A DNA stretch of 64,000 nucleotides from Vavraia culicis subsp. floridensis (Eukaryota > Microsporidia > Pleistophoridae): assembly GCF_000192795.1 (NCBI RefSeq), contig NW_007360607.1:62001-126000 (forward strand), written 5' to 3'. The notes under the pieces are model-generated. The model made no database searches. It saw nothing but the letters and a program-made list of their open reading frames with translations, and was not told where the DNA came from. The translations under genes were made by a program, and so were the position numbers. Below, in pieces: positions 1 through 64,000 of this stretch; position 1 is the stretch's first letter; each line of letters opens with the position of its first letter.

Positions 1-61
1 AGAGCCCAACAGCACGTTGCATTTTATTCACATAAAAACAATTTATTATTTGCTCTGTTAG

Positions 62-715
62 TTACAGCTTTTTCAGCTCTTCTGTCACATTTTCCATTTC
101 TTTCTCGCTCTTCTGCGTTCTCTTACCGATACTCTTCATGTTTTCTCTCTGTCTTGTCATCTCCTCCTGTTGTACCTTAGCTTCACCCTTCACGTTCTTC
201 AATGTCCTGTAAATTTGCTCCAACTCTTTGTCTGTCTTTGCCTGACCAGGTATCAAATTCTTGTCTGTCACAATTTCGCTCTCGTCTTTCTTCGGCTTGT
301 CTGCAGCTGCCCGCTCGCTCTTTCGCTTGTGTGCTGCCGGTTCGGGCTCCTTTTTGGATTTGAATATTTTCTTAAATTTGCCAACGAAAGGCAATCTAAA
401 ATTAAACATTTTTCCTTCTTCCTTTATCTTGTGCGTGAGATGCTTGCCTTCCTCCACGTTCTTCTCAATATCACGCGCTCCCGTCTCAGCCTTGTCCAAC
501 TTTTCGCCCTGGCTGTACAACTCCTTGGTCGTTTTTTGTTGTGTAGCATAGCCACTCTCCAGCTTTTTGCGTGCCCCATGCGCCATCTCGTAGTTCTGTT
601 CCTCAATTTGCTTCGCACGTGCTTCTACCTCTTCGTCAACTGCTGATCGTTTTTCTTTCTTTTTCTGCTTTTGCAAGAATTTCTGGTAATTCTGTGCTGA
701 GTACAGATCCTTCAT
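62..715 (-). CDS. SNAP-25/Sec9-like Qb+Qc SNARE, 217 aa
   Basis: Membrane-fusion SNARE that would supply the Qb and Qc helices to a plasma-membrane or exocytic fusion complex. Two SNARE-type heptad regions are visible. The first spans about residues 48-100, with zero-layer Gln in YSQGEKLDKAE. The second covers the last ~57 residues, with zero-layer Gln in MTRQREN. A Lys-rich linker lies between them (about 105-150). There is no transmembrane segment and I see no cysteine, so palmitoyl anchoring as in SNAP-25 is excluded; that resembles Sec9 and SNAP-29. Length is typical of SNAP-25 and far shorter than yeast Sec9. The ATG is preceded on the minus strand by CCC at -6 to -8. The two-helix architecture is clear; assignment to Sec9 versus SNAP-29 is inference. 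Confidence 0.8.
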   Translation of the reverse strand: MKDLYSAQNYQKFLQKQKKKEKRSAVDEEVEARAKQIEEQNYEMAHGARKKLESGYATQQKTTKELYSQGEKLDKAETGARDIEKNVEEGKHLTHKIKEEGKMFNFRLPFVGKFKKIFKSKKEPEPAAHKRKSERAAADKPKKDESEIVTDKNLIPGQAKTDKELEQIYRTLKNVKGEAKVQQEEMTRQRENMKSIGKRTQKSEKEMENVTEELKKL

Positions 716-1293
716 TCGATGGGCTGCCGAAGAATTTGTTTGGATTTAAAAAAGGAGCAATGCGCACCGCACGAATTGATAGCGATAACAAGAAAATATG
801 AGCACATGCAATGCGCTGTGGAGCGGACATATCTGCGGTTAAATGCGTTAACAGTGGTTTTATGCTTGCACGTTAATTTGCCCTTAATAGACTGCTCTTG
901 ATTTGGCATGTGGTGAGTTATCAAGGAGACAAGCACTCATAGCAATACGAGCAGGGGCTTTCGCTTTTCTGTGGGGTAACAGGCGAATACGCGCCTATCC
1001 ACGTTTTGAACAAAGTCTGGTATACCAAGCCGCTTTTATCGCTGCGTAGGATTAATTGGCATTCAAACGAGGTCCTGTCCACGGTTGGTACTGCACAAGA
1101 GTTTTCACGCATGTGTTCCAAAACATTTCGTTTCTACGAGCCATGCAGGCAAAAATGGCAAACTCGCCGTTCGTGTTGTATTTCACACATCCTTTACAAG
1201 AAGTATCTGCGGATTCGCCATGGCCATTCCTTTCATGGTAGCTCATAAAAGGAGCGTATCTCACTGTGCGCCACGAATCATATCCAACAGGTG
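716..1293. other. intergenic spacer
   Basis: Holds only short overlapping frames with no start signal or recognisable product. It separates the SNARE gene from the 3' end of the WD40 gene. Confidence 0.6.
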
Positions 1294-2151
1294 CTACGAA
1301 TCATCTCTGCGGTACAAATAGTGAAGGCTCTCTCCACACGCAACAACCATTTCCTCGTTATTATCAACGCAAATGCCGTTTAGTCGCTCCTTCACGGCAG
1401 CTAACACGCGGTTCTTTCCATTCTCTGCCATCTCGTTCTCTAGTCTATCACTAAACACGACCTTGTCATCCATTGTGAGGTAAAAACGGTCATTGACGGG
1501 CTGACAGCCCGTAAAACTGGCAGTCTCTGACTTTACTTCTGAGTATCTCAGGTTGAGCAGATCGTCCATCTTCAGGTCAACGACACGCTCCCTGCTCAGG
1601 ATGGCAACGCCATCACCGGTCCGTTTTATTTCCTTTATCTCGTTCTGGTTCACGCACAGTGCGGTGCAGCTCCTTCTTCCATCCATGATGTACAGCGAAT
1701 GGCAGCCTATCACAGTATTTTTGTTAATTATTTTAACATCGTTCACCACTCTGCCAATGTTATACGTGTCTATCGCCGCACTGCTCCTCAAATCGTACAG
1801 AATGACGCTGCTCCTGTCACCGACAGCAACCACGTCTCCATCAATGTCTACGCACCGAATGCTGCTGTAACTGCCGTAGAAGCTGCGGAATATGCGCATT
1901 GTCACCAGATCATGGCACAGTGCCCGCCTGTCATCGCTCACACTGATCAAAAGGGGATACACATCGGAGAACACCACCGCGTTTACCGTCAGTTTGTGTG
2001 TGCGTATTGTTTTGAGGAGAACATCCCGTTTCAGTATTTTTATGGTCGTATCGGTGCTACATGTGGCCATCAAGTCGTTTTTACCGTTCAGAATCACCTT
2101 GTTGATCCATCCATCGTGTATCCTCAGTTTCTTCTTGTACGAAAATTTCAT
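1294..2151 (-). CDS. WD40-repeat beta-propeller protein, 285 aa
   Basis: Several WD40-like blades are visible, for example HDGWINKVILNG followed by MATCSTDTTIKIL, then HKLTVNAVVFSD followed by ISVSDDRRALCHDL, then CVDIDGDVVAVGDRSSVILYD. Later blades are weaker. Such proteins are scaffolds, and nothing here identifies the partner complex. The open frame extends 20 codons further upstream to 2211. I place the start at the second in-frame Met (MKFSYKK) because CCCC lies immediately before it on the minus strand, matching the other genes here. The specific orthologue is not recognised. Confidence 0.75.
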   Translation of the reverse strand: MKFSYKKKLRIHDGWINKVILNGKNDLMATCSTDTTIKILKRDVLLKTIRTHKLTVNAVVFSDVYPLLISVSDDRRALCHDLVTMRIFRSFYGSYSSIRCVDIDGDVVAVGDRSSVILYDLRSSAAIDTYNIGRVVNDVKIINKNTVIGCHSLYIMDGRRSCTALCVNQNEIKEIKRTGDGVAILSRERVVDLKMDDLLNLRYSEVKSETASFTGCQPVNDRFYLTMDDKVVFSDRLENEMAENGKNRVLAAVKERLNGICVDNNEEMVVACGESLHYLYRRDDS

Positions 2152-2155
2152 GGGG
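2152..2155 (-). promoter_or_regulatory. C-run directly upstream of start codon
   Basis: CCCC on the minus strand abuts the ATG at 2151 and decides the start of the WD40 gene. CCC-like and GGG-like signals near start codons are reported for microsporidia. Confidence 0.5.
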
Positions 2156-2211
2156 ATGCACCGATGAAAGATAAAATTTGCGAGTCGTGTGCACGAACGG
2201 TACACGCCCAT

Positions 2212-2518
2212 CGTTTGCAGAAATCAAGCATTGATTCGTGGATACAAAACGCGGCTTGTGAAGAATGCTCTGTGGTTGAAGACAGTCTTCCGTGCTCTAT
2301 GCATTCGCTATTTGAACGTGTTTAAGGATAGAAAAGCAGGCTCTCCTCTCTGGCACGGTACGTACGTGTGCCATAATTCGTCACAAACACATCCAGAACG
2401 AACGTAACGAGGACCTCTCTCCGTGCTGGGAAGAGGGAACAACGATAAAACCACGTGGCTTCGCCAAAGGACACCTTGTGCTTGGCCACGTTCAGCAGCA
2501 GAATGTAAACACGTTTAA
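2212..2518. other. spacer with an ATG-less open frame
   Basis: The minus strand stays open through 2322-2522 (66 codons) with coding-like codon use but no ATG. It begins on the V-ATPase D stop codon. No family is recognised; it could be a decayed exon or chance. Confidence 0.4.
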
Positions 2519-3148
2519 TCAACTCTTCTTCTTAGACTTCTGTATCTTCTTCAATCTGAAGAACTCCTCCCTGTCCTGCTCATCAAGCTCGGCATTTATA
2601 TAATCTATCGTGTTGTTGATCCGAGGAATCAACATGAAGTCCAGGGCATTCACACGTCTGTTGGTGTTCTTCAACACTTCGTCAAGGATTACAAACGAGT
2701 TCTTCAGGGATGCGAGCTCTATCAGCCTGCCAATCACCGTTTTGAACGCATTTCTTGCGCCAAGGTACGCACTGCCCGACTTATCAAGGAACAGCAACGG
2801 ATTGCTGTTATCCTGCTTGAGCGAATACACGGGCAGAAATACGCCACTCACCTGCTCCATGCTCGATTCAACCGAAATGGGGGATCTTGAACACTCGTAC
2901 AGAAACATTTTTATGTTTGATCCCAGGAACTCAGCTTTTGCCAGCAGGTAATATGCGTTGTTGATCGCGTTCTTCAGGTTATCCTGTTCTTTGTTCAACT
3001 TCTGCTGTATCTCCCTGTGCTTGACCTGGAGCGCTTCGCTCTTTCTCTTCAAAAGTGAGTACCCCTTCTCGGCGCTCTTCAATCGGTTTTTGGTGATTGT
3101 TAAATTCATACGTGTGGGAAAGACGGAAAGACGGTTCTGATTGGACAT
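2519..3148 (-). CDS. VMA8: V-type ATPase subunit D (Vma8), 209 aa
   Basis: Central-stalk subunit of the V1 sector that transmits rotation to the membrane ring of the vacuolar proton pump. The N-terminus is diagnostic: RLSVFPTRMNLTITKNRLK, then KGYSLLKRKSEALQ, the coiled-coil start of the ATP-synthase D family. A second helix with NTNRRVNALDFMLIPRI near the C-terminus is also typical. The open frame continues upstream to 3505, but residues before MSNQNRL have no counterpart in the family. The ATG at 3148 is preceded by CCCC at about -19 to -22. At 209 aa it is somewhat shorter than yeast Vma8 and has a Lys-rich tail. Confidence 0.93.
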   Translation of the reverse strand: MSNQNRLSVFPTRMNLTITKNRLKSAEKGYSLLKRKSEALQVKHREIQQKLNKEQDNLKNAINNAYYLLAKAEFLGSNIKMFLYECSRSPISVESSMEQVSGVFLPVYSLKQDNSNPLLFLDKSGSAYLGARNAFKTVIGRLIELASLKNSFVILDEVLKNTNRRVNALDFMLIPRINNTIDYINAELDEQDREEFFRLKKIQKSKKKS

Positions 3149-3510
3149 GTGACTGGTGGTACGCGAGGGGTGCCTTTTTATTGGTGCTAACAGAAAATGT
3201 TTCAGGACAATAATTGTTTCAGTTCCTACGCTTTTGGTCACTGAAAGTGCTTTATTTATCTCTGTGCACATCAGAGCGCCCAAACAAAGCTTCATTTTTA
3301 AGCTAGAATGAGAATCACGGTGTAAAGTACAATGCATTCGCTTAAAATATTGAACGTACCCATGGCTGCACCGCAGGAATGCGTACAGTGCTTGATCAGC
3401 AGATGCTGTCACCACACCGTTTCGAAGTAGGATGCTTGCACACGATAGCGCACCCTCATATGGACCGAGCAAACATGAGTTCAAGTATATGAAATACCCG
3501 TTCAAATCGA
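3149..3510. other. intergenic spacer
   Basis: An in-frame, non-homologous upstream extension of the V-ATPase D frame crosses this stretch; I treat it as non-coding. The tRNA gene follows directly. Confidence 0.6.
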
Positions 3511-3517
3511 GCCTTCA

Positions 3518-3552
<35 letters not shown>

Positions 3553-3584
3553 GAAGGTTACCGGTTCGAGTCCGGTTGAAGGCG
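3511..3584 (+). tRNA. tRNA-Asn (GTT), intronless
   Basis: Full 74-nt cloverleaf. The 7-bp acceptor pairs 3511-3517 with 3577-3583, with discriminator G at 3584. D-arm, anticodon stem-loop with GTT read from CTGTTAA, and T-arm GGTTCGAGTCC are all canonical, so the internal A and B boxes are intact. The 3' CCA is not encoded. A T-run follows at 3587-3590 as a likely Pol III stop. Confidence 0.96.
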
Positions 3585-3840
3585 CATTTTTGCCGGTCAT
3601 CTTTCGCTGTATTGTGGACGAAGCGCAATTTTTGATGCCAATCGTGTCGTATTCTTCTCATTGTTCGCTTTTACCTTCCTAAAGGGAGATACGCCACGAA
3701 TACGATGTTCAGTTCTATTATGACTCGTTTCGATCGGTTTTATCGAATGCAATCGCTGTTTTGTTCCTCTTCATGTGCATTTCTCTGCCAATGAAGCCAC
3801 GTGTCTTGTAATTATACTTTCGTTTTTTGGATAAAAAATT

Positions 3841-5076
3841 ATGACATTCAACCGTTCAATGGACAAATACACACTGGGCAGTATAATTGCACAGGGTACC
3901 ACGTCCATAGTACGGGAGGCTGTTGATGTTCTTGGCAACAAATACGCAATAAAAATTGTTTCTCGGTCGAACAGAAAGTACAAGGACATAAAGAAGGAGT
4001 CAATGATACATCAGCACTTGCAGCACAAGAATGTTGTGGTATTCAAGGAGCTAGTGGTAACAAATGAGTACTTTATGGTTATGGAATGCGCGCCCTACGA
4101 GCTCTTTTTATACATAGAACCACGGGTAGGCCTTCCACAGATGCTTGTGCACCTTTTCTTCGTGCAGATGGTATCTGCGATCGAATACATGCATGATAGG
4201 GGAATATGCCACAGGGACATCAAGCCTGAAAACATTCTTCTTTCCGACACTGGCAATCTTTTGATCACAGACTTTGGTTCGGCAACACTTTTTAGATATA
4301 AAGGCAGCACACGGAAATTGAACACTATGTGTGGATCGCTGCCTTACATTGCACCTGAGGTGCACAGGGGAGCGTATGACGGTGCACTTGTCGATATATG
4401 GAGCTGTGGAGTCGTTCTTTTCATCATGGCAACCGGCATGTTGCCGTGGTTGCGGGGTGATCCGGCAGATACCGATCTGATGACCTATGTTCGGCTGAAG
4501 TACCACAATTATGAGCCGTTTTCAAGGCTTCCGAAGAACATTCAGCGTGTATTTGAAGGTATGTGCTGTATGAATGAGTCGCAAAGGTATACGCTGGGCA
4601 CCATCAAGCAATCAGCATTTTACGCGCAAAGGAATGATCTGCTGGGCAGTGATGGACTGTGCACGGACAGCCCAAGATTATTTTCCTACTTCAAAACGAA
4701 AAATGAACTGATTCTGCCGTTCACACAGCCCAACCAGCACCTCATTTCGCTCAGCACGACCAAGTTCGTGTGTTCACAGCCAACAAATAGCGAGTCGGTC
4801 AGTTTGCGCCGTATTTACCTGTCTGTTGAGGAGGAAAAGATAATGAACCAATTAATTCTCGTGCTAGATCACTTCAACGTGCAGTTCAAAAGAAAAATGT
4901 TTGCACTTTTCTTCTCAACGCTTGACACGCACAGAAATGTTTTGAATGGTGAGTTTGTAATCAAGAGGATGAACAACATGTGTGTTATCACCATTAATAG
5001 ATTTAAGGGGAGCACCTTAGAGTTTAAGGAATTCTGTAACGTAATTTTGGGACATTTGAAAAATAAATTGGTGTGA
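3841..5076 (+). CDS. CHK1: CHK1-type checkpoint serine/threonine kinase, 411 aa
   Basis: Predicted effector kinase of the DNA-damage and replication checkpoint. Kinase domain about residues 9-275: ATP-site Lys38 in YAIKIV, HRDIKPEN with catalytic Asp126, DFG at Asp144, then FRYKG and NTMCGSLPYIAPE, which match CHK1 rather than generic CAMK kinases, as does IEPRVGLPQ. The glycine-rich loop is eroded (IAQGTTSIV instead of GxGxxG). The C-terminal ~80 residues look like a KA1-type regulatory domain (SVEEEKIMNQLILVLD onward). Start is the first ATG after AT-rich sequence with no C-run; Met7 (MDKYTLG) is the alternative. Confidence 0.85.
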   Translation: MTFNRSMDKYTLGSIIAQGTTSIVREAVDVLGNKYAIKIVSRSNRKYKDIKKESMIHQHLQHKNVVVFKELVVTNEYFMVMECAPYELFLYIEPRVGLPQMLVHLFFVQMVSAIEYMHDRGICHRDIKPENILLSDTGNLLITDFGSATLFRYKGSTRKLNTMCGSLPYIAPEVHRGAYDGALVDIWSCGVVLFIMATGMLPWLRGDPADTDLMTYVRLKYHNYEPFSRLPKNIQRVFEGMCCMNESQRYTLGTIKQSAFYAQRNDLLGSDGLCTDSPRLFSYFKTKNELILPFTQPNQHLISLSTTKFVCSQPTNSESVSLRRIYLSVEEEKIMNQLILVLDHFNVQFKRKMFALFFSTLDTHRNVLNGEFVIKRMNNMCVITINRFKGSTLEFKEFCNVILGHLKNKLV

Positions 5077-6429
5077 GTGAGCGGATGAAATACGAGATGC
5101 CTTGTTATTATCTCGTAGGCTAATATTGATGGCGGTGATCGGTCCTTACAGACCGGAGAAGCGAGTTGTTTGGCTGATGCTGTGTATGAGGTGATAGGTA
5201 AACGATTTTTGTTGCACGGTTTTATTGCGTGAGCGGAACCTTTTTTAGATTTACACGCTACGGTCCTGGCACGGTATTTGGTATCACTGCACGTTACCAA
5301 GGCCGCAGAATTATTACACCTGCCAGGTGTTGCACAGGTCAGATGGCAATTCTTTCAAAAATTTGGTTAAGTACGCCTCACAACGAAATGCGTTATTTAC
5401 CACAAAAAGATGTTTTGATGTGATTATACGAGAACTTTTCATAATTTGAGGAGTTGTTCTTAACCAGACGATGATAGCACGGTAATAGAGTCTTACTTGT
5501 ACATATTCTGTTTCAATGCTGCTCTACTGGGCTTTTAACCAACCGTATAGAAAGGCTAGTTATTCTGAGAAAGAACGTTTTTCACGATGGGATATGCGGA
5601 TATAAAGAAGGAATTTGAGTGGCACACCGAACAAAAATGGAGAAGCGGACTGCTATCACGACCTTCAGCCTGATGTGAAGAGCAAATGTAAATTAAAAAT
5701 AGCGAAGTTTTTACGTAGAAATGGTCTCTGCAGTTGCGAATGTGGTGTGGGGAATAGATGCGGCTTAGCAGTTCAGATCTGAGATGAACCTAGAAACGCA
5801 CCGGGATGGACCATTACCATGGAATGTTATGCTGCAGCTTAAAATATGGGAACATACGGCAGCAAGTGTACTCAAAGAGAATGATGCAACTGGTTTTGCT
5901 TGTTAGGTCAGATGCTCCCAAAAAGCTTCTGTAGCGACAACATTTTTAATTTACCGTGTTCCTGCCCGATCAGAATATGCTCCTCTTATGCACGCTCGCA
6001 TCGCAGTAAGGTGCACCAATCCTGGACAGCATAATGCATTTTTCCTAGCGATTCTCTGCTCACTTTTATACGCTTAACAATCGGCGTATAATAAAGTATA
6101 ATTTGAAAAATGATAACAGTTGTATGGTGAAGTTACCACCAAGCACGGGTTGCAGCCGTGCAAGACACCTCCTCAAATAGAGGCACTATCACCTAATTTT
6201 TTGTTAGGAGTTGTTTGACACTTCGATGAAGCGTCATTGTTTTACCTTTTCCATCGTAGGAGAGCTCTTTGAAAAGTATTGTTGTGCTGTAAAAATGAAT
6301 GGCCATTAAATTTGCCACGCTGTGCACAGCACTTCAACTTGCTGTATATTTACCGGCTGGTGACGGAAAGATGGATCTTAGCGCTACGCACCAGAACCGC
6401 CTAAATGTCAAAGTGATAGCTTATCGTGA
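5077..6429. other. 1.35-kb spacer
   Basis: No convincing protein gene. It contains a short structured element at 6126-6193 (listed separately) with a TATA-like stretch upstream and a T-run downstream. Confidence 0.6.
6126..6193 (+). ncRNA. candidate small structured RNA, tRNA-like
   Basis: Outer arms GGTGA (6126-6130) and TCACC (6189-6193) pair. Inside are a 6-bp hairpin (6143-6148 with 6156-6161, 7-nt loop) and a 4-bp hairpin (6168-6171 with 6180-6183). TATAATAAAGTATAA lies ~30 nt upstream, and TTTTTT follows within ten bases, as expected of a Pol III unit. A normal D-arm and T-arm are missing, so it is not a standard tRNA. Read on the minus strand the loop would show GCA (Cys). Function unknown. 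Confidence 0.25.
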
Positions 6430-8070
6430 ATGTTAAAAAGGGAATTACCACCGATGTGCAGAATGACGACTTCTTATTTGGAATCTTCAGCACCAGCAAA
6501 CAGCTCCTCCACCGTGTCATACAATAAGACTAGAACACGAGGCAACAAGGCACTCGCCATGTGGAAGGTAAAAGTGTGCGCAGCAATGGCATTCGTCAAC
6601 TACCTGATAATATACTCGTCAAGAAACCTGCTCAATGGCCTCATCGTGTCGCGCCAAGGGCCAATTACAAAGCTTGTCTCGATAGCATTTTATGTGCAGC
6701 CGCTTTCTCTTATATTATCGGTATGGATCCGTAATCTGATCAAAAAGTATTCGATCAGGCAGCTGTTGGATTATGCCCTGCTCATCTTTGCGCTGCACTT
6801 CTCAGCCGTAGACTTTCTGCTCGTAAAGTTTCGACATGTGTTGGAGGCCGGCCCGTTTTACATCGAAGATTTTCTCTCCGATGGAAAATCGGAGTACAGG
6901 CGGGTAGGTCTGCTTTTCGTGGCGCTTTCAACGGTCACATCTTGCACCATTACCGTGCAGTACACGATGATAGTGATCTTTGAATTTGTGGTGCAGTACG
7001 TCCTGATGTTTTCGTTTTTTAACGACTTGTTTTCACAGAAGCAGTTTAACAGCTTTATTTCCATCCTCTGCTTGTGCGATGTTAGTGGCAGCTTTTTCTC
7101 CAGTGTTATCTCATCGATATACTCCGGTGTATGCAGTCTGGGCTTGTGCGCGAGAGAAACAGCGCAGACCGTTTTCTTCCTCTTCATGTCCGTACTGTGC
7201 ATCGTTTTGCTTTACCTCTCCAGAAAAATACAAAAGGCAACGCAGCAGGAACGCGTGATAGAACTAGATGACCGGTTCAAAATCCAGGTTGAAAGCTCAG
7301 GTGAAGGCGCTTCGCTTACAACCATGGGTGTGATTGATTGTGTTATGCGTAATTGTTTTATCCGCTCTGTCAGCTTCTTCGTGGTATTTTTCTTCTTTAT
7401 CAACGAGTTGCTGTACACCTCGCTTGAAACTACGATTTGTGAGATGAAGGCAGGGACTTCGGAAACTCTTTCTGCCTCTGTTACAGGCACTACATGCATT
7501 ATTCGTGGTGTGTCGTCCTGCGTTATCCTGGTCTTTCTGCTCACTTCGCTGTCTCAATGGTTGGTCATACACAGATGGTCATTTCTCGCTTACACCACGC
7601 CTCTGCTGAGCTTCTTTTCGTGTTTCATTATTTTTGGGCTGGACATCATCCGTGCCGGTATGAAAGGAGTGAGCCTGTCGTCCATAAATCACTGCATGTC
7701 GTTCATAAACGATGCCAACTATATTTTCTTCAAAGACCACCTCGAGAGTGCCACTCTCGTCATCAACATAGCGGTCTGCATACTTTTAAAGATCGTGAGA
7801 GTTGTCGCATTCTTCATGTCCAAGGAGACGCTCACGATGATGATCGACAGAAAGATAAGATCAAGGCTGCGACCGATCTATGACGGCATGTGTCCTCTGA
7901 TTGGTAAGTCGTTGGCTGCCTTGACCATGATTTTATGTGCTGAGGCAATGAAAGTGTACAATGTGCACACATTTTCGGTCTTTTTGCTGATCATAAGTGT
8001 TCTGGTGGTGTGGTACTGGGCAAGAAACGCAAAATATCTTTGTCAAAGATACGAAAATTCGTTTACATGA
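6430..8070 (+). CDS. NTT/TLC-family nucleotide carrier-like protein 1, 546 aa
   Basis: Polytopic membrane protein with about 11-12 hydrophobic segments. Architecture fits the ATP/ADP translocases (NTT) that microsporidia acquired from Chlamydia/Rickettsia-type bacteria to import host nucleotides. The first segment NYLIIYSSRNLLNG aligns with the family's NYTxLRDTKD helix. A middle segment VLMFSFFNDLFSQKQFNSF fits the WGFANQ region. The C-terminal KETLTMMIDRKIRSRLRP, then GMCPLIGKS fits the KE/GK region of NTTs. Divergence is strong, so substrate is inferred. Alternative starts are Met9 and Met12; Met9 has GGG at -14. AATAAA lies at 8083. Paralogous to the gene at 10157. Confidence 0.75.
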   Translation: MLKRELPPMCRMTTSYLESSAPANSSSTVSYNKTRTRGNKALAMWKVKVCAAMAFVNYLIIYSSRNLLNGLIVSRQGPITKLVSIAFYVQPLSLILSVWIRNLIKKYSIRQLLDYALLIFALHFSAVDFLLVKFRHVLEAGPFYIEDFLSDGKSEYRRVGLLFVALSTVTSCTITVQYTMIVIFEFVVQYVLMFSFFNDLFSQKQFNSFISILCLCDVSGSFFSSVISSIYSGVCSLGLCARETAQTVFFLFMSVLCIVLLYLSRKIQKATQQERVIELDDRFKIQVESSGEGASLTTMGVIDCVMRNCFIRSVSFFVVFFFFINELLYTSLETTICEMKAGTSETLSASVTGTTCIIRGVSSCVILVFLLTSLSQWLVIHRWSFLAYTTPLLSFFSCFIIFGLDIIRAGMKGVSLSSINHCMSFINDANYIFFKDHLESATLVINIAVCILLKIVRVVAFFMSKETLTMMIDRKIRSRLRPIYDGMCPLIGKSLAALTMILCAEAMKVYNVHTFSVFLLIISVLVVWYWARNAKYLCQRYENSFT

Positions 8071-10156
8071 GCGTTGATGATGAATAAACTTTTTTAACGC
8101 TGTTTTGATACCATAAATGTCAAAATGAGCGCAGTTACAAAGCGATATGCTACAACATAGCAGGCATTTTGTTATCATTTATTTCCTCACTGCCGGTTCC
8201 TATCTATTCCAGGAATCGCAGGAACAATTAACCGACTAACTCAAAATTTCCAGGTGTGTGGTATTTGAACGGAGTTTTCACGGGTGTCCTAGCGAACAAA
8301 AGTACTGTTCTAGTGTTTACGTCGTAGAAGCAGAACTGCAGCTTATCACATACAGCAAAAAAGCAGGAGTACGAGGAAGTTCTCAGCTGAGACGATGCTT
8401 TGCGCAGCTCCTCTTGCTGTTTGTTCAGCCCAAACAATCTGATGAACACCAAAACTGCTATACATGAGGCCGGCAACGTGACAAATCACACATGTGTCTA
8501 GAATGTGCTTTATCCTGCACGATTGTTGTTATAGAAAGTGCTGTTCTGAGCCACAGAAGGTGAGTGCATTGTATTATTCCTTTCGAGAGCACAATGTTCT
8601 TTGTCACAAACTTTTTTCTGTTCGAGTGTGCGAAGCTGTTTTTGTTCATGAAGAGAGATTTGTGCACAGTTCTATTGCACGAGTGTGGATCAGCAGAGAA
8701 AAAACAGAAACGTAGCGTAAGGCAAAAAACAATAAAAGTTGAACATGTGTGTTTGAAATAATTGGCTTGATTAATCTGTCATATACCCCATGGTACTGTA
8801 CTTATCATGGAGCTGTCACTTTAATCATGAGACATATTCGTGCTCGTAAAGCGTTCCAGTTTTAAACAGGCCCGATTACATCTGTTAGCACGCACGAAGT
8901 GCGCCATCCTTTCACAAAATGTTACGTGTGCCATTAATTATAGACAGAACTGTGCTATGTTGAGCTTGGCGCAATCCTCATCTTTAGAATGTTAAATTCA
9001 GCTTGTAGACCTAATTTTACCATAAAATTTATTATATTGAACAAATTCGTTATATTTGCGTGCTGCACTGCCCAACATGACATCTTCATATTTATCTTTG
9101 TTCTGCGTCGCTTGATTAGTTTTCAATTCTGATGAGCACCAACGAAATATGCTCAGCGGGGAATGTAAGTATGATAAAAAGGAAGTAGCTCAATATTAGT
9201 ATCACTTGCAGAGTAATTATCTCTTTCGTTCCATAGTGAGGTTGAAGTGACGGATGAGCGATCCATTATGGTAGTAAATCTGCCTTTTCCTGTGTTTCAC
9301 AACCATGCTATTTTTAATTCAAATATACCGGAACGAACACAAAAAGAAATTTCAACAAACAAAAATTTACTTTTTAAGGACAGGTTAGAATGGCATGTTA
9401 ATTTATTATTTTTTAGATCTTACTTTTTGCTACGTGTGGGGAAAAGACCTGTGATTGAAAGATCCTGTCATGTAAGTAAGACAATTAAAATCTTTTTGTT
9501 TAGGACGTAGCTATTGAGGAAATAACAGCAGAGGAGACCCGATAGGCTGAATAAACCGAACGTACTAATTCACAACATGTGTTTCTATCATTGTTAAATA
9601 TTATGAAGAGCAATTTAGTGGCTTACAGTACAAATCAATGAACCGTACAAATGTGTGCGAAGTGCTTGATGTACATAAACGTGATAAATACACTTGAATA
9701 AAAATTAGTGGATCGTCTTAACGCATCATCTGTTGTTCTTGGCGGTGTCGGGTAGTTAAGGCTATTTTTACTAGAACGATTAGTCCGGACAGAACAGAAT
9801 AAATGGTATTAGCGTCTTTCAAGCTATGAAAATTGTTCACTGCAATCATAGGCAGCCCAAAAAATTGATAGCAATTAAAAAGTTCTACAATCATATGCGT
9901 AGCTGCTGCAATATTGGCAGTCACACACTCATATTCGTTTATTGCTGTTCCGTCTACTTTGAGAGCGCTTTTTGGCTGTTAGTGCTTCACATACAGAGTA
10001 TCAATATAAATATACGCCAGCACCGTTCCCTTTTTTTGAACTAAATTTGTTTAACATTCTGCCGTGCTAAAATGGTCTTAATTGGCATTTTAATGTCTTT
10101 TCCTTGTCAACTTCTTATCAATTTAAAAATATTTATAGAAAAGAATCCGACACGAT
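8071..10156. other. 2.1-kb spacer between the two carriers
   Basis: No gene with a convincing start. Two weak signals: an ATG-less minus-strand open frame at 8228-8476 with coding-like composition, and a possible spliced small gene at 9268-9545 with a 32-nt intron-like segment. Neither has a recognised product. Confidence 0.5.
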
Positions 10157-11749
10157 ATGCGTGAGGATGCCTTCGGAAGTACTGCAAGTAGCCTGAGCGC
10201 AGAAAGACCCGATATAAGAAAAAGAAAACTGTATTTGGTAAAAGTACAGTTGTGTGCTTTCATGGTGTACATAAGCTATATCATGGTTTACTCATCACGA
10301 AATTTGTTGAATGGCATCATAATTGCGAGACAGTCACCTATTGCGAAATGTTTCACGGTTGTGTTCATCATCTTACCAATTACCTTGGTGATGTCCATCT
10401 TGGTGCGGAAGTGGCTATCAAGGTACAGCATACAGATCATGCTGACGTATGCTCTCGCCATATTCTGTTTGTATTTCTTGATTGTAAATCCTTTCGTAGT
10501 ATATTTCAAGCAAATGCTTGACTTTAACGACCTGTTGATCGTCGATTTTGTTGCCGATGGAAAAATTGCATTCAAAAGAATGAGGCTCTTTGCCATATTT
10601 CTCTCCATGCTGACCTCCTGGACAATTACGCTGCAATTTTCGGTAATAAACATTTACGAGGCATTTGTGCAGTACGTCCTCATGTTCTCAATGTTCAACG
10701 AGATTTTCACACAGAAGCAGTACAACGGATTTGTTTCGATAATATTGTTCTGCGAGACCCTAGCTCTTCTGACATCAAGCCTTATTTCTATCCTGCACCA
10801 GCAAATAATAACATCAGTTTCGTACTGCAACAAAGAGTACGTCAATGTTGTATTTACAAATGTTATCTTTGCACTGAATTTCGTACTTTTCCTCATTTTC
10901 GTGCATCTGAAGACTGAGGTCACGAAAGAGAAAGCTGCCTCGGTTCAACGAGCAACTATCGAGCTGCACGCTAATACACCTGAAAGTGAGTATGATTCAG
11001 CGCGTGATAAAGATTTAGGGTCTTTGCTGCGGCTTAAATTTGTGCGCGCAATCAGTGTCAACGTGATAGCGCTTTTCATCCTCAACGAGTTCATGTACAT
11101 TTCGTTTGAGAGCGGCGTGTACACCGTGGCCAAAAAAACATTCAGACACGTTACAAGTACCGTCATCAGGTCGACAGATATTATTCGTTTCGCTTCGTCT
11201 CTGTTAATTCTGGTTGCCTTGTTCTTCTCCGTGCCAAGGCGGCTGATTCAGCACAATTGGAAGTTTCTGGCGTATTCACCGTGTACATGGCTGATAATAG
11301 CCAGTATTTTCCAATTTACCATGGATACGATTCTGAAAGGAGTAGAAGGCGATAGTTTTCAGTTTGTTAACAATTTATTCCAAAGTCTGAGTTCAAGTGA
11401 TAATGTGCACATTAGAGTGTGGATCTACAGAATATATAACAATTTTACGATTTTGGCACTGATATTTGTTCGCATTCTCAGAAATATCGGCTTTCTGATC
11501 GCCAAGGAGACACTGACAATGATGATAGACCGCAAGATACGTCCGCGTTTGCGAACCATCTATGATGGGATGTGTCCACTTATCGGAAAGGCCATCGCAT
11601 CCAGTGTTGTTCTGTTTATGTCAGAGTTGTTCGATTTCCGTGATGCAAGGTCCTTCTCCGTTGTTATGCTGATATTTGCGCTCGTGGTCTTCTGTTCCTG
11701 GATAAATAACACGCGGTACTTAGTGAGAAGGTACTATGGGGCATTTTAG
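10157..11749 (+). CDS. NTT/TLC-family nucleotide carrier-like protein 2, 530 aa
   Basis: Tandem paralogue of the gene at 6430, same strand. Shared blocks include MVYSSRNLLNGIIIARQSPI near residue 40, FVQYVLMFSMFNEIFTQKQY in the middle, and AKETLTMMIDRKIRPRLRTI then YDGMCPLIGKA near the C-terminus. About 11-12 hydrophobic helices are visible, with a charged cytosolic loop around residues 255-295. Expected to sit in the parasite plasma membrane (or possibly the mitosome) and exchange ATP/ADP or other nucleotides; the transport activity is inferred from family resemblance. The N-terminal ~35 residues are hydrophilic and differ from the paralogue, a usual pattern for NTT tails. No C-run precedes the ATG. 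Confidence 0.75.
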   Translation: MREDAFGSTASSLSAERPDIRKRKLYLVKVQLCAFMVYISYIMVYSSRNLLNGIIIARQSPIAKCFTVVFIILPITLVMSILVRKWLSRYSIQIMLTYALAIFCLYFLIVNPFVVYFKQMLDFNDLLIVDFVADGKIAFKRMRLFAIFLSMLTSWTITLQFSVINIYEAFVQYVLMFSMFNEIFTQKQYNGFVSIILFCETLALLTSSLISILHQQIITSVSYCNKEYVNVVFTNVIFALNFVLFLIFVHLKTEVTKEKAASVQRATIELHANTPESEYDSARDKDLGSLLRLKFVRAISVNVIALFILNEFMYISFESGVYTVAKKTFRHVTSTVIRSTDIIRFASSLLILVALFFSVPRRLIQHNWKFLAYSPCTWLIIASIFQFTMDTILKGVEGDSFQFVNNLFQSLSSSDNVHIRVWIYRIYNNFTILALIFVRILRNIGFLIAKETLTMMIDRKIRPRLRTIYDGMCPLIGKAIASSVVLFMSELFDFRDARSFSVVMLIFALVVFCSWINNTRYLVRRYYGAF

Positions 11750-12968
11750 GGCGCTTACCAGTTCGGAATTAAAAATTCTTCGTTTAAAACCACCTCAATC
11801 GTTATTATTCAAGGCATTCCCTGTTAAGCAAAACTCTGTGTTGTTATTGCTCATAGGTTGCACTAAAGACGTGTGAAAATTTCATCACGCCGAACGGCTT
11901 TCCTAAATACGCATACTGCAAACGCATATTTCCATATAATTTTTATGATAACACAGTATGTCATACCAGTACAATAATATATTTATTGTTTTTGGTTTAT
12001 AACCAGGCTTTCAAGGCATGTTTAGAGGTAGAATACATCTGAAGTATGCTAACAGCTATTAAGAATCATTTTACGTCAAACAGCTTTCATTTATTGCTAA
12101 ACATTTCATCGCTGCTTACCACAGGGCTGACAATGCCTTTGAAACGGTATCAGCGAATATGCAACCGGTTTGTCACGTAGTGCTGCCAATAGAACACAAT
12201 ATTTGAGACCAAGGATTAAAACAATGCTATATTCATACACTTATCTACGTTGAACAAGGAAAGTATCGTAAGATGCTGTTTATACGGTGTATCTTCGATT
12301 CGCATCATGGGATAAAAACTTTCTCTTCTCGTTGTATTTTACGTGTTCTCCACATTTTTGTGGTTATATTTTTCTGCACAGCTCAAAATAAATCATATAA
12401 TTGTGTTTATGTCGTATTTTGGTCATCCAAGGCCTATTGAACGCTTGAACCGAAGTTACGTTCGCTTTTTTCTTATAAAAGCTACTTTCCTAAAATAACA
12501 CGTCTTAGCACCTCAGTGACCAAAGGTGGTGCTGATTGAATCAGATATTGCATCAAACGGTAAAAATGATCCTTTCTACTGAGCCGGCCCTTATTTTCAC
12601 AAATCAATAAACAAGGCTTGGAACACCGCTATACAAAATACTGCTTTTGCTCGTTCGGGAAGCGCAGAATCTCGGAAAGCAACTTAAATTGTTAACCGAG
12701 TCATTGGCGGTGAGTTTAATTATTTTAGACTTCCTACCGGAGATGTAACCCACAACAAAGGCAAGCAGAAATATTAACAGGGTATAACACGGCATTCACA
12801 AGAAAATAATTGATCACACAGCAAACACCCACCAATATATCACACGTTCAAACGGTGCAGCTCTATCTTCCCGTTCATCAAGCGATGTAACCAACCAATT
12901 CTAAACTTTTTCCTCGATATTCATTTTAATTATATTGACAATCGTATTTACAATGCATGGCGCACGAA
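11750..12968. other. 1.2-kb spacer
   Basis: AT-rich. A 30-codon minus-strand frame at 12216-12308 starts right after CCC, and a 63-codon minus-strand frame at 12604-12795 is listed separately. Nothing else is supported. Confidence 0.5.
12604..12795 (-). CDS. possible small single-pass membrane protein, 63 aa
   Basis: Begins with a strongly hydrophobic segment (YTLLIFLLAFVVGYISG) followed by a Lys/Arg cluster, giving an N-out/C-in or signal-anchor topology, then a Ser-rich tail. It starts with ATG but lacks the C-run start signal seen at most genes here, and resembles no known family. It may be chance. Confidence 0.25.
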   Translation of the reverse strand: MPCYTLLIFLLAFVVGYISGRKSKIIKLTANDSVNNLSCFPRFCASRTSKSSILYSGVPSLVY

Positions 12969-13457
12969 TTATTGCAGGTGTCTATATTCGTTACTAAAAT
13001 GGGGATGGGGCTCACCAAAATCTTTTTCGGTGTAACTTTTATTTTTAAACGCCTTTCCGCCATCTTTATACCTCATAAAGTACTTCTTGGTGATCTCCGC
13101 GTAATAATACATCCCAAGCTGCTTCATAGACCGTATCAGATCGTCCCCTGTTATGGTTTTCCTGTTCTCGCTTTCGCATATCTCTTTGGCCATGCACGTA
13201 ACAATTGCTATAAACTCGCTGGCACTCTTCTGCATTAGTTCCTTTGCGTCTTTTGCTATCTTCGCGCTTCTTGGTATAGGGCCTTTCATGATCTTGGAAA
13301 TGTTTGCTATTGGAAGTAGTCTATCAGTTGTCTTCAACGGACCATAAGAATTTTTGTCCATGTCCACATCAATTTTAAATTCTTGTTTTTTATATTTGCT
13401 TGGTTTCATTGTGTCTTGGTTTGTTTCATTCGTGCTGAATTGATTAGTTTCAGTCAT
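12969..13457 (-). CDS. NF-YB/HAP3 histone-fold CCAAT-binding subunit, 162 aa
   Basis: Histone-fold subunit of the NF-Y (HAP2/3/5) transcription factor that recognises CCAAT boxes with NF-YC and NF-YA. The core matches the NF-YB signature: DRLLPIANISKIMKGPIP, then KIAKDAKELMQK, SEFIAIVTCMA, and RKTITGDDLIRSMKQLGM. This distinguishes it from NC2-beta and archaeal-type histones. A 50-residue polar N-terminus (Asn/Thr/Lys) and a ~25-residue basic C-terminus flank the fold. The frame extends to 13535, but ATG 13457 has CCCC at -10 to -13 and is chosen. NF-YB needs NF-YC and NF-YA, which are not in this window. Confidence 0.88.
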   Translation of the reverse strand: MTETNQFSTNETNQDTMKPSKYKKQEFKIDVDMDKNSYGPLKTTDRLLPIANISKIMKGPIPRSAKIAKDAKELMQKSASEFIAIVTCMAKEICESENRKTITGDDLIRSMKQLGMYYYAEITKKYFMRYKDGGKAFKNKSYTEKDFGEPHPHFSNEYRHLQ

Positions 13458-14364
13458 CGCCGATAAGGGGCTGAAACACAATTTGAAATGTAAAAAATGT
13501 TGAGAAAGCCGCGCAAATGGAGATAAAAGACGCATTCGTGCGATTGTGAGTGCTGTATCACAAAAAATGAGGGCTACTCGCCATCACAAAAATTTTTGCA
13601 ATATCTGAACTTGTGATTTTAACCGAAACGTGTTGCAAAATTATCAAAAATCAACACATTTTATGGTTCGAAAGAAAACGCGCGCGGCTGTTGTTACGAA
13701 TGGTTGCGCATTATTGATCTGTGCTGTGCCGAAATGTTCGAGCTGGCCTTTTTGTGTGATTCGGGTTGAATTCCTGGCCAGTCTCTAGGAAAACACTTGT
13801 CCGAAGTCTCTTGCCTGTTCAGACACGAGAACCATTATTTAAAACACAATGAATAGGCTAGAGAGGTGAGACATTTTATCACGAACAGTATTGAGAGTGG
13901 ACAATGATCCATATGACATTTACTTATCACAAAACATACGTAGAACACTGCTATACGGACACATAGATCTAAGACTTTTCTGGAACATGCCAATATTGTG
14001 AATTCGAACCTTTGTTATGGAGAAAATTGAACGAAACATTGGTGTATTGCTAGCTATAATATAAAGCATTACGTGCCTTTTTCGTGCCGTACTTGCATAC
14101 GCAACCATTTTTCAAATCATGTTTTCAACGCCGATGTATGATATGATAAATGGACACAACGTTTTTTGCACCACAGAAATTCAAGCCATCAATAATTCGC
14201 AGGTACTGAATGACGATAAACCATGGCGTGATACTGAATGATACCTATCCCTCCCTTGTGTGGAATATCGGTGCACATTTACTCCACGCATCTCTGCCTT
14301 GTTCGGGAAGCAACAAAGAATATTTACAACGTATCTTGTGGTTTTATAGCCACGCTATACCGGT

Positions 14365-14537
14365 AATACGAATGGACATGATGCCTTTTGCTTCCATTTA
14401 CTTAGAAAATGTTACCACGCTACGAGTTGAATGCTTATATTCACATACACTGCAATACGAATGGACATGATGCCTTTTGCTTCCATTTACTTAGAAAATG
14501 TTACCACGCTACGAGTTGAATGCTTATATTCACATAC
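14365..14537. repeat. 84-bp tandem direct repeat, 89-bp period
   Basis: Copies 14365-14448 and 14454-14537 look identical and are separated by the five bases ACTGC. Their near-perfect identity implies a recent duplication in the 5' flank of the gene starting at 14622. Confidence 0.9.
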
Positions 14538-14616
14538 TCTGATACGCGCATATCATGAACTCGAGTTTTTGGCATTTCCAAATTGTTTAAGCAATTCATA
14601 AAATTTGCTCACGAGG

Positions 14617-14621
14617 CCCCC
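14617..14621 (+). promoter_or_regulatory. C-run directly upstream of start codon
   Basis: CCCCC abuts the ATG at 14622 and supports that codon over the TTG-initiated extension of the frame. Confidence 0.5.
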
Positions 14622-15452
14622 ATGTCCTCGTTCCCGCTTGATCCAACCTTTCTCACGAAAGACGAGGAAAATGGAAAAAAACTCACAATAGAGGATGTAA
14701 GAGATGAGTATGAAAGGATAAGAGAACAGATGTACAAGGAAATGGAAATAGAGAGGGTACAGAACAACATTTATCAGAAGTTGTACAACAGAACGAAGAG
14801 TAACACGTTTTACTTCGACAGAGTACAGAAACGAGATGAAATAGCATCGCATGCAGAGGATGATGCCTATACAATAATGAATTCGTTAGCTGTAGCGAAA
14901 CATAATGGTGACAGTGCGAACGAAGTGATAGATGAGACCAGACGAGGAGAATATATTGGCTCAGAGGGTATCGCTGACACAATCGTGGAAAGTGAAGTTG
15001 AGGATGATTCAAATATTGTGGACCTCAACAATATTACCGATTCAGAGGAAGAATCTATGCAACAAGACCGGTACGTAAGTAAGTATTTGGATATAGAGGC
15101 CGAAGAGGGAAGTACCGGAAGTGAAATAGAGGTGATGGAAGAGAAATATGAATATTCAAAGGATACAAGAAACCAGGATGATATTATAAAGAGATTAGAG
15201 AGAAAGTACCTGAGAAGAAAGAAAGTTGAAAAGTTGGAGCCACTTTTCAAAATAGAGGATGTGTCGAGCAGTGAGGAAGCCCTAGACTTCGTTAATCTTA
15301 GCACGGATAACATTGAATGCAATATTACGAAGGATGAGGACAGCGTGGAATGTGTAGAGAACGAAAGAGAAAGAGATATGGATGAACATATGGCGGGTAG
15401 AGATGCAAATTTATATGACTTTATGAAATCATCGCGCAAGAAGCGTAGGTAA
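14622..15452 (+). CDS. acidic orphan protein with basic nuclear-type tail, 276 aa
   Basis: Not recognised. Residues ~20-75 are charged and likely helical or coiled coil (EDVRDEYERIREQMYKE). The middle is very acidic with Ser/Glu runs (DSEEESM, EAEEGSTGSEIE). A basic helix KRLERKYLRRKKVEK sits near residue 195, and the protein ends SSRKKRR, which resembles a nuclear localisation signal. No membrane segments and almost no cysteine. Composition suits a chromatin, RNA-processing or ribosome-biogenesis factor, but that is only inference. ATG is set by the adjacent CCCCC. Confidence 0.8.
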   Translation: MSSFPLDPTFLTKDEENGKKLTIEDVRDEYERIREQMYKEMEIERVQNNIYQKLYNRTKSNTFYFDRVQKRDEIASHAEDDAYTIMNSLAVAKHNGDSANEVIDETRRGEYIGSEGIADTIVESEVEDDSNIVDLNNITDSEEESMQQDRYVSKYLDIEAEEGSTGSEIEVMEEKYEYSKDTRNQDDIIKRLERKYLRRKKVEKLEPLFKIEDVSSSEEALDFVNLSTDNIECNITKDEDSVECVENERERDMDEHMAGRDANLYDFMKSSRKKRR

Positions 15453-15788
15453 TCCAACTTAAAACTACTCCTGGTGCTATACCCTGATTAATCGCTGAAA
15501 ATAGGTAAAATTGTTAATATAAAGTCTTCAGACGATTTATTGGTGTTTATGTTCTGTATAATTTCTCATATTAACAAATTGATTGTTAAAATCTTTCATT
15601 CAAATATACCTGTTGCTAGGTTCATGCTCGAGTGGCACGATTTAGACTTTCCAAATAATTTTTGATAGATATTTCGTGATCATAGATTGAAGTGATCTGC
15701 GGTTCGCAGTGATTTTATATGCTGATAACACGGACAGCAACGACTTCGCTGCCATTAATATGTTTTGGATCGACTGCCCCCACCAGAA
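15453..15788. other. 336-bp spacer with overlapping upstream reading frame
   Basis: An ATG at 15760 opens an 11-codon frame (with stop) whose TGA overlaps the ATG of the next gene (ATGA). CCCCC at 15777-15781 lies between them and may mark a transcript start downstream of the first ATG. Confidence 0.4.
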
Positions 15789-16619
15789 ATGAAGTTTCTT
15801 ATAAACAAAGAACGAGAGCAAATATTAAACGGCGATTACAAGCCAAAGGCAAGATTTACATACGTTTACGCACTGCTTAAGTCACAGAAAGTGAGGAAAA
15901 GAAAAGAAATTGACTATAAAAAGCTGTCTACATCCAAACTACTCAGTTCAAAAAATTACAACAAAAAGTTGGTCGAGGAGTTGAAGACAAGACCGTTTAA
16001 AAAGATAATCAAGTACTTTGAGACAATCTCACCTCTGAAGAACGAGCTGTACTATTGGCACCCATCAAGAAAAGTAAACGATCCCTTGACACTACTGATC
16101 AAGGTGCACAAGCAGAGTGAGTTATTGAAGAAGATACGGACAGAGAAGTGCGAAGCGTTGATATTTAAGTGCAGAGGATTCGACAAGTTTGAGAGTATGC
16201 TGCAAGAGAGGATAAATATGAACGAGCTTAAGGTGTTGAACGAGGATTATAATTTTTTTGGCAAGTTTTGGACTATCAAGAAGGGAAAAATGCAGGAGTT
16301 CTATGATTACATGGGTAAGAAGGGCGCAATAACCAACAAGAATAGGAAAACCATCGATGTGGTGCAGCGTATCATCACGCATCCCTACTGGTGTGACAAT
16401 ACATGTGCAGCCCCATTTTCGTTTCTTAAAATGCCGTGTATGAAAAATTTAGATTTTTCAGTTGTAGAGTGCTACTCATTTTTGGAGATTGAAATTGGAG
16501 AGAGGACAGTTACGGTGAGTTTCAGGGAATTTAATGGGCTGTTAAAGAAGGACAAAAAGTATGAAGCGGTTTGGTGTGCCCTAGGAGTGAGTTATAGCGA
16601 GACAATCGAAATAGATTAA
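15789..16619 (+). CDS. basic orphan protein, 276 aa
   Basis: Not recognised. Lys-rich N-terminal half (for example RKRKEIDYKKLSTSKLLSSK) with predicted helices, then a more globular C-terminal half that includes HPYWCDNTCAAPFSFLKMP and an aromatic, beta-rich segment (ECYSFLEIEIGERTVTVSF). No signal peptide or membrane segment. The high charge suggests nucleic-acid or ribosome association, which is inference only. The start is the ATG following CCCCC at -8 to -12; the longer frame begins with TTG and is not used. Confidence 0.8.
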   Translation: MKFLINKEREQILNGDYKPKARFTYVYALLKSQKVRKRKEIDYKKLSTSKLLSSKNYNKKLVEELKTRPFKKIIKYFETISPLKNELYYWHPSRKVNDPLTLLIKVHKQSELLKKIRTEKCEALIFKCRGFDKFESMLQERINMNELKVLNEDYNFFGKFWTIKKGKMQEFYDYMGKKGAITNKNRKTIDVVQRIITHPYWCDNTCAAPFSFLKMPCMKNLDFSVVECYSFLEIEIGERTVTVSFREFNGLLKKDKKYEAVWCALGVSYSETIEID

Positions 16620-16909
16620 ATGTGTTTGATAAGCAATGTGCTATTGGTACAAATGGAAATGTTGAAACATAAAAATTGCATCTCTACATTTTATCATATA
16701 AATAAAAAGACAACTCGAAAGATGATTTCTCCTAATGAAACGTTTTGGGGTATCACAAGCAGATGATTCCATTACTGCCACGTAAAGATATATCAAACGC
16801 AGATATCACCCGTCACACACCCTTTCAATCGTTAATTTGTTGTATATTACACGAAATTAAAAGGCCTGCGTAAAAATGCACATCCCCTAAAAATTTGATT
16901 TTCCTGGCA

Positions 16910-17497
16910 ATGTCTTCCGCTCACCAGATTTCTATTCTCAAATGTAAGAAGTGTAACGATATGATACTTACTGGCAGTGTGGGAAGTCACCACTGCACCA
17001 AGTCTAACAGCGACGCGAAAAAGACGAACAAAGTAAAAAAAGTCTTCTCTGTGGATCGGTATTGTGCCGTACCGGAGAACGGAGTTCCATGCAAAAATTC
17101 TCTTACGTGCCGGTTGCATTCGCTAGAGCAGAAAAATAAGGTACAAGGACGTGTTTATCCGGTGGAAGACCTGATAAGAATTTGGAAGAGAGAAAAAAAT
17201 AGGAGAAGATGCGTTCGAATTAGAGAGCCTAAGTGCCTGGACATAGAACTAAAAAACAAGGCATTGGAAATTGTGAAGGGATTAAAGCCTGTGGTGGAGT
17301 ACAGGTTCGATGACCAGAAATTTTTGAGAGAATCCAAAGAGATAAGGAGCATTTTTTCGGCACTCAAAAAAGACAATAATGGCAGTGTGTCGATGTCATC
17401 TACTCCCGTCAACGAAAAAATTAGCAAAAAAGTTGGGCTCGCCACAAGGAAGTACAAACAAAGGGGACAGAAACAGGGGTCTAGCCTCAAACAATAG
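16910..17497 (+). CDS. SGF73: SCA7-domain protein, Sgf73/ataxin-7-like SAGA subunit, 195 aa
   Basis: Likely anchors the histone H2B deubiquitinase module to SAGA. The SCA7 domain is clear: DRYCAVPENGVPCKNSLTC, then RLHSLEQKNKVQGRV and PVEDLI, with the Cys and His zinc ligands present (CAV...C...C..H). An N-terminal CKKC...H.C finger (about residues 12-30) matches the first zinc finger of ataxin-7/Sgf73. A basic tail follows. It is much shorter than yeast Sgf73 (657 aa), as usual in reduced genomes. Start at the in-frame ATG; CCCC lies 24-27 nt upstream. Ubp8, Sgf11 and Sus1 are not in this window. Confidence 0.85.
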   Translation: MSSAHQISILKCKKCNDMILTGSVGSHHCTKSNSDAKKTNKVKKVFSVDRYCAVPENGVPCKNSLTCRLHSLEQKNKVQGRVYPVEDLIRIWKREKNRRRCVRIREPKCLDIELKNKALEIVKGLKPVVEYRFDDQKFLRESKEIRSIFSALKKDNNGSVSMSSTPVNEKISKKVGLATRKYKQRGQKQGSSLKQ

Positions 17498-18291
17498 AAG
17501 GTTGCGAGCATCTGCGATGCATTCGCCTATCGATAGCGGTGGCTGTGGATCATCAGAACAGTTGCTGGTACTGACCGGAGTGTGCGGCCAAAGGTGAATG
17601 CCAAGGCGTTCATGGCTACAAATATGGTACTTGTGTGTATCTTTGTTCGTGATAACCTAGCGAGTGTACAACACCGCAGGTGGAAGCACAAAACATTTTT
17701 AGGATACTACTCTCTTACTTCAACATCAAATAAAATATTTTCACATAGTACTGGGATAATTCTTGGCCGCGAAAATGGGCAGAGACACATCTTAGCATGG
17801 TACATATTTAATTTACCTTTTTCGATTTAAACATCGAATTACATCCAAAATACTGTTTTTATCGTTGCTATCCCAATGTATAGGCAGTGCTGGTGTCAAC
17901 GCGTGTTAAATAAACATTTTTACTTTCGTGTAACATTGGTACAAGCTCATTTTATGGCAACCATAACCATACTGGTATTCAAAGCGTGTGACTGCCGTAA
18001 CAAACCATTTGGATCAAACGCTGCTGATTAAACTTTTTTTGATAAATCGAACATCCCTCGTACAATATACCGTCATATTTCCATACCAGACGGTGTTTAC
18101 CGCACTAAGCACTGTAATTGTGCTACTGGAATCAAATACGTTCAGCTGCTTGATAGTTTGCGAAAATTATCATCGCATCATGTCTATATCAACCAAAGCG
18201 TTCTCTCAAATAGCAATACCAACCATTAATTTACGTAAATGGTTTATTACTTTGCCATATAAGCCGTTCAAAACATGGGCTCGCATTGCCA
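17498..18291. other. 0.8-kb spacer
   Basis: Only short frames. One of 51 codons at 17876 has CCC nearby but unconvincing composition. Nothing is supported. Confidence 0.5.
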
Positions 18292-18831
18292 ATGGAAAAT
18301 TCAACAACTTACACAGAGCAATTGGTACCAACAGTAGCACTAGAACTTAGCACAGACTCCACAAATGAACTGCCCTATGACATATTAAGCAATATTAGCA
18401 CACTACCTGTAATAATCGGTATTGTCATTCTGTTTTTTTGCGGCTCAGTGCTACTATACCTGGTAGTACACTATATCAGGAACAAATGGTGCACAAATAC
18501 TTCTCTTGTGTCGCATAGAGCTGTCGAATTTTTAACTTCTGATGCAGAGCACAGATTCGTAGAAAGTCGAGTCGTAATAGGTCTAACGCCGTACAATGAA
18601 GCATCTATCAGAAATACGACAGGAAGACAAAATTATGGGAATTCCGCATCTTGTTCCATCTCTGATGAGGGGATCGTGTTGGAGAACGAATATTCTTATT
18701 CATCAGGTCCAAGGGATGCAAATATGCCAATTTACATCTTTGAACCTCCACTGTTATGCTACCCAACTATTACTCTTCCAAGTTATGAGCAGTCAACAAC
18801 CTCACCATTACCACCGTATTCAGAGAAATAA
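18292..18831 (+). CDS. single-pass membrane protein with two LPxY motifs, 179 aa
   Basis: Extracytoplasmic N-terminus of ~38 residues with possible N-glycosylation sites (NST, NIS), one transmembrane helix at about 41-62 (IIGIVILFFCGSVLLYLVV), then a ~115-residue cytosolic tail ending LPSYEQS and LPPYSEK. [LP]PxY motifs bind WW domains of Nedd4/Rsp5 ubiquitin ligases. A short lumenal domain, one TM and tail PY motifs match the layout of yeast Rsp5 adaptors such as Rcr1/2 and Ssh4. Adaptor function is inference. GGG lies at -12 to -14. AATAAA overlaps the TAA stop. Confidence 0.7.
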   Translation: MENSTTYTEQLVPTVALELSTDSTNELPYDILSNISTLPVIIGIVILFFCGSVLLYLVVHYIRNKWCTNTSLVSHRAVEFLTSDAEHRFVESRVVIGLTPYNEASIRNTTGRQNYGNSASCSISDEGIVLENEYSYSSGPRDANMPIYIFEPPLLCYPTITLPSYEQSTTSPLPPYSEK

Positions 18832-19641
18832 AAATGCTTATAATTTAGCACTGCTTTCATATTTGAAGTATTTTCTGTACATGTAACAATCTCGGGCAGA
18901 GTGCCCTTCGTTCTGATCATCCGTTCACAGAATTATACATAGAAGAAAACAGAACGGTATAAACGGGTTCAAATGCTTCTAATCACGAACATTGCATTTA
19001 CGTAAGCAAGATATGTTACTAGCACTCATATGGTAGGCCACTGGCTGTTACGACACCGTTTAGCATCTACAAGATCGATCGTAACAAATTCAAATCAAGC
19101 ATAGCTCAAAAGGAGTGTTTTGTTACGCAAGGTGCGTGATATTGCAGGAATTTTGTAGTGGTTGAATCCAAAACGGTCACAGAGCACAACTTGCAATGAG
19201 TTTATTACCTCTTGTAAAAAAGATAATTGCGTTGTCTGTTTAACCGATCAGAAGTGAATAGAACATGCCTGTGTTTGACCATTAATGATCCTCATTGGCA
19301 ATTTACGGAACACTTTCGTTAAAATGGAGAAATCGATACCTCCACGATATGGCATACAACAAAATATGTTAGTACTGTGCAAAGGCCATTTTCAAAAAGC
19401 GGAATATAACTATCATGTATTACATTATCAGGATGAACTCGATGATAAGTTTCATCAAGTGCTTACTGGTTTGGCCATAACTGAAGAATTTTGAATTGAA
19501 ACACACGAAGAGCACTAAAAATTACTAATTCACTATTAATACGCTAGCAAGCAAAGTCATGGCCATATATTTCCCCAATTGAGTAAAGTTAAGCAGAAGA
19601 GATAAACATGGTTCGATTGAACAAAAAACTAATTTAATGAA
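18832..19641. other. 0.8-kb spacer with a doubtful short ORF
   Basis: Contains the 69-codon frame at 19285 listed separately; otherwise nothing is recognised. Confidence 0.5.
19285..19494 (+). CDS. doubtful short ORF, 69 aa
   Basis: ATG-initiated frame of unremarkable, moderately protein-like composition; Met14 (MEKSIPPRYG) is an alternative start. No C-run or G-run precedes either ATG and no family is recognised. Confidence 0.2.
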   Translation: MILIGNLRNTFVKMEKSIPPRYGIQQNMLVLCKGHFQKAEYNYHVLHYQDELDDKFHQVLTGLAITEEF

Positions 19642-20649
19642 TCATGAAAAGGACCAGCTAAACTCGTCTCTGTTGTTGAAACACGCATCATTAAGTACAT
19701 TCTCATCTTCTATTTTCAAGTGTGGCAGTAACTGAGCCGGAAGTTCATGATCAGAGTAAAAATACACCAGGAAGGTGTCTGGCGGGCACACCTTCACACT
19801 ACAATCAACAGCTATTACATTCACCACCTTCTTATTTATCGTTATAACACCGAAAAAAAGGGGAAGTATAAACGGCTGTTTCAATAGCAAAACCCGAAAG
19901 TAAAATAATTTATGTACGGCACCAATGTTTGTTCCATTCTTGCGCTTTTTAAACGTTGCACTGCCATGAATACCGCTGATTTCGTAGTGGTTGCTCATCT
20001 GTGTGCACTTTACATCCTTGTTTACGTAAAATGAAACGTTCCTAAAGGACAGCATTCGGGACAACTGGTCGGATATTTCTCTTAAACCGTATATTGGATA
20101 GGAAAACGGGGGATTACCAAACGATGATAAGTAATTCGGAACACAGTTCTCGTATGTTTGGATGCTCAGGGAATTATTAAAGATACGTAACGATTCGTCA
20201 CTCATGGCCGCTCTAAACTCCTCATATTTTAAACAACTGTGTACAAAATAGAAGTAAGCATTCTTTTCTTGTGCCGATAACCACTTTGATTTTACTATTT
20301 CATAATCAAAGTACGGTACTTTATACACTGTCAGGTCTTCATCAATGTACAGATGGTCGTAAATTTCAACAAAATCTATGTTCAGCAACAGATCAAGCTC
20401 CTCAAGCCTGGATATTAGACAACCATTCGTACGAAATAATTGCGGTGTTGTCTCTACCAGGCACTTGGGCTCACTCATTTTATTAATTTTAATGTTTTTT
20501 ACATATTTCGATGTTGCTAGGTCTGATGGTGAGCTCGTAGTGCCATAAAACTCACTGTTGTCAAAGACGATTACTTCTTTTTGATCGATCTCGAACAGTT
20601 TTATCAGAGTTCTGATGGAAGTTCCCTCATAACCATGTTCAAAATCCAT
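19642..20649 (-). CDS. MRS6: Rab escort protein / GDI-like, 335 aa
   Basis: Chaperone that presents Rab GTPases to geranylgeranyl transferase (REP) or extracts them from membranes (GDI). Family blocks: IVFDNSEFYG, corresponding to the second strand of the FAD-like fold (hDxNxYYG); KVPYFDYEIVKSK before a helical stretch; and FGNPPFSYPIYGLREISDQL, the GDI/REP 'YGxSPxLYPLYG' region. The glycine-rich turn is degenerate (HGYEGTS). At 335 aa it is shorter than GDI (~450) and REP (~600), and the C-terminal Rab-tail pocket is much reduced. The frame extends to 20712, but ATG 20649 is preceded by CCCCC and aligns with the family N-terminus. REP versus GDI is not settled. Confidence 0.75.
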   Translation of the reverse strand: MDFEHGYEGTSIRTLIKLFEIDQKEVIVFDNSEFYGTTSSPSDLATSKYVKNIKINKMSEPKCLVETTPQLFRTNGCLISRLEELDLLLNIDFVEIYDHLYIDEDLTVYKVPYFDYEIVKSKWLSAQEKNAYFYFVHSCLKYEEFRAAMSDESLRIFNNSLSIQTYENCVPNYLSSFGNPPFSYPIYGLREISDQLSRMLSFRNVSFYVNKDVKCTQMSNHYEISGIHGSATFKKRKNGTNIGAVHKLFYFRVLLLKQPFILPLFFGVITINKKVVNVIAVDCSVKVCPPDTFLVYFYSDHELPAQLLPHLKIEDENVLNDACFNNRDEFSWSFS

Positions 20650-20651
20650 AT

Positions 20652-20656
20652 GGGGG
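20652..20656 (-). promoter_or_regulatory. C-run directly upstream of start codon
   Basis: CCCCC on the minus strand, 2 nt before the ATG at 20649; it decides the start of the Rab-escort-like gene. Confidence 0.5.
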
Positions 20657-20712
20657 TGAGAATTAGAAGTGATTGTGAGCACTCCCTGATTTGAAAACAA
20701 GCGATAAATCAT

Positions 20713-21241
20713 GTTGTAAACCGTGTACCAGAGGCAAGAAGCGGTCAGAGCGGATCGGAAAAGTGTATTGCACGGATATTGCTGTATGAAGAGGTAAGTA
20801 AACGTGCTTTGAGTGCAAAAACGGTAAAATCAAATTTCCCTATCGCTTTAATTTCCTCCTGAAAAAGCGGTAACTGTGGAATGGAATGAAAGTTATTGAC
20901 TGCTACTCAGAGATACGTCATTTTATGCGGATGAATAGGCATCGACATTAACGATTGGCAAGCACATCTTCTGCACAATAACATACGTTCAAATATTTGA
21001 TGTAAAATGTGTGAACGGAACAGATAGTAGAGGAAATGTTCTGGCCACGGTTCAATTGTGTAATTTGATAGTGTCGAACAAGCGTGTCACTTGTTGAGGC
21101 AGTTAAACAAAAGAAAGGTAAATGCCTACTAGGCAATAAATGACAAGCGAGAATTTTCGTACGTAAATTTATTGAATCGAGTGGGCAGTGTTTTAATCGT
21201 TTTGGCTGCCTAAAACGGTCAAAATTACGAGTAGCCCTCCG
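20713..21241. other. 0.5-kb divergent spacer
   Basis: Lies between the minus-strand REP-like gene and the plus-strand MCM gene, so it must hold both promoters. CCC at 21235-21237 precedes the MCM start. ATGAAGAG followed by GTAAGT at 20793 mimics a first exon but leads nowhere. Confidence 0.5.
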
Positions 21242-22882
21242 ATGGACGTGCCTTCCGAGTTCTACTCGTTTCCCGAGATCGATATGTTACGATTGTGCAA
21301 CAGGTTTCCGGCATTCGCACACAATTTCGTACGGAATAATCACCTCTTTTACGACACGGTCGTGGATAAAAAGATCAAGAACGTTCCGCCATCGCTTTTG
21401 CTGAAGAGATTTCCCAGATGTGACAAAATTAACCATTTAGTGTTGCTGCGTGGAACGATCATAAAAGTAAATCCGATTTTGCTGAAGGATGTTGAGCAGT
21501 CCTACCGCTGCCTGTACTGCGATCACAGCGAGATCGTGAAGTTGGCAAATTACAAAAAGAAAAGGAAAATTATCTGTGAAAAGTGTGGGAAGAACGACTT
21601 CAAGGTTGATGAGGTTTTTACAAAAGCAAAAAACTGTCAAATAATACGTATACAGGACATTGGGAATCCCCAGACGATGTCGGACACCATTGAAATACTT
21701 ATAACGGGCGAGCAGGCCGGCAAATTCTTACCAGGCGAGAATATTGAGGTGCTTGGGATAGTGCGGCTCAAATGGCCGTTGCTCAAGATGAATGAGAAGC
21801 TGTCACCCGTAATTTATTTGCAGTCACATTCTATCAGAAGAACAGAAAGAAAAGAGCGCTTGAGATTTGAGGGCCTGAACGACTTTATGAACGTGGAATG
21901 CTTCGACAAACAGCGCTTTTTGCTAAAAAATTTCATGAACGAAATTGTAGGCTGCGAGAATGTCAAGCTCGGTATTTTGCTCTCTGTTATTGGCAAAAAG
22001 AAAAAAGACAAGGAAACAAGAAATAACTCGCATATTATGTTGGTGGGTACCCCAGGAACAGGCAAGTCGCACTTTCTCAGGTCCATTGCGCATTTAGCAC
22101 ATTCAGTGTCAATTAATGGAATAGGAACTTCTGAGGCGGGCTTGACGACGTGTGCGGTAAAGCAGGGCAAGGAGTGGCTTTTAGAGGCTGGTGCGCTTAT
22201 ATTAGCGGACAACGGAATCTGTTGCATCGATGCATTCGATGCTCTGCCGTTGTACGATAAAAGAGGACTTTTGGAGGTGATGGAGCAGCAGACACTAAGT
22301 GTTGCCAAGGCAGGCCTGGTATCTACGCTGAATGCGCGGTGTTCAGTTATAGCAGCTTACAATATCAGCTACTACGATATGTGCAAGTCCATCTGTGAAA
22401 ATCTTAGGATCAGTTCTCCATTGGTAAGCAGATTCGATCTGATTTTTCTTATCGATGAAAAATACGAACATGACTATGTAATAAGCCAAAAGGTGTTGAC
22501 CAGAAGTGAAATAAAACACAAGAAACAACATTGGAACTTGGGAATATTAAAAGATTTCCTTGAAACGGTAAGAAACAACGAAACAGACGTGAATATCGAG
22601 GCTACCAACCTGATCAATACATATTTCAAATGGCGCAGAACACAGAAAACCGAAATGTTTACCATAAGGAACCTTGAGAGCATTCTGAGACTGTCGGAAT
22701 CACATGCAAAGTTGCTGGGAAAAGCCGTTTTGGATGAGGATAGCGTTATGACAGCTATTTTTTTGATTGAAAGTTCGTTGTGGAAGAGCCAAAAAATCGA
22801 ACTGGACACGAAGCGTATTTTCATCGACAAAGAATATTTTGGTGCAAAAGCACAGGAGATGAGAGCATTGATGAACAATTGA
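21242..22882 (+). CDS. MCM-family AAA+ helicase, MCM9-like, 546 aa
   Basis: MCM2-9 family DNA helicase. N-terminal OB fold with a C4 zinc motif (CLYCDHSE...CEKCGK, about residues 89-120), then the AAA+ core: Walker A GTPGTGKS (Lys275), GIGTSEAGLTTCAVK, LEAGALILADNGICCID, sensor-1 Asn in AAYN, and arginine finger SRFD (Arg397). The GIGTS-AGLT and LEAGALxLAD-GxCCID blocks match MCM9 better than MCM2-7 or MCM8. MCM9 acts with MCM8 in homologous recombination and mismatch repair. The Walker B acidic pair is altered: Asp330 stays, but the next residue is Ala331 instead of Glu. Shorter than animal MCM9 with no C-terminal tail. CCC at -5 to -7. Confidence 0.85.
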   Translation: MDVPSEFYSFPEIDMLRLCNRFPAFAHNFVRNNHLFYDTVVDKKIKNVPPSLLLKRFPRCDKINHLVLLRGTIIKVNPILLKDVEQSYRCLYCDHSEIVKLANYKKKRKIICEKCGKNDFKVDEVFTKAKNCQIIRIQDIGNPQTMSDTIEILITGEQAGKFLPGENIEVLGIVRLKWPLLKMNEKLSPVIYLQSHSIRRTERKERLRFEGLNDFMNVECFDKQRFLLKNFMNEIVGCENVKLGILLSVIGKKKKDKETRNNSHIMLVGTPGTGKSHFLRSIAHLAHSVSINGIGTSEAGLTTCAVKQGKEWLLEAGALILADNGICCIDAFDALPLYDKRGLLEVMEQQTLSVAKAGLVSTLNARCSVIAAYNISYYDMCKSICENLRISSPLVSRFDLIFLIDEKYEHDYVISQKVLTRSEIKHKKQHWNLGILKDFLETVRNNETDVNIEATNLINTYFKWRRTQKTEMFTIRNLESILRLSESHAKLLGKAVLDEDSVMTAIFLIESSLWKSQKIELDTKRIFIDKEYFGAKAQEMRALMNN

Positions 22883-23148
22883 GTGCTTGGTGACACATTA
22901 GATCAGAATGTAGCGTTAGTAGTCTATTGGATATTTTATATAAAACACACAGGAACAAAAATCACACGGAGTAGCCGGCAGGCAATTCATAAAAACAAAC
23001 AAAAAATCTAGAAATAAATATGTGATGAAAAACGAACAGAAATCAATCAAATATGCTTACTATCCCATTTTATAAAACTTTTCCACGCGTAAAAATGCCC
23101 TGCCAAGTCATGTAGCAATGAATATTTGACTCTCAAACTTAGAACATG

Positions 23149-24282
23149 TTAATATAATTCTTCCACTGCTTCAATAACGAATCCCTCGGCAGAGAACACA
23201 AATCCCTCACTCTCTAATCGGTAAATTTTACCGCCCACTGCAGAATAATCACCCTCAGCCAGGTCAAAACCATTCAACCAATCAAGATAGTTTCTTTTTT
23301 TGCCAAGAACATCAACAGGCGTGATTACATCATCTTGCAATACAAATTCTGCGCTACTTGCATCATCAGGTGTGCCGTAAATTCTTTTCGTCTTATTGTA
23401 GTATTTAAAGGACGATTTGCACATGATTACTATTTTTTGGCTCTTTGATTCATATATTCTGTACTCGTTGCCCTTAACATCCTGAGATAACTGTTCATAT
23501 GCATACAGTTCAACAGCTTCCCTATAGTTGAGCCTTTTTGCTTTCATATCCACAAATTTTGTGATTTTGAGATGCGAGAGCTCTTTTACTGTGAAATTTA
23601 TGACAAAGTTCTTGTTCTTCAGCTTGTTGTACATCTGATCGGTGATAAAAATCGTGTTTTGGTTGCCTATGAAGCTGTTCGAATATTCAACAGGCTTGCA
23701 CTTTTTAATATCAGTGATTTTGATATTTTTGTAGCTGTTTGCCGATCCGCCAGCAGACATCTCGTAGTGATCCTTTGTCTTTATCGTCTCTATCTCCACA
23801 AAGCTGTTTTCATCAAAAAATGCCTGGGCCTCCGAGATATACTGCGAAATCAAAGAGTTATAAATTATTTTAAACGGTGTCGTTTTCTTTACAGTATTGC
23901 GGTAGTAGTTCAGGTCTTCTTTTAGCTTATCGGATGGATAAGAAATGTCATAAAGATTAAAATACGTGTGGTTCAGAAAAACTGTCTTGAACAGGTGGTT
24001 GTAGTACGAGAGGCATTGAAATGAATCGTTGAATGACATATTACCTGTTGTTTCATATATCGTGGCCAGAATATCGCTTGTAAACATGCTGTCAGCTGCT
24101 GTATTATTATCCTTTGAGTGATACAAAACATTATCGAAATTATTGCCAGGCACATTCTTAGTCGTATCATTTCCTTCTTCCATATTCTCATCAAAATATC
24201 TCCTGCTCTGCTTTTTATAGTTCTTTAATTTCTTTTTATCCTCTTTCTCGTCTTTTTTTTCGGTACTTCTGGCTATGACCAT
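23149..24282 (-). CDS. orphan protein, 377 aa
   Basis: Not recognised. After a Lys/Glu-rich N-terminus (about residues 6-30) the rest looks like a soluble globular protein rich in Tyr, Asn and Phe, with segments such as SYYNHLFKTVFLNHTYFNLY and a C-terminal acidic part (DYSAVGGKIYRLESEGFV). No signal peptide or membrane helix. The frame extends to an ATG at 24357; the ATG at 24282 is preferred because CCCCC sits at -13 to -17 on the minus strand, but the longer form cannot be excluded. Confidence 0.75.
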   Translation of the reverse strand: MVIARSTEKKDEKEDKKKLKNYKKQSRRYFDENMEEGNDTTKNVPGNNFDNVLYHSKDNNTAADSMFTSDILATIYETTGNMSFNDSFQCLSYYNHLFKTVFLNHTYFNLYDISYPSDKLKEDLNYYRNTVKKTTPFKIIYNSLISQYISEAQAFFDENSFVEIETIKTKDHYEMSAGGSANSYKNIKITDIKKCKPVEYSNSFIGNQNTIFITDQMYNKLKNKNFVINFTVKELSHLKITKFVDMKAKRLNYREAVELYAYEQLSQDVKGNEYRIYESKSQKIVIMCKSSFKYYNKTKRIYGTPDDASSAEFVLQDDVITPVDVLGKKRNYLDWLNGFDLAEGDYSAVGGKIYRLESEGFVFSAEGFVIEAVEELY

Positions 24283-24614
24283 ATAACAAAGCGTGGGGGT
24301 ACTCAGGCATTTTCCATATTTACAAAAAGAACCACTGCCATTTTTATTGGTACTCATTCGTTAACAGTTTCATAGCACGTATTTGATAGTTTGTATTCAG
24401 TTACTTCCCTTTACTCCTAATTCGCCTTGACATCTTTCGTGTTTTTTTGGTTGTCTATCCCTGGTAAACTTTTCAGCATACCATGTATTAGTGGTACAAA
24501 GACACCGCTAAACCACAGTAATTCAGCAGTGTACTGCATCCACGGGGATGTTTTTTGGGTGCTATTTTTTCGTTGAGTAGCAGATTTTCTTTTCGTGCAT
24601 CTCACACCCCTGTT

Positions 24615-24764
24615 ATGTCGATCAACCAGGCATTTGAGGATCTCCTGAAAGAAATTGACGAGTGCGAATTTGCACTCAGGACCCTTGAAAGAAAAGCAAA
24701 GCCTTTGACACAGTTCGTGTACACTGCGGCTGTTACCTGCAGAGATGATGAAAATATCGAATAA
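24615..24764 (+). CDS. small helical protein, 49 aa
   Basis: Too short for family assignment, but ATG is preceded by CCCC at -5 to -8 and the stop codon is embedded in AATAAA (24761-24766), the same features as neighbouring genes. The sequence is one amphipathic helix (NQAFEDLLKEIDECEFALRT) with a short acidic tail, compatible with a small subunit of a kinetochore, tethering or BLOC-like complex. That is a guess from size only. Confidence 0.6.
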   Translation: MSINQAFEDLLKEIDECEFALRTLERKAKPLTQFVYTAAVTCRDDENIE

Positions 24765-25192
24765 AAATTACAGCCTGACTTGTTCGCCTGCAGCGATCTA
24801 ATTTCAGTACGATTGGGATTATTTAAGGTAAATGTTATTAATTTGTTTATTTCTGTGCGTGCATACAATGTTTTGTGGTCGCTGTATTCATCTTTTGAGT
24901 GTTTCCAAGCACTATATGTACCGATTGTTTGGTACCGATGTGCTCATTATTGACACATTACGCTGTTCGATCCGTTTGGTTTTAGCACAGCTCACATATC
25001 AACGGTTTCTGCATCCGTACAATGACTTAGTGTATCCGTAATTGCGGGTGAAGATGCTGGTTTTACGAGATGACTAATCTGTGATTCGAGTGTTTGCTAT
25101 TTTTACTGTTCCTCCGCCAAAGAAACACCTGCATTTACAACCAGGTTTTTAATTTTAAGCCTTTTTCATCTCCAACCATAAAACGCCCTTAA
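24765..25192. other. 0.4-kb spacer
   Basis: Holds the CDK promoter region. A 69-codon ATG frame at 24832 with a hydrophobic start is present but lacks any start signal and is not called. Confidence 0.5.
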
Positions 25193-26077
25193 ATGAGCAC
25201 AACCGATTCGTACCAGCGGTTGGAAAAGATTGGCGAAGGGACCTATGGCATCGTATACAAGGCAAAAAATAAGAAGACAGACAAAATTGTAGCGTTGAAA
25301 AAAATACGTCCGGAGAACGAGGAGGAGGGCATATCCACAACCACGATCCGAGAGATATCAATCCTCAAAAATTTGAACAACGAGAGGATCATAAAGCTAA
25401 TGGACGTGATGTACAGCAATAACAGCATTTACATCGTTTATGAGTACTTGGAAACGGACTTGAGACGGTTTTTGGATGATTGCATATCAAAGGGAACAAC
25501 AATTTATGAAGAAAAAAGAAGGGAAATGGCACGACAAATGGTCGAGGGAGTTGCTTACTTGCATTGCAACGGGATACTGCACAGGGATCTTAAGCCACAG
25601 AACATTTTGATTGATGGAAGCGGAAATATAAAATTGGCGGATTTCGGGCTTGGACGGACACTGCGTCTACCTATCAAAACACTTACACACGATGTAATAA
25701 CGTTATGGTATAGGCCTCCAGAGATACTGCTAGGATCGAAACACTACGCCTCAAGCGTTGATGTATGGAGCTTAGCATGCATCCTTGCAGAGCTATTTAC
25801 GTTAAAACCGATATTTCCTGGTGATTCAGAAATAGACCAGCTGTATAAAATATTTATGATCCTGGGAACACCTGACAACACGAACTGGAAGAACGTCACA
25901 TATCTTCCAAATTATCAAGAATCGTTCCCAAAGTGGGAGTGTATTGATCTGAACATCATTCTTAAGGATGGTTTGTTCACGGATCTAATCAATAACATGC
26001 TACGGTACAACCCTATGGATCGTATGCCTGCGATACATGCACTTAATGAGCCGTATTTTACGGAGACTGCTAATTAA
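25193..26077 (+). CDS. CDC28: cyclin-dependent kinase, CDK1/Cdc28-type, 294 aa
   Basis: Cell-cycle protein kinase, complete at the usual ~295 aa. GEGTYGIVYKA contains the inhibitory Thr/Tyr pair of CDK1, followed by VALKKIR and the cyclin-binding helix EGISTTTIRE, a variant of EGVPSTAIRE. HRDLKPQN and DFG (ADFGLGR) are intact. The T-loop phospho-acceptor is the Thr in LTHDVITLWYRPPEILLG, and GDSEIDQLYKIFMILGTP matches the CMGC insert. CDK1 is preferred to Pho85 because of the PSTAIRE variant and T-loop. CCC at -5 to -7 before ATG. Confidence 0.93.
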   Translation: MSTTDSYQRLEKIGEGTYGIVYKAKNKKTDKIVALKKIRPENEEEGISTTTIREISILKNLNNERIIKLMDVMYSNNSIYIVYEYLETDLRRFLDDCISKGTTIYEEKRREMARQMVEGVAYLHCNGILHRDLKPQNILIDGSGNIKLADFGLGRTLRLPIKTLTHDVITLWYRPPEILLGSKHYASSVDVWSLACILAELFTLKPIFPGDSEIDQLYKIFMILGTPDNTNWKNVTYLPNYQESFPKWECIDLNIILKDGLFTDLINNMLRYNPMDRMPAIHALNEPYFTETAN

Positions 26078-26280
26078 ATGAGCTATTGTAACTCGTTGCG
26101 TGTACCTTTTTTATTTTCTGTTATGAGAAGATATTTCGTGTGCTGTGATACCAAGGGACTATTTCTTGGCGCTTTGCCCAATTACACGCTTCAATTCCAT
26201 TTTTTCACTAAAAATATATTTTATTTATCACTTCACACACAGCACCATTCATCCAGCAAACATACTCTTCTGATTCACTG

Positions 26281-26303
26281 GGACCGATCATTACTACCGG
26301 TCC
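26281..26303. repeat. small inverted repeat downstream of CDK gene
   Basis: GGACCG (26281-26286) and CGGTCC (26298-26303) could form a 6-bp hairpin with an 11-nt loop in the 3' flank. Role unknown; could be chance. Confidence 0.3.
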
Positions 26304-26631
26304 TTAATTGACAGAATGCTTTCTCGGCAACGCCAATCTTCTCACGTATTCATTTCCAACAACTGACAGCAAAAGACATTGAAATATCAACTGAGCTGTG
26401 GTAAGGGGTGCTCATTTTGGTCTGGCATGGTACAGCACATAAGAACTTACGGTTGATACTGGGTTTAAATACACGATATATCTCACACGCTACGGAAAGA
26501 CACAAAATCCTTGTACCGTATTACTGAGATGACTAATAACTGCTTCAGAAGTAATGAAAAATGGGTCTAAGTCTTAAAAGAACGGGTGAAATGACTAACT
26601 AGTAAACAAGGAAATAGGTCATGAAGACTTT

Positions 26632-27109
26632 GAATGAACGGACAGCACGTTCCATTTCCAACATACGAGGCCAAATCACTCTATGTAAGAGGAACATTCG
26701 ATCAAAGCTGGCTCGGTGGTGTGCTACAACGTGCAAAGACGAACAGCAATGGTGCACTCCCATGCTCACTCATGCCACCACGTAAGTGTTATGTGTATTA
26801 AGCAGATTTGATGGGAGTTGCACATTCTCTTGTATTATATCGGGCTTGGGCAGATGCACAAAGACTAGAAAGTGCTAAATCGGTATTGTGAGCACTGGAT
26901 AGCAGCATAGATCATAAATGCTGGGCCCTGAACATAGATTAACAGTAACTACGGGTAGTGGTGCTCTCTCAAGATGGCACAAGCATTGTCCTACAATCTC
27001 AATACACAGCTGTATCAGACGGGTCTTATAGCTAGGATAAGTCCTAGTTAAGCATGTTTAATGAAATGGTTGTGTAGAGCAGTTTTATCAAAGTTGTTGC
27101 TGGAAAAAA
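26632..27109. repeat. dispersed ~477-bp repeat, copy 1
   Basis: About 98-99% identical by eye to 31072-31547, same orientation, with a 2-nt insertion near 26750 relative to copy 2 and a few substitutions. Similarity begins abruptly at GAATGAACGG and ends at an A6 run. No terminal inverted repeats and no obvious target-site duplication. Could be a short retroelement derivative or a segmental duplication. Confidence 0.9.
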
Positions 27110-28376
27110 CAATTTTGCGGAGAGAAATACGCTAAGTAAATTTTTTAAAATGTGGTTAAGTTTATCCTACCGTGCAATTACCAAAATTGTGAGCAAACTT
27201 AGGCTTTGTTGTTGTGCCATATTCAGATAACGCAAATTTGCTATTTCTCACACAGTAACTGACGTTTTAAACGATAAAACCAATTTATGATTTCAAACGA
27301 TGTTTCTTTTACCGCTGACATGAAGAGTTAGTATTTATGATAAGAAATATTGTCCAAATTGCGCACATCGAAGGTTATTTTAATGTTCACATCTCTGAAT
27401 TTGGAAATTGTTATCGTGCTGTTGGTATTTTATACTTTGAGTAAAAAATCATTTTTGGAGTCACATTCTGAACATAGCACCTGTACATCGCTGTGATAAA
27501 ACTGGAATATACGCTTTAAGCATTCTCTGTAGCAAAGTATGTTCTAGAAAGCGTTTTCTATCTCTTTACAATGCCTTGTGGAGTAGCACTATCAGGAAAA
27601 AGACTTGCATCGTACACCCGATGTGCGGTACTATTTATTTTATGTTTCATAGACATTAACGTTCAGTCGCACCACAATCTTTGATTATTCGATACTTTGT
27701 ATGATTTGCAACAAAAGTATAAAAAATACAATTCTGGTTCTTATCTTCTAAATCACGAACTTGGTAGAAATTCGTTGTGATGCCGCGAAATGTAACCGAT
27801 ATATTAAGCGAGGTTATCCACCATTAGCTTGTCTTTGTGGAACATACGGAGTGTCAAACGCGGTACGTATTGTTATGACACGACAACCAGGCGTGTGCAT
27901 GTTAAACGGGAGTGATCCGTTGTATTAAAGAGGAAATATGTCAAAAGCTTAAAACTTGGAAGTGTCATACAGTGATTTTGAATACTACGCTGTGATGCGG
28001 ATAGTATTATACGCATTCAGCTCGGTGGTATGCTTGTTACACTGTTGCTCAATAAATTATTGTATTTGCATGCAAGGCTGAACATTTCACGGACGAACGA
28101 AAACGAAAGTTACTCTCAAACGCTGTTCTTCCTATTATGGCATTTCTTAGTTTTTTGAAAAAATGGCAACATTACTTACGAAGAAATAGACCTCATGGTT
28201 TGCTCGTTACAAGAACAGCAACATAGGACCAGGTCCTTTAAAACAGTAGAGTGCTCATACGCATCCATAAATTACACGTAAAATACTCAACTTGCCGAAT
28301 TGGCACATATTACAGCGCAACACGTCAGTGCAATTATAAAATTTTTTAATTCACAGGATATTTTTTGAGTTTTAGC

Positions 28377-28553
28377 ATGTCAAAAACATTCCACCAGCAG
28401 TTCATGGTTTTGGTGCGAGGCAGCCTGAACGGCACGCACCTCATAAAAAATAGATTAAAAGGTAAATTGGACTGCATACAACGAACGGCAGAGCAATACG
28501 CTGCAACAGGTCACCTGTACATCCCACAACTGCCGGCCAACGTGTTTAATTAG
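28377..28553 (+). CDS. small orphan protein, 58 aa
   Basis: ATG frame (MSKTFHQQFM...) with coding-like codon choice and helical, Gln/Leu-rich composition, ending in PQLPANVFN. No signal peptide or membrane helix. It converges on the cold-shock gene with only 25 bp between stop codons. No C-run precedes the ATG and the family is unknown. Confidence 0.5.
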   Translation: MSKTFHQQFMVLVRGSLNGTHLIKNRLKGKLDCIQRTAEQYAATGHLYIPQLPANVFN

Positions 28554-28578
28554 ATCACAAAATAGGTTGGAAACACTA

Positions 28579-28959
28579 TCAACACTTCTTATTCTCCTTC
28601 ATTTTGTCAATCTCATCCTCAATCATCTTTGACATGATTTTTCTAAAGGAATGATAATAGTGGTAGTAGATGTCGTTGGTCTTCTGGCCGCGAGCCTCCG
28701 TTTTGTGTTCCGACGTGACGTTCTTCGCCAAGTACCCTCTTGGTCCCTTAACCAGCTCGAATTCGCAAATCTGCTGTGGCAATAAATAGACCACCATTCC
28801 AGGTTGTGTAGAAATCGATGAGAAGTGAAAAAACACTGAAATTAAAAAGAATAACTTACCGTCTTCGTTTATCTCTGGATCATGAGGTACAAGGAAACCA
28901 TAGCCCCGTTCGTAACTGAAGAACTTAATGGTACCTTTGTAACGTTTTTTTGCTCCCAT
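28579..28959 (-). CDS. cold-shock-domain (Y-box type) RNA-binding protein with a 24-nt intron
   Basis: Single cold-shock domain followed by a charged C-terminal tail. RNP-1-like RGYGF is at residues ~17-21. RNP-2 reads EDVFFHFSSI only after removing a 24-nt segment (28836-28859) that begins GTAAGT and ends TTTCAG on the minus strand. Left in, it adds eight hydrophobic residues in the middle of the RNP-2 strand without a stop. Spliced protein is 118 aa; the unspliced frame is 126. CCC lies at -13 to -15. Expected to bind single-stranded RNA/DNA in translation or mRNA storage. The CSD match is strong; the exact role is not. Confidence 0.85.
   Translation of the reverse strand: MGAKKRYKGTIKFFSYERGYGFLVPHDPEINEDGKLFFLISVFFHFSSISTQPGMVVYLLPQQICEFELVKGPRGYLAKNVTSEHKTEARGQKTNDIYYHYYHSFRKIMSKMIEDEIDKMKENKKC
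28836..28859 (-). other. predicted 24-nt spliceosomal intron
   Basis: Minus-strand GTAAGT at the 5' end, TTTTTAATTTCAG at the 3' end, with the likely branch adenosine only a few bases from the AG, as in the ultrashort microsporidian introns. It interrupts the codon that becomes GTG (Val) of DVFFHF. Its length is a multiple of three, so retention keeps the frame. Confidence 0.85.
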
Positions 28960-31071
28960 AATAAAATGAATGGGTGATTTTAATAGTTTATCAGTAAAAA
29001 AGAACGTGAAGACGAGTTATTAAATTTAAATGAAATCATTTTAATTGTTGTCTAAGATTATTAATAAATCAAGTTCAACGAATTATTCAGGTCTTGGGAC
29101 TGTGTTGTGGACTGCCAGCAAAGAAAAACCAAGAAGCGAAAAAAATGATAAAAGTGATAGAAAAGAAAGTTGAGAAGTTACGTCATGTAAAAGGATAGTG
29201 ACGATGAAAACTGGCACATACGAGCGGAACATCCTGTTTTTGGCAGTGCTACACCGTGTTAGATGCGGGCAACCATTGCTTTGGTCCATAACTACGGATT
29301 ATGTGCTGCTGCAGGACACGTGCAATAATAGGTCCATAAATGCGGCAATCGGCATTAAACGGACATTTTAGTGGTGTATATCACCGGTAATGGCATAGAG
29401 CTGCTGGCACTAAAAGGAATATTCCCTTGCGTATTTTCTTTCCATCTTCAGAAAATCACTGAAAGAGAAAGAAACAAATTTAAATTAAAATAGCACTACA
29501 TTACGTCAAGAGAAAGTGTTGGCAGTGCGGGTCGGTGTGAAAAGCGGTACTCGAGTGAAATACCACGAAAAGCAGACGTGTTGATGGATGTTTATTTTGA
29601 TGCCCGGATGGTGAAACCGTGTAATTAATCAAGGGGATATCAAGGCATTTGCAAAATGTGAGCGCATTACGTTTTGTATTCCATGGTATTAAGCAGCACC
29701 ATGCAAGCAGGCTGTACGTAGATAGTACTGATTCTGGACAGTGCGATCCCTACAAGTGTTGCCAAGGCATTTCACCAGTACCGTGAGAGACATTGCCAGT
29801 CCTGTAAATCACACAAATTTTTGACAGATTAAAACAACGATGCGATAAACAATCGATAAAAATCCACTATTTCAAAAAGTGCGCATTGCCGGTCTTTATG
29901 TCCCTTAACACCTATAAATACTTTTATAACAGTTTTGGAAGGTTTTTGGTTGCGAATTGAAATTCGTGAGTACAAAACGATTCGTGCAACACTTTTATTT
30001 AGTTAATACTTGAAAAGTAAATTAATTTAAGGTCTCTGCACACAACACCGTTTTAACATGGTACTAGTACAAAAAATAGAAAAATGTTAGTTTTAGCGAA
30101 TCAGATCACATCGCGGTGATAATTCTCTAAATATTGTTTTGCAGACGTACACGGCATGATCACGGAGAATTATTTGGGCAGATAGCAACGGCACTCCTCA
30201 ATTCAGAGAAATGAACATAGTCCTGTAATATTTGTACCCGGACAGCACAGGAAAGGAGTGCAACATAAAAACTTGGTATCTCATTCAAGAAAAAAGACAA
30301 AATTACAAAATGCAGGTGCAACGTAGCATTCGTAGGATGTGCATGGTCAATGTTGCTATGCGATGAAATAGCGAAGAGGAGCAAATATGACTTTAAACGT
30401 GCAGAAATGCCGAATTGTTAGTTAAACGTGCGTACCGGCCAAGAAATGGATTGCATCATTTATCAGCAGCTAATTTATTGCTTCAAATTTCGAATTTACC
30501 AGCTCATTGATCATCAGTGCTGCTATTTAATTGTTCTGAGATATGCAATGGTATCGGATACATGCATTGATTGAATGTATAGGCCTTCCTCACCTTGTAT
30601 TGTGGAAAGGCACGAACTATTAAGAGCCCTGAATAGTTCATAGCACTTTATGGCACTATTGCTGTATTTTTTGAGCGAAATTGCATTTAATGTAATTTAC
30701 TAGAACCGAAATTCAGGTTGCATTAATTTATATATTCTGATAAATTGAGCAATTAAACTCGCAATTTGCAGTGTCTGAGTTATTGATCTGTGACAGATCA
30801 CGTTGTTGAAAATATATTTGTTCCTGATCAGCACACCTCTTCGATTCGATACAGAGCCATCAGTGCAAATTAATTTATCAACCAGTGCTTAAACAACGTG
30901 CACGAAAGTGGCATGGCACAGAACACTCCCATGATTGGATATACATGAAGTACGAATTGTAAGGGAAACAGTATCTAAAAAATACCAGCACAGCATCATG
31001 CGTGCTGATCAAGGCTGACCAAAAAATGGGCGTGATGAAACAACAGTGCTTGCAGCTTGTTCTGGATAGTG

Positions 31072-31547
31072 GAATGAACGGATGGCACGTTCCATTTCCA
31101 ACATACGAGGCCAAATCACTCTATGTAAGAGGAACATTCGATCAAAGCTGGCTCGGTGGTGTGCTACAACGTGCAAAGACGAAGCAATGGTGCACTCCCA
31201 TGCTCACTCATGCCACCACGTAAGTGTTATGTGTATTAAGCAGATTTGATGGGAGTTGCACATTCTCTTGTATTATATCGGGCTTGGGCAGATGCACAAA
31301 GACTAGGAAGTGCTAAATCGGTATTGTGAGCACTGGATAGCAGCATAGATCATAAATGCTGGGCCCTGAACATAGATTAACAGTAACTACGGGTAGTGGT
31401 GCTCTCTCAAGATGGCACAAGCATTGTCATACAATCTCAATACACAGCTGTATCAGACGGGTCTTATAGCTAGGATAAGTCCTAGTTAAGCATGTTTAAT
31501 GAAATGGTTGTGTAGAGCAGTTTTATCAAAGTTGTTGCTGGAAAAAA
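31072..31547. repeat. dispersed ~477-bp repeat, copy 2
   Basis: Second copy, 4.4 kb from the first. In this copy a frame entering from upstream (Met at 31026) stays open to 31223 and ends PMLTHATT; the 2-nt insertion breaks it in copy 1. Both copies carry a GTAAGT...TTAAGCAG segment of exactly 24 nt (31220-31243 here). Confidence 0.9.
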
Positions 31548-31912
31548 GAACTGCATACAGAGATCATTCCCGTGGTATAAATACAAAGTCCATAAAAGGC
31601 ATCTTTCCATATGCTTAACATACAAAGTTATTGTTTTTAGTATCTGTTGGTGTTTGTAGCCTTTCTTAGCGTTAAGGCACGAATAGAAGGTGGTTAATCC
31701 GTTTAACATGCCTCTACCCCTGAAAATACGAAAGGACGGGGTGTACAGACCTGCGAAGGTATAGCTGGTGCCCTCGAAGGGTATTGTTGGTTGGTCCGCT
31801 CGCAAATGTTGGAGTCTGCCCTTGTCTTTCTCTCATCGAACACATCCTCGGTCCGGGTCACCACGCACCAATCGGTCACTTTAGCGAACATCCGTAGCCG
31901 TTGTGCTGAACC

Positions 31913-32071
31913 ATGGCACGATACGTAAGGCGAATAACAGCTCTGTTAGTAATTTATGTTGCGATTCTTTACATTATTTTATCTGATTCAGATCAAGTAT
32001 TGTCTCACAATGACAATTTCATCGGTACCACAACGAGTATGTGCCACGGATACGTGCTTGGCAGCGTGTAA
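31913..32071 (+). CDS. possible small signal-anchored protein, 52 aa
   Basis: ATG frame starting MARYVRRITALLVIYVAIL: basic N-terminus, then a ~17-residue hydrophobic stretch, then a short polar lumenal part. This is the layout of a signal peptide or signal anchor. No C-run, no homology; the length makes chance likely. Confidence 0.3.
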   Translation: MARYVRRITALLVIYVAILYIILSDSDQVLSHNDNFIGTTTSMCHGYVLGSV

Positions 32072-32347
32072 ATTACTAAACTTTTTAACATTCACGGTCG
32101 CGCCACTAATTCTGTGATTTATTTCTTCAAGTGATACACCACAGCGTTATTACTCGGCATTTGCTGTTTGAGCACTCACGGCCGCAGCCTGTGAACAACA
32201 AAATGGTTTTATCGACAGTACCTCAGCATGTAAAAATAGATAAAGTAACAATTTGGTGGCCTGACACCACAAATACCGCGTGTGAAGGCTCTCAAATACG
32301 AATTACTAAATTTTGCAAGACTTTTGTTCATTGAGCCGTGCCCATCC

Positions 32348-32749
32348 ATGGAGAGGCAAATAAAACAAAAAATAAATCTGCTCGATGCATTGATAAGGAA
32401 AATGGAGAACAAGCAGAAAATCTCTCTCATACAAATCCTCAGGAGCGAGGTAGCAAAACTAAAGGAACTTAACCAGGAGTATAAAAAGATGATAAACGAG
32501 AAGAAAGTGGTACATGAAGAGCAAAATAAAGGAAGGACAAGGTACTACCTGAACGATGGTTCGACATACGTGGTGAGTGCAGATAAAAAGTACAGGTACC
32601 TGTACGATGCAAAGTCACGTATTATTACGTACGAGTTTGAGAATGGGCAGGTGGAAAGAACATTCCCAAATGGTTTGAAGGAGATCAGGTACAGCGATGG
32701 AAGCATAGCTGTAAGAAATGGTAATAAAGAATACGATTATATAAAATAA
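32348..32749 (+). CDS. TCP10/CPAP G-box domain miniprotein, 133 aa
   Basis: N-terminal ~60 residues form a coiled coil (MERQIKQKINLLDALIRKM, EVAKLKELNQEYKKMI). The rest is a TCP10 C-terminal (G-box) type beta-meander of short repeats: YYLNDGSTYVVSADK, YEFENGQVERTFPNGLKEIRY, SDGSIAVRNGNKEY. This fold occurs in the centriolar scaffold CPAP/SAS-4, where it binds STIL. Microsporidia have spindle plaques and no centrioles, so a centriolar role is not expected; a spindle-plaque role is speculation. ATG chosen by CCC at -5 to -7. The stop TAA lies inside AATAAA. Confidence 0.7.
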   Translation: MERQIKQKINLLDALIRKMENKQKISLIQILRSEVAKLKELNQEYKKMINEKKVVHEEQNKGRTRYYLNDGSTYVVSADKKYRYLYDAKSRIITYEFENGQVERTFPNGLKEIRYSDGSIAVRNGNKEYDYIK

Positions 32750-34698
32750 ACGGTGATTTGCTTGTTAACTAAAAGGTGTGATTTGGACAAGGGAATTGAG
32801 AGCGATTTGAAAGTAACTTGGATCGTGAAGCGTATTTGTTCGGATGGTGCAGATGAAAATGATAAATAAGTACATTTTAGCAAAAATGTAATGTATCCGT
32901 TTGCAGATCGTATACCAACCGTGGCGAGTAAAAATAAAATTGTGGAGTAGCTAATTGAAATGCATAGCACAGGTAATAACGTTTTTGATGTAAAAGTTGA
33001 TCGGTAGGCAAATAATTGATAACTAGAGCGAAACACAAGGACTGGGCAGCATGCAAAGTGCCGTATTACGCGCTCCTCACCACTATCTGACTAAGAGAAC
33101 ATAATTAAATGGTCCGTAGAGTTAAAACAAAGTAAAAGTGCGTTTCTTAACAACAACGATGTTCTGCCCTACGAAAAGAACATTTCTGATCAAATGTTTG
33201 TTTTCAAATGTAGCAATGCGTGGAATAGCGAGCAAAGGCGTGAAAGGAATGTTAAGGCACGTAAAATGCGCATTGTGTGAAACTTTTAGCACGTTTCTCA
33301 CAATATGGTGAAATATCACAGCCTCCATGTTAACCACTCATATTCAACACATCTTAAGCATTCAAACGGTGTGCTCATTTTTGTGAAATTCATCTATTCG
33401 TATTGTCAAGAAAAGCTTTTTACGCAGCACCTTTAAACAGTTCTCCTCGATCCTCTTGATCAATTAAGATCACGATCAGACACATCCATGATAAATAGCA
33501 GGGATCATGATATATCTACGATCAAGTATCATACTATCACTGCACGGGATCATGTTTTGTATTTTAACTCGCTTGGAAACAAGGCGTTCACGGTTACCAT
33601 TCATAACAATTGATAAAACATCTTTAACTGTGTTATTGGGCATTCAACACAGTTAGTACATTTATTACCGTAAATGAGTTGTGGCATGGCACAAAGAATG
33701 GTATTACGTAAAATTGTTCTGTCTGTCCTTGTTTATCAGTATTACCTTACGTAGGGAATAGCAGTATATTCGAGAGAGCGTACCATCTTTCATTTATCTA
33801 TCTCCATTTAACAACAGGATTCATCACTGATATTTTGGTAGAATGTTCTGCAAATTTAATCCTGCAATGATTTCCTTGGCATGTGAGAACGAGATTTACT
33901 TACTGAACAGTTTTTACGAGGTTAGCTCCGAAGTACTACCGTGCTTTATCGAATATCTGTGTTCTACAACATATTACCGCCAAGATATCGCTGTTATTCA
34001 CCAGGACTAGCAAGAGCAAAACCTTGAAGAATGCTGCCGTTTACCGCCCTGCATTGTTTTCGTTCGTGGATGATGTTTACGAAGCGTGTGTAAATGCTGG
34101 CTCCACGCGGTAAATAATTCTGCAGCATCAAAGCACTATTAAAATGCTATAACCATAAAAATAGTATTTCAATCTAGCAAACGGAAGTATAAGTTACGCG
34201 TGTAAGCCGTGCTATTTCATGGAACAATTCAATATTTTCATGGTAATTAGTTTCAGAGCAGATTTTTGCCAAATATAGCACAAACAGTGCCATTCATAAG
34301 GTGCATGTATTACAGCAAATCACGTTTCTGAAATATGCACCGTAAGTTCTGCAAGTTTGTTCTCCCAGGGCAGAAACAGTGGTAAAATAAAAACTGTGAA
34401 TGCCGGTGTTTACGTGCTGAGAAGAGGAAAGCGTTCAGTTGCAGACACCGACCAACATCACCTTAAATTTTTATTGTTCAACCAATCCGATCGTGTTGGT
34501 TAGTAGTGAATCGCATACGATCTGATAAAATAGGTGTGCGATAATGAGCATTTGAAAGCGGTCAGGACAGGTCTATGACTGTTACATGAGAGCTGCTGAT
34601 AGTTGAGAAATTGTGCGGAGCAAAATACTTTTGCTGGTATTTGTTTACATCAAAATTTTTTGTTTTCAAAATATAAATTGCATCTTTTGTTGTTCTTC
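32750..34698. other. 1.9-kb spacer with GATC cluster
   Basis: No supported gene. Seven GATC words occur between 33449 and 33551, several as TGATCA or GGATCATG. Confidence 0.6.
33449..33551. repeat. cluster of GATC-containing words
   Basis: Seven GATC sites start at 33449, 33458, 33468, 33474, 33503, 33520 and 33548, including two GGATCATG copies. Well above what base composition predicts for 103 bp. Could be a protein-binding array or simple drift. Confidence 0.4.
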
Positions 34699-35367
34699 AT
34701 GTTTCTGTTCGTTTTCACATGTGTAATGGCAAGCTATAACTTTAACGAAATTTATGATGACTATTACAACGATTACTTCTACGATTACGGAGACTTCAGC
34801 GATTTCTTTCCGTTCATTTATGACTATCCCGAGCAACCCAATGTTATGAGCAATTACGTAGAAACTACGAAGGAGAAAGTGCAGGAGTACGTCGAACCAG
34901 CCATAAAAGAAGTTAAGGAAAAGCTAACACCGGTTGTTACAGAGGTGAAGGAAAAGACGAAAAGTCCAGCAATTACTAAAGCAAGCAAAAATGAGCTGAA
35001 GAGCACGGTAGAAAAACGACCTGTAACGAACATAGGCAAAAAGACAAAAGAAACAGAACCTGTTACCGAAAAGGATGAGACAAAAGCTGCAAAGAAAAGT
35101 ACAAAAAAACGAAAGAGAGGAGAACCGATGGAAAAGGTGAAACCTGACAGTGCGAGCAATCCGCTAGATTCGGATCTTGTAATCAATATTTGTATAATAT
35201 CTGCTGTAATTGTGATAATCATGGCCATCAGTTTTTTAATACTTCAATTTATTTACAAAAGATTTGTGAATAAAACAGAGATGGACTATTATAGGTCGTT
35301 AACAAGACCGAGAATCGAACCGGAGAACGATGACTCGCAACGCCGCTATGCTATACGGTACGGCTGA
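34699..35367 (+). CDS. type I membrane protein with acidic/Tyr-rich ectodomain, 222 aa
   Basis: Short N-terminal signal peptide (MFLFVFTCVMA), then an ectodomain very rich in Asp and Tyr (YDDYYNDYFYDYGDF), a Lys/Glu/Thr-rich stalk (about residues 55-145), one transmembrane helix (IISAVIVIIMAISFLIL) and a ~40-residue cytosolic tail. No homologue recognised; this is the layout of lineage-specific secretory-pathway or surface proteins. The acidic Tyr-rich and Lys-rich blocks could mediate self-association, which is inference. The start is the in-frame ATG before the hydrophobic segment; the longer frame opens with TTG. No C-run. Confidence 0.65.
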   Translation: MFLFVFTCVMASYNFNEIYDDYYNDYFYDYGDFSDFFPFIYDYPEQPNVMSNYVETTKEKVQEYVEPAIKEVKEKLTPVVTEVKEKTKSPAITKASKNELKSTVEKRPVTNIGKKTKETEPVTEKDETKAAKKSTKKRKRGEPMEKVKPDSASNPLDSDLVINICIISAVIVIIMAISFLILQFIYKRFVNKTEMDYYRSLTRPRIEPENDDSQRRYAIRYG

Positions 35368-36019
35368 ACATTGTAACTCGGTAGATGGCAGATAGCTATG
35401 GACAACGAAAGCTGTGTAAAAATAGGAGTTTTGATTTTCCTCATTAAAGACCATTCTGAAATACCTCCATTATCTTCATCAAAGACCATTCTGAAATACC
35501 TCCATTATCTTCATCAAAGACCATTCTGAAATTCTCTCTACGTACAAATGCTTTTCTTTTGCCATTGAATAATAACTTTGCAGATCATACGGTGAGATGC
35601 TATTTCATGTCACAAGGATTCATTTATTGTACGATCACAGGTTTGTTCACCTATAACCGCAGGAAAATGCGTTGCATACCGCAAACCGGTAACAATGCTA
35701 TCGTGCATACTCTCTTCCATTCGCAAAAGTGATGTTCTATCCAACATTTGGACGCGTTTATCATTAATGGGCTGTATTATCGTTGATAGTGGCTCGAACA
35801 CGCAAGAAATTGCTATTCGAGTGTACTGAGAGTTGTAATTATGCATCAAAACACGTTTCTGATTTATTAATTGCACTGTATTTATCTAATTGGGCACTTT
35901 CTTTGATATATCTGCCAGTAAATGCCAGATTTTGATCTTTCATTTCTTTAATTCGTTGCATATTTCTGCCCATCCGCCATTGGCACAAGTTAAATTACCA
36001 AATTTTTTTACCCTGCAAA
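35368..36019. other. 0.65-kb spacer with 35-bp tandem repeat
   Basis: Contains the repeat at 35446-35532. CCC at 36011-36013 precedes the CCT3 start. Confidence 0.6.
35446..35532. repeat. 35-bp tandem repeat, ~2.5 copies
   Basis: Units 35446-35480 and 35481-35515 are identical, and a partial third unit follows to 35532. Lies ~80 bp past the stop codon of the membrane-protein gene. Confidence 0.9.
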
Positions 36020-37582
36020 ATGCAAAGCATCCCTAAGAGCCTGAACTGCATTCTTCTAGTGAAAGACAAGTCAATACAAGTACAATGTGATAACATAGAA
36101 GCGGTCAACACCATATCTAATATTTTGACCACGTGTTTGGGGCCGCGTTCCATGCAGAAAATGATATTGACACGTATCGGTACGATCCAGATCACGAACG
36201 ATGGGAACGCCATATTAAGGGAGTTGGACATTACACACCCTGCGGCCAAGCAGATCGTTGAGTTGGCCCGCACCCAGGACAATGAGGTGGGTGACGGCAC
36301 CACAACTGTCATTCTATTAGCTGCCAAACTACTGGAAGAAATGGGCATGCTGCTACGAGATAAAGTACATCCTGTGCACATTTGCAAAATTCTTAGGGAG
36401 GCACTCAATGAGAGCCTGAGTTATCTGGAGGAGGTGTCCTATCCGTTCCAGGGAACAGAGGACGAGAAAATCGGCATAGTGCGGCACTCAGTGGCTAACA
36501 AGCTCTGCACGATGTTAAAGGTGGACATAGCGTTCCTAGCGTACAAGGCAGCAAACATTGCCAAGAACTGTGACATCAAAACGTTTGTAAAAATAGAAAA
36601 AATATCGGGTGCTGATTTCTCTGGATGTGAGGTTATGGATGGTGTGATCGTAAACAAGTCACTGATACACTCTGAGATGAGAAGGGAGATAAGAGACCCG
36701 CGTGTGATTGTCCTTGACACTCCAATTGAGTACAAGAAGGGCGAGAGCAAAACCTCGTATGAGCTGAAGAATCAGGCTGAGTATACGAGAGCACTGGAAA
36801 TTGAGGAGGAACAGGTGCAAGAGATTGTGAACCACATATTGGCACTGAATCCGGACATTGTTATCACTGAAAAGGGAATATGCGACTCTGCGCTTTCAAT
36901 TTTCCAGAAGAAGAACGTTACGGCACTGAGAAGATTTAAGAAGACAGAAGCGCTGAGAATTGCGGCCGTTACCGGTGCAACTATCGTGTCGCGGGCTGAG
37001 GATCTCGAGGAAAAGCATGTGGGGAAGGATTGCCGCCTTTTCAGGGTCACCCGGTTCGGGAATGAGGAATACGTCAATTTTGTGGAGTGTGTCAATCCTA
37101 AAGCCTGTTCGGTGGTGCTCAGAGGACCGTCACGCGATATTTTGAATGAGTTTGAGCGCAACTTCGAGGATGCGATAAAGGTAGCAAGGAATTTGAGAAT
37201 GAGTGATAGGTTGTGCGCGGGTGGCGGAGCAACAGAGATGAATCTGTGCAAGTTTTTGCTCCGAAAAGGCGCATGCACGGAAAATATGCAGAATTCGATG
37301 CTCAGGAAGAGGGTGTATGATGGAATAGCAAATGCTTTACGTATGATACCCTTGACATTGGCGAAGAATAGCGGGTGCGATGATCCCCTTGGTCTGATTG
37401 CGGAGCTTGAAAGCACAAGCGATGTTTACATGGGAATTGATGGTGTTAATGGAAAGGTTGTGGATGTAAGGAATCTGGTTATGGAGCCCATAGCAGTTAA
37501 ACGACAGGCCCTTAAGAGCGCATTTGAGGCTGTGGCCCTGCTTTTAAGGGTCGATGGTGTTATACAGAGCAAGAAGAAGTGA
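36020..37582 (+). CDS. CCT3: TCP-1/CCT chaperonin subunit gamma (CCT3), 520 aa
   Basis: Subunit of the eight-membered cytosolic chaperonin that folds actin and tubulin. Group II chaperonin signatures are present: CLGPRSMQKM, NDGNAILRELDITHPAAK, ARTQDNEVGDGTTTVI (nucleotide and catalytic Asp), and LCAGGGATEM in the C-terminal equatorial domain. The helical protrusion and RGPSRDILNEFERNFEDA are in order. The LGPRSMQKMIL and ITHPAAKQIVE blocks fit gamma best among the paralogues. Slightly shorter than yeast Cct3 (534 aa). Start ATG with CCC at -7 to -9; AATAAA at 37594. Confidence 0.93.
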   Translation: MQSIPKSLNCILLVKDKSIQVQCDNIEAVNTISNILTTCLGPRSMQKMILTRIGTIQITNDGNAILRELDITHPAAKQIVELARTQDNEVGDGTTTVILLAAKLLEEMGMLLRDKVHPVHICKILREALNESLSYLEEVSYPFQGTEDEKIGIVRHSVANKLCTMLKVDIAFLAYKAANIAKNCDIKTFVKIEKISGADFSGCEVMDGVIVNKSLIHSEMRREIRDPRVIVLDTPIEYKKGESKTSYELKNQAEYTRALEIEEEQVQEIVNHILALNPDIVITEKGICDSALSIFQKKNVTALRRFKKTEALRIAAVTGATIVSRAEDLEEKHVGKDCRLFRVTRFGNEEYVNFVECVNPKACSVVLRGPSRDILNEFERNFEDAIKVARNLRMSDRLCAGGGATEMNLCKFLLRKGACTENMQNSMLRKRVYDGIANALRMIPLTLAKNSGCDDPLGLIAELESTSDVYMGIDGVNGKVVDVRNLVMEPIAVKRQALKSAFEAVALLLRVDGVIQSKKK

Positions 37583-38731
37583 TTTTCTAGTCAATAAAAT
37601 TATGCTGTCTCTTAGCTCAGTTCTGCCACAAACGCACGCGTTTGTTCATAAATCTAAGTATTTCGGGCAAACAGAGCATCATTTGCTGCACACATCACTC
37701 TTTTGTTCGTTTGTAGTTTTATTCTCCTCCCTTATCTCGATGGTTCAATCTTTTGCTCATCTCACAGCAAAAAGCTAAGTGCTGCAAGAGTACGTAAATA
37801 CGAGTGTAGACCGATAAACAGGTCGTACAAGAAACAGTGACTGGTGGTGAAAACGCCTTCTTGTTCCCCTTGGGCTTCTGCATCCATCCTTGTATGTTTT
37901 GTGCATTTATTTAATATTGTTGGTACTTGCCCGTGACGAGCGATAAGCTCGTACTATGTTCACGTAAAACTTGGAAAAGGTATTTTTTATGATTTGTGCC
38001 GGTTAAGCTTGGAAACACAGTCATAAAATTGGATTGCCCGCTACGAACAAGATGTGGAGGTAAATGGACCAAAATACCGTTTGAATGGAAAAACTTAACA
38101 AATTGGTGTATGGTGATGTTGGTTTTGAAAGTAAGTTTAATGTGCGTACATCAAATGGTGACCTGATTGATGGTTAAATCGAAAGTGTTGCAAGGAGAAA
38201 GGTGGAGTAGCAATGCTACTCCACATAGACTTCGTTTCGATAAAGAAAAAATGAAAGTTGGGAAGGCATCAGTAGCCACGTTAAAATCTATGATTGTAGA
38301 ATTATACATTTTAAAGATTTACGAGCACACGATAAAAATGGATTTGAAGCAATGATATGAAAATTTATGGTTCAAATAGAGGAGGTAGTACTGTTACCGC
38401 TGTTTGGGCATGGAACACAGAGTCTACCATCGTGGAAGCTTCAACTTGTCCTACTAAAGTAAAACGTTCGATCGGCAGACGTGTTCAACGGGCCGAAGTT
38501 GTTTTTCACGGCAGTAATCGGTTGTAAAATAGCAGGGTCTGCACAAACAAGACATGAGTTGGAGATTTATTGAGCGTTCAATCCGAATGTACACGTGATT
38601 CGCATGTAAGGAAGCAACTACCGTTTTACGGTGGTGTAACTCGTGCACTCAACGGATTGTAACAAAGGCATTCCTCTGTATCGTGTTAGTATGCCGAAAT
38701 AGTAACGATTTCCATCTTTTACACAATGTTA
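37583..38731. other. 1.15-kb spacer
   Basis: Only short frames are present; no RNA gene or repeat seen. Confidence 0.5.
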
Positions 38732-38866
38732 CTACGGAGAATCATTAAAATTAAATTTATCTTCCTTGATTTTCCGTACTTTTCTGATTGCCATGTCATA
38801 ATTTGATAGAACATCACAGAATTGCTCGATCATCTGCTCATACACTTTTCTAAATTGTGATATCAT
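38732..38866 (-). CDS. small helical protein, 44 aa
   Basis: Runs from ATG to TAG on the minus strand. Reads as a single amphipathic, charged helix (MISQFRKVYEQMIEQFCDVL) with a Lys-rich second half and an Asn/Asp tail. This is far more protein-like than random frames of this length. It is divergent from, and 79 bp away from, the gene at 38946, so the two could share a promoter. No C-run; the family is not recognised. Confidence 0.45.
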   Translation of the reverse strand: MISQFRKVYEQMIEQFCDVLSNYDMAIRKVRKIKEDKFNFNDSP

Positions 38867-38945
38867 CTCTTCGCGTGTGAGTACGTATATCTGTGCCAAA
38901 TATCACTCGAGTCTTTTCATTATTTCCAATTCGTACGAACCCCGT

Positions 38946-39323
38946 ATGACCGAGCAGTTCAACGAAATCTTTTTCAAAAAATTGGCGCACATCTTCGACA
39001 AGTACAAGAACAAGGATGATTCTTATGATGAAGGCATTGATATTATCAACTGCAACTCATCGGAGCTTGACGAGATGTACAGCGTAAACAAAGGAAAAAG
39101 GGGCGGTAAGCGCGAATCGGATACAAAGACAAATATTTCTGTTGATGAGTACGAGTTTGTGCAGGATTACGAGGACATGTGCTTTTCAAGAGTTGAAAGA
39201 CGTGTGGATGTGATTGTTGTGAAGGAAAAGGAGAGCAACTTTGATAGGTTGTATGAGAAGGCATGTGTGAACAACTTTGATGCAGTTTTTGGCTCTGTTC
39301 TGAAGAATGGTGGTTACTTGTGA
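38946..39323 (+). CDS. acidic orphan protein, 125 aa
   Basis: Not recognised. Starts MTEQFNEIFFKKLAHIF, with an acidic middle containing a Lys/Arg patch (KGKRGGKRESDTK) and ending FGSVLKNGGYL. Soluble, no membrane segment. ATG is preceded by CCCC at -3 to -6. The last 35 bases, stop included, are the first unit of a 40-bp tandem repeat that continues downstream, so the 3' end has been amplified. Confidence 0.75.
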   Translation: MTEQFNEIFFKKLAHIFDKYKNKDDSYDEGIDIINCNSSELDEMYSVNKGKRGGKRESDTKTNISVDEYEFVQDYEDMCFSRVERRVDVIVVKEKESNFDRLYEKACVNNFDAVFGSVLKNGGYL

Positions 39324-39469
39324 TGTTCTTGGCTCTGTTCTGAAGAACGGTGGTTACTTGTGATGTTCTTGGCTCTGTTCTGAAGAATGGTGGTTACTTG
39401 TGATGTTCTTGGCTCTGTTCTGAAGAATGGTGGTTACTTGTGATGTTCTTGGCTCTGTTCTGAAGAATG
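39289..39469. repeat. 40-bp tandem repeat, ~4.5 copies, overlapping a gene 3' end
   Basis: Units start at 39291, 39331, 39371 and 39411, with a partial unit from 39451. Only one substitution is seen (C in the second unit). The first unit encodes the last residues and stop of the preceding gene, and every later unit repeats that TGA. Confidence 0.95.
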
Positions 39470-40697
39470 TTTGCAGCTACGTTTTTTCTTCACGGCTAAC
39501 GAGCCCACACATAGATTTACCTCATGTTAGGATGTTTTGGAAGTAAAACCGTTCTTTGTACGTGTGTAAATGTCTATTTTGGAATAAAAATGTAATTTTA
39601 TGTCAAATAGAACGTATTCACGGATGTTACAGAGAGATACGTGCTGTTGCAGAGTTTAGTTGGATGTTCTCCGTTTAAAGTAGGTTTTACTTCTCGCTTT
39701 AGTACGATGGACTGTAGCATACTATCTGTAATGCAAGCTATTGCTGGATCAACCATGCTATCCTCCTTGTAATGTATTAAATGGTACCACATCCATCAAT
39801 ACAAATCATCTCACGTTAATTACAGACATACCACCGGTATTGATGGTCAAGAATGACTTATTGCCAACGTACGGTGCATTTAACCAAATAAAAAGATGCA
39901 ATTTTAATAAAATATACATTTTTGCTCTTGTCAAAGGCACGGAACAGAGAAAGTGACAGGCAAAAGCGTAGCGGGATTGGAAATGATCAAACTTTTGACA
40001 GATCTAAATTCTTAGTCTGCTTTAAAACAGGAATAGCACAATCAATGTGCTAAGCAAACACTTATTTTGGTTGGTGTCTGTAAATATACCAAATGCTCTT
40101 TCTCCTTTTCAACAGTTATTGCTAAATCGTTCATCCGGGTCCGCTACCTTTTTTCTTTCTGAACGTTATTTTGGTGATCATCTCCGGCTCAAGTAGCATA
40201 TCGATACGAAAAATTTAACTTTTCTTATCAATCAACGATCCACGGAATAATACAGTAAAATACAGTTTTTGGTAAAAATTTAACTGAAGAGAATTTACCG
40301 GTAAATATCTATGGTTACAGGCTTTTAGTTGAACAAAGACGCAAAGCATTCGGGTGGTGAATCAAACCAGGCCACCAATTATCCGTAGAGTGATGCTCAC
40401 AGCTTGTATAAAAAGTGATACAGCGCTAATTTTCTGATTGGCTGATGCAGATTTTTTAGTGCGCTGCAATTACACACATGATCAAATGCGCACACCAACT
40501 GGTGCAGCTCTATCACTCACAACCATGCTCGGCACACGAACAAATCTTGTGAAACGCCACAGAACTGTCTAAAACGTTTGTCTTGGTCTCACGAGCACAC
40601 TCAATGATAGGTGAATGGACAAAGCCAAGCATCTCATTTGAGCGCTACCTCGCAAAAGACACCGTACAAAAACGCAAATGGTACATATAACAAACAT
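39470..40697. other. 1.2-kb spacer
   Basis: AT-rich; short frames only. Nothing else seen. Confidence 0.5.
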
Positions 40698-41588
40698 TTA
40701 ATCACTATTGAACAAGTATTTGCACATTTCATTCACATTGATCCTTTCCATCTTAAGATCAGAACGAATCGTCGAACCGGGACAATCAAGGTATTGCCCA
40801 TACACATGGTCGCTGATAGTCAGTACACCGCTCTTGGCGTTATCACACAGCACATACGCCTCAGCCACCGTTCTACCAACTATCAAAACACCGGTGTGCA
40901 TCACCACTATGTCTAACCTTCCCTGATGTATGAGACAGCGGAGCTGAAGGCACTCATTGCCCGTTATATAACTCCTTTCAGACAGCTCTGACAATTTGTT
41001 GCTGAAGCTCACTGCGTTTTGAAGATCTGTAAAGATACAGATCAGAGAATCGCCTTCAACAGCGGTAAGAAAACCATCAAACTGCCGTAGAAGCGAGTTC
41101 GCATGCTTGAAATGCTGCCTCAGCGCCCTTCTCATCCCACACTGATGATGCTTCATGTAGTACGTGCTCTTGACGATATCTGTCATGAGTATGAAGTTGT
41201 GCGGTTTGAAGTACTTGCCATCCTCTGTAGAAATCTTGAACGAAAAACCAAGCGGTGATGTTATATTTATGTTCTCTGCCTGTGATTTTGCTTCGCTGTG
41301 CTCCTCTTTCTCTCTACTTTTCTTGTATGCGTAAATTTGGTAGACGAGGAAACCGAGCCTGCACACCGCGTACACGTAAAACATCCCCAGGAGTGCTACA
41401 AGGAACATATTGAAGAGCAGCGAGCACACCACAACCGACAAATCGCTCGATCTTATATACCTCAGATATCTCCTGCTCCTATCTGCTACTGTGTATACAC
41501 CTGTTTTAAATGCGCTTTTCTGTAATATTACTCCTTCTTTTACTCGTTGACATTCTCTTTTCGACATGATACCGTGGCCCATCCGCAT
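40698..41588 (-). CDS. membrane-anchored class III adenylyl/guanylyl cyclase-homology protein, 296 aa
   Basis: Hydrophobic region at about 49-85 (one or two helices) followed by a cyclase homology domain (about 128-275). It keeps both metal-binding aspartates (Asp137 in MTDIVKST, Asp180 in VEGDSL) and resembles fungal adenylyl cyclase (FDGFLTAVEGD versus YGGxxxKxEGD). The purine-binding Lys is missing, and the VNxAAR motif reads VAEAYV (241-246), removing the transition-state Asn and Arg. It may therefore be inactive, or act as half of a heterodimer or as a sensor. Met8 (MSKRECQ) is an alternative start. Confidence 0.75.
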   Translation of the reverse strand: MRMGHGIMSKRECQRVKEGVILQKSAFKTGVYTVADRSRRYLRYIRSSDLSVVVCSLLFNMFLVALLGMFYVYAVCRLGFLVYQIYAYKKSREKEEHSEAKSQAENINITSPLGFSFKISTEDGKYFKPHNFILMTDIVKSTYYMKHHQCGMRRALRQHFKHANSLLRQFDGFLTAVEGDSLICIFTDLQNAVSFSNKLSELSERSYITGNECLQLRCLIHQGRLDIVVMHTGVLIVGRTVAEAYVLCDNAKSGVLTISDHVYGQYLDCPGSTIRSDLKMERINVNEMCKYLFNSD

Positions 41589-44500
41589 ATTTAATTTATT
41601 ATCAGCGATTAATTTACCGCAAATTCGTAATTTGCTTTGTATTTGGAATTTTTACATACACGGAAACTCCTACACATAACAACTCGCAAAAAATGCTGAT
41701 GCATGTGCAGGCAGTCTAAACACTGCTTTAAACTTGCTGTCCAATATTTTAATCACAAAATCTGCAAGTGTCAGATTTTCTTTGATAGCACGATTACGTA
41801 TTAAGAACAAAACTAACAGAAAATGTGGCAGATCAAAACGTAGTAAGGGCGAATAAGCGAGAAGAATGAATGTGCTTGAATTGCTACCGCTGCGGTAGTT
41901 TTGATACCATGTTTTATTACGAGGCAAATATTATGTCAAATAACAGCAAAATTATTATACCGTGTGGCAGTTCTGTATTTCATCTTTTTTTGAACCGCTT
42001 CCTCTTTATGGCTGGATTATTCTCTCATCCCTGGTTTTCCTGTCTTATGATGTCGTGGAGTGACATTCCTATCAGAAAAAAATGACGTATTGAAGCTACC
42101 AAAAGCGAACAAACTGCTTAAAGACGAGGAAACTTGCCTAGAGAGCTATTTTATGTGTTTTTTAAGGAAAGAATGGGAGCATGCAGTATTAAAAGATATA
42201 AAACTGGTGCTAAGCTCGGTACATTATGATTTTTGTACTGCTTTACGAGCGTTTTACAGTTCAAATATGTAATATCTTCGTCTGCACGTAATTTATTTCT
42301 ATGAATTCGGCTTTCTACCAAAACATTCTGATCTACTGTACAACGATGCACTCGAAAATGCTCCGTGTCCCTCTATAGCGGTGCTAATGCCATATTTATG
42401 GACATAAATATGCATGTATGACGTGATATCACTCGTTTTGTCAAACTCTGCTTTTCTTGTACTTGTACTACTTAAAACCAATTTTCCTTTTTCGTGTTGT
42501 TGTGATTCAAAAAAATCAATCCATCAACAGGCGCTGGCACCACACAGATAGAATCTATTTGCACGTAAATGCTTGTAGATTAGCTATAAATCGTGCATTA
42601 GGCAAGCTGTTCATACCTATAACTATTTTATGCGCATTCCAACAATAAATCCGATTTACTGCGCCCACAAACCATGCTGTTAATGGTGCTATGTTCATTT
42701 GCGGGTGTTTGTAATTCGGAAAGGAGTGTTTACGCTTTGTTGCGTGAAGTATTTTTCGGAAACTTCCTTTAAATGCTGTAAAAAAAATAAAAATTAACAT
42801 CAATAAAAAAAATTTGCGAGTGTATAACAGCATCCTGTCAGATCAAAACAGCTGCATACTCATAATTTGGTGAAGTGGTTTGTATGAAAGCGCAATAATG
42901 TGCTTTTGCTATGAGCTTATCCATCGTTGCTTTTAGTCTATTTTTGTAACCATGCATATTTAACCAATAGCAGTTAAAATGACAAATGATTGATGTCGAA
43001 TGACGTGATATTTGTCTTATTTTGCACCTTTTTTGGTATTTATAGCACCTAATCGCTGCAAATCGAACCACTAATAATTTGCCTCTACACAAATTATATG
43101 CCCATTTTCAATTTCGTAAAAATTTACTGTTTACACGATCGAAACACGTTTTCTGCACAAATACTCCGTTTTAGTCTATTTATCATGGGTAAAGCGATAT
43201 TGAACTACCATCAATAGCCCTTTGATTGCAGGTGTGATTTATCACTAAATTACAGATCTATTAAACTGCACAATATAATGCGCCATACCTTCATATCCTG
43301 TTTAGTCGGTATCACGTAGTTTATTAGCAGTTAGTACTCGTTCATACAGATCTTTGATCCTCCTTAGAACAAGCATAGCTCCATAGCTAGTGCCGTTTAT
43401 ACTTAGTTTTCGTTGTGTGAGATGAGTGTGAAACACAGCTCATATTTACAAAAGGCTCGCTCACTTTGTCAGGATCAGGTACAATTAAATCACATAAATA
43501 TATAAATTATAGTTTTTACAGGTTAATTAAACATTTGAACTGCTGACAGGACACATCACTCAATAAACGGTGATATCACATATTGTATTGGTTGCAAGGA
43601 CACACGCCTGTGTTGGTTATCCAAATTTTCAATTACTCAAAACTCTTCCGTTCAATTAATTTTTGGAGAACAAAACGGTTTATTAGCGGGAACGATATGT
43701 TGGGACTGTAACAGTACGTTTTTACCTTTCTACAGCGCCTTTATGGTCCGAAATGTTTAACAATTGATGGTAGGACATACGCTCGTTACTGTGTGCTAAC
43801 CAAAGATAATCGCATATCTTACCGTGATTGACGTGCTAATAAATCCTAACTCATTCTAGTGTGTTACAGATTGGTATGATTTTTTGGTCTGAGACCAGTC
43901 TTATTATGGTAGGAACAAATTTTTACGTTCATCAGCAATAATTTTTAATTTTGAGATTTGGTTCATGTGTTTGTGTTCTTTTACACTAATAATAGATTTT
44001 TTATGTACGAGGTGTGTTTTGGACATGAACGATGCCTTTTTTGGGTGTGAAAATGGTTGAGGTGCATGTACCATTTCACAAGAGATAGATATGAACTCAA
44101 GACGGTCTTGAGAAATAGAAAAGGGAGCTATCAGAGTTGATTACAACTATGATACGCTTTGACCAGCGGTTTTTCGTGCTGTGGTAGACTTTTTCGTTCA
44201 ACCTGAATAAACGAAGTGCTGCTCAGCACACCAAATAGCGAATGCCAAGTTGTATCATACATATGTTCTCAACACTTTGGTCGTAGCACTCGTTGTGTAA
44301 ATCACGTAAGTTTGCGTATTCTGCCAATTTCATTTTAAATCATAACTTTTCGAGGTATGTCGGCACCGATGGAGAAGCAACTAAGCCATACTTCACATCC
44401 TTTTGCGATTTTTTTGACAAAACCACCGAGAATATAAACTAAAACAGCACTTGGGTCAGCAGATGCTACGTATGTAAAGCGCACGTTCAAAATGCTAAGT

Positions 44501-44608
44501 AGGTAAAGTGCACGTTCAAAATGCATTTATTAGCCTTGTTAGTGCAAGTGAGTGCTTGAAAAATTATTTTCATAATTTTCACAGGATCACATACCCACAG
44601 ATCGCCGT
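41589..44608. other. 3-kb gene-poor region
   Basis: No supported gene. Two plus-strand frames (ending 42085; 42051-42272) overlap around an A7 run at 42073-42080 and could be one decayed gene. The CCC at 44594-44596 belongs to the RPC34 start. Confidence 0.5.
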
Positions 44609-45316
44609 ATGCTCCCCATGGAACAGATGCTAAATTTTATACAATCACAATCAAGTGGTGTTACAGAGGAAGACATCCAAAAACAGTTTCCCGATCTATT
44701 AAAGGACCAGATACTCAACGAGTTAACCAAATGGCAGCTGGAAAACCGAATTAAAAGAGATAAGAAGAACAAAATAATGTACGTAAGAAATGCGGAGGAT
44801 GATGAGAGAAGTGTTTTGGAGCAGTTAAAGAAGGCGACGAACCAGGGATGTACGATACGTGACATAAGACTAGCAACGAAACTGCCACAAAATCTAGTTA
44901 GCAAAATTTTGAGGAAGATGCAGGATATGAAGGTCGTTAAAGCGTTTAAAGGGCAAAAAAACCGGCAAAACATCTTCATGATCTTTGAGGAGACTCCTGA
45001 TGATGAGGTGACCGGCGGAATATGGTTTAACAATGGCGATGTGGATGCAGAATTTGTGAATCAGCTTACCAAATTAATATACACGTTTATTAGGAATAAA
45101 ACACGTGAATTGATACCATATGAACTAAATCCAACGATAGAAGATATAAAATCGTTCATAACAGAGTCAAACGTGCTCTCAATTCATATTAGCACAGCAG
45201 ATCTAAAAAAAATCATTAATGTGATGGTATACGGGCAGATATTGCTGGAACTTCAAGATGGTGGTCGTACAATGTATCGAGCACTGCGTTGGAACGAACA
45301 TGAGGTTTTGGGCTGA
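44609..45316 (+). CDS. RPC34: RNA polymerase III subunit RPC34/RPC6, 235 aa
   Basis: Pol III-specific winged-helix subunit that contacts TFIIIB during initiation. Two tandem winged helices: EEDIQKQFPDLLKDQILNEL, then GCTIRDIRLATKLPQNLVSK and ILRKMQDMKVVKAFK. These are followed by the RPC34 signature DEVTGGIWFNNGDVDAEFVN. Shorter than yeast Rpc34 (317 aa): the C-terminal iron-sulphur region is missing. ATG 44609 has CCC at -13 to -15. An ATG three codons later is immediately preceded by CCCC and is an equally good start. Confidence 0.9.
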   Translation: MLPMEQMLNFIQSQSSGVTEEDIQKQFPDLLKDQILNELTKWQLENRIKRDKKNKIMYVRNAEDDERSVLEQLKKATNQGCTIRDIRLATKLPQNLVSKILRKMQDMKVVKAFKGQKNRQNIFMIFEETPDDEVTGGIWFNNGDVDAEFVNQLTKLIYTFIRNKTRELIPYELNPTIEDIKSFITESNVLSIHISTADLKKIINVMVYGQILLELQDGGRTMYRALRWNEHEVLG

Positions 45317-46132
45317 ACCTCTGTAATACTGAACCTAATAGAACAATTTTATGGTACCGCACAGAACAATTAATGGCTTAGGACACGGTTACGAATGTTC
45401 CTGTATGCCCCAACACGAATACTATTAAAGATATTTCTCGCTGTTCTTTATCCTGCTAATTTCATTTGACGCCATCCTAGTGTTAAATAAAGCTGAGTAC
45501 TCGCTCACATTTATAATAGTGGTTACGCACTTCTCCTCACTCCTTCCATGCAGAGTGATTGTTCGAATAGCGGAACATATGATAGTTGTATCGTTCCGCG
45601 GGGATAATTCCCTTTGCGACGAATTTGTTCAATGCCCGTTTTATATTCTGTTGGTCTTACAGAAAAAGCAATTTCAGTTCAAACAACCGCAGTACGCGAA
45701 AGAGTGCAAGTTTTGCTCTGTTAAAATTGCCCGGTTATTGTTAACTGCTAAACTATGATTCCGTCAATTTTTCGTTATAAGCCGTCTATTTGCATCCTTT
45801 TGTTTCTTGTCCGTTCCATGCGCTTGCATCCTTTTGTTTCGTGTTCGTTCCATGCGCTTGCATCCTTTTGTTTCTTGTCCGTTCCATGCGCTTGCATCCT
45901 TTTGTTTCTTGTCCGTTCCATGCGCTTGCATCCTTTTGTTTCGTGTCCGTTCCATGCGCTATATCCTCCTTTCTCATAGCTGCCCATAAAAAGGTCGAAA
46001 GAACGAATCAGATTGCAAAATACAGCTCATATTTGTCAGTCCAATCTCCGCTTCCTGTTTCCAAACATTACGTTTCACGTTGAAATAAATTTGTTTTAGC
46101 TCATTATTAAAGAAATACTTTCTCTGTTACCC
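45317..46132. other. 0.8-kb spacer with 34-bp satellite
   Basis: Holds the five-unit satellite 45790-45959. Many long frames appear on both strands only because the unit lacks stop codons. CCC at 46130-46132 abuts the next ATG. Confidence 0.7.
45790..45959. repeat. 34-bp tandem repeat, 5 copies
   Basis: Units begin at 45790, 45824, 45858, 45892 and 45926, with only one or two substitutions each (CTTGTCC / GTGTTCG / GTGTCCG variants). 34 is not a multiple of three, so each strand encodes one 34-residue periodic peptide in every frame. Located 170 bp upstream of the acyltransferase gene. Confidence 0.95.
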
Positions 46133-47590
46133 ATGAAACGGTTCTTTCTGAATGAAGCTGCAGATTTGGTCAGTCTGGGTACCAAGTCGATGAACTCAGA
46201 CTCCTTCACTAGGTGTTTTGCGCCAATATCTGCACTAGAAATGCATCACTCTGGTGTGTTGTACATATTTTCTCTTCTCGTCCGTTATCTCATACTTTTT
46301 CCTCTACGCTTCACTTTTTTCATCACGGGCACAGTTGTGTTTGCGCTCATTTTTCTCTTCGGAATCATTTTGAAGAGTGACAGGGTGATCGCCTTCTCTT
46401 TTCTGCTCTACTGCAACGTGTTCTGCATGTCATTTGGTGCGCGGATTAGGAACCACGGGAACAAGAGGTTGCTTGACGTGCCGCATGTGTACGTGGCGAA
46501 TCACACATCTTTTCTAGATTTCTTAGTTCTCAGTTCGCACAAGTTCTGCCATGCGAGCCTGGCAGAGAATCACGGCGGCCTTTTCGGCTTCTTCTTCAAA
46601 AACCTGCTTTTGAGAAACGGGAGCTTGTACTTCAAGAGATGTGAGAAAAACGATAAGTGTATTGTAAAGGAAAGGATCAAACAGCACATAAAGAGCATGA
46701 AAACGCCCATGTTGATATTTCCGGAGGGCACGTGCGTGAATAACAAGTACACGGTTCTATTTCAGAAGAGCGTGTTCGAAATTGATACCACGATTTGTCC
46801 TGTGGCTATAAAATATAAAAGAACGCTTTTTGATCCGTACTGGAACAGAAGAAGACATACGTTCACAGAGCATCTGCTGTATCTCATGTCCCGGTGGTGC
46901 ATGGACGTGGATGTCTACTGGATGGACCCGGTTACCAGGGAAAAGAATGAAAGCGTGTTTGACTTTGTGAACCGTGTAAAAAAGCTTATAAGCGAAAAGG
47001 CCGGATTGGTATCTCTTAAATGGAACGGGTACATGAAGAACAAGATAATCGTGAAAGACATAGAAATATTGCGTGCGGCATTTCGGCAAACGTATCTGGA
47101 TGTTATCGGCGAGCGAGTTCGTGAGGACAAGCGGGGCGCATCGGAGGATGTGATATGCAAGAATTTTAGTATGAACGATTTGGACAACATCGGCAAGAAG
47201 ACGAGTGGGCAGATCGTCAAGAGCACAAAAAGTGGCAAGCACAACATAATTTACTTCAGACAAGATGAAAATGGTCAGCAATCATTTGCTGACACGCACA
47301 GTCAAGGAAACACCGTGAACAGGAAGCACAAAGGACGATTCGCCCGTAAGAAGGAGCTTTACGTGTGCGAGAATCCTGAACTGATTTATTTCAACGCCAT
47401 AAACTACGACACGTTCATACAAACTGTCCTGGATAGGTATTCGTTGATAAAGTACCGGGGATGCGATGTCAAATGTGATTTTGACAATTTCCTAGTTAAA
47501 ACAATGAAGGTTGGATGCTCGTGCAATAACAAAAAGATTCTTAAGAAGATGAAATTCGTCACAGGGATGTGCAGAAAAGAAGCGAATTAG
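46133..47590 (+). CDS. PlsC-type acyltransferase, GPAT3/4-like, 485 aa
   Basis: Likely acylates glycerol-3-phosphate or a lysophospholipid in the ER. Two N-terminal hydrophobic segments (about 42-90), then acyltransferase motif I NHTSFLD (123-129, catalytic His124 and Asp129) and motif III FPEGTC (196-201). ENHGGLFG, FEIDTTICPVAIKY and AGLVSLKWNGYMKN match the GPAT3/4 (AGPAT9/10) subfamily rather than LPAAT. The C-terminal ~150 residues are Lys/Cys-rich (VGCSCNNKKILKK) and have no counterpart I recognise. CCC abuts the ATG. First of a run of lipid genes. Confidence 0.88.
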   Translation: MKRFFLNEAADLVSLGTKSMNSDSFTRCFAPISALEMHHSGVLYIFSLLVRYLILFPLRFTFFITGTVVFALIFLFGIILKSDRVIAFSFLLYCNVFCMSFGARIRNHGNKRLLDVPHVYVANHTSFLDFLVLSSHKFCHASLAENHGGLFGFFFKNLLLRNGSLYFKRCEKNDKCIVKERIKQHIKSMKTPMLIFPEGTCVNNKYTVLFQKSVFEIDTTICPVAIKYKRTLFDPYWNRRRHTFTEHLLYLMSRWCMDVDVYWMDPVTREKNESVFDFVNRVKKLISEKAGLVSLKWNGYMKNKIIVKDIEILRAAFRQTYLDVIGERVREDKRGASEDVICKNFSMNDLDNIGKKTSGQIVKSTKSGKHNIIYFRQDENGQQSFADTHSQGNTVNRKHKGRFARKKELYVCENPELIYFNAINYDTFIQTVLDRYSLIKYRGCDVKCDFDNFLVKTMKVGCSCNNKKILKKMKFVTGMCRKEAN

Positions 47591-48994
47591 CGGGCTCTAA
47601 GCATAGATAAAGCATAAATAGATACCTGATATGCCTATTGTCTCTATACCGACCGATAGAATTATATTTTGTTATTTCCTTCGTCTGTTGCTGCCTTAGT
47701 CCTTTTTCACCAGAATCATGTTTAATTTATCACACCAGTCCTTTTTTTTCGTCAAAAATCGTTCATTTATCTCTCGTACGGCAGCACCTAAACAACCTAC
47801 TTTCCAGGTTCACTGGAACCGATCGTGAACACGGGTCTTTTCATGGTCCTTCATCATTAATGTGAGATAAAACAATAGTACCGTAAAATTGTTGCTAAAC
47901 CACACCGATATTTGCGTATCAAATACCAATAAATTTGTTTAACATAATTTTCATTCCTAGCTCTGAGCTTCTCTACAATTATAAATAAATGCTGAGCATT
48001 GGCACGATCCGCTCATCGCGGGATGACATGATAAAGAAGAAATGATAAATTAATTTTTATGACTGTGATAGGCCAAAGCATAACATTCATTGCGATTTAC
48101 GAGCATTGTAATGGAACAACACAATATTGGTTTTATAAATTACGGTTAGAAAGATGTTTATGAAATGATAAATGAATGTATCTTCCTTGAAAGAAGGATT
48201 ATTAAATCTATAAACTACGAATATACGATCAGAGATACTTTTGGTATTGTTTTAGCTACCAACCACGTATAAGAATGGTTTATAGCTGTGCAATAGATAA
48301 AATTATGCCGTTTGTGAACCTTTCTGTGACGTGCAGAGCAAGAATTGAGTACCAATAGATGATTACGTTCTTTAACGCTTTCTTGATTTGTACGCTCACG
48401 TACACCGATTTAGCTGCTGAATGTTTTGATTTGGCGTGAATAGTTATGGTAAATGTTCATACCGAACCGTAAGCGGCAAATCAGTGCTATCAACGAGAAG
48501 AAAAACATTGAGATATAACTTTTTAATATTTAAAGCGTATTGGAACAGATTGCTTATCTTTTCTAAATTAGTGGCATCCAAAGCATTAGTTGTTAAAAAT
48601 GAACGTAAGATACTGAAACAAGCAATAGCACAAATTTATTGGAGAATAACCTTGGTGTGCTGTTTTAAAGATGAATGCTTTATCACAAGGTGCTGAAAGG
48701 GCGCGATAGTTTCTTTCCGTACGGATCCTGTCGTACCAGAATGTGGGCTACGCTAAATATCGTAAATAAACTATTTTTAGCGGAAGCGATCAGCACCAAA
48801 GACTGAGGCAATTGTAAGTAAATTCGTGTTGCACGGAATAGCCCATTTAATTGCAAGGATCATCCGCCAATAATCTGCTGCCCAAAATTTAAATGCAATT
48901 GATGCAGGTAATGCACCGTATTTCACTTCGTTAGGTGTGATTCACCGCGATATTACCAATATTTATTTTAAAATTAATTTTTGACCAAAGGGCC
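47591..48994. other. 1.4-kb spacer
   Basis: AT-rich, no supported gene. GGG at 48990-48992 precedes the next ATG. Confidence 0.5.
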
Positions 48995-50155
48995 ATGAAC
49001 AACACGAAGGATCACAGAGGGGTCATAAACGTGCTCTCCCTGCTGCTCGCGTTGTTTCTGATCAAAGAATACTACACGCTGTTTGACCAACGAAATGTAA
49101 AAAATATTTATCGCTTGCTGCACGTACACAATCCGCTATTCACATGCGTCATCTTCGTTTTGATAGGCACACGGTCGATCCTGCTGTACGCAAGGACGAA
49201 CTTGCCATGTCTCATCGTGAGCGAGATCATCATCTACTACCTGATTTATACGCAGACCCACGGCATAGTATCGTGCAATACAACTCTGCTGTCCATGATT
49301 AATTTCATGAAATTGTATTCATTTATTTTCGAAACAACGAATTGCGGCAAAACGGTAGAGCACGTGATGGAGAATGGAAGCAGCAGTGCTACACGGAGCG
49401 TGGACCACAGCAGAAATGTGCAGAGAACCGAAGAAAAACAGGACGATGTCCCTCCTGAGATAGAGTTGACATATTTTATCAGATTTCTGTTTCTGCCAAC
49501 GCTTTGTTTCTCCGATGCTGCACGACGCAGGAAGAGAAGCGTGCCAGCCCTGTTTCACAATCTTTTGATGGCATGCATTTTCTTTTTGCTTGCAAACTTT
49601 CTCGTTGCATTTTACATTGTGCCTCTCCTTGAACAGCACACTGTATTCGATTTTTTAACCGACATATCCGTCTTCGTTCGGGTGTCTGCAACCTCGTTCA
49701 TCTTCTGGATCGCGATGTTTTTGTTCTTTTTCAAGTACTATCTGTCATTTCTCGCCGAATGCACGAATTACGAGAATAAAATCTTCGGTGAATGGTGGAA
49801 TGCGCAGTACTTCAGAGATTTTTGGCGGCTGTGGAACATACCGACACATGATTGGCTTAGAAGGTACGTTTTTGCGCCATTTTATCTCCTGTTCAAATCC
49901 AAATGGCTCAGCTCTCTGGTAGTGTTCATTATTTCTGGTGTTCTACACGAGATCGTGTACATCCTAACCTTTAAAAAGATAGGTGTGGTTGTGTTTATGA
50001 GCATTTTATCGCAGTTTCTTTTCATATACCTGGAGCATGCGCTGTTCGGTCCAGGAAACTTGCTGTTCTGGTTCCTTTTCTGCTTTATCGGACAGCCGAT
50101 ATTTTTGTTGTCGTTGCGGAAAAAGATTCTGTCTGTCGTGTCTATAAAGGTTTGA
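48995..50155 (+). CDS. MBOAT acyltransferase of the ACAT/DGAT1 type, 386 aa
   Basis: Multi-pass ER enzyme expected to esterify diacylglycerol or sterol with acyl-CoA. About 8-9 hydrophobic segments. FGEWWNAQYFRDFWRLWNIP corresponds to the FYxxWWN signature region, followed by HDWLRRYVFAPFY, and the MBOAT active-site His318 sits in SGVLHEIVYIL. The first aromatic of FYxxWWN is changed (IFGEWWN). A polar acidic loop lies around residues 120-155. At 386 aa it is shorter than DGAT1 (~490) or yeast Are1/2 (~610), mainly in the N-terminus. Sterol versus diacylglycerol specificity cannot be told from sequence. Confidence 0.85.
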   Translation: MNNTKDHRGVINVLSLLLALFLIKEYYTLFDQRNVKNIYRLLHVHNPLFTCVIFVLIGTRSILLYARTNLPCLIVSEIIIYYLIYTQTHGIVSCNTTLLSMINFMKLYSFIFETTNCGKTVEHVMENGSSSATRSVDHSRNVQRTEEKQDDVPPEIELTYFIRFLFLPTLCFSDAARRRKRSVPALFHNLLMACIFFLLANFLVAFYIVPLLEQHTVFDFLTDISVFVRVSATSFIFWIAMFLFFFKYYLSFLAECTNYENKIFGEWWNAQYFRDFWRLWNIPTHDWLRRYVFAPFYLLFKSKWLSSLVVFIISGVLHEIVYILTFKKIGVVVFMSILSQFLFIYLEHALFGPGNLLFWFLFCFIGQPIFLLSLRKKILSVVSIKV

Positions 50156-50834
50156 GTATCTGTTATTTTTTATAAAAGCACCTTATATAATCGTTTTACA
50201 TCCATATCGCTATCATGCGTGTTCTTTTCTCCTCCTGCCCGTTTTTTAATTTATGCATAATTTTCAGGTTTTTTATGCAAAGGTGGATGTCCTTTTTTTT
50301 TAATTTTGGCGATTTATCACAACACAGTGATCAAAAATATGCTGAAGTGTATCTGAGACAGCTATTTGAATGCATTTATTGGTACATGCTCGCATTGTAT
50401 ACGCCAGACCAACTCGCACATCCTAAAGCACTGGCTAAAATTGCACATTCTGCTCCATGAATCTTAGTGAACAGATTTATTTGAGCTATTATCCGATGCG
50501 CTTCATTTCTCTCCCAGCAAACAGTTTTTTGTTGATCTGATTACCCGAGCATCATCTAACGATGAATACAAAGAAACACGTCCAAACAACCGATCAATAT
50601 TTCACATGCAACGTCCTTTTATCTCTTGTCTTCCCTTGTGAGCATCTGTTACCAACTTGATGTTCGACTTGCAGCCTTCCTTATTAAAAATAGCTTATTC
50701 ATCACCTCACATAGGACAGCATCTGAACGAACGTGATTTTCTAATCTGCTGAGATTGATCACAGCCACTGGTCATTGGTTCATAGGGCCTGTTCGATTGG
50801 TACTAAAAAGTCTTGATGAATATTTCGAGCCCCT
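50156..50834. other. 0.7-kb spacer with doubtful ORF
   Basis: Contains the 81-codon frame at 50215. CCCC at 50830-50833 precedes the next gene. Confidence 0.5.
50215..50460 (+). CDS. doubtful hypothetical ORF, 81 aa
   Basis: ATG frame with an aromatic N-terminus. The part from the second Met (MQRWMSFFFNFGDLS) reads more protein-like and includes EVYLRQLFECIYWYMLALY, a possible helix. No start signal and no homology. Confidence 0.25.
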   Translation: MRVLFSSCPFFNLCIIFRFFMQRWMSFFFNFGDLSQHSDQKYAEVYLRQLFECIYWYMLALYTPDQLAHPKALAKIAHSAP

Positions 50835-52685
50835 ATGAACCATGTTGCTGTTGCCCTGCGGATTCTCAACGATGACGTTAATTTCATGATAAAAATGGTC
50901 AGAGAGAAGTATACATCTCCTATATTCGGCTCCGTTGGCGAGCACCTCGTATATTTACGGAGAGTGGATACCTTAAAAAGCTTATGTGCGTCCCTCGAGG
51001 ATGAGAAAGTGTCTGAGGGGGAGAACATGGATGTGTATCTCCTGAAGCAGGAGAGCGATGACCGGATAGTTAAGAAGAACGGTGCTATGAGCGAGTTTAT
51101 AGCGTCTTTTTTACCACTTTCAAAGAAGCTGAACTATCCAGAAATAACTTTGTATTTTGACACCAGCTCGGTGCGCTCTCCCGTACGTGCAGGCCTCCTA
51201 CAGAAGTACACGAACATCATTAACAGGTACCAAACCAGATACGTAGCGCTTTATGACGATTTTCTTTCGTACTACAAGATAAAGGAAGGGAAGAAATTTT
51301 TGCGCAAGAAACTTTCGCTCAACACGATACGAGGAATAAAACTGGGCAGAAGGAGGTTGATAATCAGCACATACGATGAAAAAATAGTGTTTACTTCGAC
51401 TCTGCAGGATCTCATGGAGTGGCACAGGGTTATTGATGATTTGATCAAGAGGATGAATGATCGCGATTTTTACGTGAACAGCTACGTTTTTAGGATCCTG
51501 TATTATCTGTGCGATAGGGATGCACGGAGGGAGATGCGTAAGGTAGACCATCTCTCACTTTACACCAAAGACATGGGAAATGCTCATACTGCATCCGTTG
51601 AGGAGAATAACACGGCACAAACCGCCAATTCTGAGCAAAAAGTGCAAGAAGCTGGGGAAGTGAATGCAGCACACACAAGTTCGCCTTTAGAGCCCGAAAA
51701 GACCGCAAAATTTGAAGAGTTCGAGTCTGCCACCGAAAACAACAGCAGCGAAACTTTTTATGACTTTGAAGAAAACGGAGAACTAACGAATATATCACAG
51801 TTTATAGACAGCCAATGCAGTGATACCAAGAAGCTTACACTAGCTCAGCTACCAGTTTCTCTATTAGAACCGCAGAGCACGCTACAAAGAATGGCTGAAG
51901 GTGCTCTTTTGTTCAAAAATTTATACGGCAGTGATGCGCTCTCAAAGCAGCATGTGGTCATTTTGGCCGCAGTTTACATCGTTGGTCTTGTAAATCTGCA
52001 GTTGGACCGGAAATTTGCCTTTGAAAGTTACGTTGGCGAAACGTTTTTCGCCAAGAGCGCAAACACAAAAGTATACTGCGAGAAAATAGATAAAGTATCG
52101 GTAATACATGCAGTAGATGATCTTTTTAGGTTAGATGCTGTTGTGGATTTGACACTTGATAAGAAGACCAAGAAAATTGCAGTGCACAACAGGAGCAGGT
52201 GCACGCTCAGAATGGGTGATGATGTAATCAATTTTGGCTTGCCCAACGCAAAAATGAGAAGAAAACTTGAGTTTTACGGCGAGTGCACGGTAGAAAGTAA
52301 AGGAGTGACCACCAAGCTGCTCATTCGTGACAATAATGTTACATGCACCTGCAAGGCAGATGACAAACGGTGGCAGATACTTGGCCATGTGACCAATATT
52401 TCTGTTTTCTGCAACGAACGGACCGTTGCAAGCTTCAGCTCAGAAGATTTCAGGAAAATGAGGGTCTGCGATTATGAGGATGCGCAGGAATGTGCACAGA
52501 GTGATAGCCGCATGCGTGCTGATATACGGGCATTGAAGGAGGGGCGTGTTCAAGAGGCTAATATGTATAGACAAAAGTTCAAAGACCAGGCCAATCTGCG
52601 CAAATCACACGAAATGAAATATTTTGATTTGGTAGATAAGAAATACGTTTTTAAAGAAAGGAATCATGGCAAAGAGTCAAAATGA
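50835..52685 (+). CDS. oxysterol-binding protein-related protein (PH + ORD), 616 aa
   Basis: Lipid-transfer protein working at membrane contact sites. PH domain at about 117-222 (RAGLLQKYTNIINRYQTRYVAL ... LQDLMEWHRVIDDLI), a Ser/Glu-rich linker (about 245-340), then the ORD: LPVSLLEPQSTLQRMAE, YVGETFF (usually PFNPLLGETFE) and the C-terminal DSRMRADIRALKEGRVQEA. The PI4P-binding EQVSHHPP is replaced by EKIDKVSVIHA, so the His pair is gone, and the ORD is compressed. Sterol or other lipid binding may remain, but PI4P counter-transport is doubtful. CCCC at -2 to -5. Confidence 0.85.
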   Translation: MNHVAVALRILNDDVNFMIKMVREKYTSPIFGSVGEHLVYLRRVDTLKSLCASLEDEKVSEGENMDVYLLKQESDDRIVKKNGAMSEFIASFLPLSKKLNYPEITLYFDTSSVRSPVRAGLLQKYTNIINRYQTRYVALYDDFLSYYKIKEGKKFLRKKLSLNTIRGIKLGRRRLIISTYDEKIVFTSTLQDLMEWHRVIDDLIKRMNDRDFYVNSYVFRILYYLCDRDARREMRKVDHLSLYTKDMGNAHTASVEENNTAQTANSEQKVQEAGEVNAAHTSSPLEPEKTAKFEEFESATENNSSETFYDFEENGELTNISQFIDSQCSDTKKLTLAQLPVSLLEPQSTLQRMAEGALLFKNLYGSDALSKQHVVILAAVYIVGLVNLQLDRKFAFESYVGETFFAKSANTKVYCEKIDKVSVIHAVDDLFRLDAVVDLTLDKKTKKIAVHNRSRCTLRMGDDVINFGLPNAKMRRKLEFYGECTVESKGVTTKLLIRDNNVTCTCKADDKRWQILGHVTNISVFCNERTVASFSSEDFRKMRVCDYEDAQECAQSDSRMRADIRALKEGRVQEANMYRQKFKDQANLRKSHEMKYFDLVDKKYVFKERNHGKESK

Positions 52686-53404
52686 ATTATAGATGACGGT
52701 AAATAAAGTATATATCACCTTACATTGCAGTTCAATGGTAGATATGGTAACAGCACCGTAACGAGCGTGTCCCAAGTTTAGCACAAAATCGTGCCATTTC
52801 TTTTCTTTTGTTCTTGGTACGCACAAAAAGATAATTCGAATATAATTTTGGTCTATTACACGTTGGTAAACGATTTCAGTTTCTTTAAAATAACTCCTTC
52901 TTGTCAAAAAAAAGATCTCTTCATATGGTAGTGCTGCTACACCGAGCACTCCTCGTGCCAATAAAACACGGCGTATCGTTCTTAACCAGCAATGTTTAAC
53001 TTTGTAGAACAATGGCCGCCTTCATGCCAATGCAAGTTTCCTACAATAAATTTAATAAATCGAAGTAGTACAAACTCCTGCTGTGAATTAATGCACCACC
53101 GTGATTCATTTATACGAGGTGCAAACGAAAGAGTGTGTAAATCTATTTGTTCAAATTATTATTTTTTCGTAAATTAAGTAATGTGTTTTCTTTGGATACC
53201 ATTATTTATCACTGCCAGAACATTTAGGCCCTTAACAACTTGCAGTCTGCAAAATGAGAAGCCCTAAATTTGTAAGTAAAGGGGATGGTAATCACAACCA
53301 CACCAACTTCCGTTAAGGTACTGTTTCGTTTTGATCGGCGATAAGCAGCGCTTTTATTGGCACTTTCTGTAAAAAACATAAATAACGAAGTGATTGCATG
53401 AATA
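52686..53404. other. 0.7-kb spacer with ATG-less open frame
   Basis: The minus strand is open through 52677-53012 (111 codons) with protein-like composition but no ATG. No product is recognised; possibly a decayed gene. Confidence 0.45.
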
Positions 53405-55687
53405 ATGGAGGAGCAAATGAAATGTGAATCTGCCGTAACAATAATTTACAACAAAAACATCCTTGGATGTACGTTGTTCTTCCCAGACAACAACAGCATC
53501 GTGCTGTGCAGGGATGTCTATGATTCGTATGAATCTGAGCAGGTCAAAAGCATAATTTACAGATACAACGTTGATTACGGGATCATTACGACTGAGATGG
53601 ACGTGCAAAGGTACGATTTTATAGCAGAGACTGGCATTCGAATGCATTTTGGCCTCAAAAAAAGGAAATATGGCATAATGGTCTCTCGGTTCAAAGAATG
53701 CCTGGCCGGAAAAGGATTCGAATGTGCAATGGAAAGTGTTTACCTGCTCCTCAACCACATAAAGATTGACTATGATCCCCTGCCGCTCCGCTTCTTCGGC
53801 ACCGTTGAGAACGTGGCGGAGGGCCCGTCCAACAAGTTCGGCACGCTTATTGCAGAGCTAGATTTTTACTCCATTTACGCTAATGATACGTGCCAGAGAT
53901 TGTACATGAGTATCGAAACGATCAACTCGTTGAAACTGATCAATTACATCGGCCATCCGAACAATTTGATAAAATCAAAGAAGGAATGCAATTCGCTGCT
54001 TACACGCCTCAATTTCACCAGAACATGCATGGGGTACCAGCTGCTCAAGAACAACATCCTATTTCCCTTCACACAGATTGATGAGATAGCACAGCGACAT
54101 GCTGCGGTTGAGCATCTAATCGATAAGAAATTAACAAGCAGAATATCGCACGCGTTGAAGAATTGCATCAACATCGATGCAAACGAGTTCATTTTTTTCA
54201 GAGAAAACAAGTCAGAATACTTCGTTAAGATGTATAAAATGCTTTCAAGTGTACTTGAAATAATCGGTTTGATGAATGGCAACAACGAAATGAGCGAAGT
54301 GCCTGGTACGCTTAAATGTTACGGTGATGTGTGCACATACAACGATTTAATGAAGACCATCGCAGGTCAAATTGATTTTAAGAATGGTAGGTTCCGCGTA
54401 AAATGCGGTGTTTCGAAAGAATTGGACCTTCTTAAAAATTTGTACGGTGATTTGGAAAACTACCTGTGTGAGACGGTAGACCAAGTACGAACAAAGTACA
54501 ATTTGGGAAACGCAGTCAATTCACAGCTAAACATCACAAAACGAACAAGGGATTCACAGGAGAACACAGAACATCTTTCGATCGTGTATTTTCCGCAGCT
54601 GGGATACCTGTTGGAATCAAACGCACAGAATGACAAATGGGAGTTGAAATTTAAAGAGGACATGCAAAGGAACGGAAAGACGGAGAGCTCCTTTTTTTAC
54701 AAAAATGAGGTTATGTATGGATTAGATGATGAGATAGGCGACATAGAAAATGAAATTAACGATTTGGAACTAGAAATAATGAATGAGCTCAAGATTTACA
54801 CAGAAAAGCACACGTCACAGATTAAAATTGCAGTTGACTACATCAGCAGAATTGATGTTATCAATTCTCTTGCACTTGCAGCACTCGAGAACGGCTTTGT
54901 TAGGCCGATTGTCTCTGACACGCTACAGAACGAAAACCTACGAAGGGTTGCGAGTTGGGAAGTAACGGAGTGCCAAAACGAAGCAGAAAACGCTGAACAT
55001 AACACAAATGATGCATATATTGCTATATTTTCAGAAAACGATCAAGTGTTGTGTGATAAAACGAAAAGAACTCGTGAAAATGAGGACCAAAATTATGATA
55101 CCGACTCAAACAGAGCGGGTGATCAGCAGAACAATGGTGCACAGATATTCTTAACAGAATACAATCGCTTGATTGAGATGGGACAAACCATTGTAATGCA
55201 CCAAATAGGCAGTTATGTGCCCCTTAACACACATTTACCAATATTTGACAAAATGTACAGCAAAATAACGACCAACGACAGTCTAAAGGCACATAAGAGC
55301 GCCTTTCTTAGCGATATTCTGCAAATAAGTGAGGTGTACAAATTTGATGGTGGCAGCACCGTGCTGTTGATGGATGAGTTTGGACGAGGAACAAATATTT
55401 ACGAGGGACGAGCTCTCTATCAAGGCATTCTCATGCACACCGATGTTACGGCCATAGTTTGTGCAACACCAGCTCGTAGAAATAAAATGGCACAAGAACA
55501 ACGAACAGAAACGCAAATAAGTACAGCAATCATAGACACAGCGCTACAACACGAATTAAGTCCTGTTGAGCATTTTTATCTGCGATATGAGCAGATAAAG
55601 AAGGGTGAGTATCAAATCGTGACCGATACCAGCGAAAGTGAATGGGCAACGAAGATAATTAACGATTATTTGTTTAAGCAGCCTTAA
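53405..55687 (+). CDS. MSH5: MutS homologue, MSH5-like, without Walker A, 760 aa
   Basis: MSH5 partners MSH4 at meiotic crossover intermediates. The protein starts directly at the connector domain, without the mismatch-binding domain, as in MSH5. IVYFPQLGYLLE, then the clamp and lever helices, ISRIDVINSLALAALENGFVR and HQIGSYVP (600-607) follow MSH5 order. Walker B LLMDEFGRGTN (Asp657, Glu658) and the signature are intact. The P-loop that should precede HQIGSYVP is absent: residues ~575-597 read QIFLTEYNRLIEMGQTIV, with an acidic linker before it. It therefore should not bind ATP conventionally. No C-run before the ATG. Confidence 0.85.
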   Translation: MEEQMKCESAVTIIYNKNILGCTLFFPDNNSIVLCRDVYDSYESEQVKSIIYRYNVDYGIITTEMDVQRYDFIAETGIRMHFGLKKRKYGIMVSRFKECLAGKGFECAMESVYLLLNHIKIDYDPLPLRFFGTVENVAEGPSNKFGTLIAELDFYSIYANDTCQRLYMSIETINSLKLINYIGHPNNLIKSKKECNSLLTRLNFTRTCMGYQLLKNNILFPFTQIDEIAQRHAAVEHLIDKKLTSRISHALKNCINIDANEFIFFRENKSEYFVKMYKMLSSVLEIIGLMNGNNEMSEVPGTLKCYGDVCTYNDLMKTIAGQIDFKNGRFRVKCGVSKELDLLKNLYGDLENYLCETVDQVRTKYNLGNAVNSQLNITKRTRDSQENTEHLSIVYFPQLGYLLESNAQNDKWELKFKEDMQRNGKTESSFFYKNEVMYGLDDEIGDIENEINDLELEIMNELKIYTEKHTSQIKIAVDYISRIDVINSLALAALENGFVRPIVSDTLQNENLRRVASWEVTECQNEAENAEHNTNDAYIAIFSENDQVLCDKTKRTRENEDQNYDTDSNRAGDQQNNGAQIFLTEYNRLIEMGQTIVMHQIGSYVPLNTHLPIFDKMYSKITTNDSLKAHKSAFLSDILQISEVYKFDGGSTVLLMDEFGRGTNIYEGRALYQGILMHTDVTAIVCATPARRNKMAQEQRTETQISTAIIDTALQHELSPVEHFYLRYEQIKKGEYQIVTDTSESEWATKIINDYLFKQP

Positions 55688-56838
55688 CCATGGATGTAGC
55701 AGAGGCATCCTTTTTCTTTGCGTACCCCATGTATGGTTAGGTCAACAGTTTATGTTCAAAACATCCTTCAACCTGAACATCAAATAACAAATTCTCTGTA
55801 AGTAACAATAATAAATTTGTGATTGCTGCTCTAAAAGATACTTTATTCGATGTTTACATCAGTAATTCGTAATTTTAGTTCGTGATTGTTGTTTAGGAGT
55901 ATTCTTCGTCTGTTGTTAACACAAAGGATGGTTCATCAAATCAGCAGTCGGTCCCTGCGGACCTGAAAAGTACGTTTTTTAGGTGTCCTGGCACAAAAAA
56001 GTAAATAAAGGAACTTTTAATGAAAAAGCTATTTACAGCTATAATGTTTATCTTCCTCTTCTTGTTCATGAAGATACATTTGCTCATCACTACAGTGCAA
56101 TATTATTCACAAGCACACTTTCTTGATCTGCCGAAACAAACCATGGCTACGTCTTCTATCTGCAGAAATAAATTGTTACAAACTGATAAAACCTCTTTAC
56201 ACACAAATTTAAACTGTTTAAAGAAGAATTTACCAGAGATTGAATATTAATAAAAACCAAGAGAATAAATGTAATACTTTCGTTGAAGTTGTTACTTCTT
56301 CGTATTAACATTAAATAAAGCATCTTTGCACAAGAACAGCTGTATCAGAAATAGCACGGGCAACGGGGTCGTCTTAGCCAATCGTATTTTTGGCCTGTTC
56401 TACAGACAACGTGACACAACCCGGTTTGTACAATTTGTCTATATTGGGACCGTTGCCTTGTACTGTTAACCTTGCACAAGCTGTAAACAGCGCTTTAACC
56501 AAAAAGAATAAAATAGCATTTGTGTGGAACTGTTACAAACCAAAAATATTGATTGTGCTATCGCTTTCTCTCTTGTTTTATATCACGCCATACGGTTAAA
56601 CTAATAAAACCGTGTTCTGGCACCATTTCAATTCAGTATCGTTAAAAAGACCGAACAATTCAAACTGACCATTAGAACATTCACCACCACATTAAAACCA
56701 TCAACTAGCTTTTCATTGGTGAATCGTACATTCAAAACTGGCAGCAAATCTGGCGAATACACTCTCCGAATGTAAATTACGCGGTTTATCGTGGCACAGA
56801 CCGTAACATATTTAAGAGATTGATGGTACACATTCGAT
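55688..56838. other. 1.15-kb spacer with one small ORF
   Basis: Contains the 76-aa frame at 56020; nothing else is supported. Confidence 0.5.
56020..56250 (+). CDS. possible small secreted or signal-anchored protein, 76 aa
   Basis: Starts MKKLFTAIMFIFLFLFMKIHL, a classical signal peptide or anchor (two Lys, then ~14 hydrophobic residues), followed by ~50 polar residues with two Cys. ATG start, AATAAA-rich 3' flank, but no C-run and no homology. Confidence 0.4.
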   Translation: MKKLFTAIMFIFLFLFMKIHLLITTVQYYSQAHFLDLPKQTMATSSICRNKLLQTDKTSLHTNLNCLKKNLPEIEY

Positions 56839-57969
56839 ATGATGCGTTATCAATTGATAGCACGCATGTCTTTGCACACTTTTATCACAAATGTATTTAA
56901 AACCTTTTATCTACGCACTGTGATGAAAGAATTGGGTGCAAAAGTAAGGTCCTATGGCGAATGTCTAGTTTCAGCAGTGATATACATCTTGTTCCTGGTG
57001 GTTGACTTCTATGTGACTATTTTGATTTCTGATGATACGTGGATGCGTGTACCTGCGGGTAAACACGATTTTAGCATTGCTGTACGTGGAGTAAGTGCCG
57101 GTATGATGGGAATGCGAATGCTGAGGGGCAAGCATCGGATTGTACCGCTACACGTAGAGCGTGAATATCGTGATCGTGTACTACAAATTTATTTCCTCGG
57201 CGTGATTACATGGCGTGTTTTAGCGGTTTATTCCAATGGTTTGTGTCTCTTCGCATGTACAAAAGTGTCATATGATAGCATCGCTGTGTTGTTGATTTGT
57301 GTTCATGATCGTTGTTTGGCATGGCCATCGATGCTCTGGGCGTTGATTTTGGTCCAGAATGGATCTTTGGGCTGGTCGCGTTTTGCTCTGGCCTCTTTGC
57401 AAATGAGGAGCTTAGACGGATTGCCTTGTGACGAGTGTATTATTGGAAGCGATTTGATGTACCGATATTACTGCTTCGGGAGTAGGTGCACAACGAGAGT
57501 AGCTGATTGGCACGTACGTAGTCATCTGCCACGGAATGTGCGGATAGGCCAAAAAATTGACGGAAGACATCATATTTCAACACATAGCGGCATGACAAGC
57601 AAAACAAAACGTGCAAAATTCCGCGTAATCATCGTAGCAAGAAACGTTGCCAAATTTTATTGTAATTTGAAAACACGCAGTGCAATTTTGGCTGAATCAA
57701 TGACGAGTAATAGGTACGGTGATAAGTGCGTGTACACACGGAAACCACAATTAAAACCGAAACGGGATGAATTTGAGGCATGTGGCGGGCATGGTACAAA
57801 GACGAGCGGTAAAGTGAGGCATTACGTTAATTTATTCGAACAATGGTGCAAAAGTAAAGCAAAATTTGGATATCCAAGTGGTAACAGCAAAAGAATTGTG
57901 GCTATGGGAAGATCAAAATTCAGAGCACTTCTTAGGTACTGGCAGAAGCGCTGCCTTCTCGTTAATTAA
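56839..57969 (+). CDS. orphan ORF with hydrophobic N-terminal half and basic C-terminal half, 376 aa
   Basis: Not recognised. A 376-codon frame is unlikely by chance here. The N-terminal half has hydrophobic stretches (CLVSAVIYILFLVVDFYVTI; LQIYFLGVITWRVLAVYSNG; VLLICVHDRCLAW). From about residue 215 it is strongly basic with many Arg/Lys/His (HVRSHLPRNVRIGQK, KTKRAKFRVI, RSKFRALLRYWQKR). Codon choice and amino-acid mix differ from the neighbours (many Arg as CGN, Cys and Met). No C-run. May be a fast-evolving or horizontally acquired gene, or an element remnant. Confidence 0.5.
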   Translation: MMRYQLIARMSLHTFITNVFKTFYLRTVMKELGAKVRSYGECLVSAVIYILFLVVDFYVTILISDDTWMRVPAGKHDFSIAVRGVSAGMMGMRMLRGKHRIVPLHVEREYRDRVLQIYFLGVITWRVLAVYSNGLCLFACTKVSYDSIAVLLICVHDRCLAWPSMLWALILVQNGSLGWSRFALASLQMRSLDGLPCDECIIGSDLMYRYYCFGSRCTTRVADWHVRSHLPRNVRIGQKIDGRHHISTHSGMTSKTKRAKFRVIIVARNVAKFYCNLKTRSAILAESMTSNRYGDKCVYTRKPQLKPKRDEFEACGGHGTKTSGKVRHYVNLFEQWCKSKAKFGYPSGNSKRIVAMGRSKFRALLRYWQKRCLLVN

Positions 57970-58746
57970 TTGTTGCTCGGTTAAATGTCTTTTATTGCTT
58001 ATTTGTTTGAACTGTACTTCTATGTTTGATCACTTTACAGCATATTGGCAAGGTGCCAATGCTCGGTGTGTCATTTTGACGCAGATTATAGCGTAGACCA
58101 ATTATCAAATGAATCTGTGATCCTTGTACATCGGTTTAATAATGAAAACAGGTAGTTTTGCTCATTTTCTGTTTCTTATAGGCAGTAACTCCCTAAATCA
58201 TGTTTCAAACTTTTTTTCATGGAACCGCTGCCCCTTTCGCCGTGTTACTATGCCATTTTATAGACCAAATCAGTAAACTGATCCTATTGCTATGCTAGTT
58301 TCAAATATTTAACTCGTTTAAGATATTTATATCGATAATGTAAGTACATAGAGTAACTCATTCCGCAGAGATTTTGACTTGATGGCGTGTTTAATCTAAC
58401 ATGACGCGAAGGACTGTAATCCGTGCCTAAAACGAACTTATTGCCCATCATTTTCTTTACAAACATTTAATTGGATAATAGCAATGATTGAACTTAGCTA
58501 CAAAATGCGGTGCTTGCCGTTTCATCGTGTACTACGTCTTTTAATACCCAGGCCTGCTACGAATAAAATATAAATCAAACATTCTTAGCAAAAACTAAAA
58601 TTTAACCATTTTCACAGCCTAAAATTGAAATTTTACGATGTATCTAAGGTGTTATTAATCATTTAACGTGGAAAACAAGAACAAATGCTATCCCAATCAT
58701 AAATCGTGCGCCTCATTTATTAATTAAAGGCTACTCTACCCCATCG
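57970..58746. other. 0.8-kb spacer
   Basis: AT-rich, nothing recognised. CCCC at 58739-58742 precedes the next ATG. Confidence 0.5.
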
Positions 58747-59970
58747 ATGGACATAACACTTCATGAGCGTGAAATACGGTATGGAATGGCCATGCTACTG
58801 CAAATACTGTTTAGTTATACGTTCAGAAGGACGCATAAGTATAATTTTGTGCTCTCAAGTACCGTTTTATTGGTTGCCTTCGGATTGATGTCCTACATTG
58901 CATGCTTGGCATTCATCCTGTTCAACACATCGGTTCTCCTCAGCACCATTGGGCTCAAACACAAGCGAGTTATCATCCTGGTGCTGAATTTGCTTGTCCT
59001 ACAGTACATTTACCATCTATTCGGGGATGGAATAAGCATTTGTAGTCCTATCATGATGTTGTCCGTTAGGTTTTTCTTCTTGGTAGCAGAGATCGATTGG
59101 CGTGGCGATAGCATTGATGATGCCGTTGCGTATTTATTTCTCATTCCGTGCATTCTGGTAGGACCGGCCATAGGCTTTGTTCATTACAAGAATTTGTTAA
59201 AAGGCGTTGAGCGCCCCGGGTTGAAGAATGAAGCGGGCGATAAATATTTTGAAAAGCCTTTGAACAGCTTGGTATGCTATGTGAAGAGCATATTTCAAGG
59301 ACAAATTGGCATCATTCGGGATATTTATTTGCTTTTGCAAATGGTGTTCTATTTGTGGGTCTACCTGGTACTTTCGAAGCATTTTGCTGTGTACGATGTT
59401 GTTAACCAAAGGGCATGGTGGAGGATCTCGCACATGTTCATAGCACATTTTTGTTTTAAATCAAAGTTTTATTTCGTATGGACGGTCTCTCAGCTGTGCA
59501 GCCGTCTACAGGGCCATGCAAATCTGAGGAACATTAGTAAAACTGGAGTAGAGTTGGCACAGGATTTTAAAGAACTTACGGATAGTTGGAACATATACGT
59601 GAATAGATGGCTCAAAATTGCTATTTTTGAACCACTCAAGCCATACGGCTACTTCTTCGCATGTTTCATGACATTTTTGTACTCGTCATTATGGCACGGA
59701 ACGAGTGTATGTTATTTTGCGCTGTTCATGTCCGTTCCACTGATAATGAACCCGATCAGACGAGCAAAAACATTTATGTTCCGGTGCTTTTCGCCAACGA
59801 CGGCAAAGATCCTTAACCATCTGTTGTTTCGGTTCATACTGGCGTACTACGGTACACCGTTTATGATACTCGACATGTCCAAAACACTTGAAGTCTGGAG
59901 CAGCCTGTGTTTTTCAGGGCACCTGCTGGTCATTCCGTTCCTGTTCATTGGTGACAGAAAAAGAGGCTGA
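58747..59970 (+). CDS. MBOAT lysophospholipid acyltransferase-like 1, 407 aa
   Basis: Multi-pass ER enzyme of the LPLAT branch of MBOATs (yeast Ale1, animal LPCAT3/MBOAT7), expected to re-acylate lysophospholipids. About 10 hydrophobic segments. Key blocks: DSWNIYVNRWL with the conserved Asn, and SSLWHGTSVCYF with active-site His317; a cytosolic loop near 155-180 is charged. Both catalytic residues are intact. A paralogue follows at 60986. Start ATG after CCCC at -5 to -8. Confidence 0.88.
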   Translation: MDITLHEREIRYGMAMLLQILFSYTFRRTHKYNFVLSSTVLLVAFGLMSYIACLAFILFNTSVLLSTIGLKHKRVIILVLNLLVLQYIYHLFGDGISICSPIMMLSVRFFFLVAEIDWRGDSIDDAVAYLFLIPCILVGPAIGFVHYKNLLKGVERPGLKNEAGDKYFEKPLNSLVCYVKSIFQGQIGIIRDIYLLLQMVFYLWVYLVLSKHFAVYDVVNQRAWWRISHMFIAHFCFKSKFYFVWTVSQLCSRLQGHANLRNISKTGVELAQDFKELTDSWNIYVNRWLKIAIFEPLKPYGYFFACFMTFLYSSLWHGTSVCYFALFMSVPLIMNPIRRAKTFMFRCFSPTTAKILNHLLFRFILAYYGTPFMILDMSKTLEVWSSLCFSGHLLVIPFLFIGDRKRG

Positions 59971-60985
59971 CGTACATCGCTCTGGCCTCGTCACCGTTTT
60001 CATGTCCAAGAAATCACACTATCAATTCAGTACGTTTTTTATAAAAAGCAGGTTTAATAAGCGTATTGCTCTTCGAACACCTGTTCTACCGAATTTTATC
60101 TTGCTATCGTATGGTTTTGCTCTGCTTATGTGAGCTAAGCTATCCATTTCATAAGCTGATTTACACATTCCGGTTCAGAATCACTTATCATTACTTACTT
60201 CCATCAGCAACCGTTTTGCATTCCTTTATGGCCGTGAAAAAAATTTGTACACTAAACCGTGCCTGGTGAATAAACGTACTTTTATTAAAAAGATCGTACT
60301 CGGTAGACGAGAATGCTCTGCGATCTGCTGCTTAATGTTGAGATGCAAATTAAATATTTCTAACAACACTGCAAGCTATCATCATGCGCTCAATCACCTA
60401 TCAAACACTATTCACGCCATATAAAGCTCTCTTAGTAATCCCTACAAATGAACGAGTATTGATACCTTTAATACCTGCTATTTGATAAATTCGCAGCATT
60501 GCTTGGTCGATACAATTAGGATGCATAGCGGGATGATAACGATATTTAAATACTTTTACGGTTTCTGTTTCTAACTAGTTTGAAGATCTTTACCTGTTTG
60601 GAGTCTTTTGCCAGGAAATGATGTACATGATCGATTTATCCTTAATTAAAATTAAAAGTTTTATCAAAGTAAAGAAAATTTGTTTAATTTTTGAGCTCTC
60701 TGCTTTCCTACAGATTGAAAAGCGTAGATTTATTTCATGATTTGTTGCCGAAGAAAACGGTTTAATGCCTGTTTATAATTTATTTTAATAATGTTATTTA
60801 TCACAAATATTTGAAAACTGATCCACGTGCTGCATATCGGATACGATTAGGCACATTGGTCCAACAGTATCGTTTAAAAATAAGCACAAAACACTTACGT
60901 TTGATGACATGCGTTTGTACATGATTTGTTGTTTTTGCAACAGCCATCCTCATACCACAATATTTTCAAAGCCCTCAGAAATCTT
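59971..60985. other. 1-kb spacer between MBOAT paralogues
   Basis: AT-rich; no repeat or gene seen. CCC at 60972-60974 precedes the second MBOAT start. Confidence 0.5.
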
Positions 60986-62170
60986 ATGCCGCAGATCCGA
61001 TTTGTATCTTCTCTGCTGCTATCACTACTATTTAGCATCACTATCAAGCGTCACCAATACAACTATCTATTCGGGATTATTTTGCTGTGTATTGCGTACG
61101 GGTTTATTGCTGTGTGTATTTATTTCTACGTGTTCTTTTTTAATTTGCTGGTGATTTATTTCCTGAGAAACTACAAGCACAAGAGGCATGTTGTACTCAT
61201 CGTGAGCATCATGTCACTGTTGCTCTGCAGCTACTATTATAAGGTTATCACCTGTACCAAGTCGCATAACATCTGTGGACCGATTATGGTTTTGGTCATA
61301 AAACTGTACTATCTGGCTAAGGAATTGGACTGCGACAACGCCTTTTACACAGATATTTTTAACTACGTATTTTGTATTCCCGGTGTGATAGCCGGACCAG
61401 CTTGCTCATTGCTAGACTTCGAAAAAAACAAAGCCAAGAAAATAAACAATAGAATGGCGCTTAAAAAGCTTGCTGAGAGCTTGCTCTATCTTGCACTGCA
61501 TGTTCTAATAACAAGAAACACAAATTACAACATACTGCTTGACAAAGATCTTTTGTTCCCCCACAAGATTTTTTATCTGGTGTTGATAGGCTTTGGATTC
61601 AAGTGCCGGTACTATTTCATATGGAATTTTACAGATGCCTGCTATATATTTAACGGATTCCAGAATATGACCAACATAAAAGCGATAGAATCAGAGTTAA
61701 GCTCAGATATGAAGGAACTGGCGCAATCCTGGAATATTTACACGAACAAATGGCTGAAAGAGTCTGTTTTCGATGAGTTGAAGAATCGTTCGGTATTTCT
61801 TGCAGCAACATGCACCTTTATCGTTTCAGCGCTATGGCACGGTCCAAAATTGGGCTATTTTTTTATGTTCCTAGGCTTTCTGTTCGGAACAACTGTGATA
61901 AAATCAAACCACAAGATCTTCAGTTCGTTCTTCTCCGTAACAACTCTCCGTATACTGGGCATAGTGCAAACTAATTTGATTGTCAATTACCTAATTATAC
62001 CATTTTCACTGCTTGACACGTCCATTGTCTATGAAACATGGAGTAATTTGTACTACTTCGTACATTTTTGGTATGTAATTTCTCTTATAGGGTTCTTGTG
62101 GACTAAGGGGAAGAGTTCCGGTGAAATGAAAAAGCAGCAGATGAAAAGACAGCGAAGAAAATCGGTTTAA
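60986..62170 (+). CDS. MBOAT lysophospholipid acyltransferase-like 2, 394 aa
   Basis: Tandem paralogue of the gene at 58747 with the same layout: KHKRHVVLIV, CGPIMVLVIKLYYLAKELD, CIPGVIAGPA, QSWNIYTNKWLKESVF with catalytic Asn, and SALWHGPKLGYF with His285. The N-terminus MPQIRFVSSLLLSLLFSI aligns with the first helix of the paralogue, and CCC lies at -12 to -14, so the upstream TTG extension is not used. Ends in a Lys/Arg-rich tail (QQMKRQRRKS) typical of ER retention. The stop TAA is inside AATAAA. Confidence 0.88.
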   Translation: MPQIRFVSSLLLSLLFSITIKRHQYNYLFGIILLCIAYGFIAVCIYFYVFFFNLLVIYFLRNYKHKRHVVLIVSIMSLLLCSYYYKVITCTKSHNICGPIMVLVIKLYYLAKELDCDNAFYTDIFNYVFCIPGVIAGPACSLLDFEKNKAKKINNRMALKKLAESLLYLALHVLITRNTNYNILLDKDLLFPHKIFYLVLIGFGFKCRYYFIWNFTDACYIFNGFQNMTNIKAIESELSSDMKELAQSWNIYTNKWLKESVFDELKNRSVFLAATCTFIVSALWHGPKLGYFFMFLGFLFGTTVIKSNHKIFSSFFSVTTLRILGIVQTNLIVNYLIIPFSLLDTSIVYETWSNLYYFVHFWYVISLIGFLWTKGKSSGEMKKQQMKRQRRKSV

Positions 62171-62674
62171 TAAAACGGTTATTTTTGTACAGCAAAATCG
62201 TTTTTAAAGCACAATCTACCGACCATTTCTGTGGAGTATCGATTGTTGATCCCGAGAAACATATTAATATGTCCGAGGCACAGTCAGGGCGGTGAATGCG
62301 ACTTAATTGAACATCCTTTTTAAAACAATTGTATAGGCGATAACTGCCGGTAGTCTCTTCTTTGTCAATCAAATCTAAACAATCGCAGCGTTTATTTTAG
62401 TGCGATTCCTGATGCAATTTCTTTACATTACCCGGCCGATTGGCAACTCAACAAAGGGCAGATTCATCAATCCTAGGGCAAGAACATATTTCCAAGGAAT
62501 GTTGGTTTGATAAATATGCTTCGTTAACCATTATTATACAAATTAGCACGGACCAGAAAGGATCCTGCGTGAAACAGATGACAACAGAATCAACTTGGAC
62601 AAAATAATAAGTGCATTTGAATTACACGATCGACACGGAAATGTACAGAAGATTTTTTCACATCATTAATTTAG
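62171..62674. other. 0.5-kb convergent spacer
   Basis: Lies between convergent MBOAT2 and MetAP2 genes; no feature seen apart from the AATAAA at the MBOAT2 stop. Confidence 0.5.
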
Positions 62675-63721
62675 TTAATAATCCTCACCCCGTGTGAGTA
62701 TTTCCTTTGTTTCCTCATTTAGGTACACGGTGTGCTCAAATTGACTCACAAATGAGCCTTTGATATCGTGCAACGGCGGGTAAGGCTCGAGCAAGCCCAG
62801 CATGGCAAGGTTCTTGAGCGATATCAGAGAGGATGTTTTGAAATCGTAGTGTCGGTCGATAAACCTGGCAGAAAAAGGCAACGTTTTTATGTGCTTTTTG
62901 ATGATTTGAAGGACCTTTACATTCTTTGGATTGCTTACCATAAACTTATTAGGATTTGTGAGCATGAAGTGCGAGCAATTTGGACCGTCCTTCACCATCC
63001 CGTTTCCAGTGGTGGCAAATGTCTCCAGCGCGTAGAAACCATCGGCTTCGAGCCGATCTGGATCGTCATTTTCCACCAGCGGAATCGACACACCGCCATG
63101 AATTTTGTACGGTTTTATCGAGTGACCATTCAAATTCATTACCGGTTTGATCGGAACTCGTTTACCATCCAGCATCAATTCGTAGCTATTGATAACCTCC
63201 GATATTTCTCTTCCTATTTCACCCACACATACATCCACGCCCATCGTCTTGATGCCCTTCTCGGTAGCCTCCTTGGACGCTTCAAGCAACTTGTTCATTT
63301 TTGGATCCCATGTCACAGTAAAAGCCGAGTCCATTATCACACCATTCACATGCGTTCCAAAATCTACCTTTAGCACGTCTGTTTCCTTGAGAAAGATCTC
63401 CTCGTCACCAGGATTCACGCTGTAATGCGCCGCACAATCATTCAGAGACACGCCCGTCGGAAATCCCAAGCCATCGTTCAACTCGCCCTTGAGAAGAGTG
63501 GTCGTTGAATTTTCGACCAAACTGCAGATCTCACTAAGCGTCATCCCAGGTCGCAGATTATTTTGCAGGTGGTAACGAACACGCCTGTGTGCCTCTGCTG
63601 CTCTACGAGCATTTGCAAGCACATCAGTTTGAAGTGTCTTGCCGATCACTTCTCCCGGTTTATGACCCACTTTCTCGAGCAGTTCAATTGGTAGTTCGCT
63701 GAGTTTTTGTTTCTCGGACAT
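62675..63721 (-). CDS. MAP2: methionine aminopeptidase type 2, 348 aa
   Basis: Removes initiator Met from nascent proteins; the target of fumagillin in microsporidia, and microsporidia lack MetAP1. All catalytic positions are visible: His99 (NDCAAHYS), the residue fumagillin alkylates; metal ligands Asp120 (KVDFGTH), Asp131 (IMDSAF), His200 (LNGHSI), Glu233 (ALETFAT) and Glu329 (FEHTVY). The type-2 insert between His200 and Glu233 is present. The poly-basic N-terminal extension of animal MetAP2 is missing, as in other microsporidia. CCC at -4 to -6 before the ATG on the minus strand. Confidence 0.97.
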   Translation of the reverse strand: MSEKQKLSELPIELLEKVGHKPGEVIGKTLQTDVLANARRAAEAHRRVRYHLQNNLRPGMTLSEICSLVENSTTTLLKGELNDGLGFPTGVSLNDCAAHYSVNPGDEEIFLKETDVLKVDFGTHVNGVIMDSAFTVTWDPKMNKLLEASKEATEKGIKTMGVDVCVGEIGREISEVINSYELMLDGKRVPIKPVMNLNGHSIKPYKIHGGVSIPLVENDDPDRLEADGFYALETFATTGNGMVKDGPNCSHFMLTNPNKFMVSNPKNVKVLQIIKKHIKTLPFSARFIDRHYDFKTSSLISLKNLAMLGLLEPYPPLHDIKGSFVSQFEHTVYLNEETKEILTRGEDY

Positions 63722-64000
63722 TAAGGGATTGTTTGTTAAATATTTTTTATTATCGATAAAAAGGCATCAAATATCTGTGATTATGGATTATAATTCCGTT
63801 GGTAAACATGTGGATGTGGTGATACCCCGCTGATAAATCTCTTCTGTGTCATGCTTTAATGATTGAATACATTTCAGAAAAACATTTACGAAATGAACCA
63901 ATCATAAATTCGCAACTTGGCGTACGGTGCGAAACCTTTAAAATTAACTACGTAATTTTATTCAATGCAGGCACCTGTGCATTTTATGATTTTTGACGGC
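63722..64000. other. 279-bp window edge, presumed promoter side of MetAP2
   Basis: AT-rich flank upstream of the MetAP2 start; no gene seen before the window ends. Confidence 0.5.

What the first reader, a model, noticed from the sequence alone, without database searches (positions are those of the whole stretch)
28836..28859. 24-nt in-frame intron inside the RNP-2 strand of a cold-shock protein
Removing a GTAAGT...TTTCAG segment restores a canonical DVFFHFSSI motif; retaining it inserts eight hydrophobic residues with no stop. The intron is among the shortest plausible spliceosomal introns, and its length (a multiple of 3) makes retention silent to the reading frame. This could be a splice-controlled on/off switch for RNA binding, or simply poor selection against retention.
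Basis: partly seen in the sequence, partly recalled or inferred. Interest (0 to 1): 0.75.

Follow-up and report, generated by a model that had tools for sequence, protein, structure and literature searches.

The report
Known tiny intron, microsporidian cold-shock gene
A 24-base intron interrupts the gene for a small RNA-binding protein in a microsporidian parasite; the intron is real but was already reported, and its frame-preserving length looks like chance rather than a switch.

Summary
Minus strand 28836-28859 reads GTAAGTTATTCTTTTTAATTTCAG. Removing it restores an intact cold-shock domain (Pfam CSD 35.6 to 46.3 bits); keeping it adds eight in-frame residues, GKLFFLIS, without a stop. It looks like a microsporidian U2-type mini-intron: Prp8, U2 and U6 are present, and ten genes here carry domain-supported introns of 22-28 nt. 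It is already published: Desjardins et al. 2015 (PMC4435813, section 7 and Fig. 2 legend) describe this intron in the cold-shock gene of Vavraia culicis and Trachipleistophora hominis. The proposed on/off switch is weakly supported. One close relative (P0003) has, by inference from its protein, a 25-nt frame-shifting intron at the same place. One of the ten introns is a multiple of three. The insert lies before VFFHF, leaving RNP-2 whole, and a modest AlphaFold model of the retained form keeps the cold-shock fold. Best reading: an ordinary relict intron, probably spliced inefficiently, whose retention happens to be readable. No transcript data were available.

The parts
28579..28959 (-). cold-shock-domain gene, whole reading frame (126 aa with intron retained, 118 aa spliced; stop included)
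   Evidence: Pfam CSD PF00313, 35.6 bits retained and 46.3 bits spliced; the only CSD match listed for the genome at E <= 1
28860..28959 (-). exon 1 (100 nt, ends in phase 1, ...GAA GAC G)
28836..28859 (-). 24-nt spliceosomal intron GTAAGTTATTCTTTTTAATTTCAG
   Evidence: gap in homologues at this place; an intron in this gene is described in print for V. culicis and T. hominis
28836..28844 (-). TAATT branch-site-like motif joined to the 3' splice site (TAATTTCAG)
   Evidence: matches the regular expression quoted in the T. hominis genome paper; U2 here carries GUAGUA
28579..28835 (-). exon 2 (begins TG TTT TTT CAC: completes V, then FFHFSSI)

Best explanation
This is an ordinary, already published U2-type mini-intron in the cold-shock-domain gene of a Vavraia/Trachipleistophora-like microsporidian. 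The reduced spliceosome removes it from some transcripts, probably inefficiently, giving the 118-aa RNA-binding protein. Unspliced transcripts happen to be readable here, giving a 126-aa form with a longer loop in front of strand VFFHF that probably still folds. The multiple-of-three length is chance or drift, not a conserved switch. Shown here: sequence, homology, other introns, snRNAs. From print: the gene is among the spliced genes of V. culicis, and low efficiency is a general feature. Inferred: splicing in this very genome and tolerance of the insert.
For: Removing the 24 nt restores the domain. Of 24 microsporidian-like homologues (P0001-P0024), 17 run straight into (V/I)FFHF without an insert, 2 read through one (P0001 the window's own, P0003), and 5 do not cover the place. 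P0003 reads out of frame through what I decode as a 25-nt GTAAGT...TCNG at the same place. Prp8, U2 and U6 are present. Ten domain-supported introns of 22-28 nt occur in this genome, among them the four non-ribosomal genes named for V. [quoted passage not shown] 18). Desjardins 2015: introns in 27 V. culicis genes, median efficiency 25.3%, cold-shock gene shown spliced and unspliced, same position in two fungi. One of 10 introns is 3n; a rough simulation gives 0.054 for a 3n stop-free intron, hence 0.43 for at least one among ten. AlphaFold of the retained form keeps the strands, with part of the insert at low confidence, and its best PDB matches are cold-shock proteins.
Against: No RNA data were available. 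The motif is no commoner than its reversed control. In T. hominis RNA-seq splicing at the motif was seen for one gene (S23) of 85 predicted introns, so this intron may rarely be spliced there. Prp8 is also kept by species without splicing. The 25-nt length in P0003 is inferred from one protein. The AlphaFold models are modest (mean pLDDT 66.8 and 73.6). A second 3n open candidate (L060, no domain support) exists.
Confidence: 0.88

Rival explanations
1. Splice-controlled switch: retention makes a distinct protein form, altered or dead in RNA binding, and splicing is regulated by life stage.
For: Frame is kept with no stop; the insert touches the N-terminal edge of the RNP-2 strand and costs 10.7 bits of CSD score; microsporidian splicing is often incomplete, and a few E. 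cuniculi introns differ in splicing level between time points.
Against: P0003 has, by inference, a 25-nt frame-shifting intron; VFFHF is intact in both forms; the retained form passes the Pfam cut-off and is modelled as a cold-shock fold; I found no regulatory evidence.
Confidence: 0.05
2. Intron on its way to loss: splicing has become rare and the 24 nt now serve as coding sequence, as proposed for in-frame intron-like sequences of Spraguea lophii.
For: The S. lophii paper reports in-frame, apparently unspliced intron-like sequences and suggests this route to intron loss; in T. hominis one gene of 85 predicted introns was seen spliced at the motif.
Against: Splice signals are intact; P0003 keeps a frame-shifting intron by inference; Desjardins counts the V. 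culicis gene among spliced genes.
Confidence: 0.06
3. Not an intron: an ordinary eight-residue coding insertion in this lineage.
For: The motif is not enriched over the reversed control (65 against 116); the frame is open.
Against: GT-AG boundaries fall on the homology gap; out-of-frame counterpart in P0003; V. culicis gene reported as spliced.
Confidence: 0.01

Closest known systems
Intron of the cold-shock-domain gene of Vavraia culicis and Trachipleistophora hominis (Desjardins et al. 2015, PMC4435813, section 7 and Fig. 2b,c legend)
   Same: Same gene type and same insert-versus-gap pattern; the other three non-ribosomal intron genes named there also have introns here
   Different: Probably nothing. 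The figure and supplement are not held, so I could not compare letters, position or length directly
Encephalitozoon cuniculi mini-introns (22-76 nt; PMC3629993, passages)
   Different: All E. cuniculi introns are reported there to carry stops or shift the frame; this one does neither
In-frame intron-like sequences of Spraguea lophii S24 and L5 (PMC3749934, section 10)
   Same: Short introns that can be read through to give a small insertion
   Different: Those sit next to the start codon; this one lies 100 nt into the gene, inside a domain

Membership tests
Microsporidian U2-type short spliceosomal intron | GTARGT 5' splice site, TAATT-type branch motif close to the 3' AG | tested here: met
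   GTAAGT...TAATTTCAG; motif as quoted
Microsporidian U2-type short spliceosomal intron | Removal restores a conserved protein; homologues lack the segment | tested here: met
   17 of 24 homologues without insert, 2 with, 5 not covering the place
Microsporidian U2-type short spliceosomal intron | Spliceosome present in the genome | tested here: met
   Prp8 domain, U2 at two places, U6; U2 GUAGUA and U6 ACAGAG seen (their role is recalled). Other components not searched
Microsporidian U2-type short spliceosomal intron | Spliced transcripts in this organism | not testable with these tools
   No RNA data here; gene reported as spliced in V. culicis
Cold-shock-domain protein | Pfam CSD above curated cut-off, RNP-1- and RNP-2-like motifs | tested here: met
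   46.3 bits spliced and 35.6 retained, cut-off 27; KFFSYERGYGFL and VFFHF present. The RNP motif names are recalled
Regulated alternative (retained) intron | Conserved frame-keeping retention across relatives | tested here: not met
   The one relative that could be tested (P0003) decodes to 25 nt; inferred from its protein. T. hominis length not seen
Regulated alternative (retained) intron | Condition- or stage-dependent splice ratio | not testable with these tools
   no RNA data

The most novel reading that the evidence does not exclude
In this species retention has become frame-silent, so incomplete splicing makes two cold-shock protein forms at once, and the 8-residue longer form has acquired its own RNA-binding properties.
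Probability: 0.05. Interest if true: 0.5.

Novelty: already known. Interest (0 to 1): 0.14.

Why it matters
Little beyond confirmation. It suggests that the published cold-shock intron is 24 nt and frame-silent in one genome and, by inference, 25 nt and frame-shifting in a close relative: a small natural comparison for how tolerable intron retention is when splicing is poor. Automated ORF calling on such genomes will report the 126-aa form.

Tried and rejected
A scan of viral contigs for related DNA gave 378 pattern matches and no relative. Motif counts were dropped as evidence because none exceeded its reversed control (1 against 1; 17 against 26; 65 against 116).

Of the 65 motif matches, 57 lie in loci that I held; the other eight, all 36-46 nt long, were not fetched. 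The script (70 loci, at least 40 aa gained) printed 22 candidates. Nine were counted as domain-supported. Sedlin_N (L021) was missed by that filter and added, so the filter can miss others. Dropped: L009, L028, L034, L043, L054 (no domain scan run, judged spurious by eye), L055 (three Pfam matches, all below cut-off) and L060 (27 nt, 3n and open, no Pfam match). Counting L055 and L060 would make 2 of 12 introns 3n. The six multicopy-family candidates (L019, L022, L026, L046, L062, L063) were left out of the ten; L022's is 24 nt but retention truncates it. The 0.054 figure rests on base frequencies that I chose, not fitted ones. PMC3809491 is not held.

Full report
Observation. The minus-strand ORF at 28579-28959 encodes 126 aa and contains GTAAGTTATTCTTTTTAATTTCAG at 28836-28859, starting after nucleotide 100 of the gene, in phase 1. 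Read through, it adds GKLFFLIS and no stop; removed, it gives ...NEDVFFHFSSI.... The Pfam CSD score is 35.6 bits with and 46.3 bits without the segment, cut-off 27. It is the only CSD match listed for the 5.63-Mb genome at E <= 1.

Relatives. Two protein searches gave 24 proteins (P0001-P0024, E at or below 3.1e-15) that look like microsporidian orthologues. P0001 is listed without a source, as the tool does for the window's own protein, and has the insert. In 17 of 24 the sequence runs from E-D or E-E straight into (V/I)FFHF without an insert (P0002, P0004-P0009, P0011-P0015, P0018-P0021, P0023); six of these bear names from annotated genomes and might have been spliced by the annotator. Five do not cover the place: P0010, P0016 and P0017 start at or after the junction, P0022 (Hamiltosporidium) lacks the VFFHF stretch, and P0024 has an unrelated N-terminus. 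P0003 (86% identical over 81% of the query) is informative: its N-terminus is the +1 frame of exon 1 (NEAMVFLCHMIPRLMKM against NGAMVSLYLMIQR*TKT in the window), followed by VSYSPLIS and then VFFHF. Read as codons this is GTA AGT TAT TCN CCN YTN ATH TCN G, that is 25 nt, then exon 2 in frame. This is inference from one protein, and an assembly error is possible. If right, a close relative has an intron at the same position whose retention shifts the frame.

Splicing in this genome. A Prp8 domain, U2 at two places and U6 are present; U2 carries GUAGUA and U6 carries ACAGAG. Prp8 alone would say little, since species without splicing keep it. The relaxed motif quoted in the T. hominis genome paper (PMC3486916, passages) gives 65 matches against 116 for the reversed control, so motif counts prove nothing by themselves. 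I examined loci covering 57 of the 65; the eight left out are all 36-46 nt long, so the size range below is biased to short introns. Ten matches restore a recognisable protein: cold shock 24 nt, ThiF 22, Sedlin_N 23, PTH2 22, L39 25, L18 23, S26 25, S27 28, S17 25, L10a 26. The spliced Sedlin_N protein itself was not rescanned; its domain match runs up to the intron. One of ten is a multiple of three, where one third is expected by chance (probability of one or fewer 0.10). In a rough simulation a 3n, stop-free intron has probability 0.054, so at least one among ten has probability 0.43. The frame-silent length therefore needs no special explanation.

Already in print. Desjardins et al. 2015 (PMC4435813; passages and section 7 seen; figure and supplement not seen) report introns in 27 V. 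[quoted passage not shown] The legend of Fig. 2b,c describes the cold-shock gene of V. culicis and T. hominis unspliced and spliced, and an intron at the position identical to V. culicis in Spizellomyces punctatus and Puccinia graminis, which the authors take as ancestral. All four of those genes carry domain-supported introns here, and the window's G+C is 40.2% against 39.7% for V. culicis, so the window is probably from V. culicis or a close relative; this is not proven. The Spraguea lophii paper (PMC3749934, passages and section 10) supplies the precedent of short in-frame introns that can be read through. In T. hominis RNA-seq (PMC4654818, passages) splicing at the motif was seen for one gene of 85 predicted introns. 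In E. cuniculi (PMC3629993, passages) all introns are said to carry stops or shift the frame.

Effect of retention. The insert sits before V of VFFHF, so the RNP-2 core survives. AlphaFold of the retained form (mean pLDDT 66.8) has strands 6-15, 20-25, 42-45, 64-71 and 76-83, with residues 34-38 below 50; the intronless relative P0006 (73.6) has 6-15, 20-25, 34-37, 56-64 and 67-75. The best PDB matches of the retained model are cold-shock proteins such as CspA. These modest models suggest a tolerated loop extension; they do not measure RNA binding, and the lower confidence of the retained form fits a cost as well.

Verdict. Real, ordinary for its group, already described. The switch idea is not excluded but has no positive support.

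Noticed in passing
L026 1501-1555; L046 1467-1522 (minus); L064 1509-1564, 4105-4160, 6426-6481; also G000:C13:96283-96338: Six copies of a membrane-protein-like gene family, each with two tandem 22-23-nt intron motifs around an 11-nt exon. In the five distinct sequences tested, removing both gives 235-245 aa; the four other choices give 142-193 aa. A paper search for microsporidia plus microexon listed two papers, by title not about microsporidia.
   Followed up: partly
P0022 (Hamiltosporidium tvaerminnensis cold-shock orthologue): The annotated protein lacks the VFFHFSSI stretch right after the intron position; possible mis-annotated splice or real deletion.
   Followed up: no
window 26621-26801 and 31002-31249: Near-identical ORF-bearing segments (MNGQHVPFPTYEAKSLYVRGTFDQSWLGG and MNGWHVPFPTYEAKSLYVRGTFDQSWLGG) on both sides of the cold-shock gene, perhaps a repeat element.
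   Followed up: no
L060 1514-1540 (minus), G000:C41: A 27-nt intron-like sequence right after an ATG, also a multiple of three and stop-free, in an unassigned 378-aa ORF.
   Followed up: partly
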